Source: Methanosarcina sp. MSH10X1 (GTDB lineage Archaea > Halobacteriota > Methanosarcinia > Methanosarcinales > Methanosarcinaceae). From it: DNA of 64,000 nucleotides. A program made the translations under genes and the position numbers. The stretch covers positions 124,001-188,000 of the forward strand of contig NZ_SCHL01000001.1 in the NCBI RefSeq assembly GCF_004099695.1, written 5' to 3'. Each line of letters starts with the position of its first letter. The stretch's first letter is position 1. A model generated the notes under the pieces. That model did no database searches. It saw only the letters and a list, made by a program, of their open reading frames with translations, and was not told the DNA's origin. Shown piece by piece: positions 1-64,000 of this stretch.

Positions 1-469
1 GGAGAAACTCAAAGAAGGCTATAAAGCAGGAGACAGAACTTTCAAGGTGCATCTTGACGGCTATAATCTGCTTCCATACCTTACAGAAGAAGAAAAGAAA
101 TCCCCACGTACCGAATTCTTTTACTTTTCCGACGATGGGGACCTGGTAGCTCTCAGGTACGATAACTGGAAAATGGTCTTTATGGAGCAGCGCGTAATTG
201 GTACCTTACAGGTCTGGGCTGAACCTTTTGTCCAGCTTCGCGTACCAAAAATCTTCAACCTGCGCACTGACCCCTATGAAAGGGCAGATCAGACCTCAAA
301 CACCTATTATGACTGGCTGCTGGATCATGCCTTCCTGCTGGTGCCTGCCCAGGCTATTGTGGGTGATTTTTTAGCAACTTTCAAAGATTACCCTCCACGC
401 CAGAAAGCTGCAAGTTTTACCGTGGATCAGGTTATGGACAGGCTCTTGCAGGGAATCGGGAGCACCTGA
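1..469 (+). CDS. arylsulfatase, C-terminal part (5' end outside window)
   Basis: The frame is open from base 2 and ends at TGA 467-469, so only the last ~155 residues are present. The stretch DGYNLLPYL, the FYFSDDGDL segment, the NLRTDPYERAD motif and the tail with a PPRQKAASF motif match the C-terminal part of bacterial-type arylsulfatases (sulfatase/alkaline-phosphatase superfamily). The catalytic formylglycine region lies upstream of the window, so activity cannot be judged. The family hydrolyses sulfate esters. No gene follows closely downstream. Confidence 0.85.
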   Translation, partial: EKLKEGYKAGDRTFKVHLDGYNLLPYLTEEEKKSPRTEFFYFSDDGDLVALRYDNWKMVFMEQRVIGTLQVWAEPFVQLRVPKIFNLRTDPYERADQTSNTYYDWLLDHAFLLVPAQAIVGDFLATFKDYPPRQKAASFTVDQVMDRLLQGIGST

Positions 470-672
470 GTGTGAAGGAAGCAAAAAGAACAAATCGGGC
501 TAATTGCCTGTTAATTCAACCTGAATATCAGAACTGAGACAAGCGGGAAACAGGTTTTAAACGCTGGACAGCTGGATTTTAAGCGAATCAGGTGATCTAT
601 GCCGGTAATTTTGGAAATCTCCAAAATGTACAGGGTGTAACATGTGCATGGGTATATACCCATGTGATACTT

Positions 673-763
673 ACAACCCTTCTTCCTCTATTTTTACAAC
701 CCTTCTTCCTCGGTTTTTAAACCCTTTTTCCTCGATTTTTACAACCCTTTTTCCTCGATTTTT
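673..763 (+). repeat. 23-bp direct tandem repeat, four copies
   Basis: Four adjacent copies at 673-695, 696-718, 719-740 and 741-763. They share the core ACCCTTYTTCCTCNRTTTTT, and the third copy is one base shorter. The plus strand is strongly pyrimidine-rich. No coding role is apparent. Confidence 0.85.
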
Positions 764-951
764 GCCGTACTCTAATTCATACCTTCGTGGGCACCCTTGC
801 TGTTCCTACCATTTTTATGATTGTGAATATGTTTTTGGAAAATCCTGTTATCCCCTCATTAACAGGGAAGGGGCTCAATTTATCTCCTCAATATCTCCCG
901 CAATCTTATTTTTCCCTGCTCTAGTGAAACCACTTACTGGGAAGGACAGGT

Positions 952-970
952 GTGATACTGTCAGTATCAC
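952..970. promoter_or_regulatory. perfect 19-bp palindrome, possible operator
   Basis: GTGATACTG, one central T, then CAGTATCAC. It lies about 210 bp upstream of the AI-2E-type gene start. The symmetry suits a dimeric DNA-binding protein or a very tight RNA hairpin; the one-base spacer argues for the former. No second copy was noticed. Confidence 0.35.
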
Positions 971-1183
971 TTACGATATTTTGAAATTCGTATCTGAAAG
1001 GTTTGATGAAATGAGATGGCTTGCCAGGTGGATTGTTCCCGCTGAAGATCCTGAGCACAGTTAAAAAAAGCAGAAAAAAGCCAAGAACACGGATGGACAA
1101 GAAAAATTCGAAACTCTGTGAAAATTTTTTTATACCAGTAGTTGAATGTTAATTAATGGGTATAAAGGTGTCCGGGAGCCTAA

Positions 1184-2227
1184 ATGAATACAGATCAAAC
1201 TAATAACGGTAGCTATTCAGTACCTGCCAGGATTCTCCTCTACGGTACGGCGGCAGTCATCCTGACAATCGGGATGCGGGAGATTTCAGATATACTTGTG
1301 CCTGTTTTTTTCTCGATTTTTGCATTTCTGATCTTTGCCCCGCTGGTTAACTGGTTCCAGAGAAAGGGCATACCCGGTCCAGTAAGTGTAGGGCTGGTAA
1401 TTTTCTTCTTTATTATTGTTGCCACAGGTGCAGTCCTTCTTGTTGCAGGCTCCCTGTTCCAGCTCAGCGGCCAGATTCCGGGTTATCAAGCCCAATTTCT
1501 GGAATTTATACAGAATTTTGAGCAGTATTTGCCCGCATCAGATGAATTTTCCTTTGAAGGAGTTCTACGTGATATAGGGGCATTCGTACTTGGTCTGACT
1601 GCAGGAATTCTTACAGGAGCTCTGAACACCGGAACAACAGCCGTGCTCATCATCACCACTACAACGTTTTTGCTGCTTGATGCGGCAGGCGCCCTTAGAA
1701 AGGTGCAAAGGAAAGCTGAAACTCAACCAGTGCTATTTTTAAGAGTTATCGAACTTGGCAAGAGCCTGGTGAGCTACATTCTTATCAGGACTGAAACCAA
1801 TCTGATTGCAGGCACCGGAACAGCCATAATTCTCCTTATCGCAAGAATCGATTTTGCAATTCTCTGGGGAATTCTCGCCTTCCTGCTCGGTTATATTCCG
1901 TTTCTCGGCTTTATTCTGGCATCTTTTCCACCTGTACTGCTTGCACTACTTAAGTATGGACCTCTCGGAGCGCTTGCAGTTCTTGCCGGGATCTGGCTTA
2001 TAAACGAGTTTGTGGAAAGTATTGTTCTTCCGGCTCTTGCAGGAAAAAGCCTGAAATTATCTCCATCAATAGTATTTCTTTCTTTATTCTACTGGGCTTT
2101 TGTGCTGGGTCCCTCAGGTGCGCTTATAGCCGTACCCCTTACAATGGTTGTTAAAATGATTCTGGAAAGTTCCGATGATACGCGCTGGATGGCAAATATG
2201 ATGGAATCGGGTGAAAGTAAAGAGTAA
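1184..2227 (+). CDS. AI-2E family transporter (PerM-like membrane exporter)
   Basis: The product has 347 residues with about eight hydrophobic segments. The order is typical of the AI-2E/PerM family (PF01594): an N-terminal hairpin with VPVFFSIFAFLIFAPLVNW, a less hydrophobic middle (about 90-130), then a C-terminal membrane block containing YIPFLGFILASFPP and LALLKYGPLGA. Members export small molecules or ions; the substrate here cannot be inferred. ATG at 1184 follows a purine-rich GTGTCCGGGAG. A run of ten T follows the stop. It appears monocistronic. Confidence 0.88.
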   Translation: MNTDQTNNGSYSVPARILLYGTAAVILTIGMREISDILVPVFFSIFAFLIFAPLVNWFQRKGIPGPVSVGLVIFFFIIVATGAVLLVAGSLFQLSGQIPGYQAQFLEFIQNFEQYLPASDEFSFEGVLRDIGAFVLGLTAGILTGALNTGTTAVLIITTTTFLLLDAAGALRKVQRKAETQPVLFLRVIELGKSLVSYILIRTETNLIAGTGTAIILLIARIDFAILWGILAFLLGYIPFLGFILASFPPVLLALLKYGPLGALAVLAGIWLINEFVESIVLPALAGKSLKLSPSIVFLSLFYWAFVLGPSGALIAVPLTMVVKMILESSDDTRWMANMMESGESKE

Positions 2228-2250
2228 ACCCGGAGGAAAAAACAGGCAAA

Positions 2251-2260
2251 TTTTTTTTTT
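2251..2260 (+). terminator. archaeal oligo-T terminator after the AI-2E gene
   Basis: Ten consecutive T start 24 bp after the stop codon. Archaeal RNA polymerase commonly terminates at such oligo-T runs without needing a hairpin. Confidence 0.6.
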
Positions 2261-2592
2261 AAATAACTGGGAGCAACTTAAAAAACATTAAAGGCCGGAC
2301 TACTATAACCAGATATCTCCAGAGAATATACCCTCTGAATATGATTTTAATTTTCTCAAAGCTAATAGCTATAAACTCGCAGCCATAACTGACAATCACA
2401 AGCCGGGAGTAAGGCAAGAAAACAATGGGGTCCGATAAAAGACTGTAAAATAGGACAGAACGGTACTGTAGATTAAAATATCTATGAGATTGATTCCGGC
2501 TCATAGAATAAATCAAAATATAAAAAGAATAAATATAAAGATAGAAATAAAAAAACAAAGCAAAGCTGGGAGGGGGGCTTCCGATCAAAGTC

Positions 2593-3147
2593 GTGAGATT
2601 TATTGCAGGAATGCGCTTTTTCGTACTGATTCCGGTGATCGGGCTGGCGATTGCCACTTGCGCTTTGTTTATTAAAGGCGGCATCGATATTGTTCATTTT
2701 ATGGTAGTACTGATTACAGGAGTGGCAGAGACAGATCCAGAGATGAATATCATCGTTGAAATCGTGGAAACTGTCCATCTCTTCTTAGTCGGTACAGTAC
2801 TCTTTCTTACTTCTTTAGGGCTCTACCAATTATTTATCCAGCCGCTCCCTTTCCCGGGATGGCTGAAAATAAATGATATTGAGGAACTGGAGTTAAACCT
2901 TGTTGGGCTCACCATTGTTGTGCTGGGAGTTAACTTCTTGAGCGTGATCTTTGAACCGCAAGAAATAAACCTGGCTGTTTATGGAATAGGCTATGCCTTA
3001 CCCATTGCAGCTCTGGCTTATTTTATGAAAGTTCGTTCACGCATAACCAAGCGGAGTCGCGAGGAAGGTGAATGCCTTGCAGCCATAGGGAAGGTGGTCA
3101 CTGAAGACAGCGAATCGAGCTGGTTATCAGACGAAAGGAAAGACTGA
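2593..3147 (+). CDS. YqhA-like (UPF0114) integral membrane protein
   Basis: The product has 184 residues and starts with GTG at 2593, behind a strong purine block GGGAGGGGGG (2569-2578). Three to four transmembrane segments are visible: 8-28, 35-55, 66-86 and ~105-145. An internal ELELNLVGLTIVVLGVNF segment is typical of the UPF0114/YqhA family. That family's function is not established; it is often found near stress or transport genes. The C-terminal ~35 residues are charged and probably cytoplasmic. Confidence 0.75.
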   Translation: MRFIAGMRFFVLIPVIGLAIATCALFIKGGIDIVHFMVVLITGVAETDPEMNIIVEIVETVHLFLVGTVLFLTSLGLYQLFIQPLPFPGWLKINDIEELELNLVGLTIVVLGVNFLSVIFEPQEINLAVYGIGYALPIAALAYFMKVRSRITKRSREEGECLAAIGKVVTEDSESSWLSDERKD

Positions 3148-3546
3148 AACTGAATTCATTGATTCTCCCACTTCTCTTTATGTTTACTCTTACAGGATGC
3201 TACGTCAGATCCTTACGTTAAATCCTTAATAGTTTTTAATAAACTTTAGCCGAAGATATAGACTTTCTCAATTGAAGGAATAACAACTTTTTTTATTTAA
3301 GTAGAATGATTCCTTTTTGCAGGACGATTCCTTTTTGCAGGACGCTATTTTGAAAAAACAATAATTTCAAATGCGGGCAAAGGAGTCAATAGATAAATAA
3401 ATTAGAAAATATAAAAGTAGATTTATAAACGTAGGGGATCAAATAGATTAAGATAAAACCTGAGCAGTGAGCCAGGGAATGGGGTTACAGATTCTGAAAA
3501 TGAGCAGACAGTTACTGGCGTTCAGAATTAAAGAGAGGGGATTCTC
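3148..3546. other. intergenic region with an 18-bp direct duplication
   Basis: No gene seen. ATTCCTTTTTGCAGGACG occurs twice back to back between about 3308 and 3343. AT-rich sequence around 3370-3440 probably carries the promoter of the aquaporin gene. Confidence 0.6.
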
Positions 3547-4278
3547 ATGGATTTAACTCGTCGATGTTTGGCAGAATTAATAGGCACCTTCTGGCTGGTT
3601 CTTGGCGGGTGCGGTAGTGCAGTTCTGGCGGCTGGTTTCCCCGAGATGGGCATAGGCTTTGCAGGCGTTTCCCTGGCATTCGGACTGACCGTCCTGACGA
3701 TGGCTTTTGCTATTGGCCACATCTCAGGCGCCCACCTCAACCCAGCTGTCACAATCGGTCTTCTTGTAAGTGGCCGGTTCTCCGCAAAAGATGTCATCCC
3801 GTACATTATCTCACAGCTGGCTGGAGCGATCATTGCGGCTTTCGTGTTATGGCAGATCGCCAGCGGTCAGCCCGGCTTCAATCTGGTTGAAAGCGGTTTC
3901 GCAGCTAATGGATACGGGGAACACTCACCCGGCGGGTATTCACTATATGCAGCTCTTATTACAGAGCTTGTAATGACCTTCATGTTCCTCATCATAATTC
4001 TCGGTTCGACCGACTATCGGGCCCCAGCACACTTCGCGCCAATCGCAATTGGGCTGGGACTGACACTGATTCACCTGATCAGCATTCCGGTGACAAATAC
4101 CTCAGTAAATCCTGCCCGCAGTACGTCCCAGGCATTGTTCGTCGGCGGCTGGGCAATTCAACAGCTCTGGCTGTTCTGGATAGCTCCAATTGTTGGAGCG
4201 ATCCTTGCTGGCATAGTCTATAATTTTGTTGGACGTGAAACCGAGTTGAGGGTGAGAGAACAACTTAGAGATGAATGA
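3547..4278 (+). CDS. aqpZ: aquaporin Z-type water channel
   Basis: The product has 243 residues with six membrane spans and both NPA boxes (HLNPAVT at ~64 and SVNPARS at ~185). The sequence is close to bacterial AqpZ throughout, for example [38 protein letters not shown] and [17 protein letters not shown]. The selectivity-filter set expected for AqpZ is present: Phe in LAFGLTVL, His in LIHLISIP, Thr in PVTNTS and Arg in NPAR. This indicates water rather than glycerol passage. ATG 3547 follows AGAGAGGGG. The strong likeness to bacterial AqpZ rather than archaeal AqpM suggests transfer from bacteria. Confidence 0.92.
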
Positions 4279-4492
4279 AAGTTGCAGAAAAAAGATATGA
4301 AGTAAGGGTAACGGTAGGGTCGGCAGGACCAAACATTATATGCTATCCCTGGCTGACCCGCTCAATTATACCTCTGGCATCCCGGACCAGTTCTAAAGTT
4401 TGACCTGGCAAGAATCTTAAGCGGAAGCTTTATGCGTTTCCGCCCGAAAAAAACCTGAGGAAATGAATATTCCGCATAAAAAGAACTTTTAA

Positions 4493-6022
4493 TCAGCGAT
4501 AACTTCTTAGAAGGTTCTCCAGGAAGATCCAGACTTTCTCGATCGAAGGAATTAAGATCCTTTCCGAAGGACAGTGCGGATCTTTAATCGTCGGCCCGAA
4601 AGAAATCATCTCCATGCCCTCATGGACCGAACCGATTACGCCACACTCAAGCCCTGCATGAATCACTCTGATTTCGGGTTCTTTTCCAAAAGTTCCGGTG
4701 TAAACCTGCCTGCACTTCGTGAGCAGTTCGGATTCTAGATCGGGCTCCCATGCCGGGTATCCAGGCTCATGCTCAATCCAGGTGCCTGCGAGCTTTGCCA
4801 CGGCTTCCAATTTTCCGGTTATTTCAGCCAATCTAGGATTGTTAGAACTGCGCTGGCTTGATACGATTATTATTTCATTTTCAGCTGTCCGTACCGTTGC
4901 AAGATTGTTTGATGTCTCGACAAGCCCCTGAATATTCTCCGACATCCTGTAAACCCCATGCGGCAACTGCAGGATCAGCTCAATCAGTTTTTCTTCGGTC
5001 TCCGCTGAAAATACCCGGATGCGGGACGCTTCTTTTTCAGGGATCCTATCCCCTGCAACTTCAAAGATTATTTCCCTGCCAATCTCCTCGAGGCTCAGGA
5101 TAAGCCCGGGATCGGTCTTTGCATACTCAGCCTGAAAAGCCTTCCTCATACCTGATACGGCTTCCCCTGCCTGCTTAAGTTTTTCCCTGCGGAGTGCAAT
5201 AAAGGCTTCGGCAGTACTGGGAATTGCATTATGGACACTGCCCCCGTTTATCAGGACAAGCCTTAAATTTTCCGCCCCCAGCCTGTCCCTGAGCCCGGCA
5301 AGTGCCAGGGAGAGCAGTTGTATCCCATTTGCACGCTGTTTATTGATCTCAACCCCCGAATGCCCGCCTTCCAGCCCTTCAACCGAGAGCCTGAAAAACC
5401 CGAATAAGCTTTCCTCTTTAAAATCAAGCAGCTCCCACTCAACAGGGAGTGTAATCATCGAATTCTGCCCGCCTGCGCATCCTATTACAAAAACGCCTTC
5501 ATCCTCGGAGTCAAGGTTCAGAAGTACCTTTCCTTCAAAGAAACTGGGTTCAAGTCCCTTCGCTCCTGTCAACCCTGTTTCCTCATCTACCGTAAAAAGC
5601 AACTCAAGCGGCGGATGTCCGATTTCTCCGTTTTTTCCTGCTTCTGCCAGCACCAGCCCGATTGCAAGTGCAATCCCATTGTCCGCGCCTATGGAAGTCC
5701 CGTCTCCCCTCAGCCATTCTTCATCATAAACACATCTGATAGGGTCACTTGAAAAGTCGTGCATGCACTCCCTGGATTTTTCGCAGACCATATCCATATG
5801 CCCCTGCAGAATAAGCGTGGGAGAGTTCTCATATCCTGATGATGCAGGGATTTTGATAAGTACATTGTTCAGGGCATCGGCTTTTACCTCAAAGCCTCTT
5901 GACCTGCCCCACTCCTGCAGCCAGATGGAAATCTGTGCTTCCTGTTTTGAGCGCCTCGGGATCTTATTGATCTCTTCAAAGACTTCGAGAATCTGTTGAG
6001 TTTTCGGGTGCATAGGGATCAA
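4493..6022 (-). CDS. pepD: aminoacyl-histidine dipeptidase (cytosolic nonspecific dipeptidase, M20)
   Basis: The product has 509 residues, the usual PepD length. The M20 metal site is complete to the eye: LILQGHMDMVCEK (His, Asp), DGTSIGADNG (bridging Asp), DEETGLTGAKG (catalytic/ligand Glu pair), NLDSEDEG and a C-terminal HAGLECG (His). It hydrolyses dipeptides in the cytoplasm. Two starts compete: TTG at 6022, about 10 nt behind AGGAAG, or ATG at 6013. I give the longer form, but three residues are uncertain. It is convergent with aqpZ and stands alone. Confidence 0.92.
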   Translation of the reverse strand: MIPMHPKTQQILEVFEEINKIPRRSKQEAQISIWLQEWGRSRGFEVKADALNNVLIKIPASSGYENSPTLILQGHMDMVCEKSRECMHDFSSDPIRCVYDEEWLRGDGTSIGADNGIALAIGLVLAEAGKNGEIGHPPLELLFTVDEETGLTGAKGLEPSFFEGKVLLNLDSEDEGVFVIGCAGGQNSMITLPVEWELLDFKEESLFGFFRLSVEGLEGGHSGVEINKQRANGIQLLSLALAGLRDRLGAENLRLVLINGGSVHNAIPSTAEAFIALRREKLKQAGEAVSGMRKAFQAEYAKTDPGLILSLEEIGREIIFEVAGDRIPEKEASRIRVFSAETEEKLIELILQLPHGVYRMSENIQGLVETSNNLATVRTAENEIIIVSSQRSSNNPRLAEITGKLEAVAKLAGTWIEHEPGYPAWEPDLESELLTKCRQVYTGTFGKEPEIRVIHAGLECGVIGSVHEGMEMISFGPTIKDPHCPSERILIPSIEKVWIFLENLLRSYR

Positions 6023-6446
6023 TTTTTATTTTCTTCCTGGGTTGTTTTTCAGAGGTAGTTAGGGGTAATTATTAGTTTAGTTTACTGCACCACATATTGT
6101 TATAATTTATTGAAAACAGTCATGCAGTCTGAAAAATTTAAGCGATATTAGAAATCCGTTTAACAGAAAGGCTAAAAATCTGTTGCAAATTAACGGAAGA
6201 TGAGTCAGTAAATGTAAGTAAAAATATATAAATTCTGAGAAACATCGAAGAAATAGAATTTAAGAATAGGTTCTACCGGATAACCGGAATTAAAAAATTA
6301 CATAAAATTGCCTGGATTAAAAACAGATTATCTCAAACACTTAAATCAAAAAATGGGCGTATAATAACGCCCTGTATCTCAGAACAAAACAGTTTTCCGT
6401 ATTTTAAATTAAAAGGCACCTTACAAAATACCCTGAAAGAGATTAT
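6023..6446. other. intergenic, AT-rich
   Basis: No gene, repeat or RNA recognised. It contains the minus-strand promoter of pepD and the 3' region of the ferritin-like gene. Confidence 0.6.
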
Positions 6447-7706
6447 TCAGGGATGTGGCATCGCTGCTCCCCTTTTTGAAGACATTACGTTTTCTGTGCG
6501 CTCGGATAGCTGATTCTTAAACTGCTGGATATTTTTAGCCTGATCCCGCTGAGCCAGTTCGCGGCTTGCTTTTCTGGTTACTTCTTCACTTGGCACGCCA
6601 GCCCCGTTCATCTTCCACTGGAACTTATAGCTGGACCAGGTATCAGCCAGTTCACTGAGCCGCTTGTATTCCATGCCATCCGGCATGAGATCAAGCTGTT
6701 CATCAATTACCTTATTTACATACTCTTTATTCGGCTCGAAAACGACAAGAGGTTCGATAACATCAGCCTTTACGATATCCCTGATATCCCTGCCTTCATA
6801 TTTTTCAATGAGGCGGGCACAGCCCTCAAAGTGTGAGATTTCCATTTTTGCGAAGTTTTCCCAGATGGCTTTTATCCTGGAATCGGTTTCGGTCTGTGCA
6901 TTGGAGAAATAGATATACGCCTCATTGAGCTGCATGAGCGCAGCTTTTTCGAGCATTGTCTCACGCGGGTCGCCGAGCAGCCCGTACTGTGTCACATGTT
7001 CTTCTTCAACATCGGCAATCTCGGAGTAAACCTGCCTTGCAAGTTCATCCGAATACATGAAACCATGGGATTTATAGTAAAGCTCGGTCTGCTGTTCGCC
7101 TGCGACAATGGTAAGATAATTCATTTTGGTTTTAATGTCGGCGGTGTCTTTATCGTAGTGTTTGCGCATGGTGTCGTCAGGATGGCGGTGGTGACCAACT
7201 GTCGGCCTTCCTGGTTTTACCTCGGTCTTACCCTGAACAATAAACTCTGGGTCGCCATCTTCCATGTAATCATAAAGGCAGCTGTAGCGGTAAAGGTGGT
7301 CGAAGTCCTCAAGCAGAGCGAAGTCCAGGGTCTGCTTTACATAAGGATCAGACTCGTTTTTGGCAAGGTTTGCAGTAAGGTCGACAGCCACCTGTTCATA
7401 GCCAAGTGTGGTCTCTATAACAGTCTGGTTAGCCGGATTCAACCAGTTTATCGTCTGCTGCTGCATGGAATCCACACGCCTCATCGCTGCCATCTGGCGT
7501 TTAATCTCAGGATCGACAGTCATTCGCTCCATCTCGTGTGACATAAGGACTGAAGCATTCTCAATCCCATTCATCAGGATTATACGGGTACGGGTGTATG
7601 CATCGACCGACTTCTTATCATATGGAGGTTTGACGATCTCCTTCCAGTTCATAAATTGCTCTTCTATCGGAATACTGTCCATCTCAAAAGGTCTGAATTG
7701 TGCCAT
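6447..7706 (-). CDS. ferritin-like (diiron carboxylate type) protein, function unknown
   Basis: The product has 419 residues, is soluble, rich in helices and has no signal peptide. Repeated carboxylate/His patterns suit a four-helix ferritin-like fold: SHEMERM (~57), LLEDFDHLYRYSCL (~130), IADVEEEHVTQYGLL (~230) and FAKMEISHFEGCARL (~285). The Glu-x-x-His pairs are the expected di-metal ligands. A His-rich connection (GHHRHPDD) lies near 172. The C-terminus is polar and probably disordered. The family role is unproven; iron storage or oxidative-stress functions are inferred only from the fold. ATG 7706 is preceded by GGGGGAAAC. Monocistronic. Confidence 0.6.
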   Translation of the reverse strand: MAQFRPFEMDSIPIEEQFMNWKEIVKPPYDKKSVDAYTRTRIILMNGIENASVLMSHEMERMTVDPEIKRQMAAMRRVDSMQQQTINWLNPANQTVIETTLGYEQVAVDLTANLAKNESDPYVKQTLDFALLEDFDHLYRYSCLYDYMEDGDPEFIVQGKTEVKPGRPTVGHHRHPDDTMRKHYDKDTADIKTKMNYLTIVAGEQQTELYYKSHGFMYSDELARQVYSEIADVEEEHVTQYGLLGDPRETMLEKAALMQLNEAYIYFSNAQTETDSRIKAIWENFAKMEISHFEGCARLIEKYEGRDIRDIVKADVIEPLVVFEPNKEYVNKVIDEQLDLMPDGMEYKRLSELADTWSSYKFQWKMNGAGVPSEEVTRKASRELAQRDQAKNIQQFKNQLSERTENVMSSKRGAAMPHP

Positions 7707-8201
7707 TACTGTTTCCCCCGAATTTTATCAGTTTTGCCCATTGTGCATTCCCATAATCGGGCATGATTCACCTGCCTGATACAGAATTCTACAAAGAGCG
7801 GGACATTCATTTTGCAAATAGTATCTTCTCAGCAGAGTACCCCAAATATCTGCAATACTTCTCGCCTTAAGCTTCAATGACCCCGGCTGCAGGCAAAGTA
7901 GCTGGTATCTAGCTGGCCATTTTTTAATTATATTAATAGAATATATCTATAAACCTCACCTATATAAAAATAAATCATATATTAAGTTTGAAATGAGTAG
8001 CTCAGTTTCAATATAAGAATAATAGTCGAAGCAATCGAAAGCTCTAAGATTAATAAAAATAATATAATAAATAAGGGATATAATAGTACTAATTTATTAA
8101 TTCAAACTTATAATCGGGTTTGCAGTACTAATTTCCGGATCTGGTATCCAGACAGGAAAGGGAATCAGACAGGAAGATTTCTAAAAGGGGGGAGATATAG
8201 C
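7707..8201. other. divergent promoter region
   Basis: The spacer between a minus-strand ferritin-like gene and a plus-strand membrane protein gene. It is very AT-rich at 7920-8100. No other gene seen. Confidence 0.6.
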
Positions 8202-9296
8202 GTGCCGGATACGTCGGATATGTTAATTTTCTGGGCCGTAGTTATGATGCGCTTCTTTGTACCGCTCGCTATTCCCAGATATCCTCTTCCAGCGGTAATA
8301 GCTGCTCTGATCCTTGATATGGTAGACCAGACGATTTTTCAGCTGTTCACGAGTTTGCCCCTTGAAGGCTACCAGAGCTATGATAAGGCTCTTGACAATT
8401 ACTATCTGGCAATTACCTATCTTTCAACCATGCGGAACTGGTCAAATCTCTTCGCCTTTAAAATAAGCCGTTTCCTTTTCTATTACAGGTTAGTCGGTGC
8501 AGCCCTTTTCGAGCTAACGCACCTGCGAGAGCTGTTGTTTATCTTCCCGAACACTTTTGAATATTTCTTTATCTTCTATGAGGCAGTTCGCCTGAAATGG
8601 AATCCGATGGTGCTTACAAAAAGCAAACTGATCACTACCACGGCACTCATCTGGATCTTCATCAAACTGCCTCAGGAATACTGGATTCACATCGCTCAGC
8701 TGGACACGACCGACTGGATCCGGGAAAACCCCATGAACGCATTGATTCTTATCGGATGGGTTTTATTCCTTCTTGGCATGGCATGGTGGCTGCTGCGAGA
8801 TCTCCCCCCCATGAGATCCGGGTTTTCAGTTGCAGCCGATCCTATCTCTGGAGCCCGGAAAGAAAGGCACGGACAGGGAATCGAAACCAATCTCCAGGTG
8901 GCGGATTCTTCGGAGCGTTTTTTCAATAATGCACTGTTTGAGAAGATAGTACTTGTTTCCCTGTTAAGCATAATCTTTGCCCAGATTCTTCCCGGAGTAA
9001 GGTCGACTAATCTTCAGCTGGCACTTGGTATGGCTATTCTCATAATAATAAATACGGCATTGAGCCACTGGCTTGCAAGGCGCGGAACTCACTGGAAGTC
9101 TATTATCCAGGAATTTGTGATAATGTCTCTGGTGAACCTCGGCATAATCCTTCTATTCGATTTCCTGCTGCCCAGATACGATGGTTCGATCAACCTTTTT
9201 AACACGCTCTTCTTCGTCCTCCTGCTGACCCTGAACGTAACGCTCTATGACAGGTATCGGACAGTGCATATCAGGAACCATAAAGGAAGCAATTGA
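8202..9296 (+). CDS. unnamed integral membrane protein, first of a tandem pair
   Basis: The product has 364 residues and starts with GTG at 8202 behind AGGGGGGAG. I do not recognise a named family. There are about eight hydrophobic helices. Striking motifs shared with the next gene are ALILDMVDQTIFQ, PLEGYQSYDKALDNYYL, YLSTMRNWSN, FIKLPQEYWIHIAQLDTTDW and LLRDLPPMR. Conserved acidic/aromatic motifs in the first 130 residues point to a specific ligand or partner rather than generic transport. The two paralogues differ mainly in the cytoplasmic linker at 200-240. Confidence 0.75.
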   Translation: MPDTSDMLIFWAVVMMRFFVPLAIPRYPLPAVIAALILDMVDQTIFQLFTSLPLEGYQSYDKALDNYYLAITYLSTMRNWSNLFAFKISRFLFYYRLVGAALFELTHLRELLFIFPNTFEYFFIFYEAVRLKWNPMVLTKSKLITTTALIWIFIKLPQEYWIHIAQLDTTDWIRENPMNALILIGWVLFLLGMAWWLLRDLPPMRSGFSVAADPISGARKERHGQGIETNLQVADSSERFFNNALFEKIVLVSLLSIIFAQILPGVRSTNLQLALGMAILIIINTALSHWLARRGTHWKSIIQEFVIMSLVNLGIILLFDFLLPRYDGSINLFNTLFFVLLLTLNVTLYDRYRTVHIRNHKGSN

Positions 9297-9461
9297 TTCC
9301 TGTGGATAATACTCTTTGAGAGAGCTCGTGAGAAATATAAATACTGGAGGATATAAGTTAATTAAGAGTATTTCAGGGTGCTTTGAAAGCAGTTTTTCAA
9401 GCAGGTTAGTGATGCGAAGATACCCGGCACTCAACCGGGACGTGAAGGGAGCGAACTCAGA

Positions 9462-10583
9462 ATGCCGGAGACATCGGATCTGTTCATTTTCTGGGCTGTG
9501 GTCACGGCTCGATTTCTGATACCGCTTACCATTCCCGGTTACCCTCTTCCGGGCATTATACTTTCCTTAGTCCTTGATATGGTAGACCAGACTTTATTTC
9601 AAGAGTTCACAAACCTGCCCCTGGAAGGTTACCAGGACTATGATAAGGCTCTTGATATTTATTACCTGGCAATTACCTATCTCTCAACCCTGAGAAACTG
9701 GTCAAACTTCTTTGCCTTTGAAGCAGGCCGCTTCCTCTTTTACTTCAGGCTGATAGGCGTAGCCATTTTCGAGATAACACACCTGCGCCTGCTATTGCTT
9801 ATTTTTCCCAATGTCTTCGAATACTTCTTCATTTTCTACGAGCTTGTCCGCCTGAAATGGGACCCGAAGGTGCTTACGAAAGAGAAATTGATTACTACTG
9901 TGGCTTTTATCTGGGTCTTTATTAAACTGCCGCAGGAATACTGGCTCCATATTGCCCGGATGGATACCACAGACTGGGTGAGAGCCAATCCTTCAAATGT
10001 AACAATCCTTATTGGCTGGGCTGCTCTTCTTATCTTCCTGGGCTGGTGGCTTTTGAGGGACCTGCCCCCCATGAGGCCCGGTTTAATTGTTGCAGCCAGT
10101 TACAGGCACTTTCCTTTTTATAGCCTGCGGGCGAAGAAAATAAGGGATAATTATACGAGCCTGAGGTTTTTTGACGATTTTCTCCACTACGAACTGTTCG
10201 AGAAGATTGTGCTTATTTCCCTGCTGAGCATAATCTTTGCACAGATCCTTCCCGAGGTCCGGGCAAGCAGCCTTCAGGTTGCAATCGGGATAACGGTTCT
10301 TATCATAATAAACACCGAGCTGAGCCAGTGGTTTGCCAGGCGAGGAACCCGCTGGAAATCAATAATCCGGGAATTCATAGTAATGGCTGCTGTAAACTTC
10401 GGGATAGTGCTCGCATATGATTTCCTGATAGCCAGGTTCGCGGGTTCGATCAGCCTTCCAGATACTTTATTCTTCATCCTGCTTCTTACCCTCAATGTCA
10501 TTCTTTATGACAGGTACAGGCGGTGGCAGATCTGGAATCAGGCAGAGACAGTTGTTTTTGCAGGGCTGGGAGTGAAAAAATAA
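9462..10583 (+). CDS. unnamed integral membrane protein, second of a tandem pair
   Basis: The product has 373 residues and parallels the preceding gene over its whole length (for example LVLDMVDQTLFQ, PLEGYQDYDKALDIYYL, YLSTLRNWSN, LPQEYWLHIARMDTTDW), so the pair arose by tandem duplication. The ATG at 9462 lies 165 bp after the first stop. A purine block GTGAAGGGAG sits upstream. The linker between membrane blocks (~205-235) is unrelated to that of its twin. No function can be assigned. Confidence 0.75.
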   Translation: MPETSDLFIFWAVVTARFLIPLTIPGYPLPGIILSLVLDMVDQTLFQEFTNLPLEGYQDYDKALDIYYLAITYLSTLRNWSNFFAFEAGRFLFYFRLIGVAIFEITHLRLLLLIFPNVFEYFFIFYELVRLKWDPKVLTKEKLITTVAFIWVFIKLPQEYWLHIARMDTTDWVRANPSNVTILIGWAALLIFLGWWLLRDLPPMRPGLIVAASYRHFPFYSLRAKKIRDNYTSLRFFDDFLHYELFEKIVLISLLSIIFAQILPEVRASSLQVAIGITVLIIINTELSQWFARRGTRWKSIIREFIVMAAVNFGIVLAYDFLIARFAGSISLPDTLFFILLLTLNVILYDRYRRWQIWNQAETVVFAGLGVKK

Positions 10584-11914
10584 GAGATCCTGGAGCCAGG
10601 GGGCTTTTTAATATGGCTTTAATGTTTATACGGGACAAGATAGAAGCTTATATGAAACATATAAAATTAGCAGAATGAGTAAGATAAACTCAATTTCTTT
10701 ATTTTTAAATATTGAATGGAAAAAATAGCGTAATAACCTGGAATTTTCCCTATAATAAGCTGTATATAAATATCCTAACCGATTCGATCTGGAAACTTTA
10801 TAATTGATTTCTGAATAACTTCTTTTATTATGAGGAGTTTAATTTTTATAATTTCCAAAAATATCAGTCTTTACAGACTGTTCTCCTCTGCTTATTAGAA
10901 TTCAGATCTGCATTATAAGTACACCTGTAACATAATTCAAATCTTCAAAGGCTGAAAAAGTAAAATTTTCCTGCGGAATAAGGCGCAGTATTGACAATTT
11001 TAAACAGATGAAAAAAATTAAATAGGATAAAGGGATTATATAAGCTTATGGAAACACAGTTCAGAAAAGATTTGATTTCAGCTCTTGGTTGGCTTGCTCT
11101 CTGGATTATCATCCGAACTTATGTAAACGCCTGTGCACCTTAACTTCGGGGCTCTGAAAAGTTTTTGAATTATCGAAGGCTGTATTAAAGAGGCTGTATT
11201 AAAGAATTTTTCGATCTGGTCTTATTATACTCGATACAACATTAAAAAGAATAATGAGTATAGGAAATAAATTCCTGCGAAGAGTTGATGTTGAAGTATT
11301 TTCTGCTGCTTGTTTACTGGAAAAATTGGATAGGAAAAATCGGGTAAAATAAATTGCAGCAGAGCGCCCTATTTAGAGAAGAGTAATGTTGGACTTGAAA
11401 TTTTCTATGTCAATCAATTTTTTGCTTGAAAGCAATTTTTGATATAATTTATTTAATATAATTTATGCTATTACTATGTGCTAGAGTTGGGGAACAGGGC
11501 TGGGGTATCATCAAAAAGAATTTCCCGGGTTGCTGATCCTTCTTCGAATTACTTGCTTGGGGGAGCATAAGTTCGAAGATACTGTGTTGGGGGACACAGT
11601 AGATACAGCGCCTCCGGGATTCTTCTGTATTAGTTTACTGGACTTAATTAAAAAGCAAAAGCAAGAAAATATTCCAGGAAGCAAATTTCTCTTCTTTCTT
11701 TATATTTCCCATCAAATTACCTGATTATACTTTTGACTCCACATGCTGGCTCATTCATATTGAATCATGCATTTATCGAAGTTAGTGGACAGACTCTGGA
11801 TCGTTGTTTCCATTATTCTATGTATTATGTGTCTGGAATAAGCTATCAGTAGATAAATCATTTAACGAGCAGATAAGATCTACAGATGGGATGTGCTCAG
11901 TCGTATCCTCGATA
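10584..11914. other. gene-poor AT-rich region
   Basis: 1.3 kb without a convincing gene. The only small frame with some protein character is 11048-11143 (plus, 31 codons, one hydrophobic segment ALGWLALWIII). It overlaps a TATA-like TTATATAA at 11036-11043 that would start transcription downstream of its ATG, so I do not call it. A 64-codon frame at 11530-11724 lacks coding character. Confidence 0.5.
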
Positions 11915-11923
11915 TTTATATAT
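11915..11923 (+). promoter_or_regulatory. TATA box of candidate small RNA
   Basis: TTTATATAT is centred about 26 bp before G11945, the usual archaeal TATA-to-start spacing. G11945 is the first base of an 11-bp closing stem. Confidence 0.5.
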
Positions 11924-11944
11924 GATGAAGTATATTAGAGTCCT

Positions 11945-12040
11945 GGGCATCTGGAAGGTCATTAAAGACTTGTTCTTAACTCTTTTTAATAACCACCCCA
12001 TACCCCCCAACTCCCCAATATCCAGATGCCCAACCCCCAA
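11945..12040 (+). ncRNA. candidate structured small RNA with a C-rich single-stranded segment
   Basis: The predicted transcript opens with GGGCATCTGGA (11945-11955), which pairs perfectly with TCCAGATGCCC (12021-12031). Inside, GGT-C-ATTAAA (from 11957) can pair with TTTAAT-A-ACC (ending near 11994). This leaves an unpaired C-rich strand (about 11995-12016, containing ACCCCCCAACTCCCC) and a second C5 tract after the stem. A TATA box stands at the right distance and there is no open frame. C-rich loops are complementary to the G-rich ribosome binding sites of this genome. Methanosarcina small RNAs that bind ribosome binding sites are known; identity with any of them was not established. Confidence 0.5.
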
Positions 12041-12186
12041 ATATCGTTGACAATTCTTTCTTCAGCCTGTTTTAAAGCCTGAATTCTGACTTATGCTCTC
12101 CCTAATTTTTAAAAAAAGAATTCACTGATTGGAAGTCACAATCATCTACGAACATTAAAAGTACTTGCTGTAAGGATTTTATGCTA

Positions 12187-12300
12187 GAAATTAATACTAT
12201 TGTATTGATAGAGATTAATACTATTGTATTGATAGAAATTAATACTATTATATTGATAGAGATTAATACTATTGTATTGATAGAAATTAATACTATTGTA
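12187..12300 (+). repeat. 24-bp tandem repeat with alternating variants
   Basis: Copies start at 12187, 12211, 12235, 12259 and 12283 (the last is partial, 18 bp). They alternate between GAAATTAATACTATT and GAGATTAATACTATT starts, so the array grew as a 48-bp double unit. It lies ~85 bp upstream of the metalloprotease gene. Confidence 0.9.
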
Positions 12301-12383
12301 GAAGTTTTTAGAATCAATTAGCTAATAATATAAAAATATGGAGGCAGGTCTGTATTACCCAAACCGATAGGTCTGGAATAAGA

Positions 12384-13025
12384 TTGCTCATTTCAATATT
12401 ATTGATGGCACTTGTTTTACCCCTTGCTTCGGCGGCTTCCGAGCCTGATTATCCAAGAATTTTAGGCCATCCCTGGGATCATTCCCCTATCACCGTATAC
12501 ATAGATAATAAAACTGTGCCTCCTCATTATAGTCCTACCTATTACGCACAGGTACAGAAAGCTCTGAATTACTGGGAAGAAGGGGGAAACGGAAAGCTTG
12601 AGTACACTCCTGTTTTTAAACTTGTGGGTTCCGAAAAAGCTGATATAAGGATAAAATGGGTCGAAGACCTTCAGAAGGAACAGGGTGCTCCTGAAGGGGT
12701 TGCAGGCGTTGCAATTCCATTTGTTACCAACGGGCGATTTATTCGTGTAGATATAATGCTTGGAGTTGGGAATTATCAGTGGACGAAGTGGGTTCCCTAT
12801 AGTGATAGTGCAATGCTGGCCATTTCAAAGCATGAATTGGGGCACGCCCTGGGATTGAATCACAGCAGTGACAAGCAAGACATCATGTATCCAAAAAACG
12901 AGCAGATAGATAACACAAATCCTGTCCTGAGTAAATACGGTTCCCTTTTACTTATAGTGGCTTATGCTACTCTTGCGATTATCGTTTTTCTCTCTGTTTA
13001 CTGGCTACTTAGCAGGAAAAGGTGA
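12384..13025 (+). CDS. secreted matrixin-like zinc metalloprotease, membrane anchored
   Basis: The product has 213 residues. The N-terminal hydrophobic segment ending LPLASAAS is a signal peptide. The catalytic site HELGHALGLNHS (~150) is the long HExxHxxGxxH metzincin motif, and DIMYPK (~168) is the Met-turn. A C-terminal transmembrane segment (~185-207) followed by SRKR would anchor it. It probably cleaves extracellular proteins. The start is doubtful: TTG 12384 is the only usual codon, but the frame is open upstream (GIR codons), which would give the signal peptide a normal positive n-region. No ATG lies in frame upstream. Confidence 0.8.
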   Translation: MLISILLMALVLPLASAASEPDYPRILGHPWDHSPITVYIDNKTVPPHYSPTYYAQVQKALNYWEEGGNGKLEYTPVFKLVGSEKADIRIKWVEDLQKEQGAPEGVAGVAIPFVTNGRFIRVDIMLGVGNYQWTKWVPYSDSAMLAISKHELGHALGLNHSSDKQDIMYPKNEQIDNTNPVLSKYGSLLLIVAYATLAIIVFLSVYWLLSRKR

Positions 13026-13839
13026 AAAACAGACTCCCAGGGCAACATAATCCTTATATCGTTGCACTAATGTACTGCAAATACTTCAATGGCACCTGAT
13101 TGACAGACATTTAAGAACTCATAGACCATTGTACACTACCGTACCCAGGATTCTGTCAGGTCTTCTATTACCTTTTTTCTCTGAATTAATAATTCATCAG
13201 CCAGGATTTTTTTAAATTATTCTCCACTGTAATATATTCAGATATCTACTTAATGTCATTACCGTAATGTCATTACCGGCAGCATTTTCTTTTACTACTA
13301 TATTTAGGAAAGTTAGTCTATCAGATAATTGTTGTAAAGGTTGATTTTATGCAACAGAAGTATTTTGAGTAAAGGAATTGATACTGCGAGAATCAGAAGA
13401 AGAACTCTAAAGATCTCAAATAAGTTCAAAAGAATTAAGAAATTGTAATTAATAATTACTGAATAACACCTTCACGCGAATATGTAAATACTTTTGAAAA
13501 CGAGCAGTAATTAGCATAAACCCCTTCAAATCTTTGAATATACACAATTTATGCAGGGCAGTGGAGATAAAAGTTATTCATGCTCTCAGGAAGAAGCTCG
13601 TATTTGCTTGTATGGTAACTAACTTCAATCAAATCGACAGCTGCCCAGTACTGCAATGTCATATATAAGTATGCAACCTGCAGAGAAAGAAAACTTCATA
13701 ATTTTTCAAAAAATTATCCATAATGATACAGTGAAAATTTTCAGCTTTTTCCGGAATTAAAGAGAACTCAGAAGGGAAATAATTTAGAAAAGAAATTGGA
13801 AGGAAAAGAATTAGCTTTTGGGCAAGTTATAAACTGGAG
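13026..13839. other. gene-poor AT-rich region
   Basis: No gene, RNA or long repeat recognised in 0.8 kb between two convergent genes. ATGTCATTACCG occurs twice close together at 13253-13278. Confidence 0.6.
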
Positions 13840-14106
13840 TCAGGCAGTTTCAATCTCCATTTCGATGCCTCCCACCTGCTTTGCAATGACAGTATATATT
13901 GTACCTATAAGAAATCCGGCTATTGCTCCCGCAATTCCGTAGAAGACAACAAATAATACAATTACAAATATTCCCTCAGTAAGACCCGTCCCGTCCATAG
14001 TCGATACGAGAAGCAGAAACGGCGAGAATACAATAGCAAGAGTGAGATACATAAGACTCAGCACTTTTGCCAGAGACATGCTGTTTAAAGACGTAATTCG
14101 CATCAT
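13840..14106 (-). CDS. small two-helix membrane protein, function unknown
   Basis: The product has 88 residues from ATG 14106, with GGGGG seven bases upstream. The longer frame from 14136 lacks such a site. It begins MMRITSLNSMSLAKV, an amphipathic N-terminus, followed by helices at ~18-38 and ~50-78, the second with a Gly/Ala-rich face (GIAGAIAGFLIG). The pattern of a short Met-Arg-Ile start plus two helices occurs in DUF3566-like proteins, but I cannot assign it firmly. Confidence 0.6.
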   Translation of the reverse strand: MMRITSLNSMSLAKVLSLMYLTLAIVFSPFLLLVSTMDGTGLTEGIFVIVLFVVFYGIAGAIAGFLIGTIYTVIAKQVGGIEMEIETA

Positions 14107-14321
14107 ATTAAATCCCCCAGGATATCTAAAAGGCATATAAGTATAAAAATTTATTCTGTTAGACGATTGAAAGAAGTCTTTTTTTACTTATGAGAAGATT
14201 TTTCAATTTTTGATCTTGAGAAGATTTTCCGAATGTTTTCCCTGATACCCAGAGCCAGAGAATTGGGTTTTATGCTCCCGAGCTCTCAACGTGAACGTTT
14301 AAGATCTGCCCTGAACAAATA

Positions 14322-15779
14322 TTGAGCGTAACTATTTTCTTCAAAAATTATCTCTTTGTCTTACGGAGGCTGGCTTCAACGGAACTGGCGGGTATTGACA
14401 TACTTGGCATCCTTACAGAGATAGATCAGGCAATATGGGGGCTACCGCTTCTGGTCTTACTTGTAGGGACCGGGATCTTTCTGACCTGGAAACTAGGGCT
14501 GATCCAGATCTTCAGGCTGCCCCTTGCGCTCAGGTACGTGCTTAACTCGAGAAAAGCCGAAATTGGGGTACAGGGTGACGTTTCAAGTTTTGCGGCGCTT
14601 AGCACTGCGCTGTCCGCAACTGTAGGAACCGGGAATATAGTCGGGGTTGCAACTGCAATAAAAACGGGGGGTCCCGGCGCTCTCTTCTGGATGTTTCTTG
14701 CAGCTTTTTTCGGAATGGCAACCATGTATTCCGAATCCCTGCTTGCAGTAAAATACAGGACTGTTGATGCAAACGGGCAGATGTCAGGAGGGCCCATGTA
14801 TTATATCAGGAACGGGCTGGAGGGAAAAAGGTACAGCCGCTTTCTGGCAGCCGCTTTTGCTTTCTTTGGGGTAAATGTAGCCCTTTTCGGGATAGGCACT
14901 TTTCCTCAGGTAAATGCCATTGTCGATTCAGCAAAGATTGCTTTTGATATTCCTGAAGTTCTGAGCGCGGGTGTAATAAGCCTGCTTGTAGCATTTGTTA
15001 CGCTTGGCGGAATCCGGAGGATTGCAGCCGTGGCTCAGCTTCTTGTGCCTTTCATGGCAACAGGCTATGTGCTGGGCTGTCTGATAATTATTGGGTTAAA
15101 CCTTGAGAAAATCCCGAAAACCCTTGCCCTGATAATAAATTCCGCATTTACTGGGACTGCTGCACGGGGCGGTTTCCTTGGGGCAGGGGTAATGCTTGCG
15201 GTCAGGATGGGAATTTCGCGGGGAATTTTTTCAAACGAGTCCGGCCTTGGGAGTGCCCCGATAGCTGCGGCGGCTGCAAAGGTAAAAGAACCTGCCAGGC
15301 AGGGGCTTATTTCCATGACAGGAACTTTTTTCGATACAATTGTTGTCTGCTTCATGACCGGAACCGTGTTGATAATAACGGATTCATGGACAGGTGACCT
15401 TGCGGGTGCCTATATGACAAGTTACGCCTTTTCCATCGTACTTGCAGAAGCCGGGAATTACATCGTAACAATCGGGCTAATCTTCTTTGCCTTTACAACT
15501 ATCCTGGGATGGAATTACTATGGTGAGCGCTGTACGGAATTTCTCTTCGGGGTAAAAGGAATTCTCCCTTACAAGTTAGTCTATATTCTGATTATTGCTT
15601 CAGGCGCCTTTCTCACCCTCGATGTCATCTGGGTGCTTGCAGATATCGTAAACGGGCTCATGGCCATCCCGAACCTTATTGCCTTGCTGGCGCTGCGAAA
15701 AGTAATTGACGCCGAAACCAGGCAGTACTTTGAGAAACTGGAGGCTGAAACCTCAAATCCCATTGAGTCACCAAAATAA
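14322..15779 (+). CDS. sodium:alanine/glycine symporter, AGCS family
   Basis: About 485 residues with ten or more membrane spans. The family signature region is present: FAALSTALSATVGTGNIVGVA with the Gly-rich GTGN binding loop (~95-115), GGPGALFWMFLAAFFGM, MSGGPMYYI and FSNESGLGSAPIAAAAA. It couples uptake of Ala/Gly to Na+. The start is uncertain. TTG 14322 gives 28 residues before the usual AGCS N-terminus (ILTEIDQAIWGLP). A GGAGG at ~14364 is followed by no normal start in frame. Confidence 0.9.
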   Translation: MSVTIFFKNYLFVLRRLASTELAGIDILGILTEIDQAIWGLPLLVLLVGTGIFLTWKLGLIQIFRLPLALRYVLNSRKAEIGVQGDVSSFAALSTALSATVGTGNIVGVATAIKTGGPGALFWMFLAAFFGMATMYSESLLAVKYRTVDANGQMSGGPMYYIRNGLEGKRYSRFLAAAFAFFGVNVALFGIGTFPQVNAIVDSAKIAFDIPEVLSAGVISLLVAFVTLGGIRRIAAVAQLLVPFMATGYVLGCLIIIGLNLEKIPKTLALIINSAFTGTAARGGFLGAGVMLAVRMGISRGIFSNESGLGSAPIAAAAAKVKEPARQGLISMTGTFFDTIVVCFMTGTVLIITDSWTGDLAGAYMTSYAFSIVLAEAGNYIVTIGLIFFAFTTILGWNYYGERCTEFLFGVKGILPYKLVYILIIASGAFLTLDVIWVLADIVNGLMAIPNLIALLALRKVIDAETRQYFEKLEAETSNPIESPK

Positions 15780-15830
15780 CCAGTTGCAACACGAGTAATC
15801 ACGAGATCATAAAGGACCCATGCGTTTGTG

Positions 15831-15890
15831 GACAAACTTTTTTGAAAAAGTTTGCGTTTTCGCTCAAGCCTTTTTTGAAAAGGCTTGCGA
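15831..15890. repeat. dispersed twin-hairpin repeat, single short copy
   Basis: Two inverted repeats in series: AAACTTTTTTGAAAAAGTTT (15834-15853) and CAAGCCTTTTTTGAAAAGGC (from 15865). The same twin-hairpin occurs near 27.7 kb and, inverted, near 58.6 kb. It lies between the AGCS gene and the next operon and could also act as a terminator. Confidence 0.75.
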
Positions 15891-15963
15891 TCGAAAAATA
15901 CAACATGTCAGAGGTTGCAAATAAAGTGCAAACATTATAAACCAGGTATAAGGACTGTTACCT

Positions 15964-17340
15964 ATGAAGCCCGTCTATCCAGAGAAACGTTCCTGCCCCG
16001 GGAAAAAGAAGCGTAAGCTGATGTACCGAACATCAGTAGAAAAAGGACCGGTAGACAGTGAAAAGCTGAGAGACAGAAAATCGACATACAGAGTGCTGGC
16101 AGATAGACTACCGGCATCATTTCTCCGGTTTACAGTCGCTTTACTGATGATATCTATCTTTCTGACAGGCCCGACGTCGGCAGTTGTAGTGTCCGGAAAT
16201 ACCCAGCTTGGAGTTGAGGTCTCGGAAATCACCCCCAATCCTGCCAGTCCGGGTGAAGACCTGCTCATAAGGGTCAATATACAGAATATCGGGGACGAGC
16301 CCGCAGAAGACGTGATTATAGGAATTGAGGAAATTCATCCTTTCATTTTCAAGTACAGCACTTCAGAAATTTACGGTTCCGGGACCAACCTGGAGCGAAC
16401 CTTTCAGATTCAACAGATAAGGCAGCGTTCCAAGGTCGAACTGAATTTCTATTTCAGGATAGATCAGGAGGCTGAATCCGGGGTCTATCAGCTCGAATTT
16501 ACCATCAAAGATAACAGCGGGACAAGTTTTTCGAGAAGAATTCCCGTAATGGTGGAAGGAAACCCTGACCTTGTGCTTGCAGGCACTAACATTTTTCACG
16601 TTGACGAAAATAATTCCTCTTCAGGAGCCATAGTTCCCGGACAGGAGTTCTATCTCAGGACAACAGTTAAGAATGCAGGAAACGGAGACGCAAAAAATGT
16701 CAGGGTAATGCTTAACCTCAATAACTCTTCGCCTTTGATCCCGCTGGAAGATAATGTACGTTTTTTTGAGAACCTGAGTGCAGGCAGTTCAGAAAACCTG
16801 TCTTTCAAACTTCTGCTCGGCAGCAATGCCGATGTGCAGCCCTACAGGATTCCCCTGCGAATAACAGCCTCGAATAGCACCGATACCTTGCAGATAGATA
16901 AGATCCAGGAAATTGGAATTAACGTGCTTAACCGGGCGAAAATCGATGTTTCAAGCCTGAAATTCGATCCTGGGATGCCTGTGAGAGGACAGCAGGTATC
17001 CATGACAGTCCGGCTTGAGAATGTTGGAGAAGGGGAAGCCCGTTCAGTTAAAGCCAGGCTTGAGGGGCTTGAAGGTTCGGGTAGTACAGCCGCCTTCCTC
17101 GGGCGCCTGGATAAGGATGACGATGCCCCTGCAGTTTTTACTTTTACCCCTGAGAAAACAGGTGATCAGGAAGTAACCCTGCTGGTTGAATATGAGGATG
17201 ATTTCGGTAAACATCAGCTTAGCGAGGATCTGACATTCAATGTGGAAAGACAGAAGGGAAGCATTGTTCCGCTTGTGCTCGGAGCAGCCTTCATTCTTGC
17301 AGCTATAGTTTTTTATATGAAAAAGAAAGGCAAAATCTGA
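15964..17340 (+). CDS. S-layer/CARDB-domain extracellular protein of an ABC system
   Basis: The product has 458 residues. It has a long basic N-terminus (1-55), then a signal-anchor FTVALLMISIFLTGPTSAV, then three immunoglobulin-like CARDB repeats recognisable by PNPASPGEDLLIRVNIQNIGDEPA, VPGQEFYLRTTVKNAGNG and PVRGQQVSMTVRLENVGEG. It ends in one transmembrane helix (435-453) and KKKGKI. This is the COG1361-type surface protein. It heads an operon with an FtsX/MacB-type permease and its ATPase. I infer that it presents an extracellular domain to that complex. The basic N-terminal extension is odd; ATG at ~16021 is an alternative start. Confidence 0.8.
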   Translation: MKPVYPEKRSCPGKKKRKLMYRTSVEKGPVDSEKLRDRKSTYRVLADRLPASFLRFTVALLMISIFLTGPTSAVVVSGNTQLGVEVSEITPNPASPGEDLLIRVNIQNIGDEPAEDVIIGIEEIHPFIFKYSTSEIYGSGTNLERTFQIQQIRQRSKVELNFYFRIDQEAESGVYQLEFTIKDNSGTSFSRRIPVMVEGNPDLVLAGTNIFHVDENNSSSGAIVPGQEFYLRTTVKNAGNGDAKNVRVMLNLNNSSPLIPLEDNVRFFENLSAGSSENLSFKLLLGSNADVQPYRIPLRITASNSTDTLQIDKIQEIGINVLNRAKIDVSSLKFDPGMPVRGQQVSMTVRLENVGEGEARSVKARLEGLEGSGSTAAFLGRLDKDDDAPAVFTFTPEKTGDQEVTLLVEYEDDFGKHQLSEDLTFNVERQKGSIVPLVLGAAFILAAIVFYMKKKGKI

Positions 17341-17394
17341 GATGCGGAGATTAAAGAAGCCGAAAAGCGGAATTAAACCTAAAGGATGCCTGTT

Positions 17395-18600
17395 ATGCTC
17401 GAAAAAGCGAGAGTTTCCTTCTTCCTTGCCAGCCGCTCCATAGGCAGGGGTAATAAAGGAATTACGATTTTTACAGTCTTTGTCCTGACCCTGATCTTTA
17501 TACAGCTTGTGCTTTTTTCAAGCATGCTTGCAGGAGTTACGCTCAAATTCAATGAACTCATGGTTGACTTCCAGACCGGAAATGTTGTGATCGAACCGAA
17601 GACCGAAGCACGGTTCATTGAAGATGCTTCAAGCCTTCAAAAAAAGATAGAAAGCCTTCCGCAGGTAGTAGGAACCTCGGCTCGCCTGAAAACGACCGGA
17701 AACTTCCGTTATAAAGAAAAGGAAATGGGAACTACGGTTTATGGGATAGATCCTGCCGATGAAAGTTTTGTAACAGATCTTGAAGACGCTATGATAAGCG
17801 GGGAATTTCTGAGCAGGCCTGATAGGGGAGAGGTAATCCTGGGCAGGGAGGTCTCAGGAGGTTTCGGGGCTCTTATGGAATCAAGATCACTAGGAGATGT
17901 GGAAGTTGGAGACACCGTTGAACTCACCATAGGGGGCGTGACACGGCAGTTCAGGGTAAAAGGAATCTATACAACCCGCTACTTCATGGCTGATGCTTCA
18001 GCCTATCTAACCAGAGCTGACCTCGAAGCAATGCTGGGTATTGAAGACAGGGATTTTGCCCAGGAAATAGCCGTTAAAACTACGGACGGCACACCTGAAT
18101 ACGATACAAGAACTGCGCTCCTCTCCCTCGGCATAAGTGAGAATATCCGTACCTGGCACGAGTTTGCAGGTATTCTCCGCCTGATCGAAAATACGCTCGG
18201 CATGATCCGGAATATTATGAATGCGATCGGCCTGCTAATTGCTTTTGTAATAATTTTTGTGGTTATTTACGTAAATATAGTAAACAAAAAGAGGCAGATA
18301 GGGGTCCAGAAAGCTATAGGAATCGAACAGAATGTGATAGTTGCATCTTTTGTGCTCCAGGCCATGCTTTATGCCGGCGCGGGCGTTATACTTGGCTATG
18401 CTTTTATGCGCTTTGGGCTTGCGCCTTATACAGTCTCCCACCCTGTAGAGATCCCGCTTGGCACCATGAGCCTGAAGCTGGACAGCGCCGAAGCCTTAAA
18501 CCGCGCAGTCCTTCTTTTCCTGGCTTCCATTGTCGGTTCGGTAATTCCTGCATACAAACTGGCGCAAAGAGACCTTCTTGATCTTATCTGGGGTAAATAA
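17395..18600 (+). CDS. ABC transporter permease, MacB/FtsX type
   Basis: The product has 401 residues from ATG 17395, preferred over ATG 17386 because AAAGGA lies eight bases before it. There is one N-terminal helix (~20-42), a large periplasm-side MacB-like core (~45-270), then three helices with KKRQIGVQKAIGIEQNVIVASF, the FtsX-domain signature loop. Four helices and one extracytoplasmic domain are characteristic of lipoprotein- or macrolide-type exporters and mechanotransmission ABC systems. It forms an operon with the genes on both sides, with only 12 bases to the ATPase start. Confidence 0.9.
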   Translation: MLEKARVSFFLASRSIGRGNKGITIFTVFVLTLIFIQLVLFSSMLAGVTLKFNELMVDFQTGNVVIEPKTEARFIEDASSLQKKIESLPQVVGTSARLKTTGNFRYKEKEMGTTVYGIDPADESFVTDLEDAMISGEFLSRPDRGEVILGREVSGGFGALMESRSLGDVEVGDTVELTIGGVTRQFRVKGIYTTRYFMADASAYLTRADLEAMLGIEDRDFAQEIAVKTTDGTPEYDTRTALLSLGISENIRTWHEFAGILRLIENTLGMIRNIMNAIGLLIAFVIIFVVIYVNIVNKKRQIGVQKAIGIEQNVIVASFVLQAMLYAGAGVILGYAFMRFGLAPYTVSHPVEIPLGTMSLKLDSAEALNRAVLLFLASIVGSVIPAYKLAQRDLLDLIWGK

Positions 18601-18612
18601 GGAGTGAAAAGC

Positions 18613-19464
18613 ATGGAAATAGACCGAAATCAGGTTGAAAGTCTGGTAAAAACCGAAGGCGGGAATCTGAAAAAGGGAGCAACGCGAAAAACAACAGGAC
18701 AACCTATAAACTCCAGACAGCCTGGTGATTTTAGACAGTCTGGCGACTCTATAAAGCCATCCGGCAGCCTATTTGACAGTTCAAGCATAGAAGGTATTAT
18801 TATAGAAGGTATAGATATAGTCCGGACCTTCAGGATGGGAGAGGTACAGGTTCGAGCCCTGCGCGGAGTAAATGTAAGAATCGCGCGCGGAGAGTTTATT
18901 GCGATTATGGGCCCGAGCGGCTCAGGGAAGACCACCCTCTTAAACCAGCTCGGCCTGCTTGACACCCCGAATTCGGGAAAAGTCATTATAGAAGGCACGG
19001 ATACCTCCCGTATGTCCGACAGCGAAAAAGGCAGGTTCCGGCTGCATAACCTGGGCTATGTCTTTCAGGACTATGCCCTTCTTCCCGAACTCAATGCTTC
19101 GGAAAACGTCTACATCTCCCTTATGATGCAGGGCAAAAGTAAAACCGAGTACGAAACCGCAGCCGCGGAAATCCTTACCGCAGTTGGCCTGGGAGACCGC
19201 CTGCAGCAACTTCCCTCCAAAATGAGCGGAGGCCAGCAGCAAAGAGTTTCAATAGCCCGGGCTCTTGCCCACTCTCCGGAAGTCCTTTTTGCAGACGAGC
19301 CCTGTGCAAATCTGGACTCCCAGACTTCAAAGGAAGTCCTTGAACTCTTTAAAAAATTCAACCAGGAACAGGGACAGACCATTGTAATGGTTACCCATGA
19401 AGGATGGCATGCCGAATATGCAGACAGGATAATAAAGTTGAAAGACGGGATAATCCAGGTGTAA
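18613..19464 (+). CDS. ABC transporter ATP-binding protein (LolD/MacB type)
   Basis: The product has 283 residues from ATG 18613, with TAAGGAG eight bases upstream. The first ~60 residues are polar and probably disordered, with a repeated QPGDFRQSGDS-like element, unusual for the family. The rest is canonical: Walker A GPSGSGKTT, Q-loop VFQDYALLPELN, signature MSGGQQQRVSIARAL, Walker B VLFADEPCANLD and H-loop VTHE. It powers the adjacent FtsX-type permease. A pyrimidine-rich 230-bp spacer follows. Confidence 0.92.
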   Translation: MEIDRNQVESLVKTEGGNLKKGATRKTTGQPINSRQPGDFRQSGDSIKPSGSLFDSSSIEGIIIEGIDIVRTFRMGEVQVRALRGVNVRIARGEFIAIMGPSGSGKTTLLNQLGLLDTPNSGKVIIEGTDTSRMSDSEKGRFRLHNLGYVFQDYALLPELNASENVYISLMMQGKSKTEYETAAAEILTAVGLGDRLQQLPSKMSGGQQQRVSIARALAHSPEVLFADEPCANLDSQTSKEVLELFKKFNQEQGQTIVMVTHEGWHAEYADRIIKLKDGIIQV

Positions 19465-19698
19465 AGCACAGGCTGGGCTTAAAAATATTCACAGGATCTC
19501 CTGCTTTTTACTTCCTGATTTCTGATCTCTTTATTTCTCTTTTCCTAATTTGTAATTTGTTAACTTCTAATTTCCTATTTCTGATTTCCTGCTTTTTAAT
19601 CTCTTAATTCTTGGTCTCCTAATTTCTTAGTTTCCGGGAAAGAAGGTTCTGTCACTGCAAAATATTAACTTCTTTCATCCCACAAGTTACTAAAATTA

Positions 19699-20622
19699 TT
19701 GGAAAAGTTTTTCAGTAACATCTACAATATAATTAGCATAAAATTGCAAATGTGGGAAAAGATTTACATGCTTTTTGAGCCGTTGCTGGATAAATATAAA
19801 ACTTATTTAAAGCAGTTTTACGGCATTCTCAGGTTTTTACAGGTAGCCGAGAGGTTTACCCTTCTTTTCCTGTTAATGATTTTATTTAATGCCTATGAAT
19901 TTTTTTACATTGTCCCCGGAATGGAAGACTTTTCCAGGAACCAGAAGTATATCGATCCCTACTGGTTCAATATTATCTTAATGGCTGCGGGAGCGGTTAT
20001 ACTTATTTTTTTCGCAGCCGCCTGCGGAAAATTGCTCAGGGAAAAAAGAGAACTTAACCTCGTAAGCACGCTTGAGGGTAATTTTCCAGAACTCAGGACA
20101 AAATTGAGTACGGCATGTGACAATAAACAGAATTTCAATATAGTTACTGATAAGCTCTTTAAAGATGTTTATGAGCAGCTAGCCGATGTCAAGATTAAAA
20201 AACTCATTCCAGGCAGGCAGATCCTCAGTGCATTTTTAGTTCTTTTACTGTTCAGTGGATCGATTGTTTTCTGCATAGTTGAAGGTTTCAGCTTTGGCAT
20301 CTCTCCCAGCCACCTGATCGAGAAAATTCCGGATTTGCCGGAAGGTAAAGCTTCAGGCCAGTTAGAAAACGAATCTTCTGAAGAGATCGACTATGGCGTG
20401 GAAACCGTCATAATAAAAAATGGGGAGCAGATTGAAATGGAGATCAACCCAAGCCTTGGGCTTGGATTTACAAACCGGATAGATTCAGGAACAGCCGGAG
20501 AGTTTTATGAAAGCTCAAACGGCTCTAAAAAAGGGTTCAGGTACAGCCAGACATATACCGAAGACCTACCAGAAGAATATGAGCCATTGATAAAGCAATA
20601 TTTTGAGAAACTCTCATCTTAA
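19699..20622 (+). CDS. membrane protein of the MoxR/DUF58/VWA operon, function unknown
   Basis: About 307 residues with helices at ~55-75, ~95-115 and ~178-200, a cytoplasmic stretch with LREKRELNLVSTLEGNFPELRTKLSTACDN between, and an acidic C-terminus (SSEEIDYGVE, then a YTEDLPEEYEPLIKQYFEKL tail). The C-terminal LPEEYEPLIKQYF resembles tails of membrane proteins found upstream of MoxR genes. It lies 17 bp before the MoxR gene and is surely co-transcribed. The start is uncertain: TTG 19699 has no good ribosome binding site; ATGs at ~19750 and ~19768 are alternatives. Confidence 0.65.
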   Translation: MEKFFSNIYNIISIKLQMWEKIYMLFEPLLDKYKTYLKQFYGILRFLQVAERFTLLFLLMILFNAYEFFYIVPGMEDFSRNQKYIDPYWFNIILMAAGAVILIFFAAACGKLLREKRELNLVSTLEGNFPELRTKLSTACDNKQNFNIVTDKLFKDVYEQLADVKIKKLIPGRQILSAFLVLLLFSGSIVFCIVEGFSFGISPSHLIEKIPDLPEGKASGQLENESSEEIDYGVETVIIKNGEQIEMEINPSLGLGFTNRIDSGTAGEFYESSNGSKKGFRYSQTYTEDLPEEYEPLIKQYFEKLSS

Positions 20623-20638
20623 AAAGAGAGGAATTCCA

Positions 20639-21646
20639 ATGAGAGAAATACAGGAAATCCAGCTTGAAGATTCGGAACTTGATTTAAAACCCACCTATGA
20701 AAAAGCCCGTCAGATCTTTGAGGTCATTTTTAAAGAAATAGGCAATGCCATAGTCGGCCAGAAAGAAATGATAAGGCAGATCCTTATAGCCATGCTGTGT
20801 GAAGGGCATGTGCTGGTGGAAAGCAATCCCGGACTTGGTAAGACCCTGACCATATCCACTATTTCCCAGATTATGAATATGAAATTCAGCAGGATACAGT
20901 GCACTCCTGACCTCATGCCCGCGGATATTACAGGCACTGACATAATCGAAGATGATGAGAAAGGCTCCAAACACTTCAAGTTCAAGCAGGGCCCGGTTTT
21001 TGCAAATATTGTGCTTGCCGACGAGATCAACCGTGCATCTCCGAAAACCCAGTCTGCGCTGCTTGAAGCCATGCAGGAAAAGCAGGTGACTGTAGCAAAT
21101 ACGACATACCTGCTTGACAAACCCTTTTTTATACTCGCAACCCAGAACCCGATTGAGATGGAAGGGACTTATGCTTTACCCGAAGCCCAGCTTGACAGGT
21201 TTTTAATGAAAATCCAGCTTGAATACCCGGACAAAGACGAGGAGTTTGAAATTGTAAACCGGTATGCAGAGGCATTCAGGCCGACTGTCAGGCAGTGTAT
21301 AGACAAACAGACCTTCCTTGAGCTCCAGCAGATCACCCGGAGAATTCCGATCTCCAACAAACTAAAAAAATATGCAATAGAGATCGTGAACCAGACAAGG
21401 AACATGCCTGAAATGATAGAAGCCGGTGCATCGCCCAGGGCTTCAATAGCCCTGATTCTCTGTGCGAAGGCAAATGCGTTCCTTGACAACCGGGGGTACG
21501 TCGAAAGAGGAGATATCGACGCTATGGTGCTGCCTGTCCTTCGCCACAGGATTATTCTCTCATTTGAGGCTGCACGTAACAATACTACAGGTGATAAAAT
21601 CATACAGAAAATCCTTGAGGAGAAAAAACAGCTGCATCTTGAATAG
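20639..21646 (+). CDS. MoxR-family AAA+ ATPase
   Basis: The product has 335 residues. ATG 20639 is preferred because AGAGGAA lies just upstream, while a longer frame from 20603 overlaps the previous gene. It shows Walker A ESNPGLGKTLT, Walker B VLADEINRASPKTQSALLEAMQE, sensor 1 ILATQNPIEMEGTYALPEAQLDRF and the sensor-2 region SPRASIALILCAKA. MoxR ATPases act as chaperones that load metal or assemble complexes together with VWA-domain partners, which follow here (DUF58 and two VWA proteins). Confidence 0.93.
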   Translation: MREIQEIQLEDSELDLKPTYEKARQIFEVIFKEIGNAIVGQKEMIRQILIAMLCEGHVLVESNPGLGKTLTISTISQIMNMKFSRIQCTPDLMPADITGTDIIEDDEKGSKHFKFKQGPVFANIVLADEINRASPKTQSALLEAMQEKQVTVANTTYLLDKPFFILATQNPIEMEGTYALPEAQLDRFLMKIQLEYPDKDEEFEIVNRYAEAFRPTVRQCIDKQTFLELQQITRRIPISNKLKKYAIEIVNQTRNMPEMIEAGASPRASIALILCAKANAFLDNRGYVERGDIDAMVLPVLRHRIILSFEAARNNTTGDKIIQKILEEKKQLHLE

Positions 21647-21740
21647 GAACGCGGCATGAGATTGTTATAAAACATGGTAGAGGCAGGTACAAAGTATGGC
21701 TGGAGGCATGATTGAATGCGGCTGGAGGTACTGACAGGAT

Positions 21741-22622
21741 ATGGAAGGCTCAAAACATAAGATCGACACAACATTCCTTACTCAGCTCGACAGATATGCA
21801 CTTCCGGTCAGGAACAGGGTAACAGCCATTCACTCGGGCAGCCATCTCTCAACAAGAAAGGGATCCGGGCTTGATCTTATAGACCATAGAAAATACAATC
21901 CGGGAGATTCGTTAAAAAAGATCGACTGGAACCTTTACGCCCGTACCGAAAAACTCTATATACGCAGGTTCGAAGAGGATAAAAACCTGAATATGGTAAT
22001 ACTGCTTGATGCCAGCGGCAGCATGCTTTTTCCTGAGAATAGTCCGAACAAATTCGAGTATGCATCAACCATAGCCATAGGAATCTCTTACATTGTAATG
22101 CGGTACAACGACCAGTACAGGATTGCAACCTTTGCGGATAATGTAAATTATACTAAAGCCCTTAAAGGAAGGGAGGAGTTCCTCCGGACCATTGATAACC
22201 TGTCCCGAATTTCAGTAAATGGAAAGACGAAGCTTGCAGATTGCGCAGATTCCATATACCCGAGAATAAAATCAAAATCGGTGGTTTTAATAATTTCGGA
22301 TTTCCTGGATTCTCCGGATTCTATCCGGTATGCCGTCCACAGGCTGTGCAGGCATGAACTCGTATTTATACATCTCTATCACGAAACCGAAATCAACCTG
22401 CCTGAGACTGTAGACGGCACCGTCAAATTTATAGACAGCGAGACAAACGAAGAGTTGAGCATTTCCGTAGGCCAGCAGTTTAAAAAGGAATACGCTGCCG
22501 AATATGGGAAGCATATGGCTGAACTGGACAAAATCACACACGATTTTAAGGTTCCATACTTCAAAATCAGTATTGACAATCGGCCGATTGATGCTATTCT
22601 CACGATCATAGGTGAAAGGTGA
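21741..22622 (+). CDS. DUF58 domain protein with von Willebrand A-like fold
   Basis: The product has 293 residues. The DUF58 block is clear: GSGLDLIDHRKYNPGDSLKKIDW, then ARTEKLYIRRFEEDKNLNMVILLDASGSM, which includes an intact MIDAS motif (DASGS, ~90). It is the usual second member of MoxR operons. The stop TGA overlaps a GTG of the next frame (GTGA), so translation is likely coupled. Confidence 0.92.
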   Translation: MEGSKHKIDTTFLTQLDRYALPVRNRVTAIHSGSHLSTRKGSGLDLIDHRKYNPGDSLKKIDWNLYARTEKLYIRRFEEDKNLNMVILLDASGSMLFPENSPNKFEYASTIAIGISYIVMRYNDQYRIATFADNVNYTKALKGREEFLRTIDNLSRISVNGKTKLADCADSIYPRIKSKSVVLIISDFLDSPDSIRYAVHRLCRHELVFIHLYHETEINLPETVDGTVKFIDSETNEELSISVGQQFKKEYAAEYGKHMAELDKITHDFKVPYFKISIDNRPIDAILTIIGER

Positions 22623-22630
22623 CCCTGCCT

Positions 22631-24517
22631 ATGGATTACGAATTTCTTCCGGGTCTGGCTGCGCTTGCAGGTATAATTCCCCTGGTCATAGTTTACTTAC
22701 TTAAACCCCGCCCGAAACAGGTAATCCTGCCGTCTCTGATGTTTGTCCGGAAAGTAGTCAGGGAAACATCCGATTCCAGGCGTAAAATGAGTAAAAGAAT
22801 AACAGACCCGCTTTTTTTCTTACAGCTAATTGCCCTGATTCTTATGGCTATTGCAATAGCAGGTCCTTTAATTGAAAATATTGAGGAAGATTCGGAAAAA
22901 GTCGTGGTTATTATAGATTCGTCTGCCAGCATGTCAGTACCTGACCGGATCAATGAGGCAAAATTCATAGCAATGGAAAGCCTGGGGAAGGAAAATACGG
23001 TTATTGCTGCCGAAAGCATGCCTCTGGTGCTTGCAAAAGCGGTAGAAGCGACCGATGCAAGAGAGGTAATTAACAGCCTGGAAGCCGGGGGTACTCCTGG
23101 CGGCCTTCCTGAAGCTATTCTGACAGTTATAAACGATGAGGGAAACCGGAAGGCAAAAGTTGCTGTGGTATCCGACTTTGAAAATTGGGCAGGAAGACCG
23201 CCTGAGACATATGCCAGAATAGCCAGAGCAAAAAATCTTGAGCTTGAGTTCATGCAGGTAGGAAGGGAAACTCCAAATTACGCAATAATAGACGGGTACC
23301 TGAAAGACCGGAATGACGGAACTTATGAATACACCTGTACTGTCAAAAATTTCAATAATAAAAGCGTAAAACTCGATTTGTGGCTGGAAAGCAAATCAGG
23401 GCTTCTTACCACGCGAAGCATTAGCAAGCCGGTATCACTTGGGGAATTCGGAACCCAGCAAATAAAATTCTCCAGCATCCCTCAGGGCACATCGACTGTG
23501 GAAATTCTCAATAAAGATGCGGTGCCCTGTGATAACATTGCCCGGATCTCTATTCCTGAAATCAAACCCAGACAAATGCTTATGTTAACCGACATTGATC
23601 CTGAAATATATAAATCTCCGCTGATAACAGCCCTATCCCTTATACCCGGGCTTACGGTCGATGTGCAGCATGCTCTTCCGGCAGATACTGGAAAATATGA
23701 TAGTATCGTCATAAATTGTGAACATGAACCCCTGGCAGCTTCCACTATAAAGGAAGTTATTGCTCATGCGGGAAGCGGGAAGAACATTATAGTTATCGGA
23801 AACGGGTGCCTGTATAATTCTTCGGGAATGCGTGAGTTATATCCAATCCTGCCTGTAGAGATCAGATCGATCGAAGAAGATAACAGCCATACGCTCGAAA
23901 CTGCAGGAAGCGGCACACAGCTTTTTGAGGGGATCTCTTTTGACGAAGTGCATATTCGAAAATACCTGGTTGCGGTTCCACGTGAAAATGCCTCGGTACT
24001 TGCCGAACTCAAGGATGCCGGGCCTGTAGTCTGTACCTGGAAACCTGACAATGGGACAATTACCTATGTAGGGATCAGCGATATTGCCGGAAATGAGGCA
24101 TGGAATAATTTCCCTACCGTTCCTGCGTATCCGGTATTCTGGGCAAAGCTTCTCAAATACTTGTGGGGAATCGGGGATATCCGTGAAACCAATGTAAACA
24201 CAGGAAGATACCAGGCTTTTGACCGGAACATAATGATCGAAAACCCGAAGGAAACAATCAGCAGCAAGTCCGTTTACTACGATAAATGCGGATTTTATAA
24301 TCTGGACCAGAAAACTATTGCAGCTAACCTCTACGATTCTACCGAATCAAATACCTTTACTGAGAACCGGTTAAACCTGACAGGCGGAAGAGAAGATGTC
24401 CAGAAAGAAGACCTGCATAAGAAATCGCCTGACAGGCTCCGGGAATACCTGATTTACTCCCTGCTGCTTCTTCTTATTCTTGAGAACCTGATCATGTTCA
24501 GGAGGAAAATAATATGA
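22631..24517 (+). CDS. BatA/VWA-domain membrane protein
   Basis: The product has 628 residues from ATG 22631; GTG 22619, overlapping the previous stop, is an alternative. The N-terminal BatA-type region has two helices (FLPGLAALAGIIPLVIVYLL; then PLFFLQLIALILMAIAIAGP) around a PRPKQVILPSLMF motif. The VWA domain follows with intact MIDAS DSSAS (~96). Large beta-rich central domains follow and a C-terminal helix (~605-622). It is inferred to be a membrane-anchored partner of the MoxR ATPase. The region before the next start carries a short duplication of its AGATAATATGAGT end. Confidence 0.88.
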   Translation: MDYEFLPGLAALAGIIPLVIVYLLKPRPKQVILPSLMFVRKVVRETSDSRRKMSKRITDPLFFLQLIALILMAIAIAGPLIENIEEDSEKVVVIIDSSASMSVPDRINEAKFIAMESLGKENTVIAAESMPLVLAKAVEATDAREVINSLEAGGTPGGLPEAILTVINDEGNRKAKVAVVSDFENWAGRPPETYARIARAKNLELEFMQVGRETPNYAIIDGYLKDRNDGTYEYTCTVKNFNNKSVKLDLWLESKSGLLTTRSISKPVSLGEFGTQQIKFSSIPQGTSTVEILNKDAVPCDNIARISIPEIKPRQMLMLTDIDPEIYKSPLITALSLIPGLTVDVQHALPADTGKYDSIVINCEHEPLAASTIKEVIAHAGSGKNIIVIGNGCLYNSSGMRELYPILPVEIRSIEEDNSHTLETAGSGTQLFEGISFDEVHIRKYLVAVPRENASVLAELKDAGPVVCTWKPDNGTITYVGISDIAGNEAWNNFPTVPAYPVFWAKLLKYLWGIGDIRETNVNTGRYQAFDRNIMIENPKETISSKSVYYDKCGFYNLDQKTIAANLYDSTESNTFTENRLNLTGGREDVQKEDLHKKSPDRLREYLIYSLLLLLILENLIMFRRKII

Positions 24518-24533
24518 GTGGGAGAAAGATAAT

Positions 24534-27091
24534 ATGAGTTTTGGCTTTCTGTATAAATCCGAGTTGCTGCTCCTGCTTCCTCTGGCGGGCTTCCTGCTTT
24601 TAGGGCTGAGTAAAAAAGCCAGTAAAAAGCATCTGTTCTTCCACGTACTTATCGCATTTCTTCTGATTCTGGCACTCGCAGTTCCATATTCCGCAGAGAT
24701 AGCTTCCCCGAAAACCAATCAATCCAGAATAACCATAATCTCTGACGAGACAGCAAGTATGGAACTACTTCAGAAGGGGATTCCGCAGAATATATCCGGA
24801 AAACTTGGCAGCAAGGTTCCTGTTACGATTACAACCATATCAGGATCGCACACCTCGCTCGGGGATGCTATTATGCAGCAGGCGTCCCCTGAGAATTATG
24901 TGCTTATAGTTTCGGACGGGCAGAGCAACTCGGGTACTTCAATTGAGGATGCGCTTTCCTATAGCTACAGGAATGGTTTCCCTGTAGCTGCACTCATTCC
25001 GCATACGCTCAAAGAAGACCTCAGCGTAGAAATTGAAGGAGAAAATGAGCTCGTAATCGGGAACGAGGCTCCTTTCAGGGTTTATGTTCGAAAATCAACT
25101 GAAAACGAGCTGAAGTACGAACTGAGAGTTACAGTTGACCATAAGCAGGTAATGAGAAAGAAGATTACCCAGACCGGAAGAATAGAAAGTGTCGATTTCA
25201 ACCATACTTTCGATACACTTGGACCGCATACGTTAAAAGCAACCCTTCACCCTGCAAGCATAAACGTTAAAGGCATGGACTATTTCGAGAATAACAACCA
25301 GTACATGAAAAGCGTATATGTGACACCAAAGCCGAAAGTGCTTTTTGTGACAGATGAGCCGGATTCGCCTCTGGCAGCCATACTTTACGAGGTTTATGAA
25401 GTCCATCGTGCATGGTCTCCCGGCTCCCTTGAAGGGATGGATGCAGTCGTAATCGATAATCAGGCTGCATCGACAATTTCAAATTCGGAAGTCGAAGCCC
25501 TGAGAAAGTATCTCATTAATGGCGGCGGCATGGTAGTGGTGGGAGGCAATACTTCTTTTGATTATCCTGCAGAAGGTACCTATAGCACACGCAATTCGAA
25601 ACCCTGCTGCCGGTCACGTCCAGCCCCTCAAACTGGAGAGGCGGCAGGAACATTGTCCTTATGCTTGACGTTTCGCCCAGCACCCTGCAAGATAACAGGG
25701 TCGGAGGGCATGTTCTAGACGACATCCTTTCCAATGCTATTGTCCTGCTTGAGAGCGACCACCTGAAAGACGCAAGAGTAGACGTAATCACGTTTGGGAG
25801 CAAGGGAAAGGATATTACAAACGGGTTCGTGGATATGTCCAAAGAATATAACAGGATATGGCTTGAAGGCGAGATCAGCAAAATTACCCCTTCGGGAGAC
25901 TCGACTTCACTTGAACGTGGTTTGTTAACTGCGCGCAACCTGCTTAGAGGGCAGAACAATAGTGCAGATGCTGAAATAATAATCGTTTCTGACGGCGGGA
26001 TAGGCAGTAAAAGCGAGGGAGATAAAACGTTTGCACAGGCAGTAAATTGCGCAGATTCACTTCGTGAAGAAGGAATAGGCATTCATTTTGTCCATATTCA
26101 TTCTCCAAACACCCAGCGCCAGGTCAATCCCAATGGCAATTACTACGCCTATCTGCTGATGAATAAAATCGGCTTATCGAAAAACTATAACAGGATCGAA
26201 CCCGGACAGCGGATAGATGTCAGTTTTTCCGAGAAATCGGAAGAATCGGAGGGAATTGAAGAAAATTATTCAGGCGGTGCGCTGATAGTCTATGATCCGA
26301 GGCATTTCATTACAAGAGAAATTTCCGAAATCACGTACGATCTTCGGGGCTATAATGAAGCAAGTCCGAAGCCGGAAGCAAACCGTCTCTTAACAACCAG
26401 ACTTGGCAAACCCGTAATCACGGTCTGGAGACTTGGTCTCGGGCGGGTTGCAGCGATTACCACCGATAATGGATGCGGCAATGGGATTGCGTGGGCTCCT
26501 TCCCTGTATACAGGCAACGACAGCCTGGTAATTACAAGAACCCTGAACTGGGCAGTCGCAGAGACCGAAATGTCCGGGAGTATGCAGTTAAAAGTTCCTG
26601 ACCTTAAAGTAAACCAGCCCGGCAGAGTCCTTATTACAACCAGGGATGAGGGAGCTCCTGAACTGTATTTTGATAAAAAGCCTATGGAAATAACTCCTAT
26701 CGGAAACAGGATGTATGAATCATATATCACCCCGGCTACCTTCGGGCTCCATAAAATCTCAGAAAAGCCTGCCGGCGTAAACGAGACTGAGGAATTCATG
26801 CCTGAGACCATCGGTGCTGAAAACATATCCTGGAGACCTGCTTCTGCAAACTGTCCTGACGAATATACCCATATCGGCGAAAACCCCTTATTCCGAACCA
26901 CCCTGCTGGAAAACGGTGGAAAAATCTATACTTCAGCCGATATTTATTCCCGGATAACAACCGACTCAGTGACCCATACCGAAAAACAGGCTGTGACAAA
27001 AGTAATCTATACGAAATATATTCTTGTGCTCGCCTTTCTCATCTACCTGATATATACCGTGTATCATACTTACAACACCCGTATGAAGTAA
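24534..27091 (+). pseudogene. second VWA-domain membrane protein, interrupted by a frameshift
   Basis: Two frames together make one ~850-residue protein. The first (24534 to a stop at 25718) begins with two helices and a weak MIDAS (DETAS) and runs sensibly to VVGGNTSFDYPAEGTY at 25581-25583. The second carries on as HTQFETLLPVTSSPSNW from 25586. It contains an intact MIDAS (LMLDVSPST, 25661 onwards), a VWA domain, a glutamine-amidotransferase-like beta region and a C-terminal helix (LVLAFLIYLIYTVYH). The second frame has a TAG at 25583-25585, so the break lies within a few bases of 25583-25590 and fits loss of one base. No classical slippery heptamer is present. It is a real mutation or a sequence error. 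Confidence 0.85.
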
Positions 27092-27350
27092 TCCGTATTA
27101 CAGGACAATTTCATCTGCCATTGATTTTTCCGGAAACCTTATATTTTCAAATTTTTACGGTTTGGAGCTATTCAATTTCGGAATTATTATTCTAAACCGG
27201 TTTCCATACTTCCTGATAAGGTTTTCATTCCGTTTAGAGTGCAATTCGTGTAATAATATAATTGATAGATCGGTGAAATAAGCATTCAATCAATGAACGA
27301 GGTTAGAGAGTTAGACAAAAAAAGTTGAATGAAATGAGATTAACTCTTAA
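27092..27350. other. intergenic, AT-rich
   Basis: No gene seen after the VWA operon. Transcription of the operon presumably ends here; the only short inverted repeat noticed is GAAACC...GGTTTCC (27132-27211), widely spaced. Confidence 0.4.
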
Positions 27351-27354
27351 AAAT

Positions 27355-27565
27355 TTTATATACAATAAACACATAGTATAACTTGCGTTCTCATCCTTTC
27401 AACACCCCACTAGCAAACAACACCTACTACAGAACATTACTCCACAGTAAAGGGATAGAGAGAAACTCACAACCTATCAATCAAAGTACCTCAATATCTC
27501 TTCCCCAACTTAGAACAGGTGAGTCTCTCAAATACCGTTTAGAACTCCCAGGTTTTCTCGGGTGA
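27355..27565 (+). other. promoter-bearing unit A, no clear product (twin of unit B)
   Basis: TATA box TTTATATA (27355-27362) is followed by ACATAGTATAACTTGCGTTC at 27371-27390. The same layout recurs exactly 700 bp downstream. The expected transcript start, ~27383, falls on TTGCG. A 60-codon frame starts with TTG at 27383 and would be leaderless, but the twin unit has a stop early in that frame, so a noncoding RNA or decayed small gene is at least as likely. Similarity with unit B continues to about 27555 (GTTTAGAACTCCCAG versus GTTCGGAACTTCCAG). Confidence 0.45.
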
Positions 27566-27679
27566 GGGCGCTACCTCATTTTAAATAATTCTAAGAAATA
27601 TCGTGCTCCACATAAGTAAATAATTTACTTATACCACCTGATTTTAAGGAATCTAATTTAATCAACCGTTGACCCGCGA

Positions 27680-27792
27680 CCGTTGCGCCGGTCGATCACG
27701 CTCCGGTTATACCGGTCTAGATAAAGCATGAGTTTTTGATAAAACCTTTTCTCAAAAAGTTTTCGCTCAAGCCTTTTTTGAAAAGGCTTGCG
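27680..27792 (+). repeat. dispersed composite repeat, copy A
   Basis: It starts CCGTTGCGCCGG, continues with a TCACGCTCCGGTTA-type GC-rich part, then GAGTTTTTGATAAAACC, and ends in the twin hairpins (AAGTTTTCGCTCAAGCC to AAGGCTTGCG). Copy B follows directly. Inverted relatives lie at 58.57-58.86 kb. Confidence 0.85.
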
Positions 27793-27798
27793 TTGAAA

Positions 27799-27909
27799 CC
27801 GTTGCGCCGGTTTATCACGCTCCGGTTACACCGGTTTCGATAAAGCATGGTTTTTGATAAAACTTTTTTGAAAAAGTTTTCGCTCAAGCCTTTTTTGAAA
27901 AGGCTTGCG
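27799..27909 (+). repeat. dispersed composite repeat, copy B
   Basis: Same order of modules as copy A, with changes mostly in the GC-rich half (TTTATCACGCTCCGGTTACA). The first hairpin is perfect here (AAACTTTTTTGAAAAAGTTT). Confidence 0.85.
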
Positions 27910-28055
27910 GTCAAGCCATTTAGCAATTCGGGAAGGACAGCATCCTCCTGAGACGGGACTCGGGTAGTTCAATGCTATAAGGTTAAACCAATGGAGAAAA
28001 ATTAGATCTTTATAACAACAGAATATAGTTAAAATAACATTATGTGTTAAAAATA

Positions 28056-28424
28056 TTATATATGGTGCGAACATAGTATAAATTGCGTTCTCATCACAAG
28101 ACCACATAGCAAGACCTATTCCACAAGAAATACTTCAACGCCTACTCCGAAAAATCTACTCTAAAAGCGAAGAGACAAGATAAGAAGCTCGCAACCCGTG
28201 AGTCCAGTACCAAACCTCTTCCTGAACAAGACCTGATAAGTGCCGTTCGGAACTTCCAGAATTTTACAGATGGGAACGCAATCTTTTCTCCAGGCAAAAT
28301 ATTGCTAACAGCCTTCAGTATACAAAAAGATCCTAAAACATCAAAAGGCAATAGAAGTGGAAAAGATCGAAAAAAAATAAGAAAATTGTCAGGACTCAGT
28401 AAAAAAATAGTAAAACAGTATTAA
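28056..28424 (+). other. promoter-bearing unit B, no clear product (twin of unit A)
   Basis: TATA box TTATATAT (28056-28063), then ACATAGTATAAATTGCGTTC at 28071-28090, matching unit A. A frame without ATG is open from 28113 to TAA at ~28424 (about 103 codons, Lys-rich end). It shares frame and scattered residues with unit A (an SST...LP stretch). The two may be homologous decayed genes or paralogous RNAs. I cannot assign a function. Confidence 0.4.
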
Positions 28425-28457
28425 AAAGATGATAAAAGATAGTAAAAAACAGAGTTA

Positions 28458-28643
28458 TTATACGGATATTACCTCACTTTTTTGCCGTTTGAATATCCCG
28501 GTTACTTTGCCATCCTGATCGATATCGTTCCTGATCAAAATAAGTTCCCAACCCTCGTTTCCTATTCTTTCGAGTTCGCTCATCAACTGTGGCATGTTTA
28601 AGCCATCAAGTTTGCGAGAATCATATTCCCATAGATGTATCGT
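28458..28643 (-). CDS. DUF4177-like small protein with apparent ACG start
   Basis: The product has 61 residues if initiated at ACG 28643, six bases behind a very strong GGAGGGG. An in-frame TAA lies immediately upstream of the ACG, so no other start precedes it. The sequence runs IHLWEYDSRKLDGLNMPQL, then a helix, then NEGWELILIRND and GKVTGIFKRQ. This is the usual DUF4177 layout: strand, helix, the NxxGWELV-type signature, strand, FKR end. Internal ATG 28595 would delete the first strand. A TATA-like TTATTTATAG lies ~65 bp upstream. Either ACG is used or the original ATG has mutated. Confidence 0.65.
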   Translation of the reverse strand, partial: TIHLWEYDSRKLDGLNMPQLMSELERIGNEGWELILIRNDIDQDGKVTGIFKRQKSEVISV

Positions 28644-28829
28644 TTAATACCCCTCCAGTTAACGATAAAGATAAATTTTTTAATGTTTATATTGGAATAA
28701 AACTATAAATAACCCGAACAAAAGGAAAAAAGCAATCAGGTACTTGCCCCGGATGAGGCTACATCTCTTATTCTTCAGGCTCATTTACCCGATTTCCTCT
28801 TCTTCGGGCTTTGTTTTTTAAAGCGAACT

Positions 28830-29144
28830 TTACTGAGTCTTAGAATCGGATAACTCCGGAATATCAGACCGAAAAAGTACGCCCATTTCATACCTGAGCC
28901 TGCGGATTCTCTCCTTTGCCATAAAATCAAGTACCAGTTCAATCTCAGCAGGGTAGCGTGCACCAGGAGGCAGGGGTATGAATGGTTCCGAATTTTGCCT
29001 TGCAAGGTAAAACATGTTTTCGCCGAAATAGGTAATAGAACCAAGCTGAAATTTGTCAAATACAAGGCGAAGGAACTCTTTTGAGAGAGGAGGTTTTGCA
29101 AACTCAAAATCCGCATCGCTTACTTCCATTCCTGCCTCGTACAT
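28830..29144 (-). CDS. hypothetical small soluble protein downstream of HEAT gene
   Basis: The product has 104 residues beginning MYEAGMEVSDADFEFAKPPL, with no signal or membrane segment. It contains a FIPLPPGARYPAEIELVLDF core and a basic helix ERIRRLRYEMG. I do not recognise a family. It lies 74 bp downstream of the HEAT-repeat gene on the same strand, likely in one transcript, so the two may be functionally linked. Confidence 0.6.
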   Translation of the reverse strand: MYEAGMEVSDADFEFAKPPLSKEFLRLVFDKFQLGSITYFGENMFYLARQNSEPFIPLPPGARYPAEIELVLDFMAKERIRRLRYEMGVLFRSDIPELSDSKTQ

Positions 29145-29218
29145 AAAAAAAGGATGTCAGGATAGGATATAAATTAACGGGAAACAGTTCGCAAGCGTTT
29201 TAAACCTCTCACTCTGGG

Positions 29219-32071
29219 TCAGAAACCCTTTTTCTTACGGTCTTTTATTAAAGATAACTTTTTTTTCTCAACCCTTTCAAGAAGGTCTTTTCCAAGGTTC
29301 GAGTACTCTTTTTTCGCAGGTTTTTCTTTTTTCATAGTTTTTCTGGTAAAGATAATTTCTTCCTCTTTATTCTCAAAAAGGGCCGAATAAGTGTTGAAAA
29401 TATCAACAGAGGCTTGAAGTAGCTTCTTTTGCCCGGACAGATCGCCCTGTCTGAGTTTTCCTGCATGCATGAGAAGTTCTGCAAACTGTTCGAAAATATA
29501 AAATAATTCTTCTTCTCCGCCTTCATCGCCTTCTTCCCTGACCTCTTCAGCCATTTTTGAAAGGTACTGCTCACTCTCAAGTCTTGCTATGCCAGGCCTG
29601 TTACTGAAAAGAATGAATAACAGAGCCTGATAGAAATGATAATAAAATTCAGGAATATGGAAGCCAACCGATGCTTCGGATGCCTCTTTAAAATAATTGA
29701 CAGCCTCTTTTAACCCGAAAATATAAGTGGCTTCGTCTTCCGCCCTCAGCGACCTCCAGAGAGAAGCCCTTCCAAGGGAGCGGAGAGCGTACTTCCGAAC
29801 ATAAAAATAAGGACTTTCAGTAAGCGCCTTCAAATCTCTCCAGGCCTGGGTTTTATCCGGCACATGGAAAAAAGCAGATCCAAGCACCTGCGTTGCTATC
29901 CTCTGTACAAAACTATCGCTATGGTCTGAGAGCCTTACCAGGTCCATCCAGACCTTTCCTTTATCGGGAACTTCTGTAAAGCCCGAAGATAAGGCAAGAA
30001 CAGCCCTTTTCCTGACCTCCCGGTCTTCAACGGATACGAGCCTTATAAGTTCATTCCAGGCTGCCTGCTTATTATCAGAATAAGCAAACGCAGCAGCCAG
30101 AAGTTCTGCCGCTCTCTTACGGATCTGGGCATCCTGGCTTTCAGTGAGTTTGACAAGGTTATAGAAAACTGCAGACTTCTCCTCGACCGCTGGAAAAACA
30201 TCCGAAAGCAGATCTGCAGCATCTCTTCTGGTGCCTGTATCCTCATCTCCTGTCAAATTAAGGAGTTCGTTCCAGATATCCTGCGTTCTACCGTTGTATC
30301 GGGAATAAGCCGCAAGCAAAGCCCCGATTCCGCTTTTCCGTCTCTGGGGATCCGAATCCGAACCCAGGTAAATTAGCCTGCTTACAATTTCTTCTCTGTC
30401 AGGAAGGGCAGAGCCCGACCTGGCAAACAGGTCCGTGGTATCTTTCTTCTGTATATATATCCTGCTATTTGTCTCAGGCCCGGAAAGCTCAGAGGCGGGC
30501 TTTTTTCCTTCTTTTTCTTCAACCTGCCGGTTACCGGTTTCTTCTTTTTCCTCAGAAAAGACAGAGCTCAGGGAATCAATTACATTCTTTCGAGGAAAAG
30601 TATTCTCTTCCGGCAGAGGCTCAGAAACTCCCCAGGGCTTATCTCCTTTCTCGGGTTTAACCCGTTCTCTGGACTTATCTTTTTTTCTAAAGATATCGCC
30701 CCCTTCCGAGTTTCGCTTTTCTTCAGATTTCCGATCTTCTTCAGGTATTCGGCCTCCTTCGAATTCGTAATTTTCTATGGATTCACATTTCTCCCACTGT
30801 TTGTCTTTCTCCCGGGAATTACATTTCTCCGTCGCTTCCCGCCCCTTTTCACTTCCCTCACGCTCATTATATAATTCGGGATAGGCAAAGGCAAGTCTGG
30901 CTACAGCCTTTCGGAGTACAGGACTATCCTTTGCTTCAGCCAGGAGTACAAGTTCGGAATATGTCTCTCTCCTGTCGGAAGTATATGGAAAAACCCTCAT
31001 GAGAACGTTAGCTGCACTGGTCTGCACATTCTCGTCCTCATTTCCAGCGTATCCGGTAAGTTCACGCCACAGGATATCTTTATTATCCAGAACCGGAAAT
31101 AAGGACACAAGAGCATCAGCAGCTGCATTCCTGACATATTCGTCCCCGGCCCCTGTCAGGCTCAGGAAATCAGCCCAGACCTTTTTCTTGTCGGGCATAT
31201 CAGGAAATATAAAAACAAGGGCATCTATAGCCTTTTTTCGGATATACCCGTTTTCATCACCCGTAAGCCTGAGGATGTCTTCCCAGGCTTTTTTATTATC
31301 CGGAATGTGAGAAAAAACCGACGGTAGAGCCAGAAGGGCCTCCTTCTGGACCTCAGAGTTTCCCGATACTGCAAGTTCCAGAAGGGTCTCAAGGGTCTCA
31401 TCCTTCATCTCGTCCGGCATCAGCGCGTAAACGGTTCCAAGAGTGCGCGCAGCTTGCTCCCTTACCGTCTCGTCCCTGGACTCGGTAGCCTGTTCCAGTA
31501 ACTCGTTCCAGGCTTTTTCTTTTTCCTCTTCCGCCAGTTCCGGAAAAACAAGGTTTAAAAGTGAAGCCGACTTCTCTCGCACATAAGAATACTCCGAAGC
31601 TCCCATTGCAAGCAGGTCTATCCAAACCTGCTGTTTATCAGGGATTTCTTTTATTAAATAGTAAAGCGAGCTGACAATTTTACTGTTTACGTCTTCCATA
31701 CTTGACCTTGAACTTATCAACCCGGCAATGTCCCTCCACGCCTTAATCTTGTCCGGCATGAGGGGAAAAACGCTGACCAGGGCATTGGCTGCAGCCGTCA
31801 TTACCGATTCTGCCGGATAAGCTGTCAGATTAACGAATTTCTCCCACACAAGTTCCCTGTCCGGAACATTAGGAAAAACCGTTACAAGGGAATTGATAGC
31901 TTCTTCCCGGACTTCATTATCTCTGTCAGAACAAAGTCTTAACAGATCCTCAAAAGCCTGCTTCCTGTCAGGAAAAACCTCAAAAAGCTCTCCAAGCTGC
32001 CTTGCAGCCTTTATTCTCTCATCCGAAACCTTACTGAAAGTTTTACCATGTATCTCTGGCTGCTTACTCAA
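29219..32071 (-). CDS. large HEAT-repeat protein (PBS-lyase type repeats)
   Basis: The product has 950 residues. Repeats of ~37-38 residues fill 10-400 and 555-770. Each follows the scheme PDKxxxWxDLLxLT..D..VRxxAAxALxxxF, a HEAT/armadillo-type superhelix for protein binding. The two solenoids are separated by a very charged, probably disordered linker (~400-545; many Glu, Lys, Arg). The C-terminal ~180 residues are helical and TPR-like (an AVNYFKEASEASVGFH stretch, then FYIFEQFAELLMHAGK). There is no signal peptide and no catalytic motif. It is a scaffold by inference. Confidence 0.85.
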   Translation of the reverse strand: MSKQPEIHGKTFSKVSDERIKAARQLGELFEVFPDRKQAFEDLLRLCSDRDNEVREEAINSLVTVFPNVPDRELVWEKFVNLTAYPAESVMTAAANALVSVFPLMPDKIKAWRDIAGLISSRSSMEDVNSKIVSSLYYLIKEIPDKQQVWIDLLAMGASEYSYVREKSASLLNLVFPELAEEEKEKAWNELLEQATESRDETVREQAARTLGTVYALMPDEMKDETLETLLELAVSGNSEVQKEALLALPSVFSHIPDNKKAWEDILRLTGDENGYIRKKAIDALVFIFPDMPDKKKVWADFLSLTGAGDEYVRNAAADALVSLFPVLDNKDILWRELTGYAGNEDENVQTSAANVLMRVFPYTSDRRETYSELVLLAEAKDSPVLRKAVARLAFAYPELYNEREGSEKGREATEKCNSREKDKQWEKCESIENYEFEGGRIPEEDRKSEEKRNSEGGDIFRKKDKSRERVKPEKGDKPWGVSEPLPEENTFPRKNVIDSLSSVFSEEKEETGNRQVEEKEGKKPASELSGPETNSRIYIQKKDTTDLFARSGSALPDREEIVSRLIYLGSDSDPQRRKSGIGALLAAYSRYNGRTQDIWNELLNLTGDEDTGTRRDAADLLSDVFPAVEEKSAVFYNLVKLTESQDAQIRKRAAELLAAAFAYSDNKQAAWNELIRLVSVEDREVRKRAVLALSSGFTEVPDKGKVWMDLVRLSDHSDSFVQRIATQVLGSAFFHVPDKTQAWRDLKALTESPYFYVRKYALRSLGRASLWRSLRAEDEATYIFGLKEAVNYFKEASEASVGFHIPEFYYHFYQALLFILFSNRPGIARLESEQYLSKMAEEVREEGDEGGEEELFYIFEQFAELLMHAGKLRQGDLSGQKKLLQASVDIFNTYSALFENKEEEIIFTRKTMKKEKPAKKEYSNLGKDLLERVEKKKLSLIKDRKKKGF

Positions 32072-32578
32072 GAACTCCCACCAACTTCTGCTCTAATACT
32101 GTCCTATCTACAGGTTCTTATCTACAATCCCAATCTGGCAGGTTTCCTCATATAACTATTGATTCTGGATTTTAGCTGGCAGTAAAGAAGAATTAAATGT
32201 CAGATTGAATGGATAACCGGACAAGCCAGTTTCTGAATCAGGATTTCCTGAGGCTAGCGGCAGGATATAATCTCCTTTTCTGTGGACCGGCACATTCACG
32301 ACCTCAAAACGAGAAGCATTTTCGGGAAGCGTTTTTTATAGTCCTGAAGGTTTTTGGAATAAACTGTCAAAAAGGAAGATTCTTCTGTTTTTCAGTCCAG
32401 GATCGAAAATCGATAAAAAAGAAGTAAGAAGCGGAACATGATAGCATCGGATCTCTAGACTCCTCTTTAGATTTCTCCTGTTGATGAATATTGTAGAGAT
32501 TTTTGGAGTCTGACCGGATTTTCTCATAAAATATATCGTTTGGCTCTTACCGGAACTCTTTAGCCTTAAACATTTTGT
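32072..32578. other. intergenic region
   Basis: A 72-codon frame (32209-32427, plus) exists but has no ribosome binding site or family likeness, so I do not call it. The rest contains the promoter of the HEAT gene. Confidence 0.5.
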
Positions 32579-33030
32579 TCAGTCCGTGCCAGAATTTTCT
32601 AGCTGCCATTCCCAGAATTTGCCATCTTCAGTGTGCTCCAGTTCAGCAACGAAGTGGAAACCAAGCTTCTTCAATACGGCAGTTGATGCATTCTCTCCGG
32701 GAAGGATCTGTGCGGCAATTATCAGTCCAGGCACGGCATCGAAGGCTATCCGTAAAAGCGCCTGAACCATGCGTGTAGCCACGCCCTGCTTTTCAAACTC
32801 AGGAAAGGTAAAATATGCAATTTCCACCCGATTGCTTTCCGGGGTTGATTTAAATGCACATGTACCTGCGCACTTCTCTTCTTCAAGCGCAAGGTACCCG
32901 ATCCAGGGCAGGAAATAGCCTGCTGCCTCATATAGCCCGGCTGTTGAGCTCATTATCTCTTTTCCAGGTTTGTAAGATTGTTAATCGGGACCGCAGCTGT
33001 GCCGTTTTCGTCTATCTCAATAAGTTTCAT
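32579..33030 (-). pseudogene. GNAT-family acetyltransferase split by a frameshift near the 5' end
   Basis: The main frame (32953-32579, 124 residues) has the GNAT core: a LPWIGYLALEEEKCAGTCAF strand pair, VEIAYFTFPEFEKQGVATRM (acetyl-CoA loop, Q-G-V-A-T form) and AAQILPGENASTAVLKKLGF. It lacks the usual N-terminus. That N-terminus sits in another frame from ATG 33030: MKLIEIDENGTAAVPINNL, ending at TAA 32953-32955, which overlaps the second ATG (TAATG). Restoring one base in the GAAAAGAG run near 32960 would fuse the parts as LEKEIMSSTAGLYEAAG. It is a frameshift mutation, a sequence error, or translational coupling. Confidence 0.75.
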
Positions 33031-33355
33031 TATACTAACCTCTGTTTGCCCGATTTATAAAAACAGATCCCATTTTAGAGAAATATTATTTCAATCTTTT
33101 TTTATTCAATTTTCCTTTTATTCAATTTTCCTTTTATTCAATTTCCCTTTATATCTCCGGCAGAACATATTATATCTAAGTGTGAGGAGAATCATGGGCT
33201 TATATAACTGTTTAATTATATACTTTGATGCAGATATCACACTCGTCTATCAAGGTATTATAAGGCTAAACGATAAAGGATAAAGATAAATTATAAAAAA
33301 TGAAATTAAACTATAGAGAGAAGATTAATATTCTATTAAATAAGAGGATGGAACC
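33031..33355. other. divergent promoter region with 16-bp tandem repeat
   Basis: ATTCAATTTTCCTTTT is repeated at 33104, 33120 and (degenerate) 33136. It lies between the minus-strand GNAT gene and the plus-strand repeat protein. Confidence 0.7.
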
Positions 33356-34768
33356 ATGCGGCAACAGGGTATAGTTTTCAGGCTGGCACAAACAGTAACA
33401 GATTTTATTGAACCTGTACTACCTTATCTGATCATTGGATCTAAAAAAGCGGCTGAAGAAGCTGGCAAAAAAGTAGGACCCGATGTCTGGGAAATTAAGA
33501 GAGAACTGTGGAGAAAACTATATTCGAAAGAAAGGCCTGAGTTAAAAGAAGCCGCAGGAAATATGGTTATTGCACCATACGATTCTGAAGTAAGACAAAT
33601 TCTGGTTCAGGAAATTTCTAAATGTTTTGAAAAAGATCCTGATTTATCCAAAGAAGTCTCATTTTTTATGGAAGGCAAGGAAGTACAGAGGATAATGGCC
33701 GAAGAGGTACAGAAGTCAGTGGCTGAAGAAGGTTCAATTAAGTATACAAAGCAAGCCTTAATAGATAAAGCAAAGGTGTATGCAGAGTTTAATAGAATGT
33801 TTGAAGAGTTCATTGAAAGAAAGAGTACTGGTCAAGGCCCGGAAAATTTTGAAATGTCAGGTACTGAAGAGACCGTATCCGACCAGACAATTGCATTCGA
33901 GAATGCTGTCAAAAACCAGCGGCAACCTTACATGCACATCCAGCTAAACCAGGGAATCACAATAGAAGGTAGTCCCAGTTCAATAAGAATGGCAAAAATT
34001 GCAGATTTTAAACAAATCGAGTCCAGGATCCAGGATGAATCTCAAAGGTTAAAGAATCTCCTTTCACAGTTTGCTCAGCTGGAGGGACCGGAAAAAGAAG
34101 AATTTATGGAAAAAGCCCTTGAGTTTGCCTCGAATGTTCAATATGGTGACCTGAGATCAAAAATTCTTACCCTCATGCTTCCTATTCTGGATGGGCCAAG
34201 AAAAATAGAACTTATAGAAAAAGCTCTTTACTCTGCCTCTAATATTCAGGATGGGAACGAAAGAGCTCTTGTTTTTTCCTCACTGGCTCCGCATTTAAGA
34301 GGACCTGGAAAAGTAAGACTTATTGAAGATATCCTTGCCTTTGCAATCTTTATTCGTTATGGGGATGCAAAATTCCAGCTGCTTTCTTCACTTGTCCCTC
34401 ATCTCTACGGATTAAAAAATGAGAAACTTATTGAAAAAGCCCTTGAACTGGTGACAGTGATCCACTCCGACTATCAAAAGATACAGGCTCTTTCTTTTCT
34501 TATTACATACCTGAACGAGGAGAGACAGCAGGAAGTTATAGAACAGGCTCTTGAGATGGCTTTCAATCTTAAGGACAAAGATATGAGACCCGAAGCCCTC
34601 TCGTATGTTCTTCCGTATCTGGATGAATCACGAAAAAAGGAAATTCTCGAAAAAGCTCTTGATATGGCATCCGGGATTAAGTCCGAATACCAGAAAGCTG
34701 AAGCCCTAGCCTCACTTGCTCCATACCTTGATGAGCTGGAAAAAGAAGTGCAGGAAAACCCCATCTGA
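33356..34768 (+). CDS. repeat protein with possible conflict-system-type N-terminal domain
   Basis: The product has 470 residues. ATG 33356 follows AGAGGATGG. Residues ~1-120 carry KKAAEEAGKKVGPDVWEIKRELW and later QEISKCFEKDPDLSKEV. This pattern is common in bacterial proteins as an N-terminal module next to effector or repeat domains. A polar linker follows with HIQLNQGITIEG (~200). Residues ~225-465 hold seven ~35-residue helical repeats of the form KxxLIEKALExASxIxxxxxKxxxLSSLxPYL. There is no membrane or catalytic motif. I infer a sensor or scaffold and cannot name a function. Confidence 0.6.
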   Translation: MRQQGIVFRLAQTVTDFIEPVLPYLIIGSKKAAEEAGKKVGPDVWEIKRELWRKLYSKERPELKEAAGNMVIAPYDSEVRQILVQEISKCFEKDPDLSKEVSFFMEGKEVQRIMAEEVQKSVAEEGSIKYTKQALIDKAKVYAEFNRMFEEFIERKSTGQGPENFEMSGTEETVSDQTIAFENAVKNQRQPYMHIQLNQGITIEGSPSSIRMAKIADFKQIESRIQDESQRLKNLLSQFAQLEGPEKEEFMEKALEFASNVQYGDLRSKILTLMLPILDGPRKIELIEKALYSASNIQDGNERALVFSSLAPHLRGPGKVRLIEDILAFAIFIRYGDAKFQLLSSLVPHLYGLKNEKLIEKALELVTVIHSDYQKIQALSFLITYLNEERQQEVIEQALEMAFNLKDKDMRPEALSYVLPYLDESRKKEILEKALDMASGIKSEYQKAEALASLAPYLDELEKEVQENPI

Positions 34769-35001
34769 ATCCGGATTCAAAAGCCTGTAGATATTTAAGA
34801 TTCCTTGATTTTCTGAAAACCGGACTAAATAAATGCTTAAATGAAATTCGATACTTAAAAGGGGTTAAATATATAATACACCATTTATTATTAAGCATAT
34901 TATATTTAATTCAATATTTCAATTCATTTGCATCAGTCTATTCATTTGATTGTATCCGGATACCGACTGAAAAAAAGCCGAAATCGGAAAGGGGGTAAGG
35001 G

Positions 35002-35340
35002 ATGAGAATGAAATTGATAATTTCCCTGCTGGTACTGTGCCTGATTCTTCCTGCCGGGCTGGCTCAGGCGCAGTTTGGAGGAAGCGGGTGTGACCCCATA
35101 AAATTTATTAACGTCACGCCCGAGAGGTTTGAATGCATGAAGGATAGGCTTCAGGCTGAAGGCATTACAGTCCCACCAGGAAACGAGGGAGAGCTTTCAG
35201 GACAGGGATTTACAGCAGACTTCGAATGGGATGGGCAGTCAAATCTGACAATTATGATCACGGACAAGCCTTTCTTCGTAAGCTGTGAAAACATAGACCA
35301 GGCACTGATTAATTTTGTAAAAGAATGCGATGGTACATGA
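35002..35340 (+). CDS. small secreted protein, function unknown
   Basis: The product has 112 residues behind a strong AAAGGGGGTAAGGG. The signal peptide MRMKLIISLLVLCLILPAG ends in AQA-type cleavage (~25). The mature part has four cysteines (GSGCDP, FECMKD, VSCEN, KECDG), likely two disulfides, and a beta segment with SNLTIMITDKPF. I do not recognise a family. Confidence 0.65.
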   Translation: MRMKLIISLLVLCLILPAGLAQAQFGGSGCDPIKFINVTPERFECMKDRLQAEGITVPPGNEGELSGQGFTADFEWDGQSNLTIMITDKPFFVSCENIDQALINFVKECDGT

Positions 35341-35506
35341 AGGAAAGCCCCGGTGAAGTTTCCGGGCTGGTAAATAATTACTGGAAATCAATAAAAGAGC
35401 TATAGCTTTCTTCTCCCCTGTTCCATTGTCAGTTCCTGGTCATAATTAAGAAATATTCTGCCTGGGATAAGAGGCAGCCGGAAGCGGGCGCATACCGCGC
35501 CGCTCT

Positions 35507-35686
35507 TTACTTTCCAAACACTTTCTTGATTTGACCTTTCTTTTCCTTTGCCTCGCCTTCGAGCTTTTCAACGCTGCCTTCGGCTTCCACATCTGGTTTA
35601 TCGCTTACCTTCCCGACAGTTTCCTTGATCTCCCCCTTTGCTTTGCGAAGTTTGCCTTCTACCTCGTCCTCAGTGCTTGATTTCAT
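35507..35686 (-). CDS. CsbD-family stress-response protein
   Basis: The product has 59 residues from ATG 35686, preceded by AAAGGGGGAATACC. The sequence is almost all Lys, Glu, Gly and Ala, with two heptad-like blocks: EVEGKLRKAKGEIKETVGK and SVEKLEGEAKEKKGQIKKV. This is the CsbD pattern of short amphipathic repeats. CsbD proteins are small, soluble and linked to general stress in bacteria. It stands alone. Confidence 0.8.
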   Translation of the reverse strand: MKSSTEDEVEGKLRKAKGEIKETVGKVSDKPDVEAEGSVEKLEGEAKEKKGQIKKVFGK

Positions 35687-36028
35687 GGTATTCCCCCTTT
35701 TCTAAAATTTACTTTTTAGTTCTGAAGAATATCACAGACATGTCACTTTTTCAAAAGATGTATACGTTTTCAAAAGGTGCAAGCCGAACAGAAGAAGTCA
35801 GAAAAATTGTCGGCGTTGATGGCTGTGATACCCCCAATTGATACTATTATATTAATGTGCTAATAATCCTAAAACCTTTTCCAGATAGTATTTATTTAAC
35901 CCTTCCAGATAAGTTTTGAACTGTGTCTTAGGGCGTTAAATTATCTTAATTTCGATTTTGGGTACCAACGTTCTCACCGGCTGTAGAGCAGCCGGCATGC
36001 CCGAAAAAAGAAGATAAAAAAGTAAGTT
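35687..36028. other. intergenic region with GC-rich hairpin
   Basis: CCGGCTG (35977-35983) and CAGCCGG (35989-35995) form a hairpin just after the hsdS remnant's stop on the minus strand. GCCGGCATGC at 35991-36000 recurs at 36237-36246. A 67-codon plus-strand frame ending at 35841 is not supported. Confidence 0.6.
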
Positions 36029-36226
36029 TTAAAGTGATGTCAAGCTTTCTTTTTTCTGATATTTCTCTTCACTTATCTCCGCAAGCAAAACCTCCGCCGT
36101 CTCATAATCCCTGCCTTCCCTTCTTGCAATCTCAGCCTCGGTCTCAACAAGTTGACCGGAAAATGCCTTTGCAAGAATGGACTGCCTTAATTTCTTTGTT
36201 CTTTCTCTTGCCGCTGCAACTTTGCT
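36029..36226 (-). pseudogene. hsdS: type I restriction specificity subunit (HsdS), C-terminal remnant
   Basis: 65 codons are readable from just after a TGA to TAA 36029. The text RTKKLRQSILAKAFSGQLV, then a short helix and YETAEVLLAEISEEK, is the well-known C-terminal end of HsdS subunits (coiled-coil end, LRQSIL..AF.G.LV, AxVLLxxI). Nothing of the DNA-recognition domains, HsdM or HsdR is found nearby. GCCGGCATGC direct repeats flank it. Confidence 0.75.
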
Positions 36227-36302
36227 TCAAGGAAAAGCCGGCATGCAGTAGTGTGTTTATAATTTATCAGATTCAAAGTCTACTTTTTTTCAAACGTACA
36301 CC

Positions 36303-36310
36303 TTTATATA
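36303..36310 (+). promoter_or_regulatory. TATA box of a probably leaderless transcript
   Basis: TTTATATA is centred 25 bp before the ATG at 36332, so transcription should begin at or within a base or two of the start codon. No Shine-Dalgarno precedes the ATG. Confidence 0.6.
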
Positions 36311-36331
36311 ATCCTAAATTTACCTCCCACC

Positions 36332-36526
36332 ATGAGCAATGGTACTGTCAGAGCAAACATTAAAGAAGGGATGAAGGTAGGCATCGTCTTAAAAGAAGAT
36401 CAGAGAACCGGAAAAATTACCCTGGGCGTTGTAAAAAGGATTTTAACCAACTCTTCGACCCATCCGCACGGAATAAAAGTCCAGTTAACAAATGGGCAGG
36501 TTGGAAGAGTCAAAGAAATCTATTAA
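36332..36526 (+). CDS. YwbE-family protein
   Basis: The product has 64 residues. The sequence NIKEGMKVGIVLKEDQRTGK, then LTNSSTHPHGIKVQLTNGQVGRV, is the conserved YwbE/DUF2196 pattern, a small beta-rich protein shared by bacteria and archaea whose function is not settled (possibly RNA-related). The start ATG is positioned for a leaderless mRNA. Confidence 0.85.
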   Translation: MSNGTVRANIKEGMKVGIVLKEDQRTGKITLGVVKRILTNSSTHPHGIKVQLTNGQVGRVKEIY

Positions 36527-36650
36527 ATGTTGCAGGATCAGTTATTCGTTGAGAATTGACTTTTAATGACTCAACTCCAGATTCCAGCCGCATCTTTAAT
36601 TATCCAGGTCACCAGTTCATTCAATGGAAAGGCGCAAACAGGAGTAAAGC

Positions 36651-37460
36651 ATGCTGAAAGCTATTGCTTCAAATATAATTTTAATTGCCACTACGAAGCT
36701 CGGGAGGGAGATCCAGAAAGTATTTACGCAGCCTCAGGAACAGAAGCCGGTGATTGTCACGGAAGATATGCTGCAAAACCTGCCGGATCCGGTAAAGAGG
36801 TATCTTGCGTATACCGGAGTGGTTGGCAAGCCGATGGTCCAGAAAGTACGGCTCAAACAGGCTGGAAGAATCCGGAAGGATGCAACAAAGCCGTGGATGA
36901 ATTTCAGGGCTAGCGAATACTTTTCCGTAAGCCCGCCGGGTTTTATCTGGATTGCGTATATGAAATTTTTCGGCTTGCCGCTTATACGGGTGCGAGATTA
37001 CTATATGGAGGGCAGGGGCAATATTCTGGTGAAAGCGCTTTCATTATTTACAGTTGCGGACTCCGGTGGGGAGAAAATGGACCAGGGCGCAATGATGCGT
37101 TACCTTAATGAGATGATGTGGTTTCCGTCGGCTCTTCTTGGAGAGAATATTTCTTTCGAGCCCATAGATACAGGTTCGGCGAAAGTAACCTTGAGAGATT
37201 CGGGCAAAAGCGTAACTGCGACCATGTACTTTGACGACGAAGGAAAATTGACAAATTTCATGGCTCCGCGTTACAGGGATATAGGCAACAACATGTTTGA
37301 ACTGGAAAACTGGTCAACTCCGATTAGGGAATACGGTGAATTTGAGGGATTGAAGCTTCCCATAAAAGGGGCAGGTGTCTGGAATTTAAGAGAAGATGAT
37401 CTGGAATATATTGATGTAAAAGTAACGGATTTAGAGTATAATCCGGAAGGTCCGTATTGA
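36651..37460 (+). CDS. DUF6544/DUF6920-type protein
   Basis: The product has 269 residues, ATG behind AGGAGT. It has a hydrophobic start (LKAIASNIILIATTKL), an LPDPVKRYLAYTGVVGKP motif (~45), PPGFIWIAYMKFFGLPLIRVRDYYMEG, then MMRYLNEMMWFPSALL and a C-terminal beta-sheet half ending ...YIDVKVTDLEYN. This is the layout of the DUF6544/DUF6920 group, lipocalin-like proteins of unknown role. Monocistronic; convergent with the MtrA-like gene. Confidence 0.75.
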   Translation: MLKAIASNIILIATTKLGREIQKVFTQPQEQKPVIVTEDMLQNLPDPVKRYLAYTGVVGKPMVQKVRLKQAGRIRKDATKPWMNFRASEYFSVSPPGFIWIAYMKFFGLPLIRVRDYYMEGRGNILVKALSLFTVADSGGEKMDQGAMMRYLNEMMWFPSALLGENISFEPIDTGSAKVTLRDSGKSVTATMYFDDEGKLTNFMAPRYRDIGNNMFELENWSTPIREYGEFEGLKLPIKGAGVWNLREDDLEYIDVKVTDLEYNPEGPY

Positions 37461-37500
37461 GGAAAATAGAAGTAAGCCAGAAATAGGGCGGCACGTTCAA

Positions 37501-38049
37501 TTATACTTTTTTTAACTTTGACATTACGTTCTGCTTCACCAGTTTTTCATACTTTTTCCAGGCGTTTTCATCAACTTCAGGCATTGAAACGATGTGAGCC
37601 TCGCTTCTTGCAGGGGCGGTGCAGGAGTCTATTGCCTTCTGGATGGCAGCTAAATCGGTGTTTCCGACCATATCTATTACCTTTATTTCCCTGAGGAAGC
37701 GGGAGATTGCAGTCATAGGGATTTCATTCAGATAGGGCAGGGAGGCATGTGAACCGACAATCTTTCGTGAGCCTGCCATTGTGGAAACCCCGCCTTCCGC
37801 GAGTGCTATAAGGGATTGACCTGACAGGTGGGCGCTATCCTCTCCGCAGACGATCAGGCAGCTTATGTTCGGGTTTGCAAGCACATTGACAATTACTTTT
37901 TCAACCCCGAAGTTTTCGGAAAAGCAGGTTCCGCAAATTGCGTAGTTTTTCAATTCCCAGTTCCTGTAATCAGAGGCAAGCGTTACCACGGCTACGCTTG
38001 AATTTACATTCCCTATTACATAATCCCCGGAAGTTACAGGCCATTCCAT
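37501..38049 (-). CDS. soluble MtrA-like corrinoid protein
   Basis: The product has 182 residues and matches the cytoplasmic domain of tetrahydromethanopterin S-methyltransferase subunit A: WPVTSGDYVIGN, VAVVTLASDY, YAICGTCFSENFGVEKVIVNVLANPNI, then VCGEDSAHLSGQSLIAL. The His in the latter matches the cobamide-ligating position. The C-terminal membrane helix of the true Mtr subunit is absent and no other mtr gene is near. I infer a stand-alone methyl-carrying corrinoid protein paralogous to MtrA. Confidence 0.85.
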   Translation of the reverse strand: MEWPVTSGDYVIGNVNSSVAVVTLASDYRNWELKNYAICGTCFSENFGVEKVIVNVLANPNISCLIVCGEDSAHLSGQSLIALAEGGVSTMAGSRKIVGSHASLPYLNEIPMTAISRFLREIKVIDMVGNTDLAAIQKAIDSCTAPARSEAHIVSMPEVDENAWKKYEKLVKQNVMSKLKKV

Positions 38050-38452
38050 GATACTTGCTCCTGCTATAGCTCATTATTTAAAATCGATAGATTAATACTA
38101 TTTTTTTGTCTTTGACATTTTCTGGAACTCATTTTATTAGCTCCTGTTGAAAAAAGTTTCTTTTTTGTATTATTTCTTTTTTGTATTATTTCTTTATTTT
38201 TTATTTCTTTTTAGTAGACGAGATGGAGAAGGCTGCTTCCTTTTTTTGTGAAATAGATTTTTAGTTGACTAATTTTTCACTGGCGTTGATATGATGCCAT
38301 TACCCATTAAATCCAGGCTTCTGGCATTAGGAGCGGTAAATGAAGTGGAGAAACTGCAAAAATATTGGTTCATTCAGTGTCCTGTTCCATGCTGCAATCT
38401 AGAATGGATCTGATGTCTCCTATCAGGAAATATCCAGCTCCCTACATCTCCT
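38050..38452. other. intergenic region, T-rich
   Basis: It contains short TTCTTTTTTGTATTA repeats around 38158-38200 and no gene. Confidence 0.5.
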
Positions 38453-38689
38453 TTACGGAGCATCCTCAACGGGATTCAATAAGGGTTCAATTAAGGGAAA
38501 GGTCCCGATCCCCTGGGTCGTGAGGTTGTCCGAGATTAGGCTGCCGCTAACAGTCCCGTCATATATGATCTCCATACTCAGCGGCGTGATTACCAATGTC
38601 CTGAATGAGAACCGGTTACCTTCAACCGTGCCCTCGACTATCCTCGACTATTCTCCGGTGTTCGCTGCCCCATTCGTGATGTCAGTTTC
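38453..38689 (-). pseudogene. remnant of a beta-rich protein (truncated, internal stop)
   Basis: The minus-strand frame reads IVEGTVEGNRFSF, then SMEIIYDGTVSGSLISDN, then QGIGTFPLIEPL to TAA 38453. The pattern GTVxGNxFSF...YDGTVSGxxISG...GxFPF is typical of a small beta domain seen in diverse secreted or lipid-binding proteins. A TAG interrupts the frame near 38650, where CGACTATC-type bases are duplicated, and nothing recognisable precedes ~38689. No start codon. Confidence 0.5.
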
Positions 38690-38879
38690 GGGCCGCCGAA
38701 GTGCTGGCGATCGCTGGGAGCTGGCAGTACTGAGATAGGCGGTCATCCATACTTCTATCACTCTGGCTTCAGTACGATGTAAGGCTCTTCCATGCTTTTC
38801 AGCTTTTCACGGTCAAATATTATAGATTATTGAATTGTCCACTGGTCTTATAAATTAAATTGCTACCTAAAGCTTCAGC

Positions 38880-40217
38880 TCAAAGATTTTTTATCTCAGC
38901 CTCTGCAAGTCTCCGTTTTTCGATTTTTAAAAGCCTGAAAGAGAGAAAAACGACCGTATATATGATTGCGGCTGCTATCAGGAAAGAGATTGCTCCCACC
39001 TGTGTGTAAAGCAAGCCTCCTGCGAGCAAGCCTATTATGCTTGCAAGGCTGCTCGCGCTTATGGCAAATCCCTGCACCGAGCCCTGATATCTGCTGCCTG
39101 CAAATTTCGAGAGAATAGAGAGGACACAGGGCCACATAACTCCGTTTCCAAGCGCAAAAAAGACGGCTGCCACATATATTAGAAGGAGATTTCCGGGCAC
39201 GATCAGGATGAACTGCAGGCCGAGAATGAAGCCTCCTGCAACAATAAGGATGGACTCCCTGTATGACTTAGCAAGTTTTGCCAGCACAGGACCCTGTACA
39301 AATGCCATAAGTGCACTGATTACGGAAAAATAAATGCCCAGTTCGGCAGGGTTCCAGTTTAGGGCAGCGACCGAAAAGATAGGAAATGCCGTATAATAAA
39401 TATTGAAACCAAGGAAAATGAGAAAATACAACATCAACATAAAAGGAATGTATTCAAGCTTGAAAACTTCGCTGAAAGTTATCTTTTCTCCTGCTACGTT
39501 GTAGCATTCTTTATGTTCCTGTCCAAGCACCTTTCTGAGATTTTCTGGTTGGGAATAACTTTCGGTTACGCAGGGCTTCGTATCCGGGAGAAGGAAAAGC
39601 ACGATGAGCGTTCCTACAACTGAGATAAACAGGGCTACGGAAACAGGAAGAAGTTCACCATAAATGGTCGTTCCGAGGATGCCTGCAAGGGCAGGGCCAA
39701 CTACATATCCAAGATTTGAAGCAACCGACATCCTGCCGTAATTCTTGTTCCTATCTTCTTCAGATGTTAGGTCGGCAAGATAGGCGTTTGCTACGGATAC
39801 ATTTCCTCCGGTGGCACCGTCAAGAGCCCTTGCAAAGAACAATGCAAACAGAGGCAGGGTAACTGTAAAGGCACCAAGAAGACCGGATTCTACCTTTATC
39901 AAAGGGATTACAGGCAGGAACAGGGCAGCAAGAAAGATTACCCAGGCAAGAAGGGTTCCTAGCTGGCTCAGTAACAGGATCTTTTTTCTGCCGTAGAGGT
40001 CAGACCACCGCCCAAGGATAGGGGCTCCGATGAATTGAAAAGCCGGATAAGTAGAAGCTAGCAGGCCGTAGATCAAAGCATTTCCCCCGTAGTCTGTCAC
40101 AAGGAAGACAAGAAAAGTGAGAATAACCCCGAATCCAAGAGTTCCTATAAAGGTGATAGTATAAAGAGGAATTAGTGCCTTTCCGTCCGTGGATGAAGGT
40201 TCCGAATCCCGAATCAT
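38880..40217 (-). CDS. MFS transporter (multidrug/sugar efflux type)
   Basis: The product has 445 residues with twelve predicted helices. The family motif A between helices 2 and 3 is present (GRWSDLYGRKKILLL). Other conserved parts are FARALDGATGGNVSVANAYLAD and RMSVASNLGYVVGPALAG. A central cytoplasmic loop (~215-250) separates two six-helix halves. It resembles TetA/drug:H+ antiporters; the substrate is unknown. ATG 40217. Confidence 0.9.
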   Translation of the reverse strand: MIRDSEPSSTDGKALIPLYTITFIGTLGFGVILTFLVFLVTDYGGNALIYGLLASTYPAFQFIGAPILGRWSDLYGRKKILLLSQLGTLLAWVIFLAALFLPVIPLIKVESGLLGAFTVTLPLFALFFARALDGATGGNVSVANAYLADLTSEEDRNKNYGRMSVASNLGYVVGPALAGILGTTIYGELLPVSVALFISVVGTLIVLFLLPDTKPCVTESYSQPENLRKVLGQEHKECYNVAGEKITFSEVFKLEYIPFMLMLYFLIFLGFNIYYTAFPIFSVAALNWNPAELGIYFSVISALMAFVQGPVLAKLAKSYRESILIVAGGFILGLQFILIVPGNLLLIYVAAVFFALGNGVMWPCVLSILSKFAGSRYQGSVQGFAISASSLASIIGLLAGGLLYTQVGAISFLIAAAIIYTVVFLSFRLLKIEKRRLAEAEIKNL

Positions 40218-40734
40218 CCGTAAATGATATGCATATTCTATGCCTTATATTATATCTCCATTAAATTCTCCCGGTCCAGCTCAATCGCAGACAGCTTACT
40301 CGGGGCTTTTATGTAGTTTTGAGGTCGAGTATTGACCCTGGAGGTTATTGAAAAAGATTTATCGGTCCATTTGCTTTTCCAGAGCCTTTAGGAGATATGG
40401 CTGATATTAAGGGGATAGGTAAGAATTGAAAACCTTCTCTTGCACCCTCAATATCTTTTTTTAATAATATGCACGTTTAAAGAAATTATTTTTGAATTCC
40501 TGGTTATCTTCATCTTTTATAAAGGGAAATAAAGTATCATCAAGTTTTAAAAGCCTCGACCCAGAAAAATGTATGGATTATTGCAAAAAGTATACTTATA
40601 TTTTAATTTTACAATATGAGATTTAATCCCAGCTTGCCTCCCTGAGAAATAAGTCGAAAATCGGGAAGCGATAAAAGGGAACTTAAGGATCTTTAGAATT
40701 GAAGGAATGGAGATCTTGAAAAATAGAAGGGAAA
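40218..40734. other. intergenic region
   Basis: Upstream region of the MFS gene. No gene or strong repeat noticed. Confidence 0.5.
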
Positions 40735-40917
40735 TTAAAAAACGGGTGGATGCTTCGAGACTTTGAGAAAAATGGACTTCAGGGAAGTTCGAACAAAAAC
40801 TGCGGCACCTGCTGCTTTTATATTGTCGTCGCGCACTCTGATTCCTTCCGGAGTAACTGCAGCAGGAGTCGCTAATGAATCCCGTACAGGCAACCTGTCC
40901 TGCAACTCTGATATGTT
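40735..40917 (-). pseudogene. possible gene remnant, unidentified
   Basis: A 61-codon frame without a start (40917 to TAA 40735) reads like protein: LQDRLPVRDSLATPAAVTPE, then GIRVRDDNIKAAGAAVFVRT. Just upstream another frame gives PTGNTTAAISAVIQLPFL, as if a frameshift separates two pieces. I cannot identify the parent protein. The alternative is a chance open frame. Confidence 0.3.
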
Positions 40918-41253
40918 TCAGGAAGGGCAGTTGGATGACAGCAGAAATTGCGGCTGTCGTATTTCCTGTAGGGACTCAACCTGCAGGTAGACCTGTAAGG
41001 ATCGGCTGCGGAAAGTAAAACCCGAAATACAGCGGTAGCAAGGCGGTGCCTGATACCGTGTGAGTGAGGGTTAGATTCCTTACACGAAGAATCTTTCAGG
41101 CAGTTCCTGAGGGCGGATTTCAGGGGCTTCCTGAAATATCTTTCTTATTTTTAGCTTTTATTCCAGGAGAAGAGTATCTACCGAAAAAAATTGTATCCCT
41201 GCTGGCATATTTCGGATTAGACACCAGCTGTTTAAGGTTTATTCAGGTTTGCT
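40918..41253. other. intergenic region
   Basis: GC-richer than its surroundings (40940-41060). It may contain more of the decayed gene called at 40735-40917. No RNA gene recognised. Confidence 0.4.
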
Positions 41254-41580
41254 TCAGGTTATTCTGTCACTGAGATTAAGCCCTATTACTCCTGCCACGA
41301 CAATGGTAAGAGAAATTATTTTCACGAAATTGGCAGGTTCCCTGAACCAGAAAATCCCGACAACAGTAATCAGAGCTGTCCCCAACCCTGCCCAGATCGC
41401 GTATGCAATGCTGATATCCATACCTTTAAGGGCCAGGGTAAAAAAGAAAAAACTGAAAGCATAAAAAACAAAAATCAAAATTGAAGGAAAGAATTTTGAA
41501 AAACCCTGAGAAAGCTTCATACATGTAGTTCCGCAGACTTCAAACAAAATTGCCAGTAAAAGCAGATAATAAGAGTTCAT
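41254..41580 (-). CDS. small multidrug resistance (SMR/EmrE-like) transporter
   Basis: The product has 108 residues and four helices. The essential membrane Glu is present (LLLAILFEVCGTTCMKLS, residue 14). The family loops are there: ALKGMDISIAYAIWAGLGTALI and IFWFREP. It acts as a dimer exchanging cationic drugs or guanidinium-like compounds for protons. ATG 41580. Confidence 0.92.
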   Translation of the reverse strand: MNSYYLLLLAILFEVCGTTCMKLSQGFSKFFPSILIFVFYAFSFFFFTLALKGMDISIAYAIWAGLGTALITVVGIFWFREPANFVKIISLTIVVAGVIGLNLSDRIT

Positions 41581-41883
41581 TAATCACTATTTTTCGTTTC
41601 TTTATTTTAATAGTTTCTTTATTTTTATATTTTCCTCAGCATTTGCCTCTCATTCAGCTCCTTTGTTTCTCAATCTGAATTCACCGTTTCCTGACAAGTA
41701 TTAATCGGCACAATTTCTAGCCCCGATTTTACGGTCTATGTCTTTCCTGAATCTCCTGAAAGGCAGTTACCATATCTGGCTGGTACAGCTGCATTTTTCA
41801 ATTGAAACTGCAATTGATGGTCCAGAAAGTTTTATTTCGTTTGCAGATTTTTATCGTTGTAACCCGGATTTTTTACAGGTAAA
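41581..41883. other. intergenic region
   Basis: Shared upstream region of the SMR gene (minus) and the first CxxC gene (plus). No gene seen. Confidence 0.5.
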
Positions 41884-42042
41884 TTTATATATGATAAGAA
41901 CCACGGACATATTGGCAGTAAAAATAAAGAGTCATATAATCTGTTATTAAAAACTTCATTTTTGTTTTTAATAAAAGAATGTATAGATCTTATTTTTATA
42001 GCAATCTAAACTGTATCCGCTATAAGCGGAGGTGAAACGAGA
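41884..42042 (+). promoter_or_regulatory. promoter and structured leader of CxxC gene 1
   Basis: TATA TTTATATAT (41884-41892) predicts a start near 41915, giving a ~125-nt leader. Hairpin 1: ATTAAAAAC (41946-41954) with GTTTTTAAT (41964-41972), nine perfect pairs, inside a conserved block opening ATAATCTGTT. Hairpin 2: TCCGCT (42016-42021) with AGCGGA (42025-42030), which covers the first bases of the Shine-Dalgarno GGAGGTG (42028-42034). Confidence 0.75.
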
Positions 42043-42264
42043 ATGAGTTTTAATGACAGAGGGAGCTCTTTCAGGGGAAGAGACAGCAACCGGGGAAACA
42101 GAGACGGAAACCGTGGAGGTTTCAGAGGCGGCAACAGCGGCCCCAGGGAAATGCACAACGCAACCTGTTCAGACTGTGGTGTAGAGACCCAGGTCCCATT
42201 CAAGCCAGCTGAAGGAAGACCGGTTTATTGTAGAGACTGCCTACCAAACCACAGGAAGTTCTAA
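42043..42264 (+). CDS. RGG-rich CxxC-x17-CxxC zinc-binding protein, copy 1
   Basis: The product has 73 residues. The N-terminal half is Arg/Gly/Asn-rich (RGRDSNRGNRDGNRGGFRGG), an RGG-type RNA-binding tract. The C-terminal half is CSDCGVETQVPF...YCRDC with exactly 17 residues between the CxxC pairs, then LPNHRKF. This fits the CxxC-x17-CxxC domain family (TIGR04272-type). I infer a small RNA-binding or RNA-chaperone protein. First gene of a duplicated module; closest to copy 3. Confidence 0.85.
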   Translation: MSFNDRGSSFRGRDSNRGNRDGNRGGFRGGNSGPREMHNATCSDCGVETQVPFKPAEGRPVYCRDCLPNHRKF

Positions 42265-42302
42265 GTCCAGAAATTTCAGAATTTTTCGATTATAATCATA
42301 CC

Positions 42303-42340
42303 GGAAACCTCCCTGAAAAGGGGTTTCCAAACTCCTTTTA
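42303..42340 (+). terminator. hairpin terminator after CxxC gene 1
   Basis: GGAAACC (42303-42309) pairs with GGTTTCC (42322-42328) and CTCCTTTTATTC follows. Confidence 0.55.
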
Positions 42341-42420
42341 TTCTTACATATAACCAGTCACGAAAGAGCCTTTTTTTCTGAGGAAGCCGCTTATATTTCT
42401 CCCGCCACGGTGGGGAAATC

Positions 42421-42573
42421 TTATATAGCATGAGAAGGGATATACTTTCAGTAAAAATAATGAGACATATAATCTGTTATTAAAAACTCCATTTTTGTTT
42501 TTAATTAATAAGTTATATCCGATCATGTTTTTATCCGGTACATGTATCCTTTATAAGCGGAGGTGAAACGAAA
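42421..42573 (+). promoter_or_regulatory. promoter and structured leader of CxxC gene 2
   Basis: TATA TTATATA (42421-42427). Hairpin 1: ATTAAAAAC (42479-42487) and GTTTTTAAT (42497-42505). Hairpin 2: TCCTTT (42547-42552) against AGCGGA (42556-42561), one mismatch and one G-U pair, so this RBS stem is the weakest of the four. SD GGAGGTG precedes ATG 42574. Confidence 0.7.
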
Positions 42574-42780
42574 ATGGGTTTTAATGACAGAGGAAATTCC
42601 TACCGTGGCGGCAACCGAAACAACAACCGCGGAGGCTTCAGAGGCGGCAATAGCGGCCCCAGGGAAATGACTAAAGTTACCTGTTCGGACTGCGGTGTTG
42701 AGACCGAGGTTCCATTCAAGCCGACCGAAGGAAGACCTGTTTACTGCAGAGACTGCCTGCCTAACCACAGGAAATTCTAA
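42574..42780 (+). CDS. RGG-rich CxxC-x17-CxxC zinc-binding protein, copy 2
   Basis: The product has 68 residues. It differs from copy 4 at only two positions (RNNNRG versus RDGNRG). The Arg/Gly/Asn-rich start (NSYRGGNRNNNRGGFRGG) is followed by CSDCGVETEVPF, KPTEGRPVYCRDC and LPNHRKF. Monocistronic: its own promoter, leader and terminator. It precedes aIF-1A copy 1. Confidence 0.85.
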   Translation: MGFNDRGNSYRGGNRNNNRGGFRGGNSGPREMTKVTCSDCGVETEVPFKPTEGRPVYCRDCLPNHRKF

Positions 42781-42793
42781 ACTAAGAATTCTT

Positions 42794-42849
42794 AAAGTGA
42801 AGTGTTGATCTAAAAGTTATTTATATCAACACCTGCTCCACTTTTTATT
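42794..42849 (+). terminator. hairpin terminator after CxxC gene 2
   Basis: Inner arms GTGTTGAT (42802-42809) and ATCAACAC (42825-42832), outer arms AAAGTG and CACTTT, then TTTTTATTC. Confidence 0.6.
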
Positions 42850-43256
42850 CTATGTACTCTTACTTATGGCAGGTGAGGGGCAGAGAGCCCTATTTTTAAA
42901 TATTTATTTAAATATTTAATTTCATTCAGTAAGTGGGGGATAAATAGAATTCACTGCATTTTTATAACTCATTTAAATAATATAAAAATGCTCAAAAAGG
43001 TTTTAAAGCAACTCTCAGTCTACGGTATGAAGAGTAAATGAAGGTCTTTAAAAATCTTTAAATTGTAAATCTCCTGAGATCTCAGGTTTCTCAGTGATTA
43101 AAGGTTTCTTGGAGGTCTTTTAATTCCTATCCCTTTATTAACCTTCACATCAGAGTACCTGAAGCCTCGATAGGCGCAGAAAGTCTGAAGACGAAGGTAG
43201 AATAAGAATATATTGTAATAATATAATTTAAATTAATAACACTAAGAGGAATAAAC
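42850..43256. other. spacer before aIF-1A copy 1
   Basis: AT-rich. GGTCTTTAAAAATCTTTAAA (43045-43064) resembles a GGTCTC...GATCTTTAAAG stretch upstream of the second aIF-1A copy, consistent with duplication of the whole module. No gene seen. Confidence 0.5.
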
Positions 43257-43601
43257 CTGGCGAACTATAGAAGCAATATAAGGAAAAGAAAAGCAGGAAC
43301 CGGAAGTTCCGCGCCCTCCACTCAGGAAGTAACACGGGTGCGTACTCCGCGCAAGGAAAACCACGAGGTCCTGGCAACCGTATCAAGCCTCCTGGGTTCA
43401 AAAAGAGTTACATTACAGTGTATGGACGGGGTCGTCCGGATGGGCAGGATTCCAGGGTCCAAAAATAAGAAAATGTGGATTCGCGAGGGAGATGTAGTAA
43501 TTGTCGCTCCCTGGGATATTCAGGATTCCAAAGCCGATGTGATCTGGAAATATACAAGGCCCCAGATTGAATGGCTTGAGAGGAAAGGGTACCTGAAATA
43601 A
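43257..43601 (+). CDS. translation initiation factor aIF-1A, copy 1 (apparent CTG start)
   Basis: 114 residues if started at CTG 43257 ([14 protein letters not shown]), which aligns with the TTG-started copy 2 ([14 protein letters not shown]). AGAGGAA lies ~7 bases upstream. GTG 43338 is the first conventional start but would delete the basic tail. The OB-fold is intact: [59 protein letters not shown]. aIF-1A binds the small-subunit A site and helps start-codon selection. Poor start codon and better-expressed paralogue suggest differing dosage. Confidence 0.85.
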
Positions 43602-44045
43602 GTACCCGAAATAACAAAGAAAACTTAATAAACTGTATTATCCTGATTATACTCCGGTTTTAACCAGCATACGGTTGAACCTTTCTCCCTTTTCCTAACT
43701 CCCTTTTGAAGCAATATTGCTACCACTTCAGCTTACTTAAGCTCGCTAACTAACCTTTAACCTTCCGGCTCATATCTAATCTTTTTAACTCATTTTCAAA
43801 CGATTAAACTTATATTTACTTCTCTAACCTTCTAATACCCAAGACTACTCTTAGTCTCTTCAGCTGATATGAGCCTCGCTAATTACTGTTTGACCTTTTA
43901 ATTTGCCTCAAAGGCATATTTGATTTCAACTGACAATACAAGTTCTGTCAGTAATCATTGCCTGGAAGTAATTCCAGAAATCTTGTGGTCCAAGAAAGAA
44001 AATTGAGAGCAAAAGTTAATTTTTAATCAAGATTTTTTCAAAAAA
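43602..44045. other. intergenic region
   Basis: No gene. It begins the separation between the two copies of the CxxC/aIF-1A module; T-rich and otherwise unremarkable. Confidence 0.5.
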
Positions 44046-44190
44046 GCTTGCAGTTAAACCATAGTAACTCAGAAAGCAATTAATTTTTGGTCAAGCTTTT
44101 TCCTAAAAAGGTTGTGGTCAAGCTTTTTCCTAAAAAGGTTGTGGTCAAGCTTTTTCCTAAAAAGGTTGCAGTTAAACCGGAATAGCTCAG
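44046..44190 (+). repeat. 27-bp tandem hairpin repeat with flanking direct repeats
   Basis: Three copies of a 27-bp unit (44089-44115, 44116-44142, 44143-44169) contain AAGCTTTTTCCTAAAAAGGTT, itself an inverted repeat. They are flanked by similar 27-bp segments starting GCTTGCAGTTAAACC (44046) and GGTTGCAGTTAAACC (44164). The hairpins resemble those of the 27.7/58.6 kb family. Confidence 0.85.
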
Positions 44191-44235
44191 TGGCAGGAAG
44201 GATTTTTGCATCATCGTTATTTTTATGAGTAAAAC

Positions 44236-44385
44236 TTATATAATTTGACTGTATACTAAGAACATTAAAAATAAAGAGATGTATAATCTGTTATTAAAAA
44301 CTAGTTTCTGTTTTTAATCAAAGAGCAATATACAGTCTTATTTTTAAACTATTGACTATCCGCTGTAAGCGGAGGTGAAAAGAAA
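44236..44385 (+). promoter_or_regulatory. promoter and structured leader of CxxC gene 3
   Basis: TATA TTATATAA (44236-44243). Hairpin 1: ATTAAAAAC (44293-44301) and GTTTTTAAT (44310-44318), the same stem with a different, shorter loop. Hairpin 2: TCCGCT (44359-44364) and AGCGGA (44368-44373), perfect, overlapping SD GGAGGTG. Confidence 0.75.
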
Positions 44386-44589
44386 ATGGCTTTTAATGAC
44401 AGAGGAAATTCCTTCAGGGGAAGAGACAGCAACCGCGGTGGCTTCGGAGGTCCCAAGGAAATGCACAACGCAACCTGTTCGGACTGTGGCGCTGAAACTC
44501 AGGTACCTTTCAGGCCTGACCCTGACAGACCAGTCTACTGCAGAGAATGTCTTCCTAACCACAGGAAACCCAGAGAAAACAGGTATTAA
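44386..44589 (+). CDS. RGG-rich CxxC-x17-CxxC zinc-binding protein, copy 3
   Basis: The product has 67 residues. It has a shortened RG tract (RGRDSNRGGFGG), CSDCGAETQVPF, 17 residues between the CxxC pairs and YCREC. The C-terminus is extended and different (NHRKPRENRY). Closest to copy 1 (EMHNATCSDCG), so it is the first gene of the second module. Confidence 0.85.
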   Translation: MAFNDRGNSFRGRDSNRGGFGGPKEMHNATCSDCGAETQVPFRPDPDRPVYCRECLPNHRKPRENRY

Positions 44590-44631
44590 TAGTGCCAGGT
44601 TTGCTCAATAAAATTATAATTGACAGATTAT

Positions 44632-44680
44632 GTCCGTTTCGTTCAGCTTGAGCATGCCAAACGGACCCCCTTCTTTTATG
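44632..44680 (+). terminator. hairpin terminator after CxxC gene 3
   Basis: GTCCGTTT (44632-44639) pairs with AAACGGAC (44659-44666), followed by CCCCCTTCTTTTATGG. Confidence 0.55.
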
Positions 44681-44932
44681 GTATTCTTATCGGACAGTAC
44701 TCTTATTTAACAGAATTTTATTAAACAGTACTCTGTTGAATGATTATAGCTTTCTCTTCTTATTGATTAGGACGTCTCTTCTTATTGAGCAGGAAATTGA
44801 GCTTTTTGTAACATTCTAAACCAGGAAGACAAAGCCTTATATTTATAGAAACTTGTTACTGAAAAAGATTTTTAATTGATTTGATTTTTACTACTCTTTT
44901 GGGCACTGGTTCATAGAAAGAGTTATATAATT

Positions 44933-45077
44933 AAATAACTATGTCGATGTAGTTGAAAATAAAGAGACGTATAATCTGTTATTAAAAACTCCATTTTTGT
45001 TTTTAATCAATAATTTTTATACAATCTTATTTTTACCCTATAATTAATTATCCGTTATAAACGGAGGTGAAACAAAA
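44933..45077 (+). promoter_or_regulatory. promoter and structured leader of CxxC gene 4 with compensatory RBS-stem change
   Basis: TATA TTATATAA (44933-44940). Hairpin 1: ATTAAAAAC (44981-44989) and GTTTTTAAT (44999-45007). Hairpin 2: TCCGTT (45051-45056) and AACGGA (45060-45065). The C-G pair of copies 1 and 3 is replaced by T-A on both sides, so the stem is kept although the sequence changed. Confidence 0.75.
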
Positions 45078-45284
45078 ATGGGTTTTAATGACAGAGGAAA
45101 TTCTTACCGTGGCGGCAACAGAGATGGCAATCGCGGAGGTTTCAGAGGCGGCAACAGCGGCCCCAGAGAAATGACTAAAGTTACCTGTTCGGACTGCGGT
45201 GTTGAGACTGAAGTTCCGTTCAAGCCAACCGAAGGAAGGCCGGTTTACTGCAGAGATTGCCTGCCTAACCACAGGAAATTCTAA
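45078..45284 (+). CDS. RGG-rich CxxC-x17-CxxC zinc-binding protein, copy 4
   Basis: The product has 68 residues, almost identical to copy 2. It carries the same RNA-binding-like RGG tract and Zn ligands CSDC and CRDC. Its leader contains the compensated RBS hairpin. It precedes aIF-1A copy 2. Confidence 0.85.
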   Translation: MGFNDRGNSYRGGNRDGNRGGFRGGNSGPREMTKVTCSDCGVETEVPFKPTEGRPVYCRDCLPNHRKF

Positions 45285-45295
45285 AAATAATCTAT

Positions 45296-45355
45296 ATTGA
45301 GTGTTAATTTAAAGACATGGCCAACTTTAAGGTTCATTTTTTATTGATACTCAAT
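45296..45355 (+). terminator. hairpin terminator after CxxC gene 4
   Basis: ATTGAGT (45296-45302) pairs with ACTCAAT (45349-45355), with further weak pairing inside and a T-rich right side. Confidence 0.5.
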
Positions 45356-45589
45356 TCATTTTATTATTTATTTCTATTCTCTTTGTTTTTTGCCTTTTAT
45401 TCAGGGGATTCCTGGGGAATTAAGAAAATAATGGTTAAATCAATGTATTAAAAATACAAAAGGTCTCAAAATAGCAAAGATCTTTAAAGACATCCTGGAA
45501 GAAAGAAAAAAAGCGAGTTGAGAGAAAACAGGAAAAAACCATTTGAGATCGGAACTATCAAAGTAAGAAACAAGTATTGGAGGAATAAT

Positions 45590-45940
45590 TTGGCTAATTA
45601 CAGAAGCACCATAAGAAAGAGAAAAGTAGGATCAAATAAACCTGTAGGCGCAGGAGACACCCCGGAAATAACAAGGGTACGCACTCCTCGTAAGGACAGA
45701 AATGAAGTCCTGGCAACCGTATCAAGTTTACTTGGTTCAAAAAGAGTTACGTTACAGTGTATGGACGGGGTCGTCCGAATGGGCAGGATTCCGGGTTCCA
45801 AGAACAAGAAAATGTGGATCCGCGAAGGCGATATAGTCATAGCAAACCCCTGGGAAATTCAGGATTCCAAAGCCGACGTTACCTGGAAATATACAAGGCC
45901 CCAGATCGAATGGCTTGAAAGAAAAGGTTACCTTAACTGA
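45590..45940 (+). CDS. translation initiation factor aIF-1A, copy 2
   Basis: 116 residues from TTG 45590, five to six bases behind GGAGGA. An upstream TTG at 45518 has no comparable site. Sequence [34 protein letters not shown], then the OB-fold core [19 protein letters not shown] and KKMWIREGD. Nearly the same as copy 1 from residue ~40 on; the N-terminal tails differ. Last gene of the second module. Confidence 0.9.
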
Positions 45941-46239
45941 GGATGCCTTAAATCCCTTATTCAAATTATACAGATTACCTTAACCTGCACTTAAATTAAC
46001 CTGGGGTTAACCCGTGGTTTTGAGAAATCAATTTATCAGGCATTGAAACACAATCTTAAAAGAGATTGAAATTTAGAAAATAAAAGCCTGAAACTCAAAT
46101 TAAAAAGCACCGGCACGGTATGACTGAAATATCTATTTGAAGATCCATAGTCAGCCCTAATTAACGTGGCAGAAACCTCTGGTGTCAATTTTCCTGACCG
46201 TACTTCCTGAGTTTATTTTGTTAATTTAAAAGCTTTTAA
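45941..46239. other. intergenic region
   Basis: Nothing recognised before the repeat tract at 46.24 kb. Confidence 0.5.
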
Positions 46240-46440
46240 TATCATTTAACACTTTTAATCACATTTTACCCTTTGATCTCATTTTACTATTTTAATCCCA
46301 TTTTACTATTTTAATCCCATTTTACTATTTTAATCCCATTTTACTATTTTAATCCCATTTTACCCTTTGATCTCATTTTACACTTTAATCACATTTTACA
46401 CTTTAATCACATTTTACATTTTAATCACATTTCGCACTTT
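46240..46440. repeat. ~19-bp degenerate tandem repeat
   Basis: About ten copies of a 16-19 bp unit based on AATCNCATTTTACNNTTT. The middle four (46291-46366) are identical with CCCATTTTACTATTTTAAT spacing of 19 bp. It sits at the 3' side of the aspartase gene. Confidence 0.85.
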
Positions 46441-46455
46441 CCTGAGTCGGGAGAA

Positions 46456-47841
46456 TTATAACAGATTTTCAATTTTGAACAGTTCATCAGCTTCTTCCTT
46501 GCTTAAAAGTCCTCTCATTACCAGGACTTCCTTTACGGGAATTCTCTTATCCAGTACTTCTTTTGCGATCTCAGCGGCCTTAAGGTACCCGAGCCTTGGG
46601 ACAAGGAAGGTTACAAGGATAGGATTCAGCTCAAGGTAGGCTCTGCAACTATCTTCGTGCGCTCTAATCCCTTCCACGCAGCGATTCTGGAAAATCGGCA
46701 GATAGTTTGTGAGCAATGAAACGGACATAAGAATATTGGAAGTTATAACAGGGGTCATAACATTTAGCTCAAGCTGCCCTGCCTGGGCTGCAAGCGCCAC
46801 TGTGGTGTCGTTGCCTATGATCTGGAACCCTATCATGTCCAGGCATTCGGCCATTACAGGGTTATATTTTCCCGGCATCATGGACGAGCCAGGCTGCACA
46901 GCCGGAAGTTCGATTTCGGAAATTCCAGAGGTCGGGCCGGCGTTAAGGAGTCTCAGGTCATTGGCTATCCTAATAAGTTCAAGCGCGAGTTCCCGAAGAG
47001 CTCCCGAAAAGGCTGCAAACTGGGACCGGCTCTGCAAGATCTCGAAACTATTGCTTGCCTTTCGAAGAGGCAATTCACAGAGTCCGGAAAGTTTCGAAAT
47101 TACAAGCTCTCTGTACCCCGGAGCGGTATTCGCCCCTGTCCCGGTTGCAGTCCCTCCTAAAGGAAGCTCAAGGAGATTGTTTCTTCGCTCTTCTATCCTG
47201 CGCGATGCCCTTACCAGCGCGGCAGCATAAGCCCCGAATTCATCGCCAAGGGTTACAGGCAGGGCATCCATGAGGTGTGTCCTGCCTGATTTTGGGATCC
47301 CCGAAAACTCCAGGGCTTTTGCCCGAAAAGCTTCCGAGAGAGAGGCAAGCACATCGAGAAGCCTGTCAGCCGCGAAAATCACAGCTATGCAGGAAGCGGT
47401 CGGAAAGGTATCATTTGTTGACTGCGCTTTATTTACGTGATCATTAGGGCTCAGGAAGCCGTAATCTCCCCGGTCTCGGCCCAGGATTTCAAGAGCGCGG
47501 TTCGCAAGTACCTCGTTAACGTTCATGTTAAAAGAAGTGCCTGCCCCTGCCTGGAAAACATCCACAGGAAACTGGTCCGAGTACCGCCCAGCAAGCCCGG
47601 AAAGTACTTCATCAGCTGCCGATACAATGGCATTTCCTCTCTCCCGGTCAAGTGCCCCGAGTTTCAAATTGGTAAGCGCTGCTGCCTTTTTCACCAGAAT
47701 ATACGCTTTGATAAACTCCGGTCTCGCCCTGTGCCCGCTCACAGGGAAATTACAGAGAGCCCGCTGGGTCTGGACACCATAATAAGCACCAACGGGCACC
47801 TCCATTTCCCCAAGGGAATCCCTTTCGACCCGACTATTCAG
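46456..47841 (-). CDS. aspA: aspartate ammonia-lyase (aspartase/fumarase superfamily)
   Basis: About 461 residues. Conserved regions are EVPVGAYYGVQTQRA, GAGTSFNMNVNEVLANRA, SPNDHVNKAQSTNDTFPTA, GRTHLMDALPVTLGDEF, and the signature as GSSMMPGKYNPV (usual GSSIMPGKVNPV; catalytic Ser kept, Tyr for Val). It deaminates aspartate to fumarate. The first ATG (47805) would cut off RVERDSLGE, a conserved family start, so the real start lies upstream: CTG 47841 ~10 bases behind GAGGTGG, or ATT 47847. An in-frame TGA at 47857-47859 excludes anything longer. Confidence 0.88.
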   Translation of the reverse strand: MNSRVERDSLGEMEVPVGAYYGVQTQRALCNFPVSGHRARPEFIKAYILVKKAAALTNLKLGALDRERGNAIVSAADEVLSGLAGRYSDQFPVDVFQAGAGTSFNMNVNEVLANRALEILGRDRGDYGFLSPNDHVNKAQSTNDTFPTASCIAVIFAADRLLDVLASLSEAFRAKALEFSGIPKSGRTHLMDALPVTLGDEFGAYAAALVRASRRIEERRNNLLELPLGGTATGTGANTAPGYRELVISKLSGLCELPLRKASNSFEILQSRSQFAAFSGALRELALELIRIANDLRLLNAGPTSGISEIELPAVQPGSSMMPGKYNPVMAECLDMIGFQIIGNDTTVALAAQAGQLELNVMTPVITSNILMSVSLLTNYLPIFQNRCVEGIRAHEDSCRAYLELNPILVTFLVPRLGYLKAAEIAKEVLDKRIPVKEVLVMRGLLSKEEADELFKIENLL

Positions 47842-47859
47842 AGTAATAGGTCCACCTCA

Positions 47860-48518
47860 GAAAATCTCATTTGAAAGGTTTCAGAATTTTTGCTCAGGTT
47901 TAATTCCAGACTTTTTAATCTGCCTCCTGGCTTTCCCAATGCCTTCAACAGGTGGAACGCCTTTCGGACAGAACAGTTTTGCGGTTGGCATGAAACTCAC
48001 AGCCCTGCCAGCCGGATTTGCTGTGGCAAGCCTGAGCTCGACTTATTATCGGCCTCACGGGGCTGGCATGGAACCTGTATAGTTTTGCAAGTGCTGCTGG
48101 ACCCAGGAAATTCTTTTCTTTTCCCGAGACAGGGCAGGCACATCTGCCCGAAGCGCCAGGGATGCACCGTCCCCGGTGTTGATCAGGGGGTTTGTGGAGC
48201 GGTCAAAGAGCCGTCAAGACCTCCAGTTGCAGGAAGCATGGAATGGCAGGTAAAACCGTGAAGGCTTCCATCAGTGATATTCAGAGCAATACAGCTGCAA
48301 ATCTTTCTTCATTCTCTGAACGTTTTTCAAACAGGGCTTTTCCAGACTTTGCCAGAGCGGTTACAAAAAATTCTTCCTAAAACGTCAAATGAGTGAACAG
48401 GATATCCTGCCTCATTTCCTTCTCATAATTATTTTCTTCATGGCTTGATTTCAATAGTGGAGAGCCTGAATGGATTTAACCTGCAAACCCGGTTTTCCGG
48501 ACAGAATTTATATATTCG
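47860..48518. other. intergenic region with coding-like but unreadable sequence
   Basis: GC-richer than ordinary spacers here, with several interrupted frames on both strands (for example plus 47890-48261), none with family likeness. It may be a decayed gene, but I cannot identify it. Confidence 0.4.
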
Positions 48519-50153
48519 TCAAAACTTACACGCAAGTTTTCCCAGTTCTACCGAAAAAGTCTCATAGTTTACGGAATAATCAACCGGGCATTCAATAACT
48601 GCCACCCTTTTCAGGTCAAAAGCCATCTCAAGAACTTCTGCAAGATCATCATCTTCCCTGACCCTGAAACCCGCAGCTCCGAAGCTTTCGGCAAAGCGAG
48701 AAAAATCAGGATTTCCATAGTCCAGTCCGAAATCCTCAAAACGCATTTTTTTCTGTTTCCATTTAATGAAACCGAAACCATTGTCATTGAGGATAAGAAT
48801 AACAACAGGGATATCATAGCGGACTGCAGTTTCGAGTTCCTGGCAGTTCATCATAAAACCTCCATCCCCGCAGATTGCAAGCACACGACGTTCAGGGTGA
48901 AGAAGTTTCGCGACAATCCCCGAAGGAAGACCTGCTCCCATAGTGGCAAGCGCATTGTCGAGGAGTACGGTATTGGGTGCATACGCCTTATAAAGGCGAG
49001 CAAACCAGAGTTTGTAAATCCCGTTATCCAGCGTGATTATATCTTCCCTTCCGAGAACCTTCCTGACGTTCTGGACTACCGCATGCGGGAGAGGAGGGTA
49101 ACTCTTTCTGGCTACAGTATTTATTTTCTCTTCAATGAAACGCCTGGTGTTTTCAAAATTCGGAAATTCCCGTTTTCCCGGAATACATGCCGCAAGCCCC
49201 CTGATCGAAGAAGCGATATCTCCTATTATTTCTACTGTGGGGTTAAAATACCTGTCAGGTACGGACTCAACGAAATCGATATTTATAATCTGCTTATCCA
49301 GTGCCATATTCCAGAGATAGGGAGGATACTCCACTACATCGTACCCAATAGTAATAATAATATCAGCCCCGTCAATTCCACAGTTAACATAGTCCCTGGC
49401 ATGAATTCCTGTAGCAAAGAGGCTGTAAGCACAGTCATCCGGAACAACGCCTTTTCCCATCTGGGTATGCACAAGATAGATGCCTGTCTTCCTGACAAAG
49501 TCCTCAAGCTCTCTGGTTATAGCTTTTCGGTTTGCGCCTGAAGAAACTATGATCAGGGGATTCTTAGCCTCACAGATCATGGACGCAGCTTTTTCCACAG
49601 CCCCGGAATCAGGGTACGGAATTTTAATTTCACTTCGTTTCTGCACCATAGCCTCAGTCTCCTCCTCAGCCACGTCTTCAGGAAGCTCAATATGTACAGC
49701 TCCCGGCCTTTCGGCTTCCGCGTGTTTGAAGGCATTGCGGATCACTGTGGGGATCATACCTGGATCGGTAACGGATACAGCGTGTTTGCAGAGAGGTTCC
49801 ATCATCCTGATAACATTTACAAGCTGGAAGCGTGCCTGCCAGTTATCAGCCAGAGCTTTCTGTCCGGATATGGAAATAAGAGGAGCTCCTATAAGCTGTG
49901 CCTGGGCAATGCCTGTAACGAGATTGGTGGCCCCGGGCCCAAGCGTTGAAAAGCATACCCCAGGCTTTCCTGTCAGCCTTCCATATGTTGCAGCCATAAA
50001 TGCTGCAGCCTGTTCGTGCCTTGTTATGATAAGTTTGATTCCGGAAGTCCTCAGGGACTCAAGCAGGTCAAGGTTTTCTTCACCTGGCAGTCCGAAGATA
50101 TATTCAACACCTTCCTCTTTAAGCTGGGCAACGAAAAGATCCGAAGCTTTCAT
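48519..50153 (-). CDS. acetolactate synthase-like ThDP-dependent enzyme, large subunit
   Basis: The product has 544 residues. The N-terminal PYR domain has GLPGEENLDLLESL and the catalytic Glu in ITRHEQAAAFMA. STLGPGATNLVTG follows. The C-terminal domain has the ThDP motif GDGGFMMNCQELETAVRYDIPVVILILNDN. The protein resembles catabolic, FAD-independent acetolactate synthases (AlsS type) more than IlvB, and no small subunit is adjacent. It lies between an aldehyde dehydrogenase and aspartase on the same strand, with 230-bp gaps, so probably separate transcripts. The substrate is inferred; other ThDP decarboxylases are possible. Confidence 0.85.
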   Translation of the reverse strand: MKASDLFVAQLKEEGVEYIFGLPGEENLDLLESLRTSGIKLIITRHEQAAAFMAATYGRLTGKPGVCFSTLGPGATNLVTGIAQAQLIGAPLISISGQKALADNWQARFQLVNVIRMMEPLCKHAVSVTDPGMIPTVIRNAFKHAEAERPGAVHIELPEDVAEEETEAMVQKRSEIKIPYPDSGAVEKAASMICEAKNPLIIVSSGANRKAITRELEDFVRKTGIYLVHTQMGKGVVPDDCAYSLFATGIHARDYVNCGIDGADIIITIGYDVVEYPPYLWNMALDKQIINIDFVESVPDRYFNPTVEIIGDIASSIRGLAACIPGKREFPNFENTRRFIEEKINTVARKSYPPLPHAVVQNVRKVLGREDIITLDNGIYKLWFARLYKAYAPNTVLLDNALATMGAGLPSGIVAKLLHPERRVLAICGDGGFMMNCQELETAVRYDIPVVILILNDNGFGFIKWKQKKMRFEDFGLDYGNPDFSRFAESFGAAGFRVREDDDLAEVLEMAFDLKRVAVIECPVDYSVNYETFSVELGKLACKF

Positions 50154-50384
50154 AAAAAAACCCCAATATAGATATCTGGCATCTCCGAATTGAACTTAGC
50201 TTAACTCAGATTTGCTTATCTACCTTGATTAAGTTGTTTGTTGAGCTTAAATTAAGTTTGCCTTTCAGCCGTGAGCAGACTTCAAGGCTTAGAAGGTAGA
50301 CTTCCAGACATAAATAAATTCTCTTAAAGAGCTCTGGATCAGCTTTTCTCAATATAGGTTTCAATCTATCTCAATCCATGAACC

Positions 50385-51749
50385 TCACCTGTTGACCACA
50401 ACTGTCTTTATATTTACAAATTCTTTGAGCCCATAGTGGGAAAGTTCTCGCCCCACTCCGGATTTCTTTACCCCGCCAAAAGGAAGCCTCGGGTCGGATT
50501 TGACCATTCCGTTGATAGCCACAAAACCGGATTTTATTCTTTTTGCCAGTCTTTCGGCTCTTTCAAGATCTCTGGACCATATCTCGGCTCCGAGCCCGTA
50601 CTCTGTGGAATTTGCAATTTCAACGGCTTCATCTTCATCCTTTGCTGTTATCACAGGGGCAATGGGGCCGAAAACCTCTACATTGCAGACCTTCATGTCA
50701 GTACTGGCTGCAGGGACAAGGGTCGGCCTGAAAAAGAAACCCTTATTATGCTCTTCTCCGTAGACGTGGGGCTCGGCACCTTTCTTTTTTGCGTCTTTCA
50801 AAACTCTTTCAAGACTATCGATAAATTCTTTCTTTGCAATCGGTCCGATATCAGTTTCCTCATCCATGGGGTCCCCGATCTTCAGTTCCTGCATTTCAAG
50901 CTCAAATGCCTCGATAAAATCCACAACAACGTCTTCTGTGACAATAAAGCGTTTGGCAGCAATACAGCTCTGCCCTGTATTGAGAAATCGGGACTTAACA
51001 GCTACCTGCGCAGCTCTCTCAATATCAGCGTCATCAAGCACTATGAAGGGATCCGAGCCTCCGAGTTCCAGCACTAAAGGCTTGATCAGCCCCCCGGCAA
51101 GTTCCCCTATCTCCGAGCCTGCGCCTACACTGCCGGTAAACGAAACTCCATCTACCATTTCTTCTTCAATAATTTCCATGGCAGTTTTAGAGTCGATTAA
51201 CAGTGTGCTGAAAACGTTTTCAGGAAATCCGGCCTCAAGAAAGACTTTTTCTATTTCCAGCGCCGATCTCGGGACATTTGAGGCGTGCTTGATCACGCAC
51301 ACATTTCCTGCGCACATTGCAGGTACTGCAAACCTGAAGACCTGCCAGAAAGGGAAATTCCAGGGCATAATCCCGAAAATCACCCCAAGAGGCTCAAAGG
51401 TTACGTAGCTTTTCTCAGCCTCTGTATCCACAATTTCGTCTTTCAGGAATTCTGCCGCGTTTTTCGCATAATAGTCACAGAGCCAGGCACATTTCTCAAT
51501 CTCGCCTCTTGACTGCCTGATGGGTTTTCCCATCTCTTTCGTAATAATTTCGGCATAAACCTCGATATTTTGCCTAAGGACCTCCCCGGCCCTTGAAAAA
51601 TATCTTGTCCTTTCCTCAGCAGATAATGAACTCCATCCGGAAAAAGTAGCCCTGGATTTTTCAATCTTGGTCTCACACTCCCCGAAAGAAAACGAGTCAT
51701 ATGTCCAGTTTACCTCTTCAGTGTAAGGATTAACGGATTTGATCTTCAT
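50385..51749 (-). CDS. aldehyde dehydrogenase, succinate-semialdehyde dehydrogenase type
   Basis: The product has 454 residues from ATG 51749, preceded by CGGGGGGAAG; the upstream ATG 51770 lacks such a site. Motifs: GIMPWNFPFWQVFRFAVPA, FTGSVGAGSEIGELAG (cofactor loop), LELGGSDPF (general-base Glu), NTGQSCIAAKRF (catalytic Cys), EVFGPIAPV and LPFGGVKKSGVGRE. The sequence is of the GabD-like short class. It oxidises an aldehyde to an acid with NAD(P). Confidence 0.9.
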   Translation of the reverse strand: MKIKSVNPYTEEVNWTYDSFSFGECETKIEKSRATFSGWSSLSAEERTRYFSRAGEVLRQNIEVYAEIITKEMGKPIRQSRGEIEKCAWLCDYYAKNAAEFLKDEIVDTEAEKSYVTFEPLGVIFGIMPWNFPFWQVFRFAVPAMCAGNVCVIKHASNVPRSALEIEKVFLEAGFPENVFSTLLIDSKTAMEIIEEEMVDGVSFTGSVGAGSEIGELAGGLIKPLVLELGGSDPFIVLDDADIERAAQVAVKSRFLNTGQSCIAAKRFIVTEDVVVDFIEAFELEMQELKIGDPMDEETDIGPIAKKEFIDSLERVLKDAKKKGAEPHVYGEEHNKGFFFRPTLVPAASTDMKVCNVEVFGPIAPVITAKDEDEAVEIANSTEYGLGAEIWSRDLERAERLAKRIKSGFVAINGMVKSDPRLPFGGVKKSGVGRELSHYGLKEFVNIKTVVVNR

Positions 51750-51942
51750 GACTTCCCCCCGAAAAGTCATTTAAAAGTCATTAGAATATTGGAATTCCCA
51801 GTATTATAACTTAAGGAAATAGAGCAAAAAATAAAGATTTTCAGTTTAAAGATCTCAAAATTAAGTATATTTAGAATGAACCTATTCAGGGACTACGGTA
51901 AGAAGAAATCTCCGGAATTATACAGGATTTTCGTGATTTAAG

Positions 51943-52039
51943 AAGAATTTATGTTCAGAATCTAGCAGTAATCGTTATAAAACCTTGATTTCAATTATAG
52001 AGCATCTACTAAAAACACACGAATTAAGTGGGGGAAATT
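51943..52039 (+). promoter_or_regulatory. conserved promoter block of lipoprotein array, copy 1
   Basis: The block contains ATGTTCAGAATCTAGCAGTA, then TATA-like TTATAAAACC, a TTTCAATTATAGAGCATCTA stretch, then AAGTGGGGGAAA just before the ATG. The same block recurs at 53090 and 54387. Confidence 0.75.
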
Positions 52040-52483
52040 ATGAGAAAAGTACTTGTCATGTTGATAGTATTATTGGGCGTATTCCTTGCAATAGGGTGCG
52101 CCGGTGAGGAGGGTGAGGCTCCGGAAGCAGTAACTCCAGTTGAAGAAGTAGAGGATGTAACTCCAGTTGAAGAAGTAGAGGATGTAACTCCAGTTGAAGA
52201 AGTAGAGGATGTAACTCCAGTTGTAGCTGAGACTCCAGTTGAAGCTGTAACTCCAGTTGAGGAAGGAGATCAAGGTGAAGGGATAGTACCAGGACAGGAA
52301 GAAAGATCCCCGGTTGGAGGAGAAGAAGGAGTAGTCCCTGGTGAAGAAGAAGAAGAAATAATTGATGAAACTCCAGAAGGAGGTACACAGGAGGAGGAGC
52401 AGATAGTTCAGGAGGAAGAGACAGCCGCGGGAGATCAGGATGAAGGTGGAGTGATTAGAGTAACTCCAAGCCTGGGCGAGTAA
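52040..52483 (+). CDS. Thr/Pro/Val/Glu-rich lipoprotein, array copy 1
   Basis: 147 residues from ATG 52040 (AAGTGGGGGAAATT upstream; GTG 52028 lies inside that site). Signal peptide MRKVLVMLIVLLGVFLAIGC ends in a lipobox (LAIGC), so Cys-20 would carry lipid. The mature part is low-complexity and very acidic, with four copies of TPVEEVED followed by Gly/Glu-rich sequence. It ends in GGVIRVTPS, which recurs in the other copies. There is no fold-like domain. It is probably an extended surface spacer or adhesive protein. Confidence 0.8.
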   Translation: MRKVLVMLIVLLGVFLAIGCAGEEGEAPEAVTPVEEVEDVTPVEEVEDVTPVEEVEDVTPVVAETPVEAVTPVEEGDQGEGIVPGQEERSPVGGEEGVVPGEEEEEIIDETPEGGTQEEEQIVQEEETAAGDQDEGGVIRVTPSLGE

Positions 52484-53089
52484 ATTTATCTGGACGATTG
52501 TAAATAGAGTAATCCAGTCTTGTTAGAAAGTTAGGGACAACTATAAATTCTAGATAACGCTGACCTGTAAAAATGGTGGCTTAAACTCAGACTTTTCACT
52601 ATACCTGACAACTTATATGTTATAGTGATAGTCCCGGAGTTTAGTTCAAAATGCAGATAAAGGATAGATAGAAGAATATAAGCAAGTTACCGGGAAAGAA
52701 ATAAATCAGCAGATGCAATAATCTTTTCCGGTAAAATGCATCATGTTCAAAGTCGACACTACAGAACAAAATAATAGTCTAATAGTCAAATTTTCAGGTT
52801 CAGTTATCCTGGAGCTGATTTTACCAGAAAGACATACTAGTTTTTTAGTAAAATCCAAGTTTCTTAAAGCTTCCAGACTGTGAATATATTATCTTTGTTT
52901 TCATATTCTTATCTTTTCTCAAAAATTGTAGTATCTCAAATCCTGATAAAAATATCCTTCTTTACTTCATTCTTGATAGCCTCTTTTTAACTGGAAAATA
53001 ACGGGAGTTTTAAAAACAAAAAGATAGACTGGTTTAGCATATTCCCTCTAAGAAACCTGAAAATCTGATTTCGAGTTAATTAGAGTTTT
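52484..53089. other. spacer within the duplicated lipoprotein unit
   Basis: It is homologous over ~250 bp to the spacer after copy 2 (both contain CTTGTTA...AATTCTAGAT and GCTGACYTGTAAAAA). The whole unit, not just the gene, was duplicated. An inverted repeat lies at 52687-52734 (TTACCGGGAAAGA with TCTTTTCCGGTAA). Confidence 0.7.
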
Positions 53090-53191
53090 AAAAAGAATTA
53101 TGTTCAGAATCTAGCAGTAATAATTATAAAACCTCAATAACAATTATAAAGCAGCTGTTATAATAACACATAGATTAAGTGGGGGGAAGGT
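53090..53191 (+). promoter_or_regulatory. conserved promoter block of lipoprotein array, copy 2
   Basis: Same elements as copy 1: ATGTTCAGAATCTAGCAGTA, ATTATAAAACC, then AAGTGGGGGGAAGG before ATG 53192. Confidence 0.75.
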
Positions 53192-53683
53192 ATGAGAAAA
53201 GCACTCATCATGTTGATAGTATTGTTCGGGGTATTCCTTGCAATAGGATGCGCCGGTGAGGAGGGAGAGGCTCCAGAAGCAGGAACTCCAGTTGAAGAAG
53301 AAGTAGTTGACGAAGAAGAAGAAGTAATTGAATTAGTGACACCAGTCGAAGCTGTAACTACAGTTGAAGTTGTAACTCCAGTTGAAGCTGTAACTCCAGC
53401 AGTGGCAGTGACTCCAGTTGAAGCTGTAACTCCAGTTGAAGAAGTGGTTCCGGTTATAGCCGAGACTCCAGCTGAAGCAGTTGTGGAAGTAACTCCAGTT
53501 ATAGCTGAGACTCCAGTTGTAGAAGTAACTCCAGAAGTAGAAGTAACTCCAGTTGTAGCAGTAACGCCAGAAGTAGAAGTAACTCCAGTTATAGCCGAAA
53601 CTCCAGTTCTAGCAGTAACTCCAGCAGATGAAGATATAAATGAGGAGGAGACGGGAGTAATCAGGGTTACTCCAAATGACTAA
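53192..53683 (+). CDS. Thr/Pro/Val/Glu-rich lipoprotein, array copy 2
   Basis: The product has 163 residues with a lipobox signal peptide (VFLAIGCAGEEGEAPEAGTP). The repeat is changed to a TPVEAVT / TPEVEV pattern, about sixteen short TP-x-V units. It ends TGVIRVTPND, like copy 1. Ser and aromatic residues are almost absent and the charge is strongly negative. Repeat number differs between copies, as expected from slippage of the DNA repeat. Confidence 0.8.
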   Translation: MRKALIMLIVLFGVFLAIGCAGEEGEAPEAGTPVEEEVVDEEEEVIELVTPVEAVTTVEVVTPVEAVTPAVAVTPVEAVTPVEEVVPVIAETPAEAVVEVTPVIAETPVVEVTPEVEVTPVVAVTPEVEVTPVIAETPVLAVTPADEDINEEETGVIRVTPND

Positions 53684-54386
53684 TATCTGGTAGAGACAAA
53701 GAAGCAACTCTATATAGAAAGAAATCAGGGCAAAGTGATCCGGGAACCTCGAGTCAAGGCGTTAAATATATCGAGAAAGAGTGTAAGCAGAGTAGCCCAA
53801 TCTTGTTAATAAGTTTTAGATCACAATAATTCTAGATCAGGCTGACTTGTAAAAACAGTAGCTTAAAACTCAGGCTTTTCGCCTTACTTTGCATTTACTA
53901 TAAATTGAAAACTAATAGAAATAATCTCTGAGCTTAACCCAAAGAGCAGACAAAGGTTAGATAAAAGAATGGAAGCAAAGTTTACCGGAAGGAGATGCAA
54001 TTGCATCTCCGGTAAAATATATAGTTTAAAGTCAACACAACAATATAAAGTGCCAATAAAGTTTTAGGTATTAGTCATCCTGAAATTGATTTTTATCAGA
54101 AAGTCAGTTAAAACAATCTTTTAGAAAATATATATTTTTTAAAATTCCCGGGTTGTGAACATAATATTAACTGTTTTTATAATTTAACTGTTTTTATAAT
54201 GGATCTTTCTGACGAACTAAGACTTTTTTGAGCTTAATAAATTAAACATCCTTTCTTACTCTTTTTTCGATAATTCTCTGGTAACTAATGCTAAGGACAG
54301 GAATTCAAAAAGAAATAAATTGATTAATTAAATATATATCCTCTAAAAAATCTTAAAACCTGATTTAGAGCTTAATTAGAGCCTTA
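53684..54386. other. spacer with strong inverted repeat
   Basis: TTTACCGG-AA-GGAGATGCAA (53981-54000) faces TTGCATCTCCGGTAAA (54001-54016): a 16-bp stem with a 4-base bulge and no loop. It is the counterpart of the weaker inverted repeat at 52687-52734. No gene seen. Confidence 0.7.
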
Positions 54387-54486
54387 AAAAGAATTATGTT
54401 CAGAATCTAGCAGTAATTGTTATAAAACCTTGATTTCAATTATAGAGCATCTATTATAAAACACAAGAATTAAGTGGAGGGAGGAT
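54387..54486 (+). promoter_or_regulatory. conserved promoter block of lipoprotein array, copy 3
   Basis: Nearly identical to copy 1 through the TTTCAATTATAGAGCATCTA stretch. The ribosome binding site is AAGTGGAGGGAGG. Confidence 0.75.
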
Positions 54487-54933
54487 ATGAGAAAAGTACT
54501 TGTCATGTTGATAGTATTATTGGGCGTTTTCCTCGCAATCGGATGCGCTGGTCAGGAGGGAGAGGCTCCGGAAGCGGGAACTCCAGCTGAAGATGTGGAG
54601 GATATAACTCCAGCGGAAGAAGGCACTCCAGCTACGGTTGTAACTGAGGTTGAGGCTGTAACTGTAGTTGAGGCTGTAACTCCAGTTGAAGAAGAAGTAG
54701 AAGTGACTCCGGTTGTAGCAGTAACTCCTGTTGTGGAAGTTACTCCGGCTGAAGAAGGGGTTCCGGCAGAAGAAGGGGCTGAAGATATGGAAGATGTAAC
54801 TCCGGCTGAAGGAGCGGAAGATGTAACTCCTGGAGGTGCACAGGCGGAAGAAACTCCAGCTAGAGACGTTACAGGCACTGAAGACGAGAGCGGCGGAGTG
54901 ATTAGAGTAACTCCCAGTACCGGCGACAGCTGA
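54487..54933 (+). CDS. Thr/Pro/Val/Glu-rich lipoprotein, array copy 3
   Basis: The product has 148 residues. The signal peptide is identical to copy 1 up to the lipobox, then AGQEGEAPEAGTP. Short TP/VE units (VEAVTVVEAVTPVEEEVEVTP) are followed by an Ala/Glu/Gly-rich part and the shared GGVIRVTPS end. Nothing enzymatic is visible. Confidence 0.8.
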   Translation: MRKVLVMLIVLLGVFLAIGCAGQEGEAPEAGTPAEDVEDITPAEEGTPATVVTEVEAVTVVEAVTPVEEEVEVTPVVAVTPVVEVTPAEEGVPAEEGAEDMEDVTPAEGAEDVTPGGAQAEETPARDVTGTEDESGGVIRVTPSTGDS

Positions 54934-55570
54934 AGAGATTTAATTAATACCATATGGACAGGTAATCCCGTAGCTCTGAATCAGGCTGAGCTATTATGGA
55001 AAGCAGCAGTGATCAGGATTCTGCCCATAATACAAACTTTTACGGCAGGATCCTCTGACATAAACTTTAAATATAATAAGCGTAGCTGCGGCATTTTATT
55101 TATGCAACTGGAAGACAAAGTACCTGGTTTAATATCAGAGTAATCTGCCCTGGAAGATATATCAGGATTGCCAGGAAATTTAGCTTAAGAGAGGTCTTTA
55201 AAAAATGGCTTCACTTTTTTAGAAATAATTAGAATGCTCTTAGCCAGCTGAACTGTTTTCTATGGGGAACAAAATCTTATGTATTCAATTGGAACAAACT
55301 CTTATGTATTCAATTGGAACAAACTCTTATGTATTCAATTGGAACAAACTCTTATGTATTCGAGATACTGGGCATGCCTGTAACTCTACAAAAGATATTT
55401 TATACATCCATAAGTTCGTTTGAAACGCGATATTCCTGGTATTTTATTTCCTGCTTACGAGGAAAAGGGAAGTAGTAAGGGCAAATTTCTTGAGTCTAGT
55501 TAAGTTCCTGTCTTTAAAGAGTTATATTACCAGATTTTAAGAGCTATATTACCAGATTAAGCTGCAAAAG
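54934..55570. other. spacer with 25-bp tandem repeat
   Basis: Holds the repeat described at 55271-55360; otherwise no gene or RNA recognised. Confidence 0.6.
55271..55360 (+). repeat. 25-bp tandem repeat, 3.6 copies
   Basis: Units at 55271-55295, 55296-55320 and 55321-55345, partial at 55346-55360, each with CTTATGTATTCAATTGGAAC. Copies 2 and 3 are identical. Confidence 0.9.
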
Positions 55571-55652
55571 AATCTGTGTTTAGGATTTGGTAGGAATAAT
55601 TATAAAATCTAACTATTAATTATATAGTACCTTATTTTTACGGGGGTAGAAA

Positions 55653-56063
55653 ATGAGAAAAGGATTTATGGTTTTCATAGTTTTACTTGGTGCATTCCTG
55701 GCGATAGGATGCGCGGATACGGCTGATGAAGGCGAAGTGGGTGAAGAAGTAACTCCAGTTGAAACGCCTGTAACTCCGGTTTCGGCTGTAACGCCTCAAC
55801 CTTTAGATGAAGGTGAAATTGTCGAAGTTACCATTGAGGACTCCGCCTTTAACCCGCAGTCAGTCGAAATCTCGGCAGGGGATACTGTGAGATGGACAAA
55901 TCGGGATTCAGTTGACCATTCCGCGACAGGGCCGACCTTCAACTCAGGCATAATAGCACCTGGTCAATCCTTTGAATTCCTATTTACAGACGCGGGAACC
56001 TATAACTACAATTGTTCGATCCATCCTTCTATGGAAGGAACTGTAGTAGTTCGGGAAGAGTAA
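55653..56063 (+). CDS. cupredoxin (plastocyanin-like) lipoprotein
   Basis: The product has 136 residues. The lipobox signal peptide (FLAIGCAD) and a short TPVETPVTPV linker resemble the preceding array. The rest is a blue-copper domain: VEVTIEDSAFNPQSVEISAG, DTVRWTNRDSVDHSA (His ligand 1), then FTDAGTYNYNCSIHPSMEG, supplying Cys, His and Met. All four type-1 copper ligands are present. It probably carries electrons at the outer face of the membrane. A GGGGGTAGAAA site precedes the ATG. Confidence 0.88.
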   Translation: MRKGFMVFIVLLGAFLAIGCADTADEGEVGEEVTPVETPVTPVSAVTPQPLDEGEIVEVTIEDSAFNPQSVEISAGDTVRWTNRDSVDHSATGPTFNSGIIAPGQSFEFLFTDAGTYNYNCSIHPSMEGTVVVREE

Positions 56064-56398
56064 GGTTTACTTCGGGCATAGCATTATAGAATAAGGATAA
56101 GCTTGTTAAAAACTTTCTATTAAAAGAACAAATTTTAAAAACATTTTTTTACTTTTTAGGTATATATTAAGGATTATTTTTGCCATTAACGATTCTCAAT
56201 TTACTGTATAGTGTAAATTTGCTATTGAAAACAACCGTCTTCTGGCAAATGGAATACGATCTTTTTTCCTGCGACAGTATTCGTATTTTCACGCTAAATC
56301 TCCTTCAGGCGCTTGACCTGAAAAAATAAAAGTTAGGAAGAATGTTAAGTAAAAAATATGGTAATAAATAAAAAGTGACTGCTTGACCTGATGTTCGA
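56064..56398. other. intergenic region between convergent genes
   Basis: No gene or repeat recognised. GCTTGACCTGA occurs twice (56310 and 56381). Confidence 0.5.
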
Positions 56399-57589
56399 TT
56401 ACTGGATATCTCCCCCGACCTCGGCATATCTGGGATCAATTTCCACAGCTTTTATGTATGCTTCTTCAGCCTCTTCTTCCCGCCCGAGGAAACTCAGACA
56501 GACAGCTTTTCCGAACCATGAGTCAGCAGCCTCCGGGTTAAGCTTGAGCGCCTTTTCATAGATTTCCAGAGCTTCCTCAAAGCGTTTGAGCTGGGCAAGC
56601 ACGAAACCCAGGCTGGAATAGGCTTCAAAGTACTCAGGATCAAGCTGTGTGGCTTTCCTGTATGTTTCTACAGCCTCCTCGAATCTCTGTATCTGGCTGA
56701 GGGTGAAACCCTTATTGTACCAGACATCGGCATTTTCGGGATTAATTTCAATTGCTTTGTCAAAGGCTTTAATTGCCTCGTCATATTTTTCGAGATTTTC
56801 GAGATCTATTCCCATATTGTTCCAGGCGTCGTCGTTTTCAGGATCCAGTTCCACAGCTTTTTCATAGGCTTTTAACGCCTGCCTGTAACTCCCAAGGCTA
56901 TCCAGGTCCACGCCTTTGTAGTACCACGCCTCGAGAAAGTTAGGATCAAGTTCGAGCGCTTTATCGTAAGCAAGAATTGCTTCATCATAATTACCCATTT
57001 GCCCGAGGGCTATGCCTTTTCCTGCCCAGGCTTCTTTGTAATCGGGATTTTCCTCAAGAACTTTTTCATAGGCTTCGTTAGCCTCCTCGTAATCTCCAGC
57101 CTGACTCAGGTTCAGAGCCTTTCCATACCATGCATTGGGATAATCGGGTCTGAGCTCAAGAGCTTTCTCATAGGCCTTAACAGCCTCTTTGTGCTTTCCA
57201 GCCTGTGAGAAGGAAAAAGCCATATTGTTCCAGAGGTCCGGATCTTCGGGATTGATCTTGATAGCTCTGTTATAGAGTTCAAGAGCCTCTTCGTATCTTC
57301 CAAGAGTCTCAAGGACTGCAGCTTTATTATTCAAAAGGTAGATGTTATTAGGATCCTTGTCGATCGCCTTATCAAAAGATACAATTGCCTCATTAAGCTT
57401 GCCAAGCCTGAGAAAGTCAAGTCCGCATTCGTTAAGTTCGGCTGCAAGGACCTCATTACTGACTTCCTGCTTACCCATATCCCCCGAATCACTCAGCACA
57501 TACATGTCTTCGGAAACCGTCTCTTCTCCAGGTTTTTCTTCCCCGCCTTCTTCTGTGAAGGTTTTATCTTTTGTTTCGTCGGAACTCAT
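56399..57589 (-). CDS. TPR-repeat protein
   Basis: The product has 396 residues. An acidic disordered N-terminus (~1-45) is followed by ten tetratricopeptide repeats of 34 residues with the consensus AWYxKGxALxxLGxYEEAxxAYEKALELDPx. There is no signal or membrane segment. It is a cytoplasmic protein-protein interaction scaffold by inference. It is divergent from the HAD gene. Confidence 0.9.
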   Translation of the reverse strand: MSSDETKDKTFTEEGGEEKPGEETVSEDMYVLSDSGDMGKQEVSNEVLAAELNECGLDFLRLGKLNEAIVSFDKAIDKDPNNIYLLNNKAAVLETLGRYEEALELYNRAIKINPEDPDLWNNMAFSFSQAGKHKEAVKAYEKALELRPDYPNAWYGKALNLSQAGDYEEANEAYEKVLEENPDYKEAWAGKGIALGQMGNYDEAILAYDKALELDPNFLEAWYYKGVDLDSLGSYRQALKAYEKAVELDPENDDAWNNMGIDLENLEKYDEAIKAFDKAIEINPENADVWYNKGFTLSQIQRFEEAVETYRKATQLDPEYFEAYSSLGFVLAQLKRFEEALEIYEKALKLNPEAADSWFGKAVCLSFLGREEEAEEAYIKAVEIDPRYAEVGGDIQ

Positions 57590-57851
57590 ATCAAAATTTC
57601 CTATTCTGCCTTTTATAGTAGATCCTGCGGATTCTTAATTACCCGCGCTCGGTATTTACTTAAATCTGTTGTTCGCTATGATTTATACATCTGTCCTTTA
57701 TGGCTTTTATAGCCTCTCCCCAAAAAACCCTGCGAAAAGTTCAGGAAAGGACAAAAGAGCGAGAAAAAACAATATCTACAAAGTTCAGAAAGCAGGCAGG
57801 CCCGAAAGAATGGAAGAGAATGGAAAGAGAAGGAAAGAACCTGGTAAAAAT

Positions 57852-58547
57852 ATGGAAAAGATCTATCCCGTAGCCCTGAAAGCCGTGCTTTTTGATATGG
57901 ATAATACCCTTTTTGACTTCGTAGCGGCAAAACTCAAAGCTTGCAGGGAAGTTATCTCACGTATTGGGAAAGAAAAAGAGGATATTGCCAGAGAGCCTAC
58001 GGAGCTTTTCGAGTATTTCCTGAGAGGGTCTTACGGTTTTGAAGACTACGAAAATATTCGAGACTACATGAAGGAGAGAAATATTTTTACAGCTCAGGGT
58101 TACAGTGAGTGCTGTGAAATATACGAAAGAGAAAAACTTCAAAACCTTGAACTTTATCCAGCTGTAGCGGATACGCTTGATAAGCTTAAGGAGCTGGGTT
58201 TAAAGCTTGTTATTATAACGGATGCCGACAGGTATCATGCACTGGCAAGGCTCACGAGAGTCGGGCTTATAGAATATTTTGATCTTGTCGTAGCCGCGGA
58301 TATGACAGGAACAAAAAAGCCAGACCCTGCACATTTCCTTTTTGCGCTTGAGGTTCTCGGGATAAAGCCCGGAGAAACCCTGGTAGTAGGGGACAGCATC
58401 AAGAGAGATATGGCACCTGCCCGGAAACTCGGACTGAAAACCGCATATGCCTCCTACGGAGACTGGAGACCCGGAGAAGGAATGGATCAATGCTTTGATT
58501 TCAGGCTCAACAAATTTTCGGATTTGCTTGAGATATCCGGACTTTAA
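57852..58547 (+). CDS. HAD-superfamily hydrolase (phosphatase-like)
   Basis: 231 residues from ATG 57852 (MEKIYPVALKAVLFDMDNTL). The frame is open upstream to 57669, but those residues are basic and family-unlike. The HAD motifs are all present: I FDMDNTLFD, II VIITDADRY, III KKPDP with the Lys, IV VVGDSIKRDM. A helical cap lies between I and II. It is a subfamily I phosphatase/phosphoglycolate-phosphatase-like enzyme; the substrate cannot be told. Start choice is uncertain because no clear ribosome binding site is seen. Confidence 0.82.
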   Translation: MEKIYPVALKAVLFDMDNTLFDFVAAKLKACREVISRIGKEKEDIAREPTELFEYFLRGSYGFEDYENIRDYMKERNIFTAQGYSECCEIYEREKLQNLELYPAVADTLDKLKELGLKLVIITDADRYHALARLTRVGLIEYFDLVVAADMTGTKKPDPAHFLFALEVLGIKPGETLVVGDSIKRDMAPARKLGLKTAYASYGDWRPGEGMDQCFDFRLNKFSDLLEISGL

Positions 58548-58574
58548 ACAGGCGTAACCGCAAATTTTTTCAAA

Positions 58575-58860
58575 AAGCATTTGATCACAAGCCTTTTCAA
58601 AAAAGGCTTGAGCGAAAACTTTTTCAAAAAAAGTTTTATCAAAAACTCTGATTTATCTAGACCGGTGTAACAGAAAAGGCTTGAGCGAAAACTTTTTCAA
58701 AAAAAGTTTTATCAAAAACTCTGATTTATCTAGACCGGTGTAACAGGAGCGTGATCGACCGGCGAAACGCAAGCCTTTCACAAAAAGGCTTGAGCGAAAA
58801 TCCCCAGGCAACGGCGTGATAAACCGGCGCAACGGTTTCGGGTCAACGGTCGCAGCACAA
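58575..58860 (-). repeat. inverted cluster of the dispersed composite repeat
   Basis: It holds the 27.7-kb repeat in opposite orientation (read on the minus strand: CGACCGTTGACCCG..., CCGTTGCGCCGG, hairpins). It includes an exact 72-bp duplication: 58601-58672 and 58674-58745, starting AAAAGGCTTGAGCG and ending ACCGGTGTAACA. A third, altered hairpin lies at 58769-58792. Confidence 0.85.
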
Positions 58861-58998
58861 TAGTTTGCAGAAAAAGAAAACCTCGGAGAAAAGAAAACTT
58901 TTGGCCGCCAGTCTGGAAACCCCTGAAAGGATTTTCGACTAACGGCTTTTTCTGGCTCTGGGTCTTTGACATTTACGGAAAACCTGAAGTATGGCTAC

Positions 58999-59880
58999 TC
59001 AAAGAAGATCGGAATATATCGGATTTATATCGACTGCCCTTTCATAGGCTTCCATTGCTTTCTGGTGTTTCTTAATCCTGTCGTAGACAATACCCTTACC
59101 AATCCAGGCTTTTGTGAAACTTGGATTAATATCGATAGCTCTCTCAAAAGCCTGAAGTGCCTCTTTGTATTTCTCTAGGTCTCTCAGAGCAATTCCCTTA
59201 TTATACCAGAACCGGGCATTCTCGGGATTCGTTTTTATCTTGCTGTCAAACACCTCCACGGCTTTTTCGGTATAAAGTCTTGCCTCATCATGCTTTCCAA
59301 GCCAGCGCAGAGCTACGCCCTTGTTATAAAGGGCTTTCCCGTTCGCGGGATTTAACTCAAGAGCCCTGTTAAACGCGCTAATGGCCTCCTCATAACTCTT
59401 TATATTGCAAAGCCCCATACCTTTCTTACACCATTCGCTTGCGCTCATGGAGCCCATATCAAAATTTTTCTCATATAAACGGATAGCCTTTTCAAAATCA
59501 TCCATAGCGTCTTCATATGCCTTCATTTCCCTCAGAGCCATTCCCCGCCGATACCAGACTTCAGGATCCTCAGGAGCGAGGTATATAGCCCTGTAGTAAG
59601 CATCCAGAGCTTCTCTATACTGCATCAGGCCCATAAGCAGTTCGGCTTTGGAGTACCAGGTCTTCGCATCCGAAGGATTGATCTGAAGGGACATGTCAAG
59701 GGAATCGAGGGCTTCATCATATCTATAAAGACTTTTTAAAACCATCCCTTTACTAAACAGGATTTTTGCATTGTCAGGGCTTATCTCCAGAGCTTTATTG
59801 TATGCATCCAGAGCTTCTGTAAATCTTCTGAGCTCATGAAGTGCAACACCTTTATTGTACCACTCATTCGAAGTCATCAC
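58999..59880 (-). CDS. TPR-repeat protein
   Basis: The product has 293 residues, about seven to eight 34-residue TPR units of the type WYNKGVALxELRRFxEALDAYNKALEIxPD. One degenerate unit near 140-160 (YEKNFDMGSMSASEW) suggests an insertion between repeat blocks. No other domain. Related in style to the TPR gene at 56.4 kb but not a close duplicate. Confidence 0.9.
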   Translation of the reverse strand: MMTSNEWYNKGVALHELRRFTEALDAYNKALEISPDNAKILFSKGMVLKSLYRYDEALDSLDMSLQINPSDAKTWYSKAELLMGLMQYREALDAYYRAIYLAPEDPEVWYRRGMALREMKAYEDAMDDFEKAIRLYEKNFDMGSMSASEWCKKGMGLCNIKSYEEAISAFNRALELNPANGKALYNKGVALRWLGKHDEARLYTEKAVEVFDSKIKTNPENARFWYNKGIALRDLEKYKEALQAFERAIDINPSFTKAWIGKGIVYDRIKKHQKAMEAYERAVDINPIYSDLL

Positions 59881-60813
59881 TCAACCACACCTTTTTTCGA
59901 TTACGTTTTCCACCGTTTACCACATTCACTCTAGCAGTAATAATATATGCCTTCAGAGCGTTAAATCAATTTTGTACTTTAGTTCCGTACTAAAAATAAG
60001 GATATATTTACAGTCTCACACTACGATTTACGTTTTGAGGACATATTTACGGTTACACATGGAAACTATGTTTTGCTCTTTTTTAAGGATTTTGAAATAA
60101 TCCTATACTTTATTATTTTAAAAATAAGGTCTTTAAATTGTGGACAGAATTAGATAAAGTAAAACAACTTTATACTATACTCTTCCAAAGTATTATTCAA
60201 ACTGATAAAAATATATTTATTTTTGTCTCAAATTCTTTCCCCCTTCCCCTATTTAACCCATAATTTTGCCCTGACCCGGAAAAATTTGACATATAGAATA
60301 AAAATAGAAAAATCCTGTAAGTTCAATCTTTGCAAAAGCTGAGGCTTCCTCCTCTCACGGCATGTCAGAAGCCTGATTCCTATCTAATCACATTGAGAAC
60401 CTATGACCTCTCCAAGTTATGAAGACCTACTTAGGCCCTGGGGCTTAAATTAGAACTGGGTTTCTCTTTTTGCAGCTTTTAATCTCATTAAAGAGGATTC
60501 CAAAGATCTCTATAAGAATAACAGGTACGATTCTGCCGGAGGTTCCGTCAGACCAGATGAATTAATTAATACATTTAAGAAGCTTTTAAACCACAGGCAA
60601 ATACCTTTAACAGGTTGTTTAGTAAAGGCTTTTAGTAAAAAATTTAATAAAAGCGCTCGAAAATATTTATGGTACGTTTCTGATACGCCTGATGGGATAA
60701 AAAATTTTCAAAGGGGTGCCCTAAAAAGATCTCGCTTTTCAGAGCCGTTTTTCAATTTATAATGCCCTGTTTTAGAATGGAGTTTTTTATGCTATAAGCT
60801 ACTGGCTTTTGAG
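59881..60813. other. long intergenic region, possible mobile-element end
   Basis: 0.9 kb without a gene. AGGCTTC (60342-60348) and GAAGCCT (60368-60374) enclose a CTCCTCTCACGGCATGTCA loop. This is reminiscent of the hairpin ends of IS605/TnpB-type elements in methanogens. No tnpA or tnpB is present. The rest is AT-rich. Confidence 0.35.
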
Positions 60814-61326
60814 TTAAATATGAGCACGCCTTAAGACCATTCCCACCCTGGCTCTCAGTTCTACAGGGTTAAGAGGCGTAGTAACGTAGTCATCAACTCC
60901 CGACTCAAAAGCCCTAACCCTATTTTTCACCCCGCCTCTTTCACTGAGCACCATCACCGGGATCCACCAGTACCTTGAACTGCTTCTAAGTTGCTTGCAT
61001 ATTTTAAAGCCATCAATATCCGCAAGTCCGGTATCCAGCAGGACAAGGTCAGGCGTCTCAGTTTTCACGGCTTCAAGTGCTGAAAAGCCACCGGGAACTT
61101 TGACAACGTTATAATTTTCAGCTTCAAGCGTAACCTTAATATTGGGAGTACTGCTCCCTTCGCCCATAATCAGGATTTTCTGCCTTGTATCCTTAAAATT
61201 TGCAATACGGATTTTTACCAGTTCCTCCGGAACTGAAAGAGTAGAGGCAATATCTCCTTCAGATATTTCAGGCTGCGCTTCAATCAATTTCAAAATTTCA
61301 TGATCAAGATTTTTATTATCCATCAC
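60814..61326 (-). CDS. winged-helix plus degenerate receiver domain protein
   Basis: The product has 170 residues. Residues ~5-48 form a short Lrp/AsnC-like helix-turn-helix (LKLIEAQPEISEGDIASTLSV). Residues ~50-168 are a CheY-type receiver: phosphoacceptor-position Asp in LVLLDTGLADIDG, then VMVLSERGG and VDDYVTTPLNPVELRARV. The acidic pair is replaced by GEGSS, and the conserved Lys before Pro (TKP) is TTP here, so normal phosphorylation switching is doubtful. No histidine kinase is adjacent. Confidence 0.8.
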   Translation of the reverse strand: MMDNKNLDHEILKLIEAQPEISEGDIASTLSVPEELVKIRIANFKDTRQKILIMGEGSSTPNIKVTLEAENYNVVKVPGGFSALEAVKTETPDLVLLDTGLADIDGFKICKQLRSSSRYWWIPVMVLSERGGVKNRVRAFESGVDDYVTTPLNPVELRARVGMVLRRAHI

Positions 61327-61556
61327 CCTCCATCACCATACAGTATACATTTTCTTAGGTATTAAACATTTCTCAAATTTTTTGTAATATACGGTAATAT
61401 AAACTTAACATAGTATGAAGAGAGCAGAGTTATCCAAATATTTAGAAGAATTTTTATGTATCGCCGGCTTAACCAATAAGCAGATAAGTTTATAACCGTA
61501 AATAGCAAGTTAATATTGGAAATAAGAATCACTTACGGAGAACAGCCACCTCTGAG

Positions 61557-61847
61557 ATGATAACAATGGATCCAATGGAAAAAATCTTCGGAAAAACCGC
61601 ACAAATGACAGTACTCAAGAACCTGATCGAACACCAGAACGAATCAACATACCTTTCGGGGATAGCTGAAGAAACCGGCCTGTCTCACTCCAGCGTGTCA
61701 AGGGTTATTACCCCGTTGATCGCATCAGGCATCGTTATAGAAAAACCGCTGGGAAAGCAAATCCGGACTTTTCAGCTCAATATGGACAGCGAAGCAACAA
61801 GGCTGATCATAGATTTCTATAATAAAATCAACCAGATGCTGGAATAA
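61557..61847 (+). CDS. winged-helix transcriptional regulator (MarR/ArsR-like)
   Basis: The product has 96 residues with a single wHTH: MTVLKNLIEHQNESTYLSGI, AEETGLSHSSVSRVITPLIASGIV (recognition helix), EKPLGKQIRTFQLN (wing), then a C-terminal helix for dimerisation. ATGs at 61557, 61566 and 61575 are possible starts. No metal-binding Cys/His set is visible, so the ligand is unknown. It is divergent from the receiver gene. Confidence 0.82.
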   Translation: MITMDPMEKIFGKTAQMTVLKNLIEHQNESTYLSGIAEETGLSHSSVSRVITPLIASGIVIEKPLGKQIRTFQLNMDSEATRLIIDFYNKINQMLE

Positions 61848-61993
61848 GCCCGAAAAAAACAGAAGCTTGAAAAAAAGAAAACAAGGGGCAGAACAGGTTT
61901 ACTGTCCCGTCTTTTAAAATTTACTATGGATAAACTATAATACAGTTCCAGCCAGAAGATTTTCAGCCTGAAGACCCTGATTCAAAGTATTCT

Positions 61994-62923
61994 TTATGTG
62001 GCCTCTTTTTTGAGACTATCAATATATACACTTGCAGAAGTAGCTGCGAGCGCCCCATCTCTAACAGCTGCCACAAGCTGCCATATTGGAGTGTCACGGC
62101 AGTCTCCCGCAGCAAAAACTCCTTTCTTCGAAGTTTCAAGGAAACTGTTCGTTTTGATGAAACCTCTCTCATCCTTTTCCACATCAATAATCTCAGTGTT
62201 CGGATGAATACCTACGTAGATAAAAACGCCGTCCGTATCCAATTCGTGTTTTTCTCCGTTTTTTAAATTCTCATAGATTACTTTTTCGACTCTTCGAATT
62301 TCTCCTCTGCTTCCTATAATTTCGAGAATCTGGGCATTGAGTATGAATTCAATACTCGGGATTGCAAAAGCTCTTTCCTGAAGAATTTTTGCAGCTCTTA
62401 GTTTGTCTCGTCTGTGGATAAGGTAAACTTTTCGAGCAATTTTTGATAGGAGAATTGCATCCGCCACTGCTGAATTGCCGCCTCCTACTACTACAATGGT
62501 TTTGTTTCTGAAAAAAGGCCCGTCACAGATGGCGCAATAAGAAACTCCTTTACTGAGAAACTCTTTTTCTCCGGGTACGTTCAGATGCTCAGGATTTGCG
62601 CCAGTAGCGATTATAACAGCTTTCGATTCAAGATCTCCGCTGTCCGTGGAGATTATTTTCTTTTCCCCTTCGTCATGAATACGAAGCACTTCGGTTATCT
62701 TCGTTTCTACCCCAACCTCCAGAGCATGGCTTTTAAATTTTTCCATTAGCTCAACCCCGGATATTGCTGGAAAGCCAGGGTAATTTTCTACTACATCCGC
62801 AAATGCAATCTGGCCGCTAATTTCGCTTCTTTCAAGGATCAGAGTATTATGTCCGAAACGTACGGCATAGATACCGGCTGCAAGCCCTGCAGGCCCTCCT
62901 CCAATAATGATCAGGTCGTACAT
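61994..62923 (-). CDS. trxB: thioredoxin reductase
   Basis: The product has 309 residues, the usual length. FAD motif IIGGGPAGLAAGIYAVRFG, ENYPGFP, NADP(H) motif VVGGGNSAVADA followed by HRRDKLRA, redox-active CAICDG, and C-terminal FAAGDCRDTPIWQLVAAVRDGA. HRRDKLRA is a typical NADPH-binding feature. It reduces thioredoxin; the small thioredoxin gene 54 bp upstream is the likely partner and shares the transcript. Confidence 0.95.
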   Translation of the reverse strand: MYDLIIIGGGPAGLAAGIYAVRFGHNTLILERSEISGQIAFADVVENYPGFPAISGVELMEKFKSHALEVGVETKITEVLRIHDEGEKKIISTDSGDLESKAVIIATGANPEHLNVPGEKEFLSKGVSYCAICDGPFFRNKTIVVVGGGNSAVADAILLSKIARKVYLIHRRDKLRAAKILQERAFAIPSIEFILNAQILEIIGSRGEIRRVEKVIYENLKNGEKHELDTDGVFIYVGIHPNTEIIDVEKDERGFIKTNSFLETSKKGVFAAGDCRDTPIWQLVAAVRDGALAATSASVYIDSLKKEAT

Positions 62924-62977
62924 ATTTCCCTCCGGAATCAGAAAAAAGTTTAAGAAAATTCATATTTCAGTTTTAAT

Positions 62978-63220
62978 TCAGCTTATACGGGCAATAGCAT
63001 CGGCTTTTTTCGGAAGGCCTGTAAAAGCTACCTCCCCTTCAATAATAGTCGTAGGAACCCCAACTATGCCGTATTTATCAATCAGCGCCTGGCCCTCCGG
63101 AGTTTCCACATCTATTTCCTCGTATTCAAAGTTGTACTCGGATCTCAAATCTTTCCAGAGTCTACGAGCTGACGGACAGGCCGTACACCAGCTGGCATGA
63201 ATAAGTGTGACTTTAACCAT
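62978..63220 (-). CDS. small thioredoxin/glutaredoxin-like protein
   Basis: The product has 80 residues. The redox motif is WCTACPSARRLW (C-T-A-C) after the first strand, the cis-Pro loop is GIVGVPTTII, and the family end is GLPKKADAIARI. It is of the short archaeal thioredoxin type. First gene of a two-gene unit with trxB, presumably the reductase's substrate and a donor for disulfide reduction in the cytoplasm. ATG 63220 follows AGAGGGG. Confidence 0.9.
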   Translation of the reverse strand: MVKVTLIHASWCTACPSARRLWKDLRSEYNFEYEEIDVETPEGQALIDKYGIVGVPTTIIEGEVAFTGLPKKADAIARIS

Positions 63221-63388
63221 GATAAAACCCCTCTAAAAACTGTAATTATGCAAGCAAATCCATTGTAGTATTAATTTATAGATATAAATAAGTTAACCGT
63301 ACCCGTAAACCCGGAAAATGAAGACTTTTTATCGCCCGGATCTACCCGAACAAAAAGCTTTAAACCAGGAGGGCTCCTAAAGCGGGAT

Positions 63389-64000
63389 ATGCTTACATTT
63401 ATAGGTCTGGGTCTTTTTGACGAGTATGACATTTCTTTGAAAGGACTTGAGGCTGTCAGGGAAGCTGACCTGGTTTATGTGGAATTCTATACATCCTGTC
63501 TTATGGGTACGACTCTTGAAAAAATGGAGAAGCTTTATGGTAAAAAAGTCATTTTGCTTTCAAGAGAAGATGTCGAGCAGAATCCTGTTTGGCTCAATTA
63601 CGCAGGGGACAGGAAGCTTTGTTTCCTGACTGGCGGAGATACAATGATTTCTACAACCCATGTCGATTTGCGCCTGAGAGCCGAGAAGCTCGGAATCGAA
63701 ACCCGCCTCATTCACGGAGCTTCTATCGCCTCCGCCGTTTCAGGGCTAACCGGACTTCAGAACTATCGTTTCGGGAAGTCCGCAAGCATTCCTCACCCCT
63801 ATGAAAGCAGGAGAGGTACGAAAGTAATCTCGGAAACTCCCTACGATATTATAAAGCAAAACTCGGAACTTGGGCTGCACACCCTGGTCTTCCTGGATAT
63901 AGACAAGGAGAAAGGTTATATGACTGTAAATACCGCACTTGAGCTTCTCCTGGGGGTTGAAGAAAAGAGGGGAGAAGGGATCATGCGCGGAGCTGCTGCA
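63389..64000 (+). CDS. dphB: diphthine synthase (3' end outside window)
   Basis: 204 codons are present from ATG 63389 to the window edge without a stop. MLTFIGLGLFDEYDISLKG, LVYVEFYTSCLM, FLTGGDTMISTTHVDLRLRA, LIHGASIASAVSGLTGLQNY and KSASIPHPYESR are typical of DphB (TIM-like tetrapyrrole methylase fold, SAM-binding GGDTM loop). It methylates the modified histidine of translation factor aEF-2 on the route to diphthamide. Only the last ~60 residues are missing. Confidence 0.93.
   Translation, partial: MLTFIGLGLFDEYDISLKGLEAVREADLVYVEFYTSCLMGTTLEKMEKLYGKKVILLSREDVEQNPVWLNYAGDRKLCFLTGGDTMISTTHVDLRLRAEKLGIETRLIHGASIASAVSGLTGLQNYRFGKSASIPHPYESRRGTKVISETPYDIIKQNSELGLHTLVFLDIDKEKGYMTVNTALELLLGVEEKRGEGIMRGAAA

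Follow-up and report, generated by a model that had tools for sequence, protein, structure and literature searches.

A predicted small-RNA gene and its parts

The window is a 64,000-nt stretch of the genome of Methanosarcina sp. MSH10X1, and at 11944-12033 of its forward strand lies what is very likely a real small-RNA gene. Farther upstream are two adjacent and related ORFs that resemble membrane proteins (8202-9296 and 9462-10583, with 364 and 373 amino acids); the second of these has no Pfam match. The next gene downstream encodes a matrixin-like peptidase (PF00413) and starts about 350 nt past the small RNA. Between the small RNA and the matrixin gene, at 12185-12300, a 24-bp AT-rich unit (TAGAAATTAATACTATTGTATTGA) is repeated in tandem (4.8 copies, 93% matches). 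The features of the locus are as follows:

11833-12075, + strand: duplicated block of about 243 bp; the second copy is at G000:C11, around 266147-266236 (- strand), and is 93% identical (blastn of the two copies)
11915-11923, + strand: TATA box TTTATATAT, seen in the sequence; the octamer begins 29 nt ahead of the first stem base
11944-12033, + strand: predicted body of the small RNA, type A (cmsearch with model R1, 92.2 bits, E = 4.7e-18; alignment and covariation)
11945-11955, + strand: 5' arm of the closing stem P1, GGGCATCTGGA; pairs with 12021-12031, with compensatory changes in relatives
11956-11971, + strand: inner hairpin P2, AGGTC-ATTAAA-GACTT, with arms at 11956-11960 and 11967-11971; covaries in relatives (A-U to C-G; G-C, G-U, and A-U)
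11978-11992, + strand: U-rich segment AACTCTTTTTAATAA, which corresponds to near-invariant columns in alignment A2
11993-12020, + strand: G-free, C-rich single-stranded tract, with the core CCCCCCAACTCCCCAA at 12003-12018 (G = 0.6%)
12021-12031, + strand: 3' arm of the closing stem P1, TCCAGATGCCC; pairs with 11945-11955

An earlier note on this DNA had proposed a new small RNA with a TATA box at the right spacing, a perfect 11-bp terminal stem, a nested hairpin, a free C-rich strand, and no open frame, and had suggested that the C-rich strand masks ribosome binding sites (RBSs) in trans. The description stands: each of these parts is at the positions given above, the C-rich tract is nearly free of G, and no ORF of at least 80 amino acids overlaps the RNA. 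The suggested action on RBSs is not supported (see below). Past the inner hairpin, G makes up just 0.6% of the single-stranded loop of type A, as compared to 21% of the window. The best-supported inner hairpin is the short AGGUC/GACUU, and the U-rich segment is predicted to pair weakly or not at all. This segment is possibly a site for an Sm-like protein.

The spacing of the promoter is nearly fixed. Of 17 type A loci, 16 have a TATA octamer that begins 29-31 nt ahead of the stem; in type B, which is described below, the distance is 29-32 nt at 12 of 12 loci. Transcription is therefore expected to start at the first bases of the stem, which for the window RNA means at 11945 or a few nucleotides from there. 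The 3' end is probably at a T-rich stretch that lies 15-36 nt beyond the predicted body.

Judged from one sequence, the closing stem is weak evidence and is unremarkable: the window contains four perfect inverted repeats with arms of at least 11 nt and spacers of 45-95 nt, as compared to a mean of 0.85 and a maximum of 4 in dinucleotide shuffles. The z score of the minimum free energy was -3.6 for 11915-12040 and -5.4 for 11944-12033. The case for a small RNA rests on conservation.

Copies and conservation of type A

The genome of MSH10X1 contains three copies of type A, which are 87-99% identical. Besides the copy at 11944, one (99% identity) shares its contig at a distance of 130 kb, and the other (87%) lies elsewhere. 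The surroundings of the two close copies are unrelated outside of the shared block of about 243 bp, which implies that the copied unit is the small gene together with its promoter. A 31-bp sequence from the window (about 15856-15886) also recurs exactly, but inverted, near the second copy.

Most other Methanosarcina genomes have the RNA as well. Of 31 genomes, 22 had blastn matches to the window RNA (although in one of these, G025, just the sequence upstream of the RNA matched), and 26 had matches to the covariance model R1. A scan of named genomes yielded 25 matching stretches, mostly from Methanosarcina, with some chance matches in unrelated bacteria; no large complete genome was among them. 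No Rfam covariance model matched type A or type B above its gathering cut-off; the best sub-threshold match for the window RNA had an E value of 9.2. The proposal of a new small RNA is thus supported, with the conservation in other Methanosarcina that the earlier note had asked for as a check.

The closing stem is conserved in these relatives. When type A sequences are aligned, 99.6% of paired cells remain paired, four pairs have changed on both sides (as compared to 1.0 in shuffles), and the covariation score was reached by none of 500 shuffles; the alignment was fitted to the structure, so these values are biased in the structure's favor. When the structure was slid along the alignment, pairing dropped to 50% or less. 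The inner hairpin of type A also covaries.

A wider family with interchangeable stems

Some weak matches to R1 represent a second type, B. When searched for with its own model, type B gave strong matches in most Methanosarcina genomes and was also found in a neighboring genus. A type B member lies 3.4 kb past the end of the window (L089:3390-3480, or G000:C11:191390-191480), ahead of a convergent purE-like gene. Members of types C, D, and E occur in tandem groups, with a spacing of about 1 kb, that adjoin GNAT-like, CMD-like, and aldo/keto-reductase-like genes (these names were assigned by eye, without a profile search). At L135, L136, L137, L143, and L144, three different members (of type C, D, E, or F) follow one another in tandem at intervals of about 1 kb.

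The core of the loop, CCCCCCAMCWCCCCAA, occurs across the genus: at least 51 matches were listed, as compared to 4 for the reversed pattern. The search for the core also revealed type G, whose closing stem (GUGAGCGGG/CCCGCUCAC) is unrelated to the others. A model of type G matched 82 of 112 genomes of Methanosarcinaceae. One version of type G, of 74 nt, is identical in the copies examined from MSH10X1, G001, G010, and G036, which belongs to a different genus; the same score (60.4 bits) was obtained in many further genomes. In G001, loci of types B and G are at 1643045, 2227633, and 4771642. The same loop is surrounded by a third stem (GAGGUGUGUG/CACACACCUC) in G074, a genome that matches Methanolobus psychrophilus. 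Together with GGGCAUCUGR/YCAGAUGCCC, there are at least three unrelated closing stems in this superfamily of C-rich, closed-stem RNAs, which spans genera. MSH10X1 itself has at least eight members; in the sequence examined, there are at least three of type A, one of type B, two that are C/D-like, and three of type G.

All of the stem types enclose a loop of the same design, with a U-rich stretch and then a G-free, C-rich tract (CCCC-ACUCCCC). The number of motif repeats varies, as with the CCCCCAACUAUU units of type G2. Compensatory changes are seen within stem families, such as GUGAGC to GUGAGU in G008 or GUGAGCGGG to UUGCGCGGG in Methanolobus. Covariation within type G is modest (one two-sided pair, which was reached by 41 of 500 shuffles), and the statistics for type B are similarly modest. 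For these two types, the case is therefore made by the replacement of the stem between families and by isolated compensations.

The window RNA probably belongs to a widespread superfamily of RNAs from methanogens, which is apparently undescribed. We did not find the loop sequence in the text of open-access papers, nor did we find any description in the open-access literature of sRNAs that form a family with a constant loop and exchanged stems. Some members of the family may already be known as transcripts, since the comparison with the sRNAs of M. mazei was by description.

The genome G074 offers a potential link to known transcripts. For Methanolobus psychrophilus R15, PMC5378194 reports that nine sRNAs are induced by cold, are highly conserved, and have a "cold box" upstream, and it describes Mpsy_0031 of R15 as a histidine kinase at 26,651. 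G074 encodes a PAS/HisKA/REC histidine kinase at 25041-28643 (- strand; domains by eye), which spans 26,651 and has the same domain cut; hence, G074 matches R15. It contains eight C-rich, closed-stem RNAs (near 69775, 351401, 399491, 561375, 2721965, 2751060, 2838652, and 2877712), several of which have similar upstream sequences. These eight may be among the nine cold-induced sRNAs of R15, a lead suggested by their similar number and character. If they are the same, then this class of RNA would be linked to cold adaptation in methane producers.

Pairing with ribosome binding sites

The RNA might act as an antisense sRNA in trans, with the C-rich tract pairing with the G-rich translation starts of selected mRNAs and blocking ribosomes. 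There is precedent for this in M. mazei, where RBSs are masked by sRNA162, sRNA154, and sRNA41 (PMC3510493 and PMC5867862). The target tests drew on about 577 kb of the RNA's own genome, or roughly one sixth of it, with 247 SD-bearing starts. Duplexes between the C tracts and these RBSs had mean energies of -10.2 to -11.2 kcal/mol, the same as for reversed and shuffled tracts. Pairing is stronger at RBSs than in coding sequence by about 1.3 kcal/mol, which is what the G content of RBSs leads one to expect. Similarly, the length of perfect matches to RBSs did not differ between the type A tract and its reversal: a perfect match of 11 nt (TATTGGGGAGT) occurs at one of the sampled starts, but the reversed tract has an 11-nt match as well. 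GGGGAGT is enriched near starts, but the reversed control TGAGGGG is enriched to the same degree. Genome-wide, the core has exact complements nowhere but on the strand opposite the RNA genes, and near matches to its complement number 14, as compared to 15 for the reversed pattern. Among those listed, starts of ACDS, the target of sRNA41, have duplex energies of roughly -7 to -19 kcal/mol, which is within the range of the sampled starts and shows no special fit.

Because the C-rich tract fits RBSs no better than its reversal or shuffles do, whether by duplex energy, longest perfect match, or motif enrichment, the masking of G-rich RBSs that the earlier note suggested is not supported: these translation starts show no excess complementarity, and the genome-wide search found no near-perfect target. 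Since the tests of starts sampled one species and about one sixth of its genome, a few true targets may have escaped them. We consider antisense action on selected mRNAs to be rather unlikely. More broadly, these findings argue against taking every C-rich sRNA for a mask of RBSs.

A second multi-copy element

A second structured element with multiple copies lies at 11441-11640 (+ strand), some 300 nt ahead of the small RNA. Its predicted fold has an outer stem and two hairpins whose loops contain runs of G (UUGGGGGA), with a z score of -3.1. At least six further copies, with 67-83% identity, are present in about 600 kb of the same genome. Nhmmer found no match in about 850 kb of flanking sequence from other genomes, and the element has no match in Rfam. 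Copies were seen at L198:13055-13300, L204:17895-18150 (- strand), L131:15460-15740, and L203:3620-3870 (- strand). In three cases, the copy is 330-900 nt upstream of a same-strand gene for a MEDS-domain-like sensor (for this domain, one fragment was checked with Pfam, and it was just below the cut-off). A copy also lies 195 nt upstream of a porB-like gene. The second element is possibly a shared leader element.

The C-rich loops might pair with the hairpin loops of this element, so that the two would act as an sRNA and its target leader. GUUGGGGG of the element is complementary to CCCCCAAC of the C-rich core, and several of the copies are upstream of MEDS-domain sensor genes. However, among the sequences searched, the element is present in this genome only, while the C-rich RNA is present across the genus, and the runs of G are held inside tight tetraloops. 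Such a pairing seems improbable.

Standalone genes or leaders

Type A sits in long intergenic stretches: at syntenic loci, the next same-strand ORF of at least 70 amino acids is usually over 1.2 kb downstream. Type B mostly has an ATP-pyrophosphatase-like gene on one side and a purE-like gene, in convergent orientation, on the other. Given these distant or convergent neighbors, types A and B are standalone genes and not mRNA leaders. Types C, D, and E could act in cis, as in several genomes they are roughly 80-400 nt upstream of the GNAT, CMD-like, or aldo/keto reductase genes and on the same strand. Nevertheless, with the neighbors of types A and B arranged as above, and with the next ORF of the window beginning some 350 nt away, we think it very improbable that the RNA is a cis-acting 5' leader or riboswitch for the downstream gene. 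None of the other copies examined is beside a relative of the matrixin-like gene.

Least likely of all is a mobile or DNA-level palindromic element with no function as RNA: the copies are dispersed and have inverted repeats at their termini, but paired bases change in a compensatory manner, promoter spacing is fixed, the single-stranded tract is conserved, type B and part of type A are at orthologous positions across species, and the searches matched the window RNA to no plasmid and a type G pattern to no viral contig.

Proposed mechanism

Few archaeal sRNAs have a known function. The model that we prefer, and to which we give about an even chance, is a standalone, stem-clamped, multi-copy RNA that acts in trans on one conserved partner, probably a protein. 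In the window, transcription would start at a point set by the TATA box, so that the 5' arm of the stem lies at the start of the RNA or close to it. The ends of the RNA would pair over about 11 bp, in a closing stem that could vary freely in sequence while the pairing is kept. The stem would clamp open a loop that comprises the small hairpin, the U-rich stretch, and the G-free, C-rich tract, which should be unable to fold on itself. This tract, which recurs across paralogues, would be the functional part and would bind one conserved partner in trans. The partner would most likely be a C-tract-binding protein, with the RNA serving as a decoy or as part of an RNP, like the CsrB-type sponges. The combination of a changeable stem, a kept loop, the exclusion of G, a repeated motif, and multiple paralogues fits a single-stranded C tract that is shown to one partner.

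It is likely that the RNA acts in trans. As to the partner, we tentatively favor a protein, with somewhat less than even confidence, because one partner would have to serve every paralogue in every genus and the target tests gave no sign of an mRNA; our second choice is antisense action on G-rich mRNAs. Counting against a protein, the functionally studied sRNAs of Methanosarcina act by pairing with mRNAs (PMC3510493 and PMC5867862). We rejected standalone TRAM proteins, the one candidate family of chaperones considered, as the partner because their binding to RNA is described as lacking sequence specificity (PMC5572242). A more speculative proposal, which we regard as doubtful, is that the RNAs form a superfamily of Methanosarcinaceae, with several paralogues in each genome and with complementary but unrelated stems, whose G-free, C-rich loop would titrate or recruit an archaeal C-tract-binding protein, at least in part in response to cold.

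Comparison with known systems

The bacterial RNAs CsrB and RsmY titrate proteins by means of GGA motifs in hairpin loops. As in the window family, a short single-stranded motif is repeated across several paralogous RNAs, but the motif of the window family is C-rich and is not a GGA in a hairpin loop; we intend an analogy only. In Y RNAs, a terminal stem closes a pyrimidine-rich loop, as it does in the window family, and the RNA is bound by the Ro (TROVE) protein. We rejected a Y RNA/Ro RNP: the Ro protein was found in none of the 31 Methanosarcina genomes searched.

Among the sRNAs of M. mazei, sRNA41 (Buddeweg et al. 2018) is intergenic and is said to repress translation by covering RBSs, according to a review (PMC5867862). 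The window RNA is also an intergenic sRNA of Methanosarcina; the RBSs of ACDS that sRNA41 targets have no special fit to the C tracts. The promoter of sRNA154 contains the NrpR operator GGTA-N6-TACC (PMC3177094); GGTA is absent from 11850-11944, unlike in sRNA154. sRNA162 and sRNA171 have 191 nt, with three stem-loops (SL1-SL3), of which SL2 and SL3 are joined by a 39-nt linker (PMC3510493). The window RNA does not fit this description, as its predicted body has about 90 nt and one closing stem, and no closing stem around a C-rich loop is described for them (PMC3510493). They are nevertheless similar in kind: these too are genus-restricted, duplicated sRNAs in which a long single-stranded region does the binding, as we propose for the C-rich tract.
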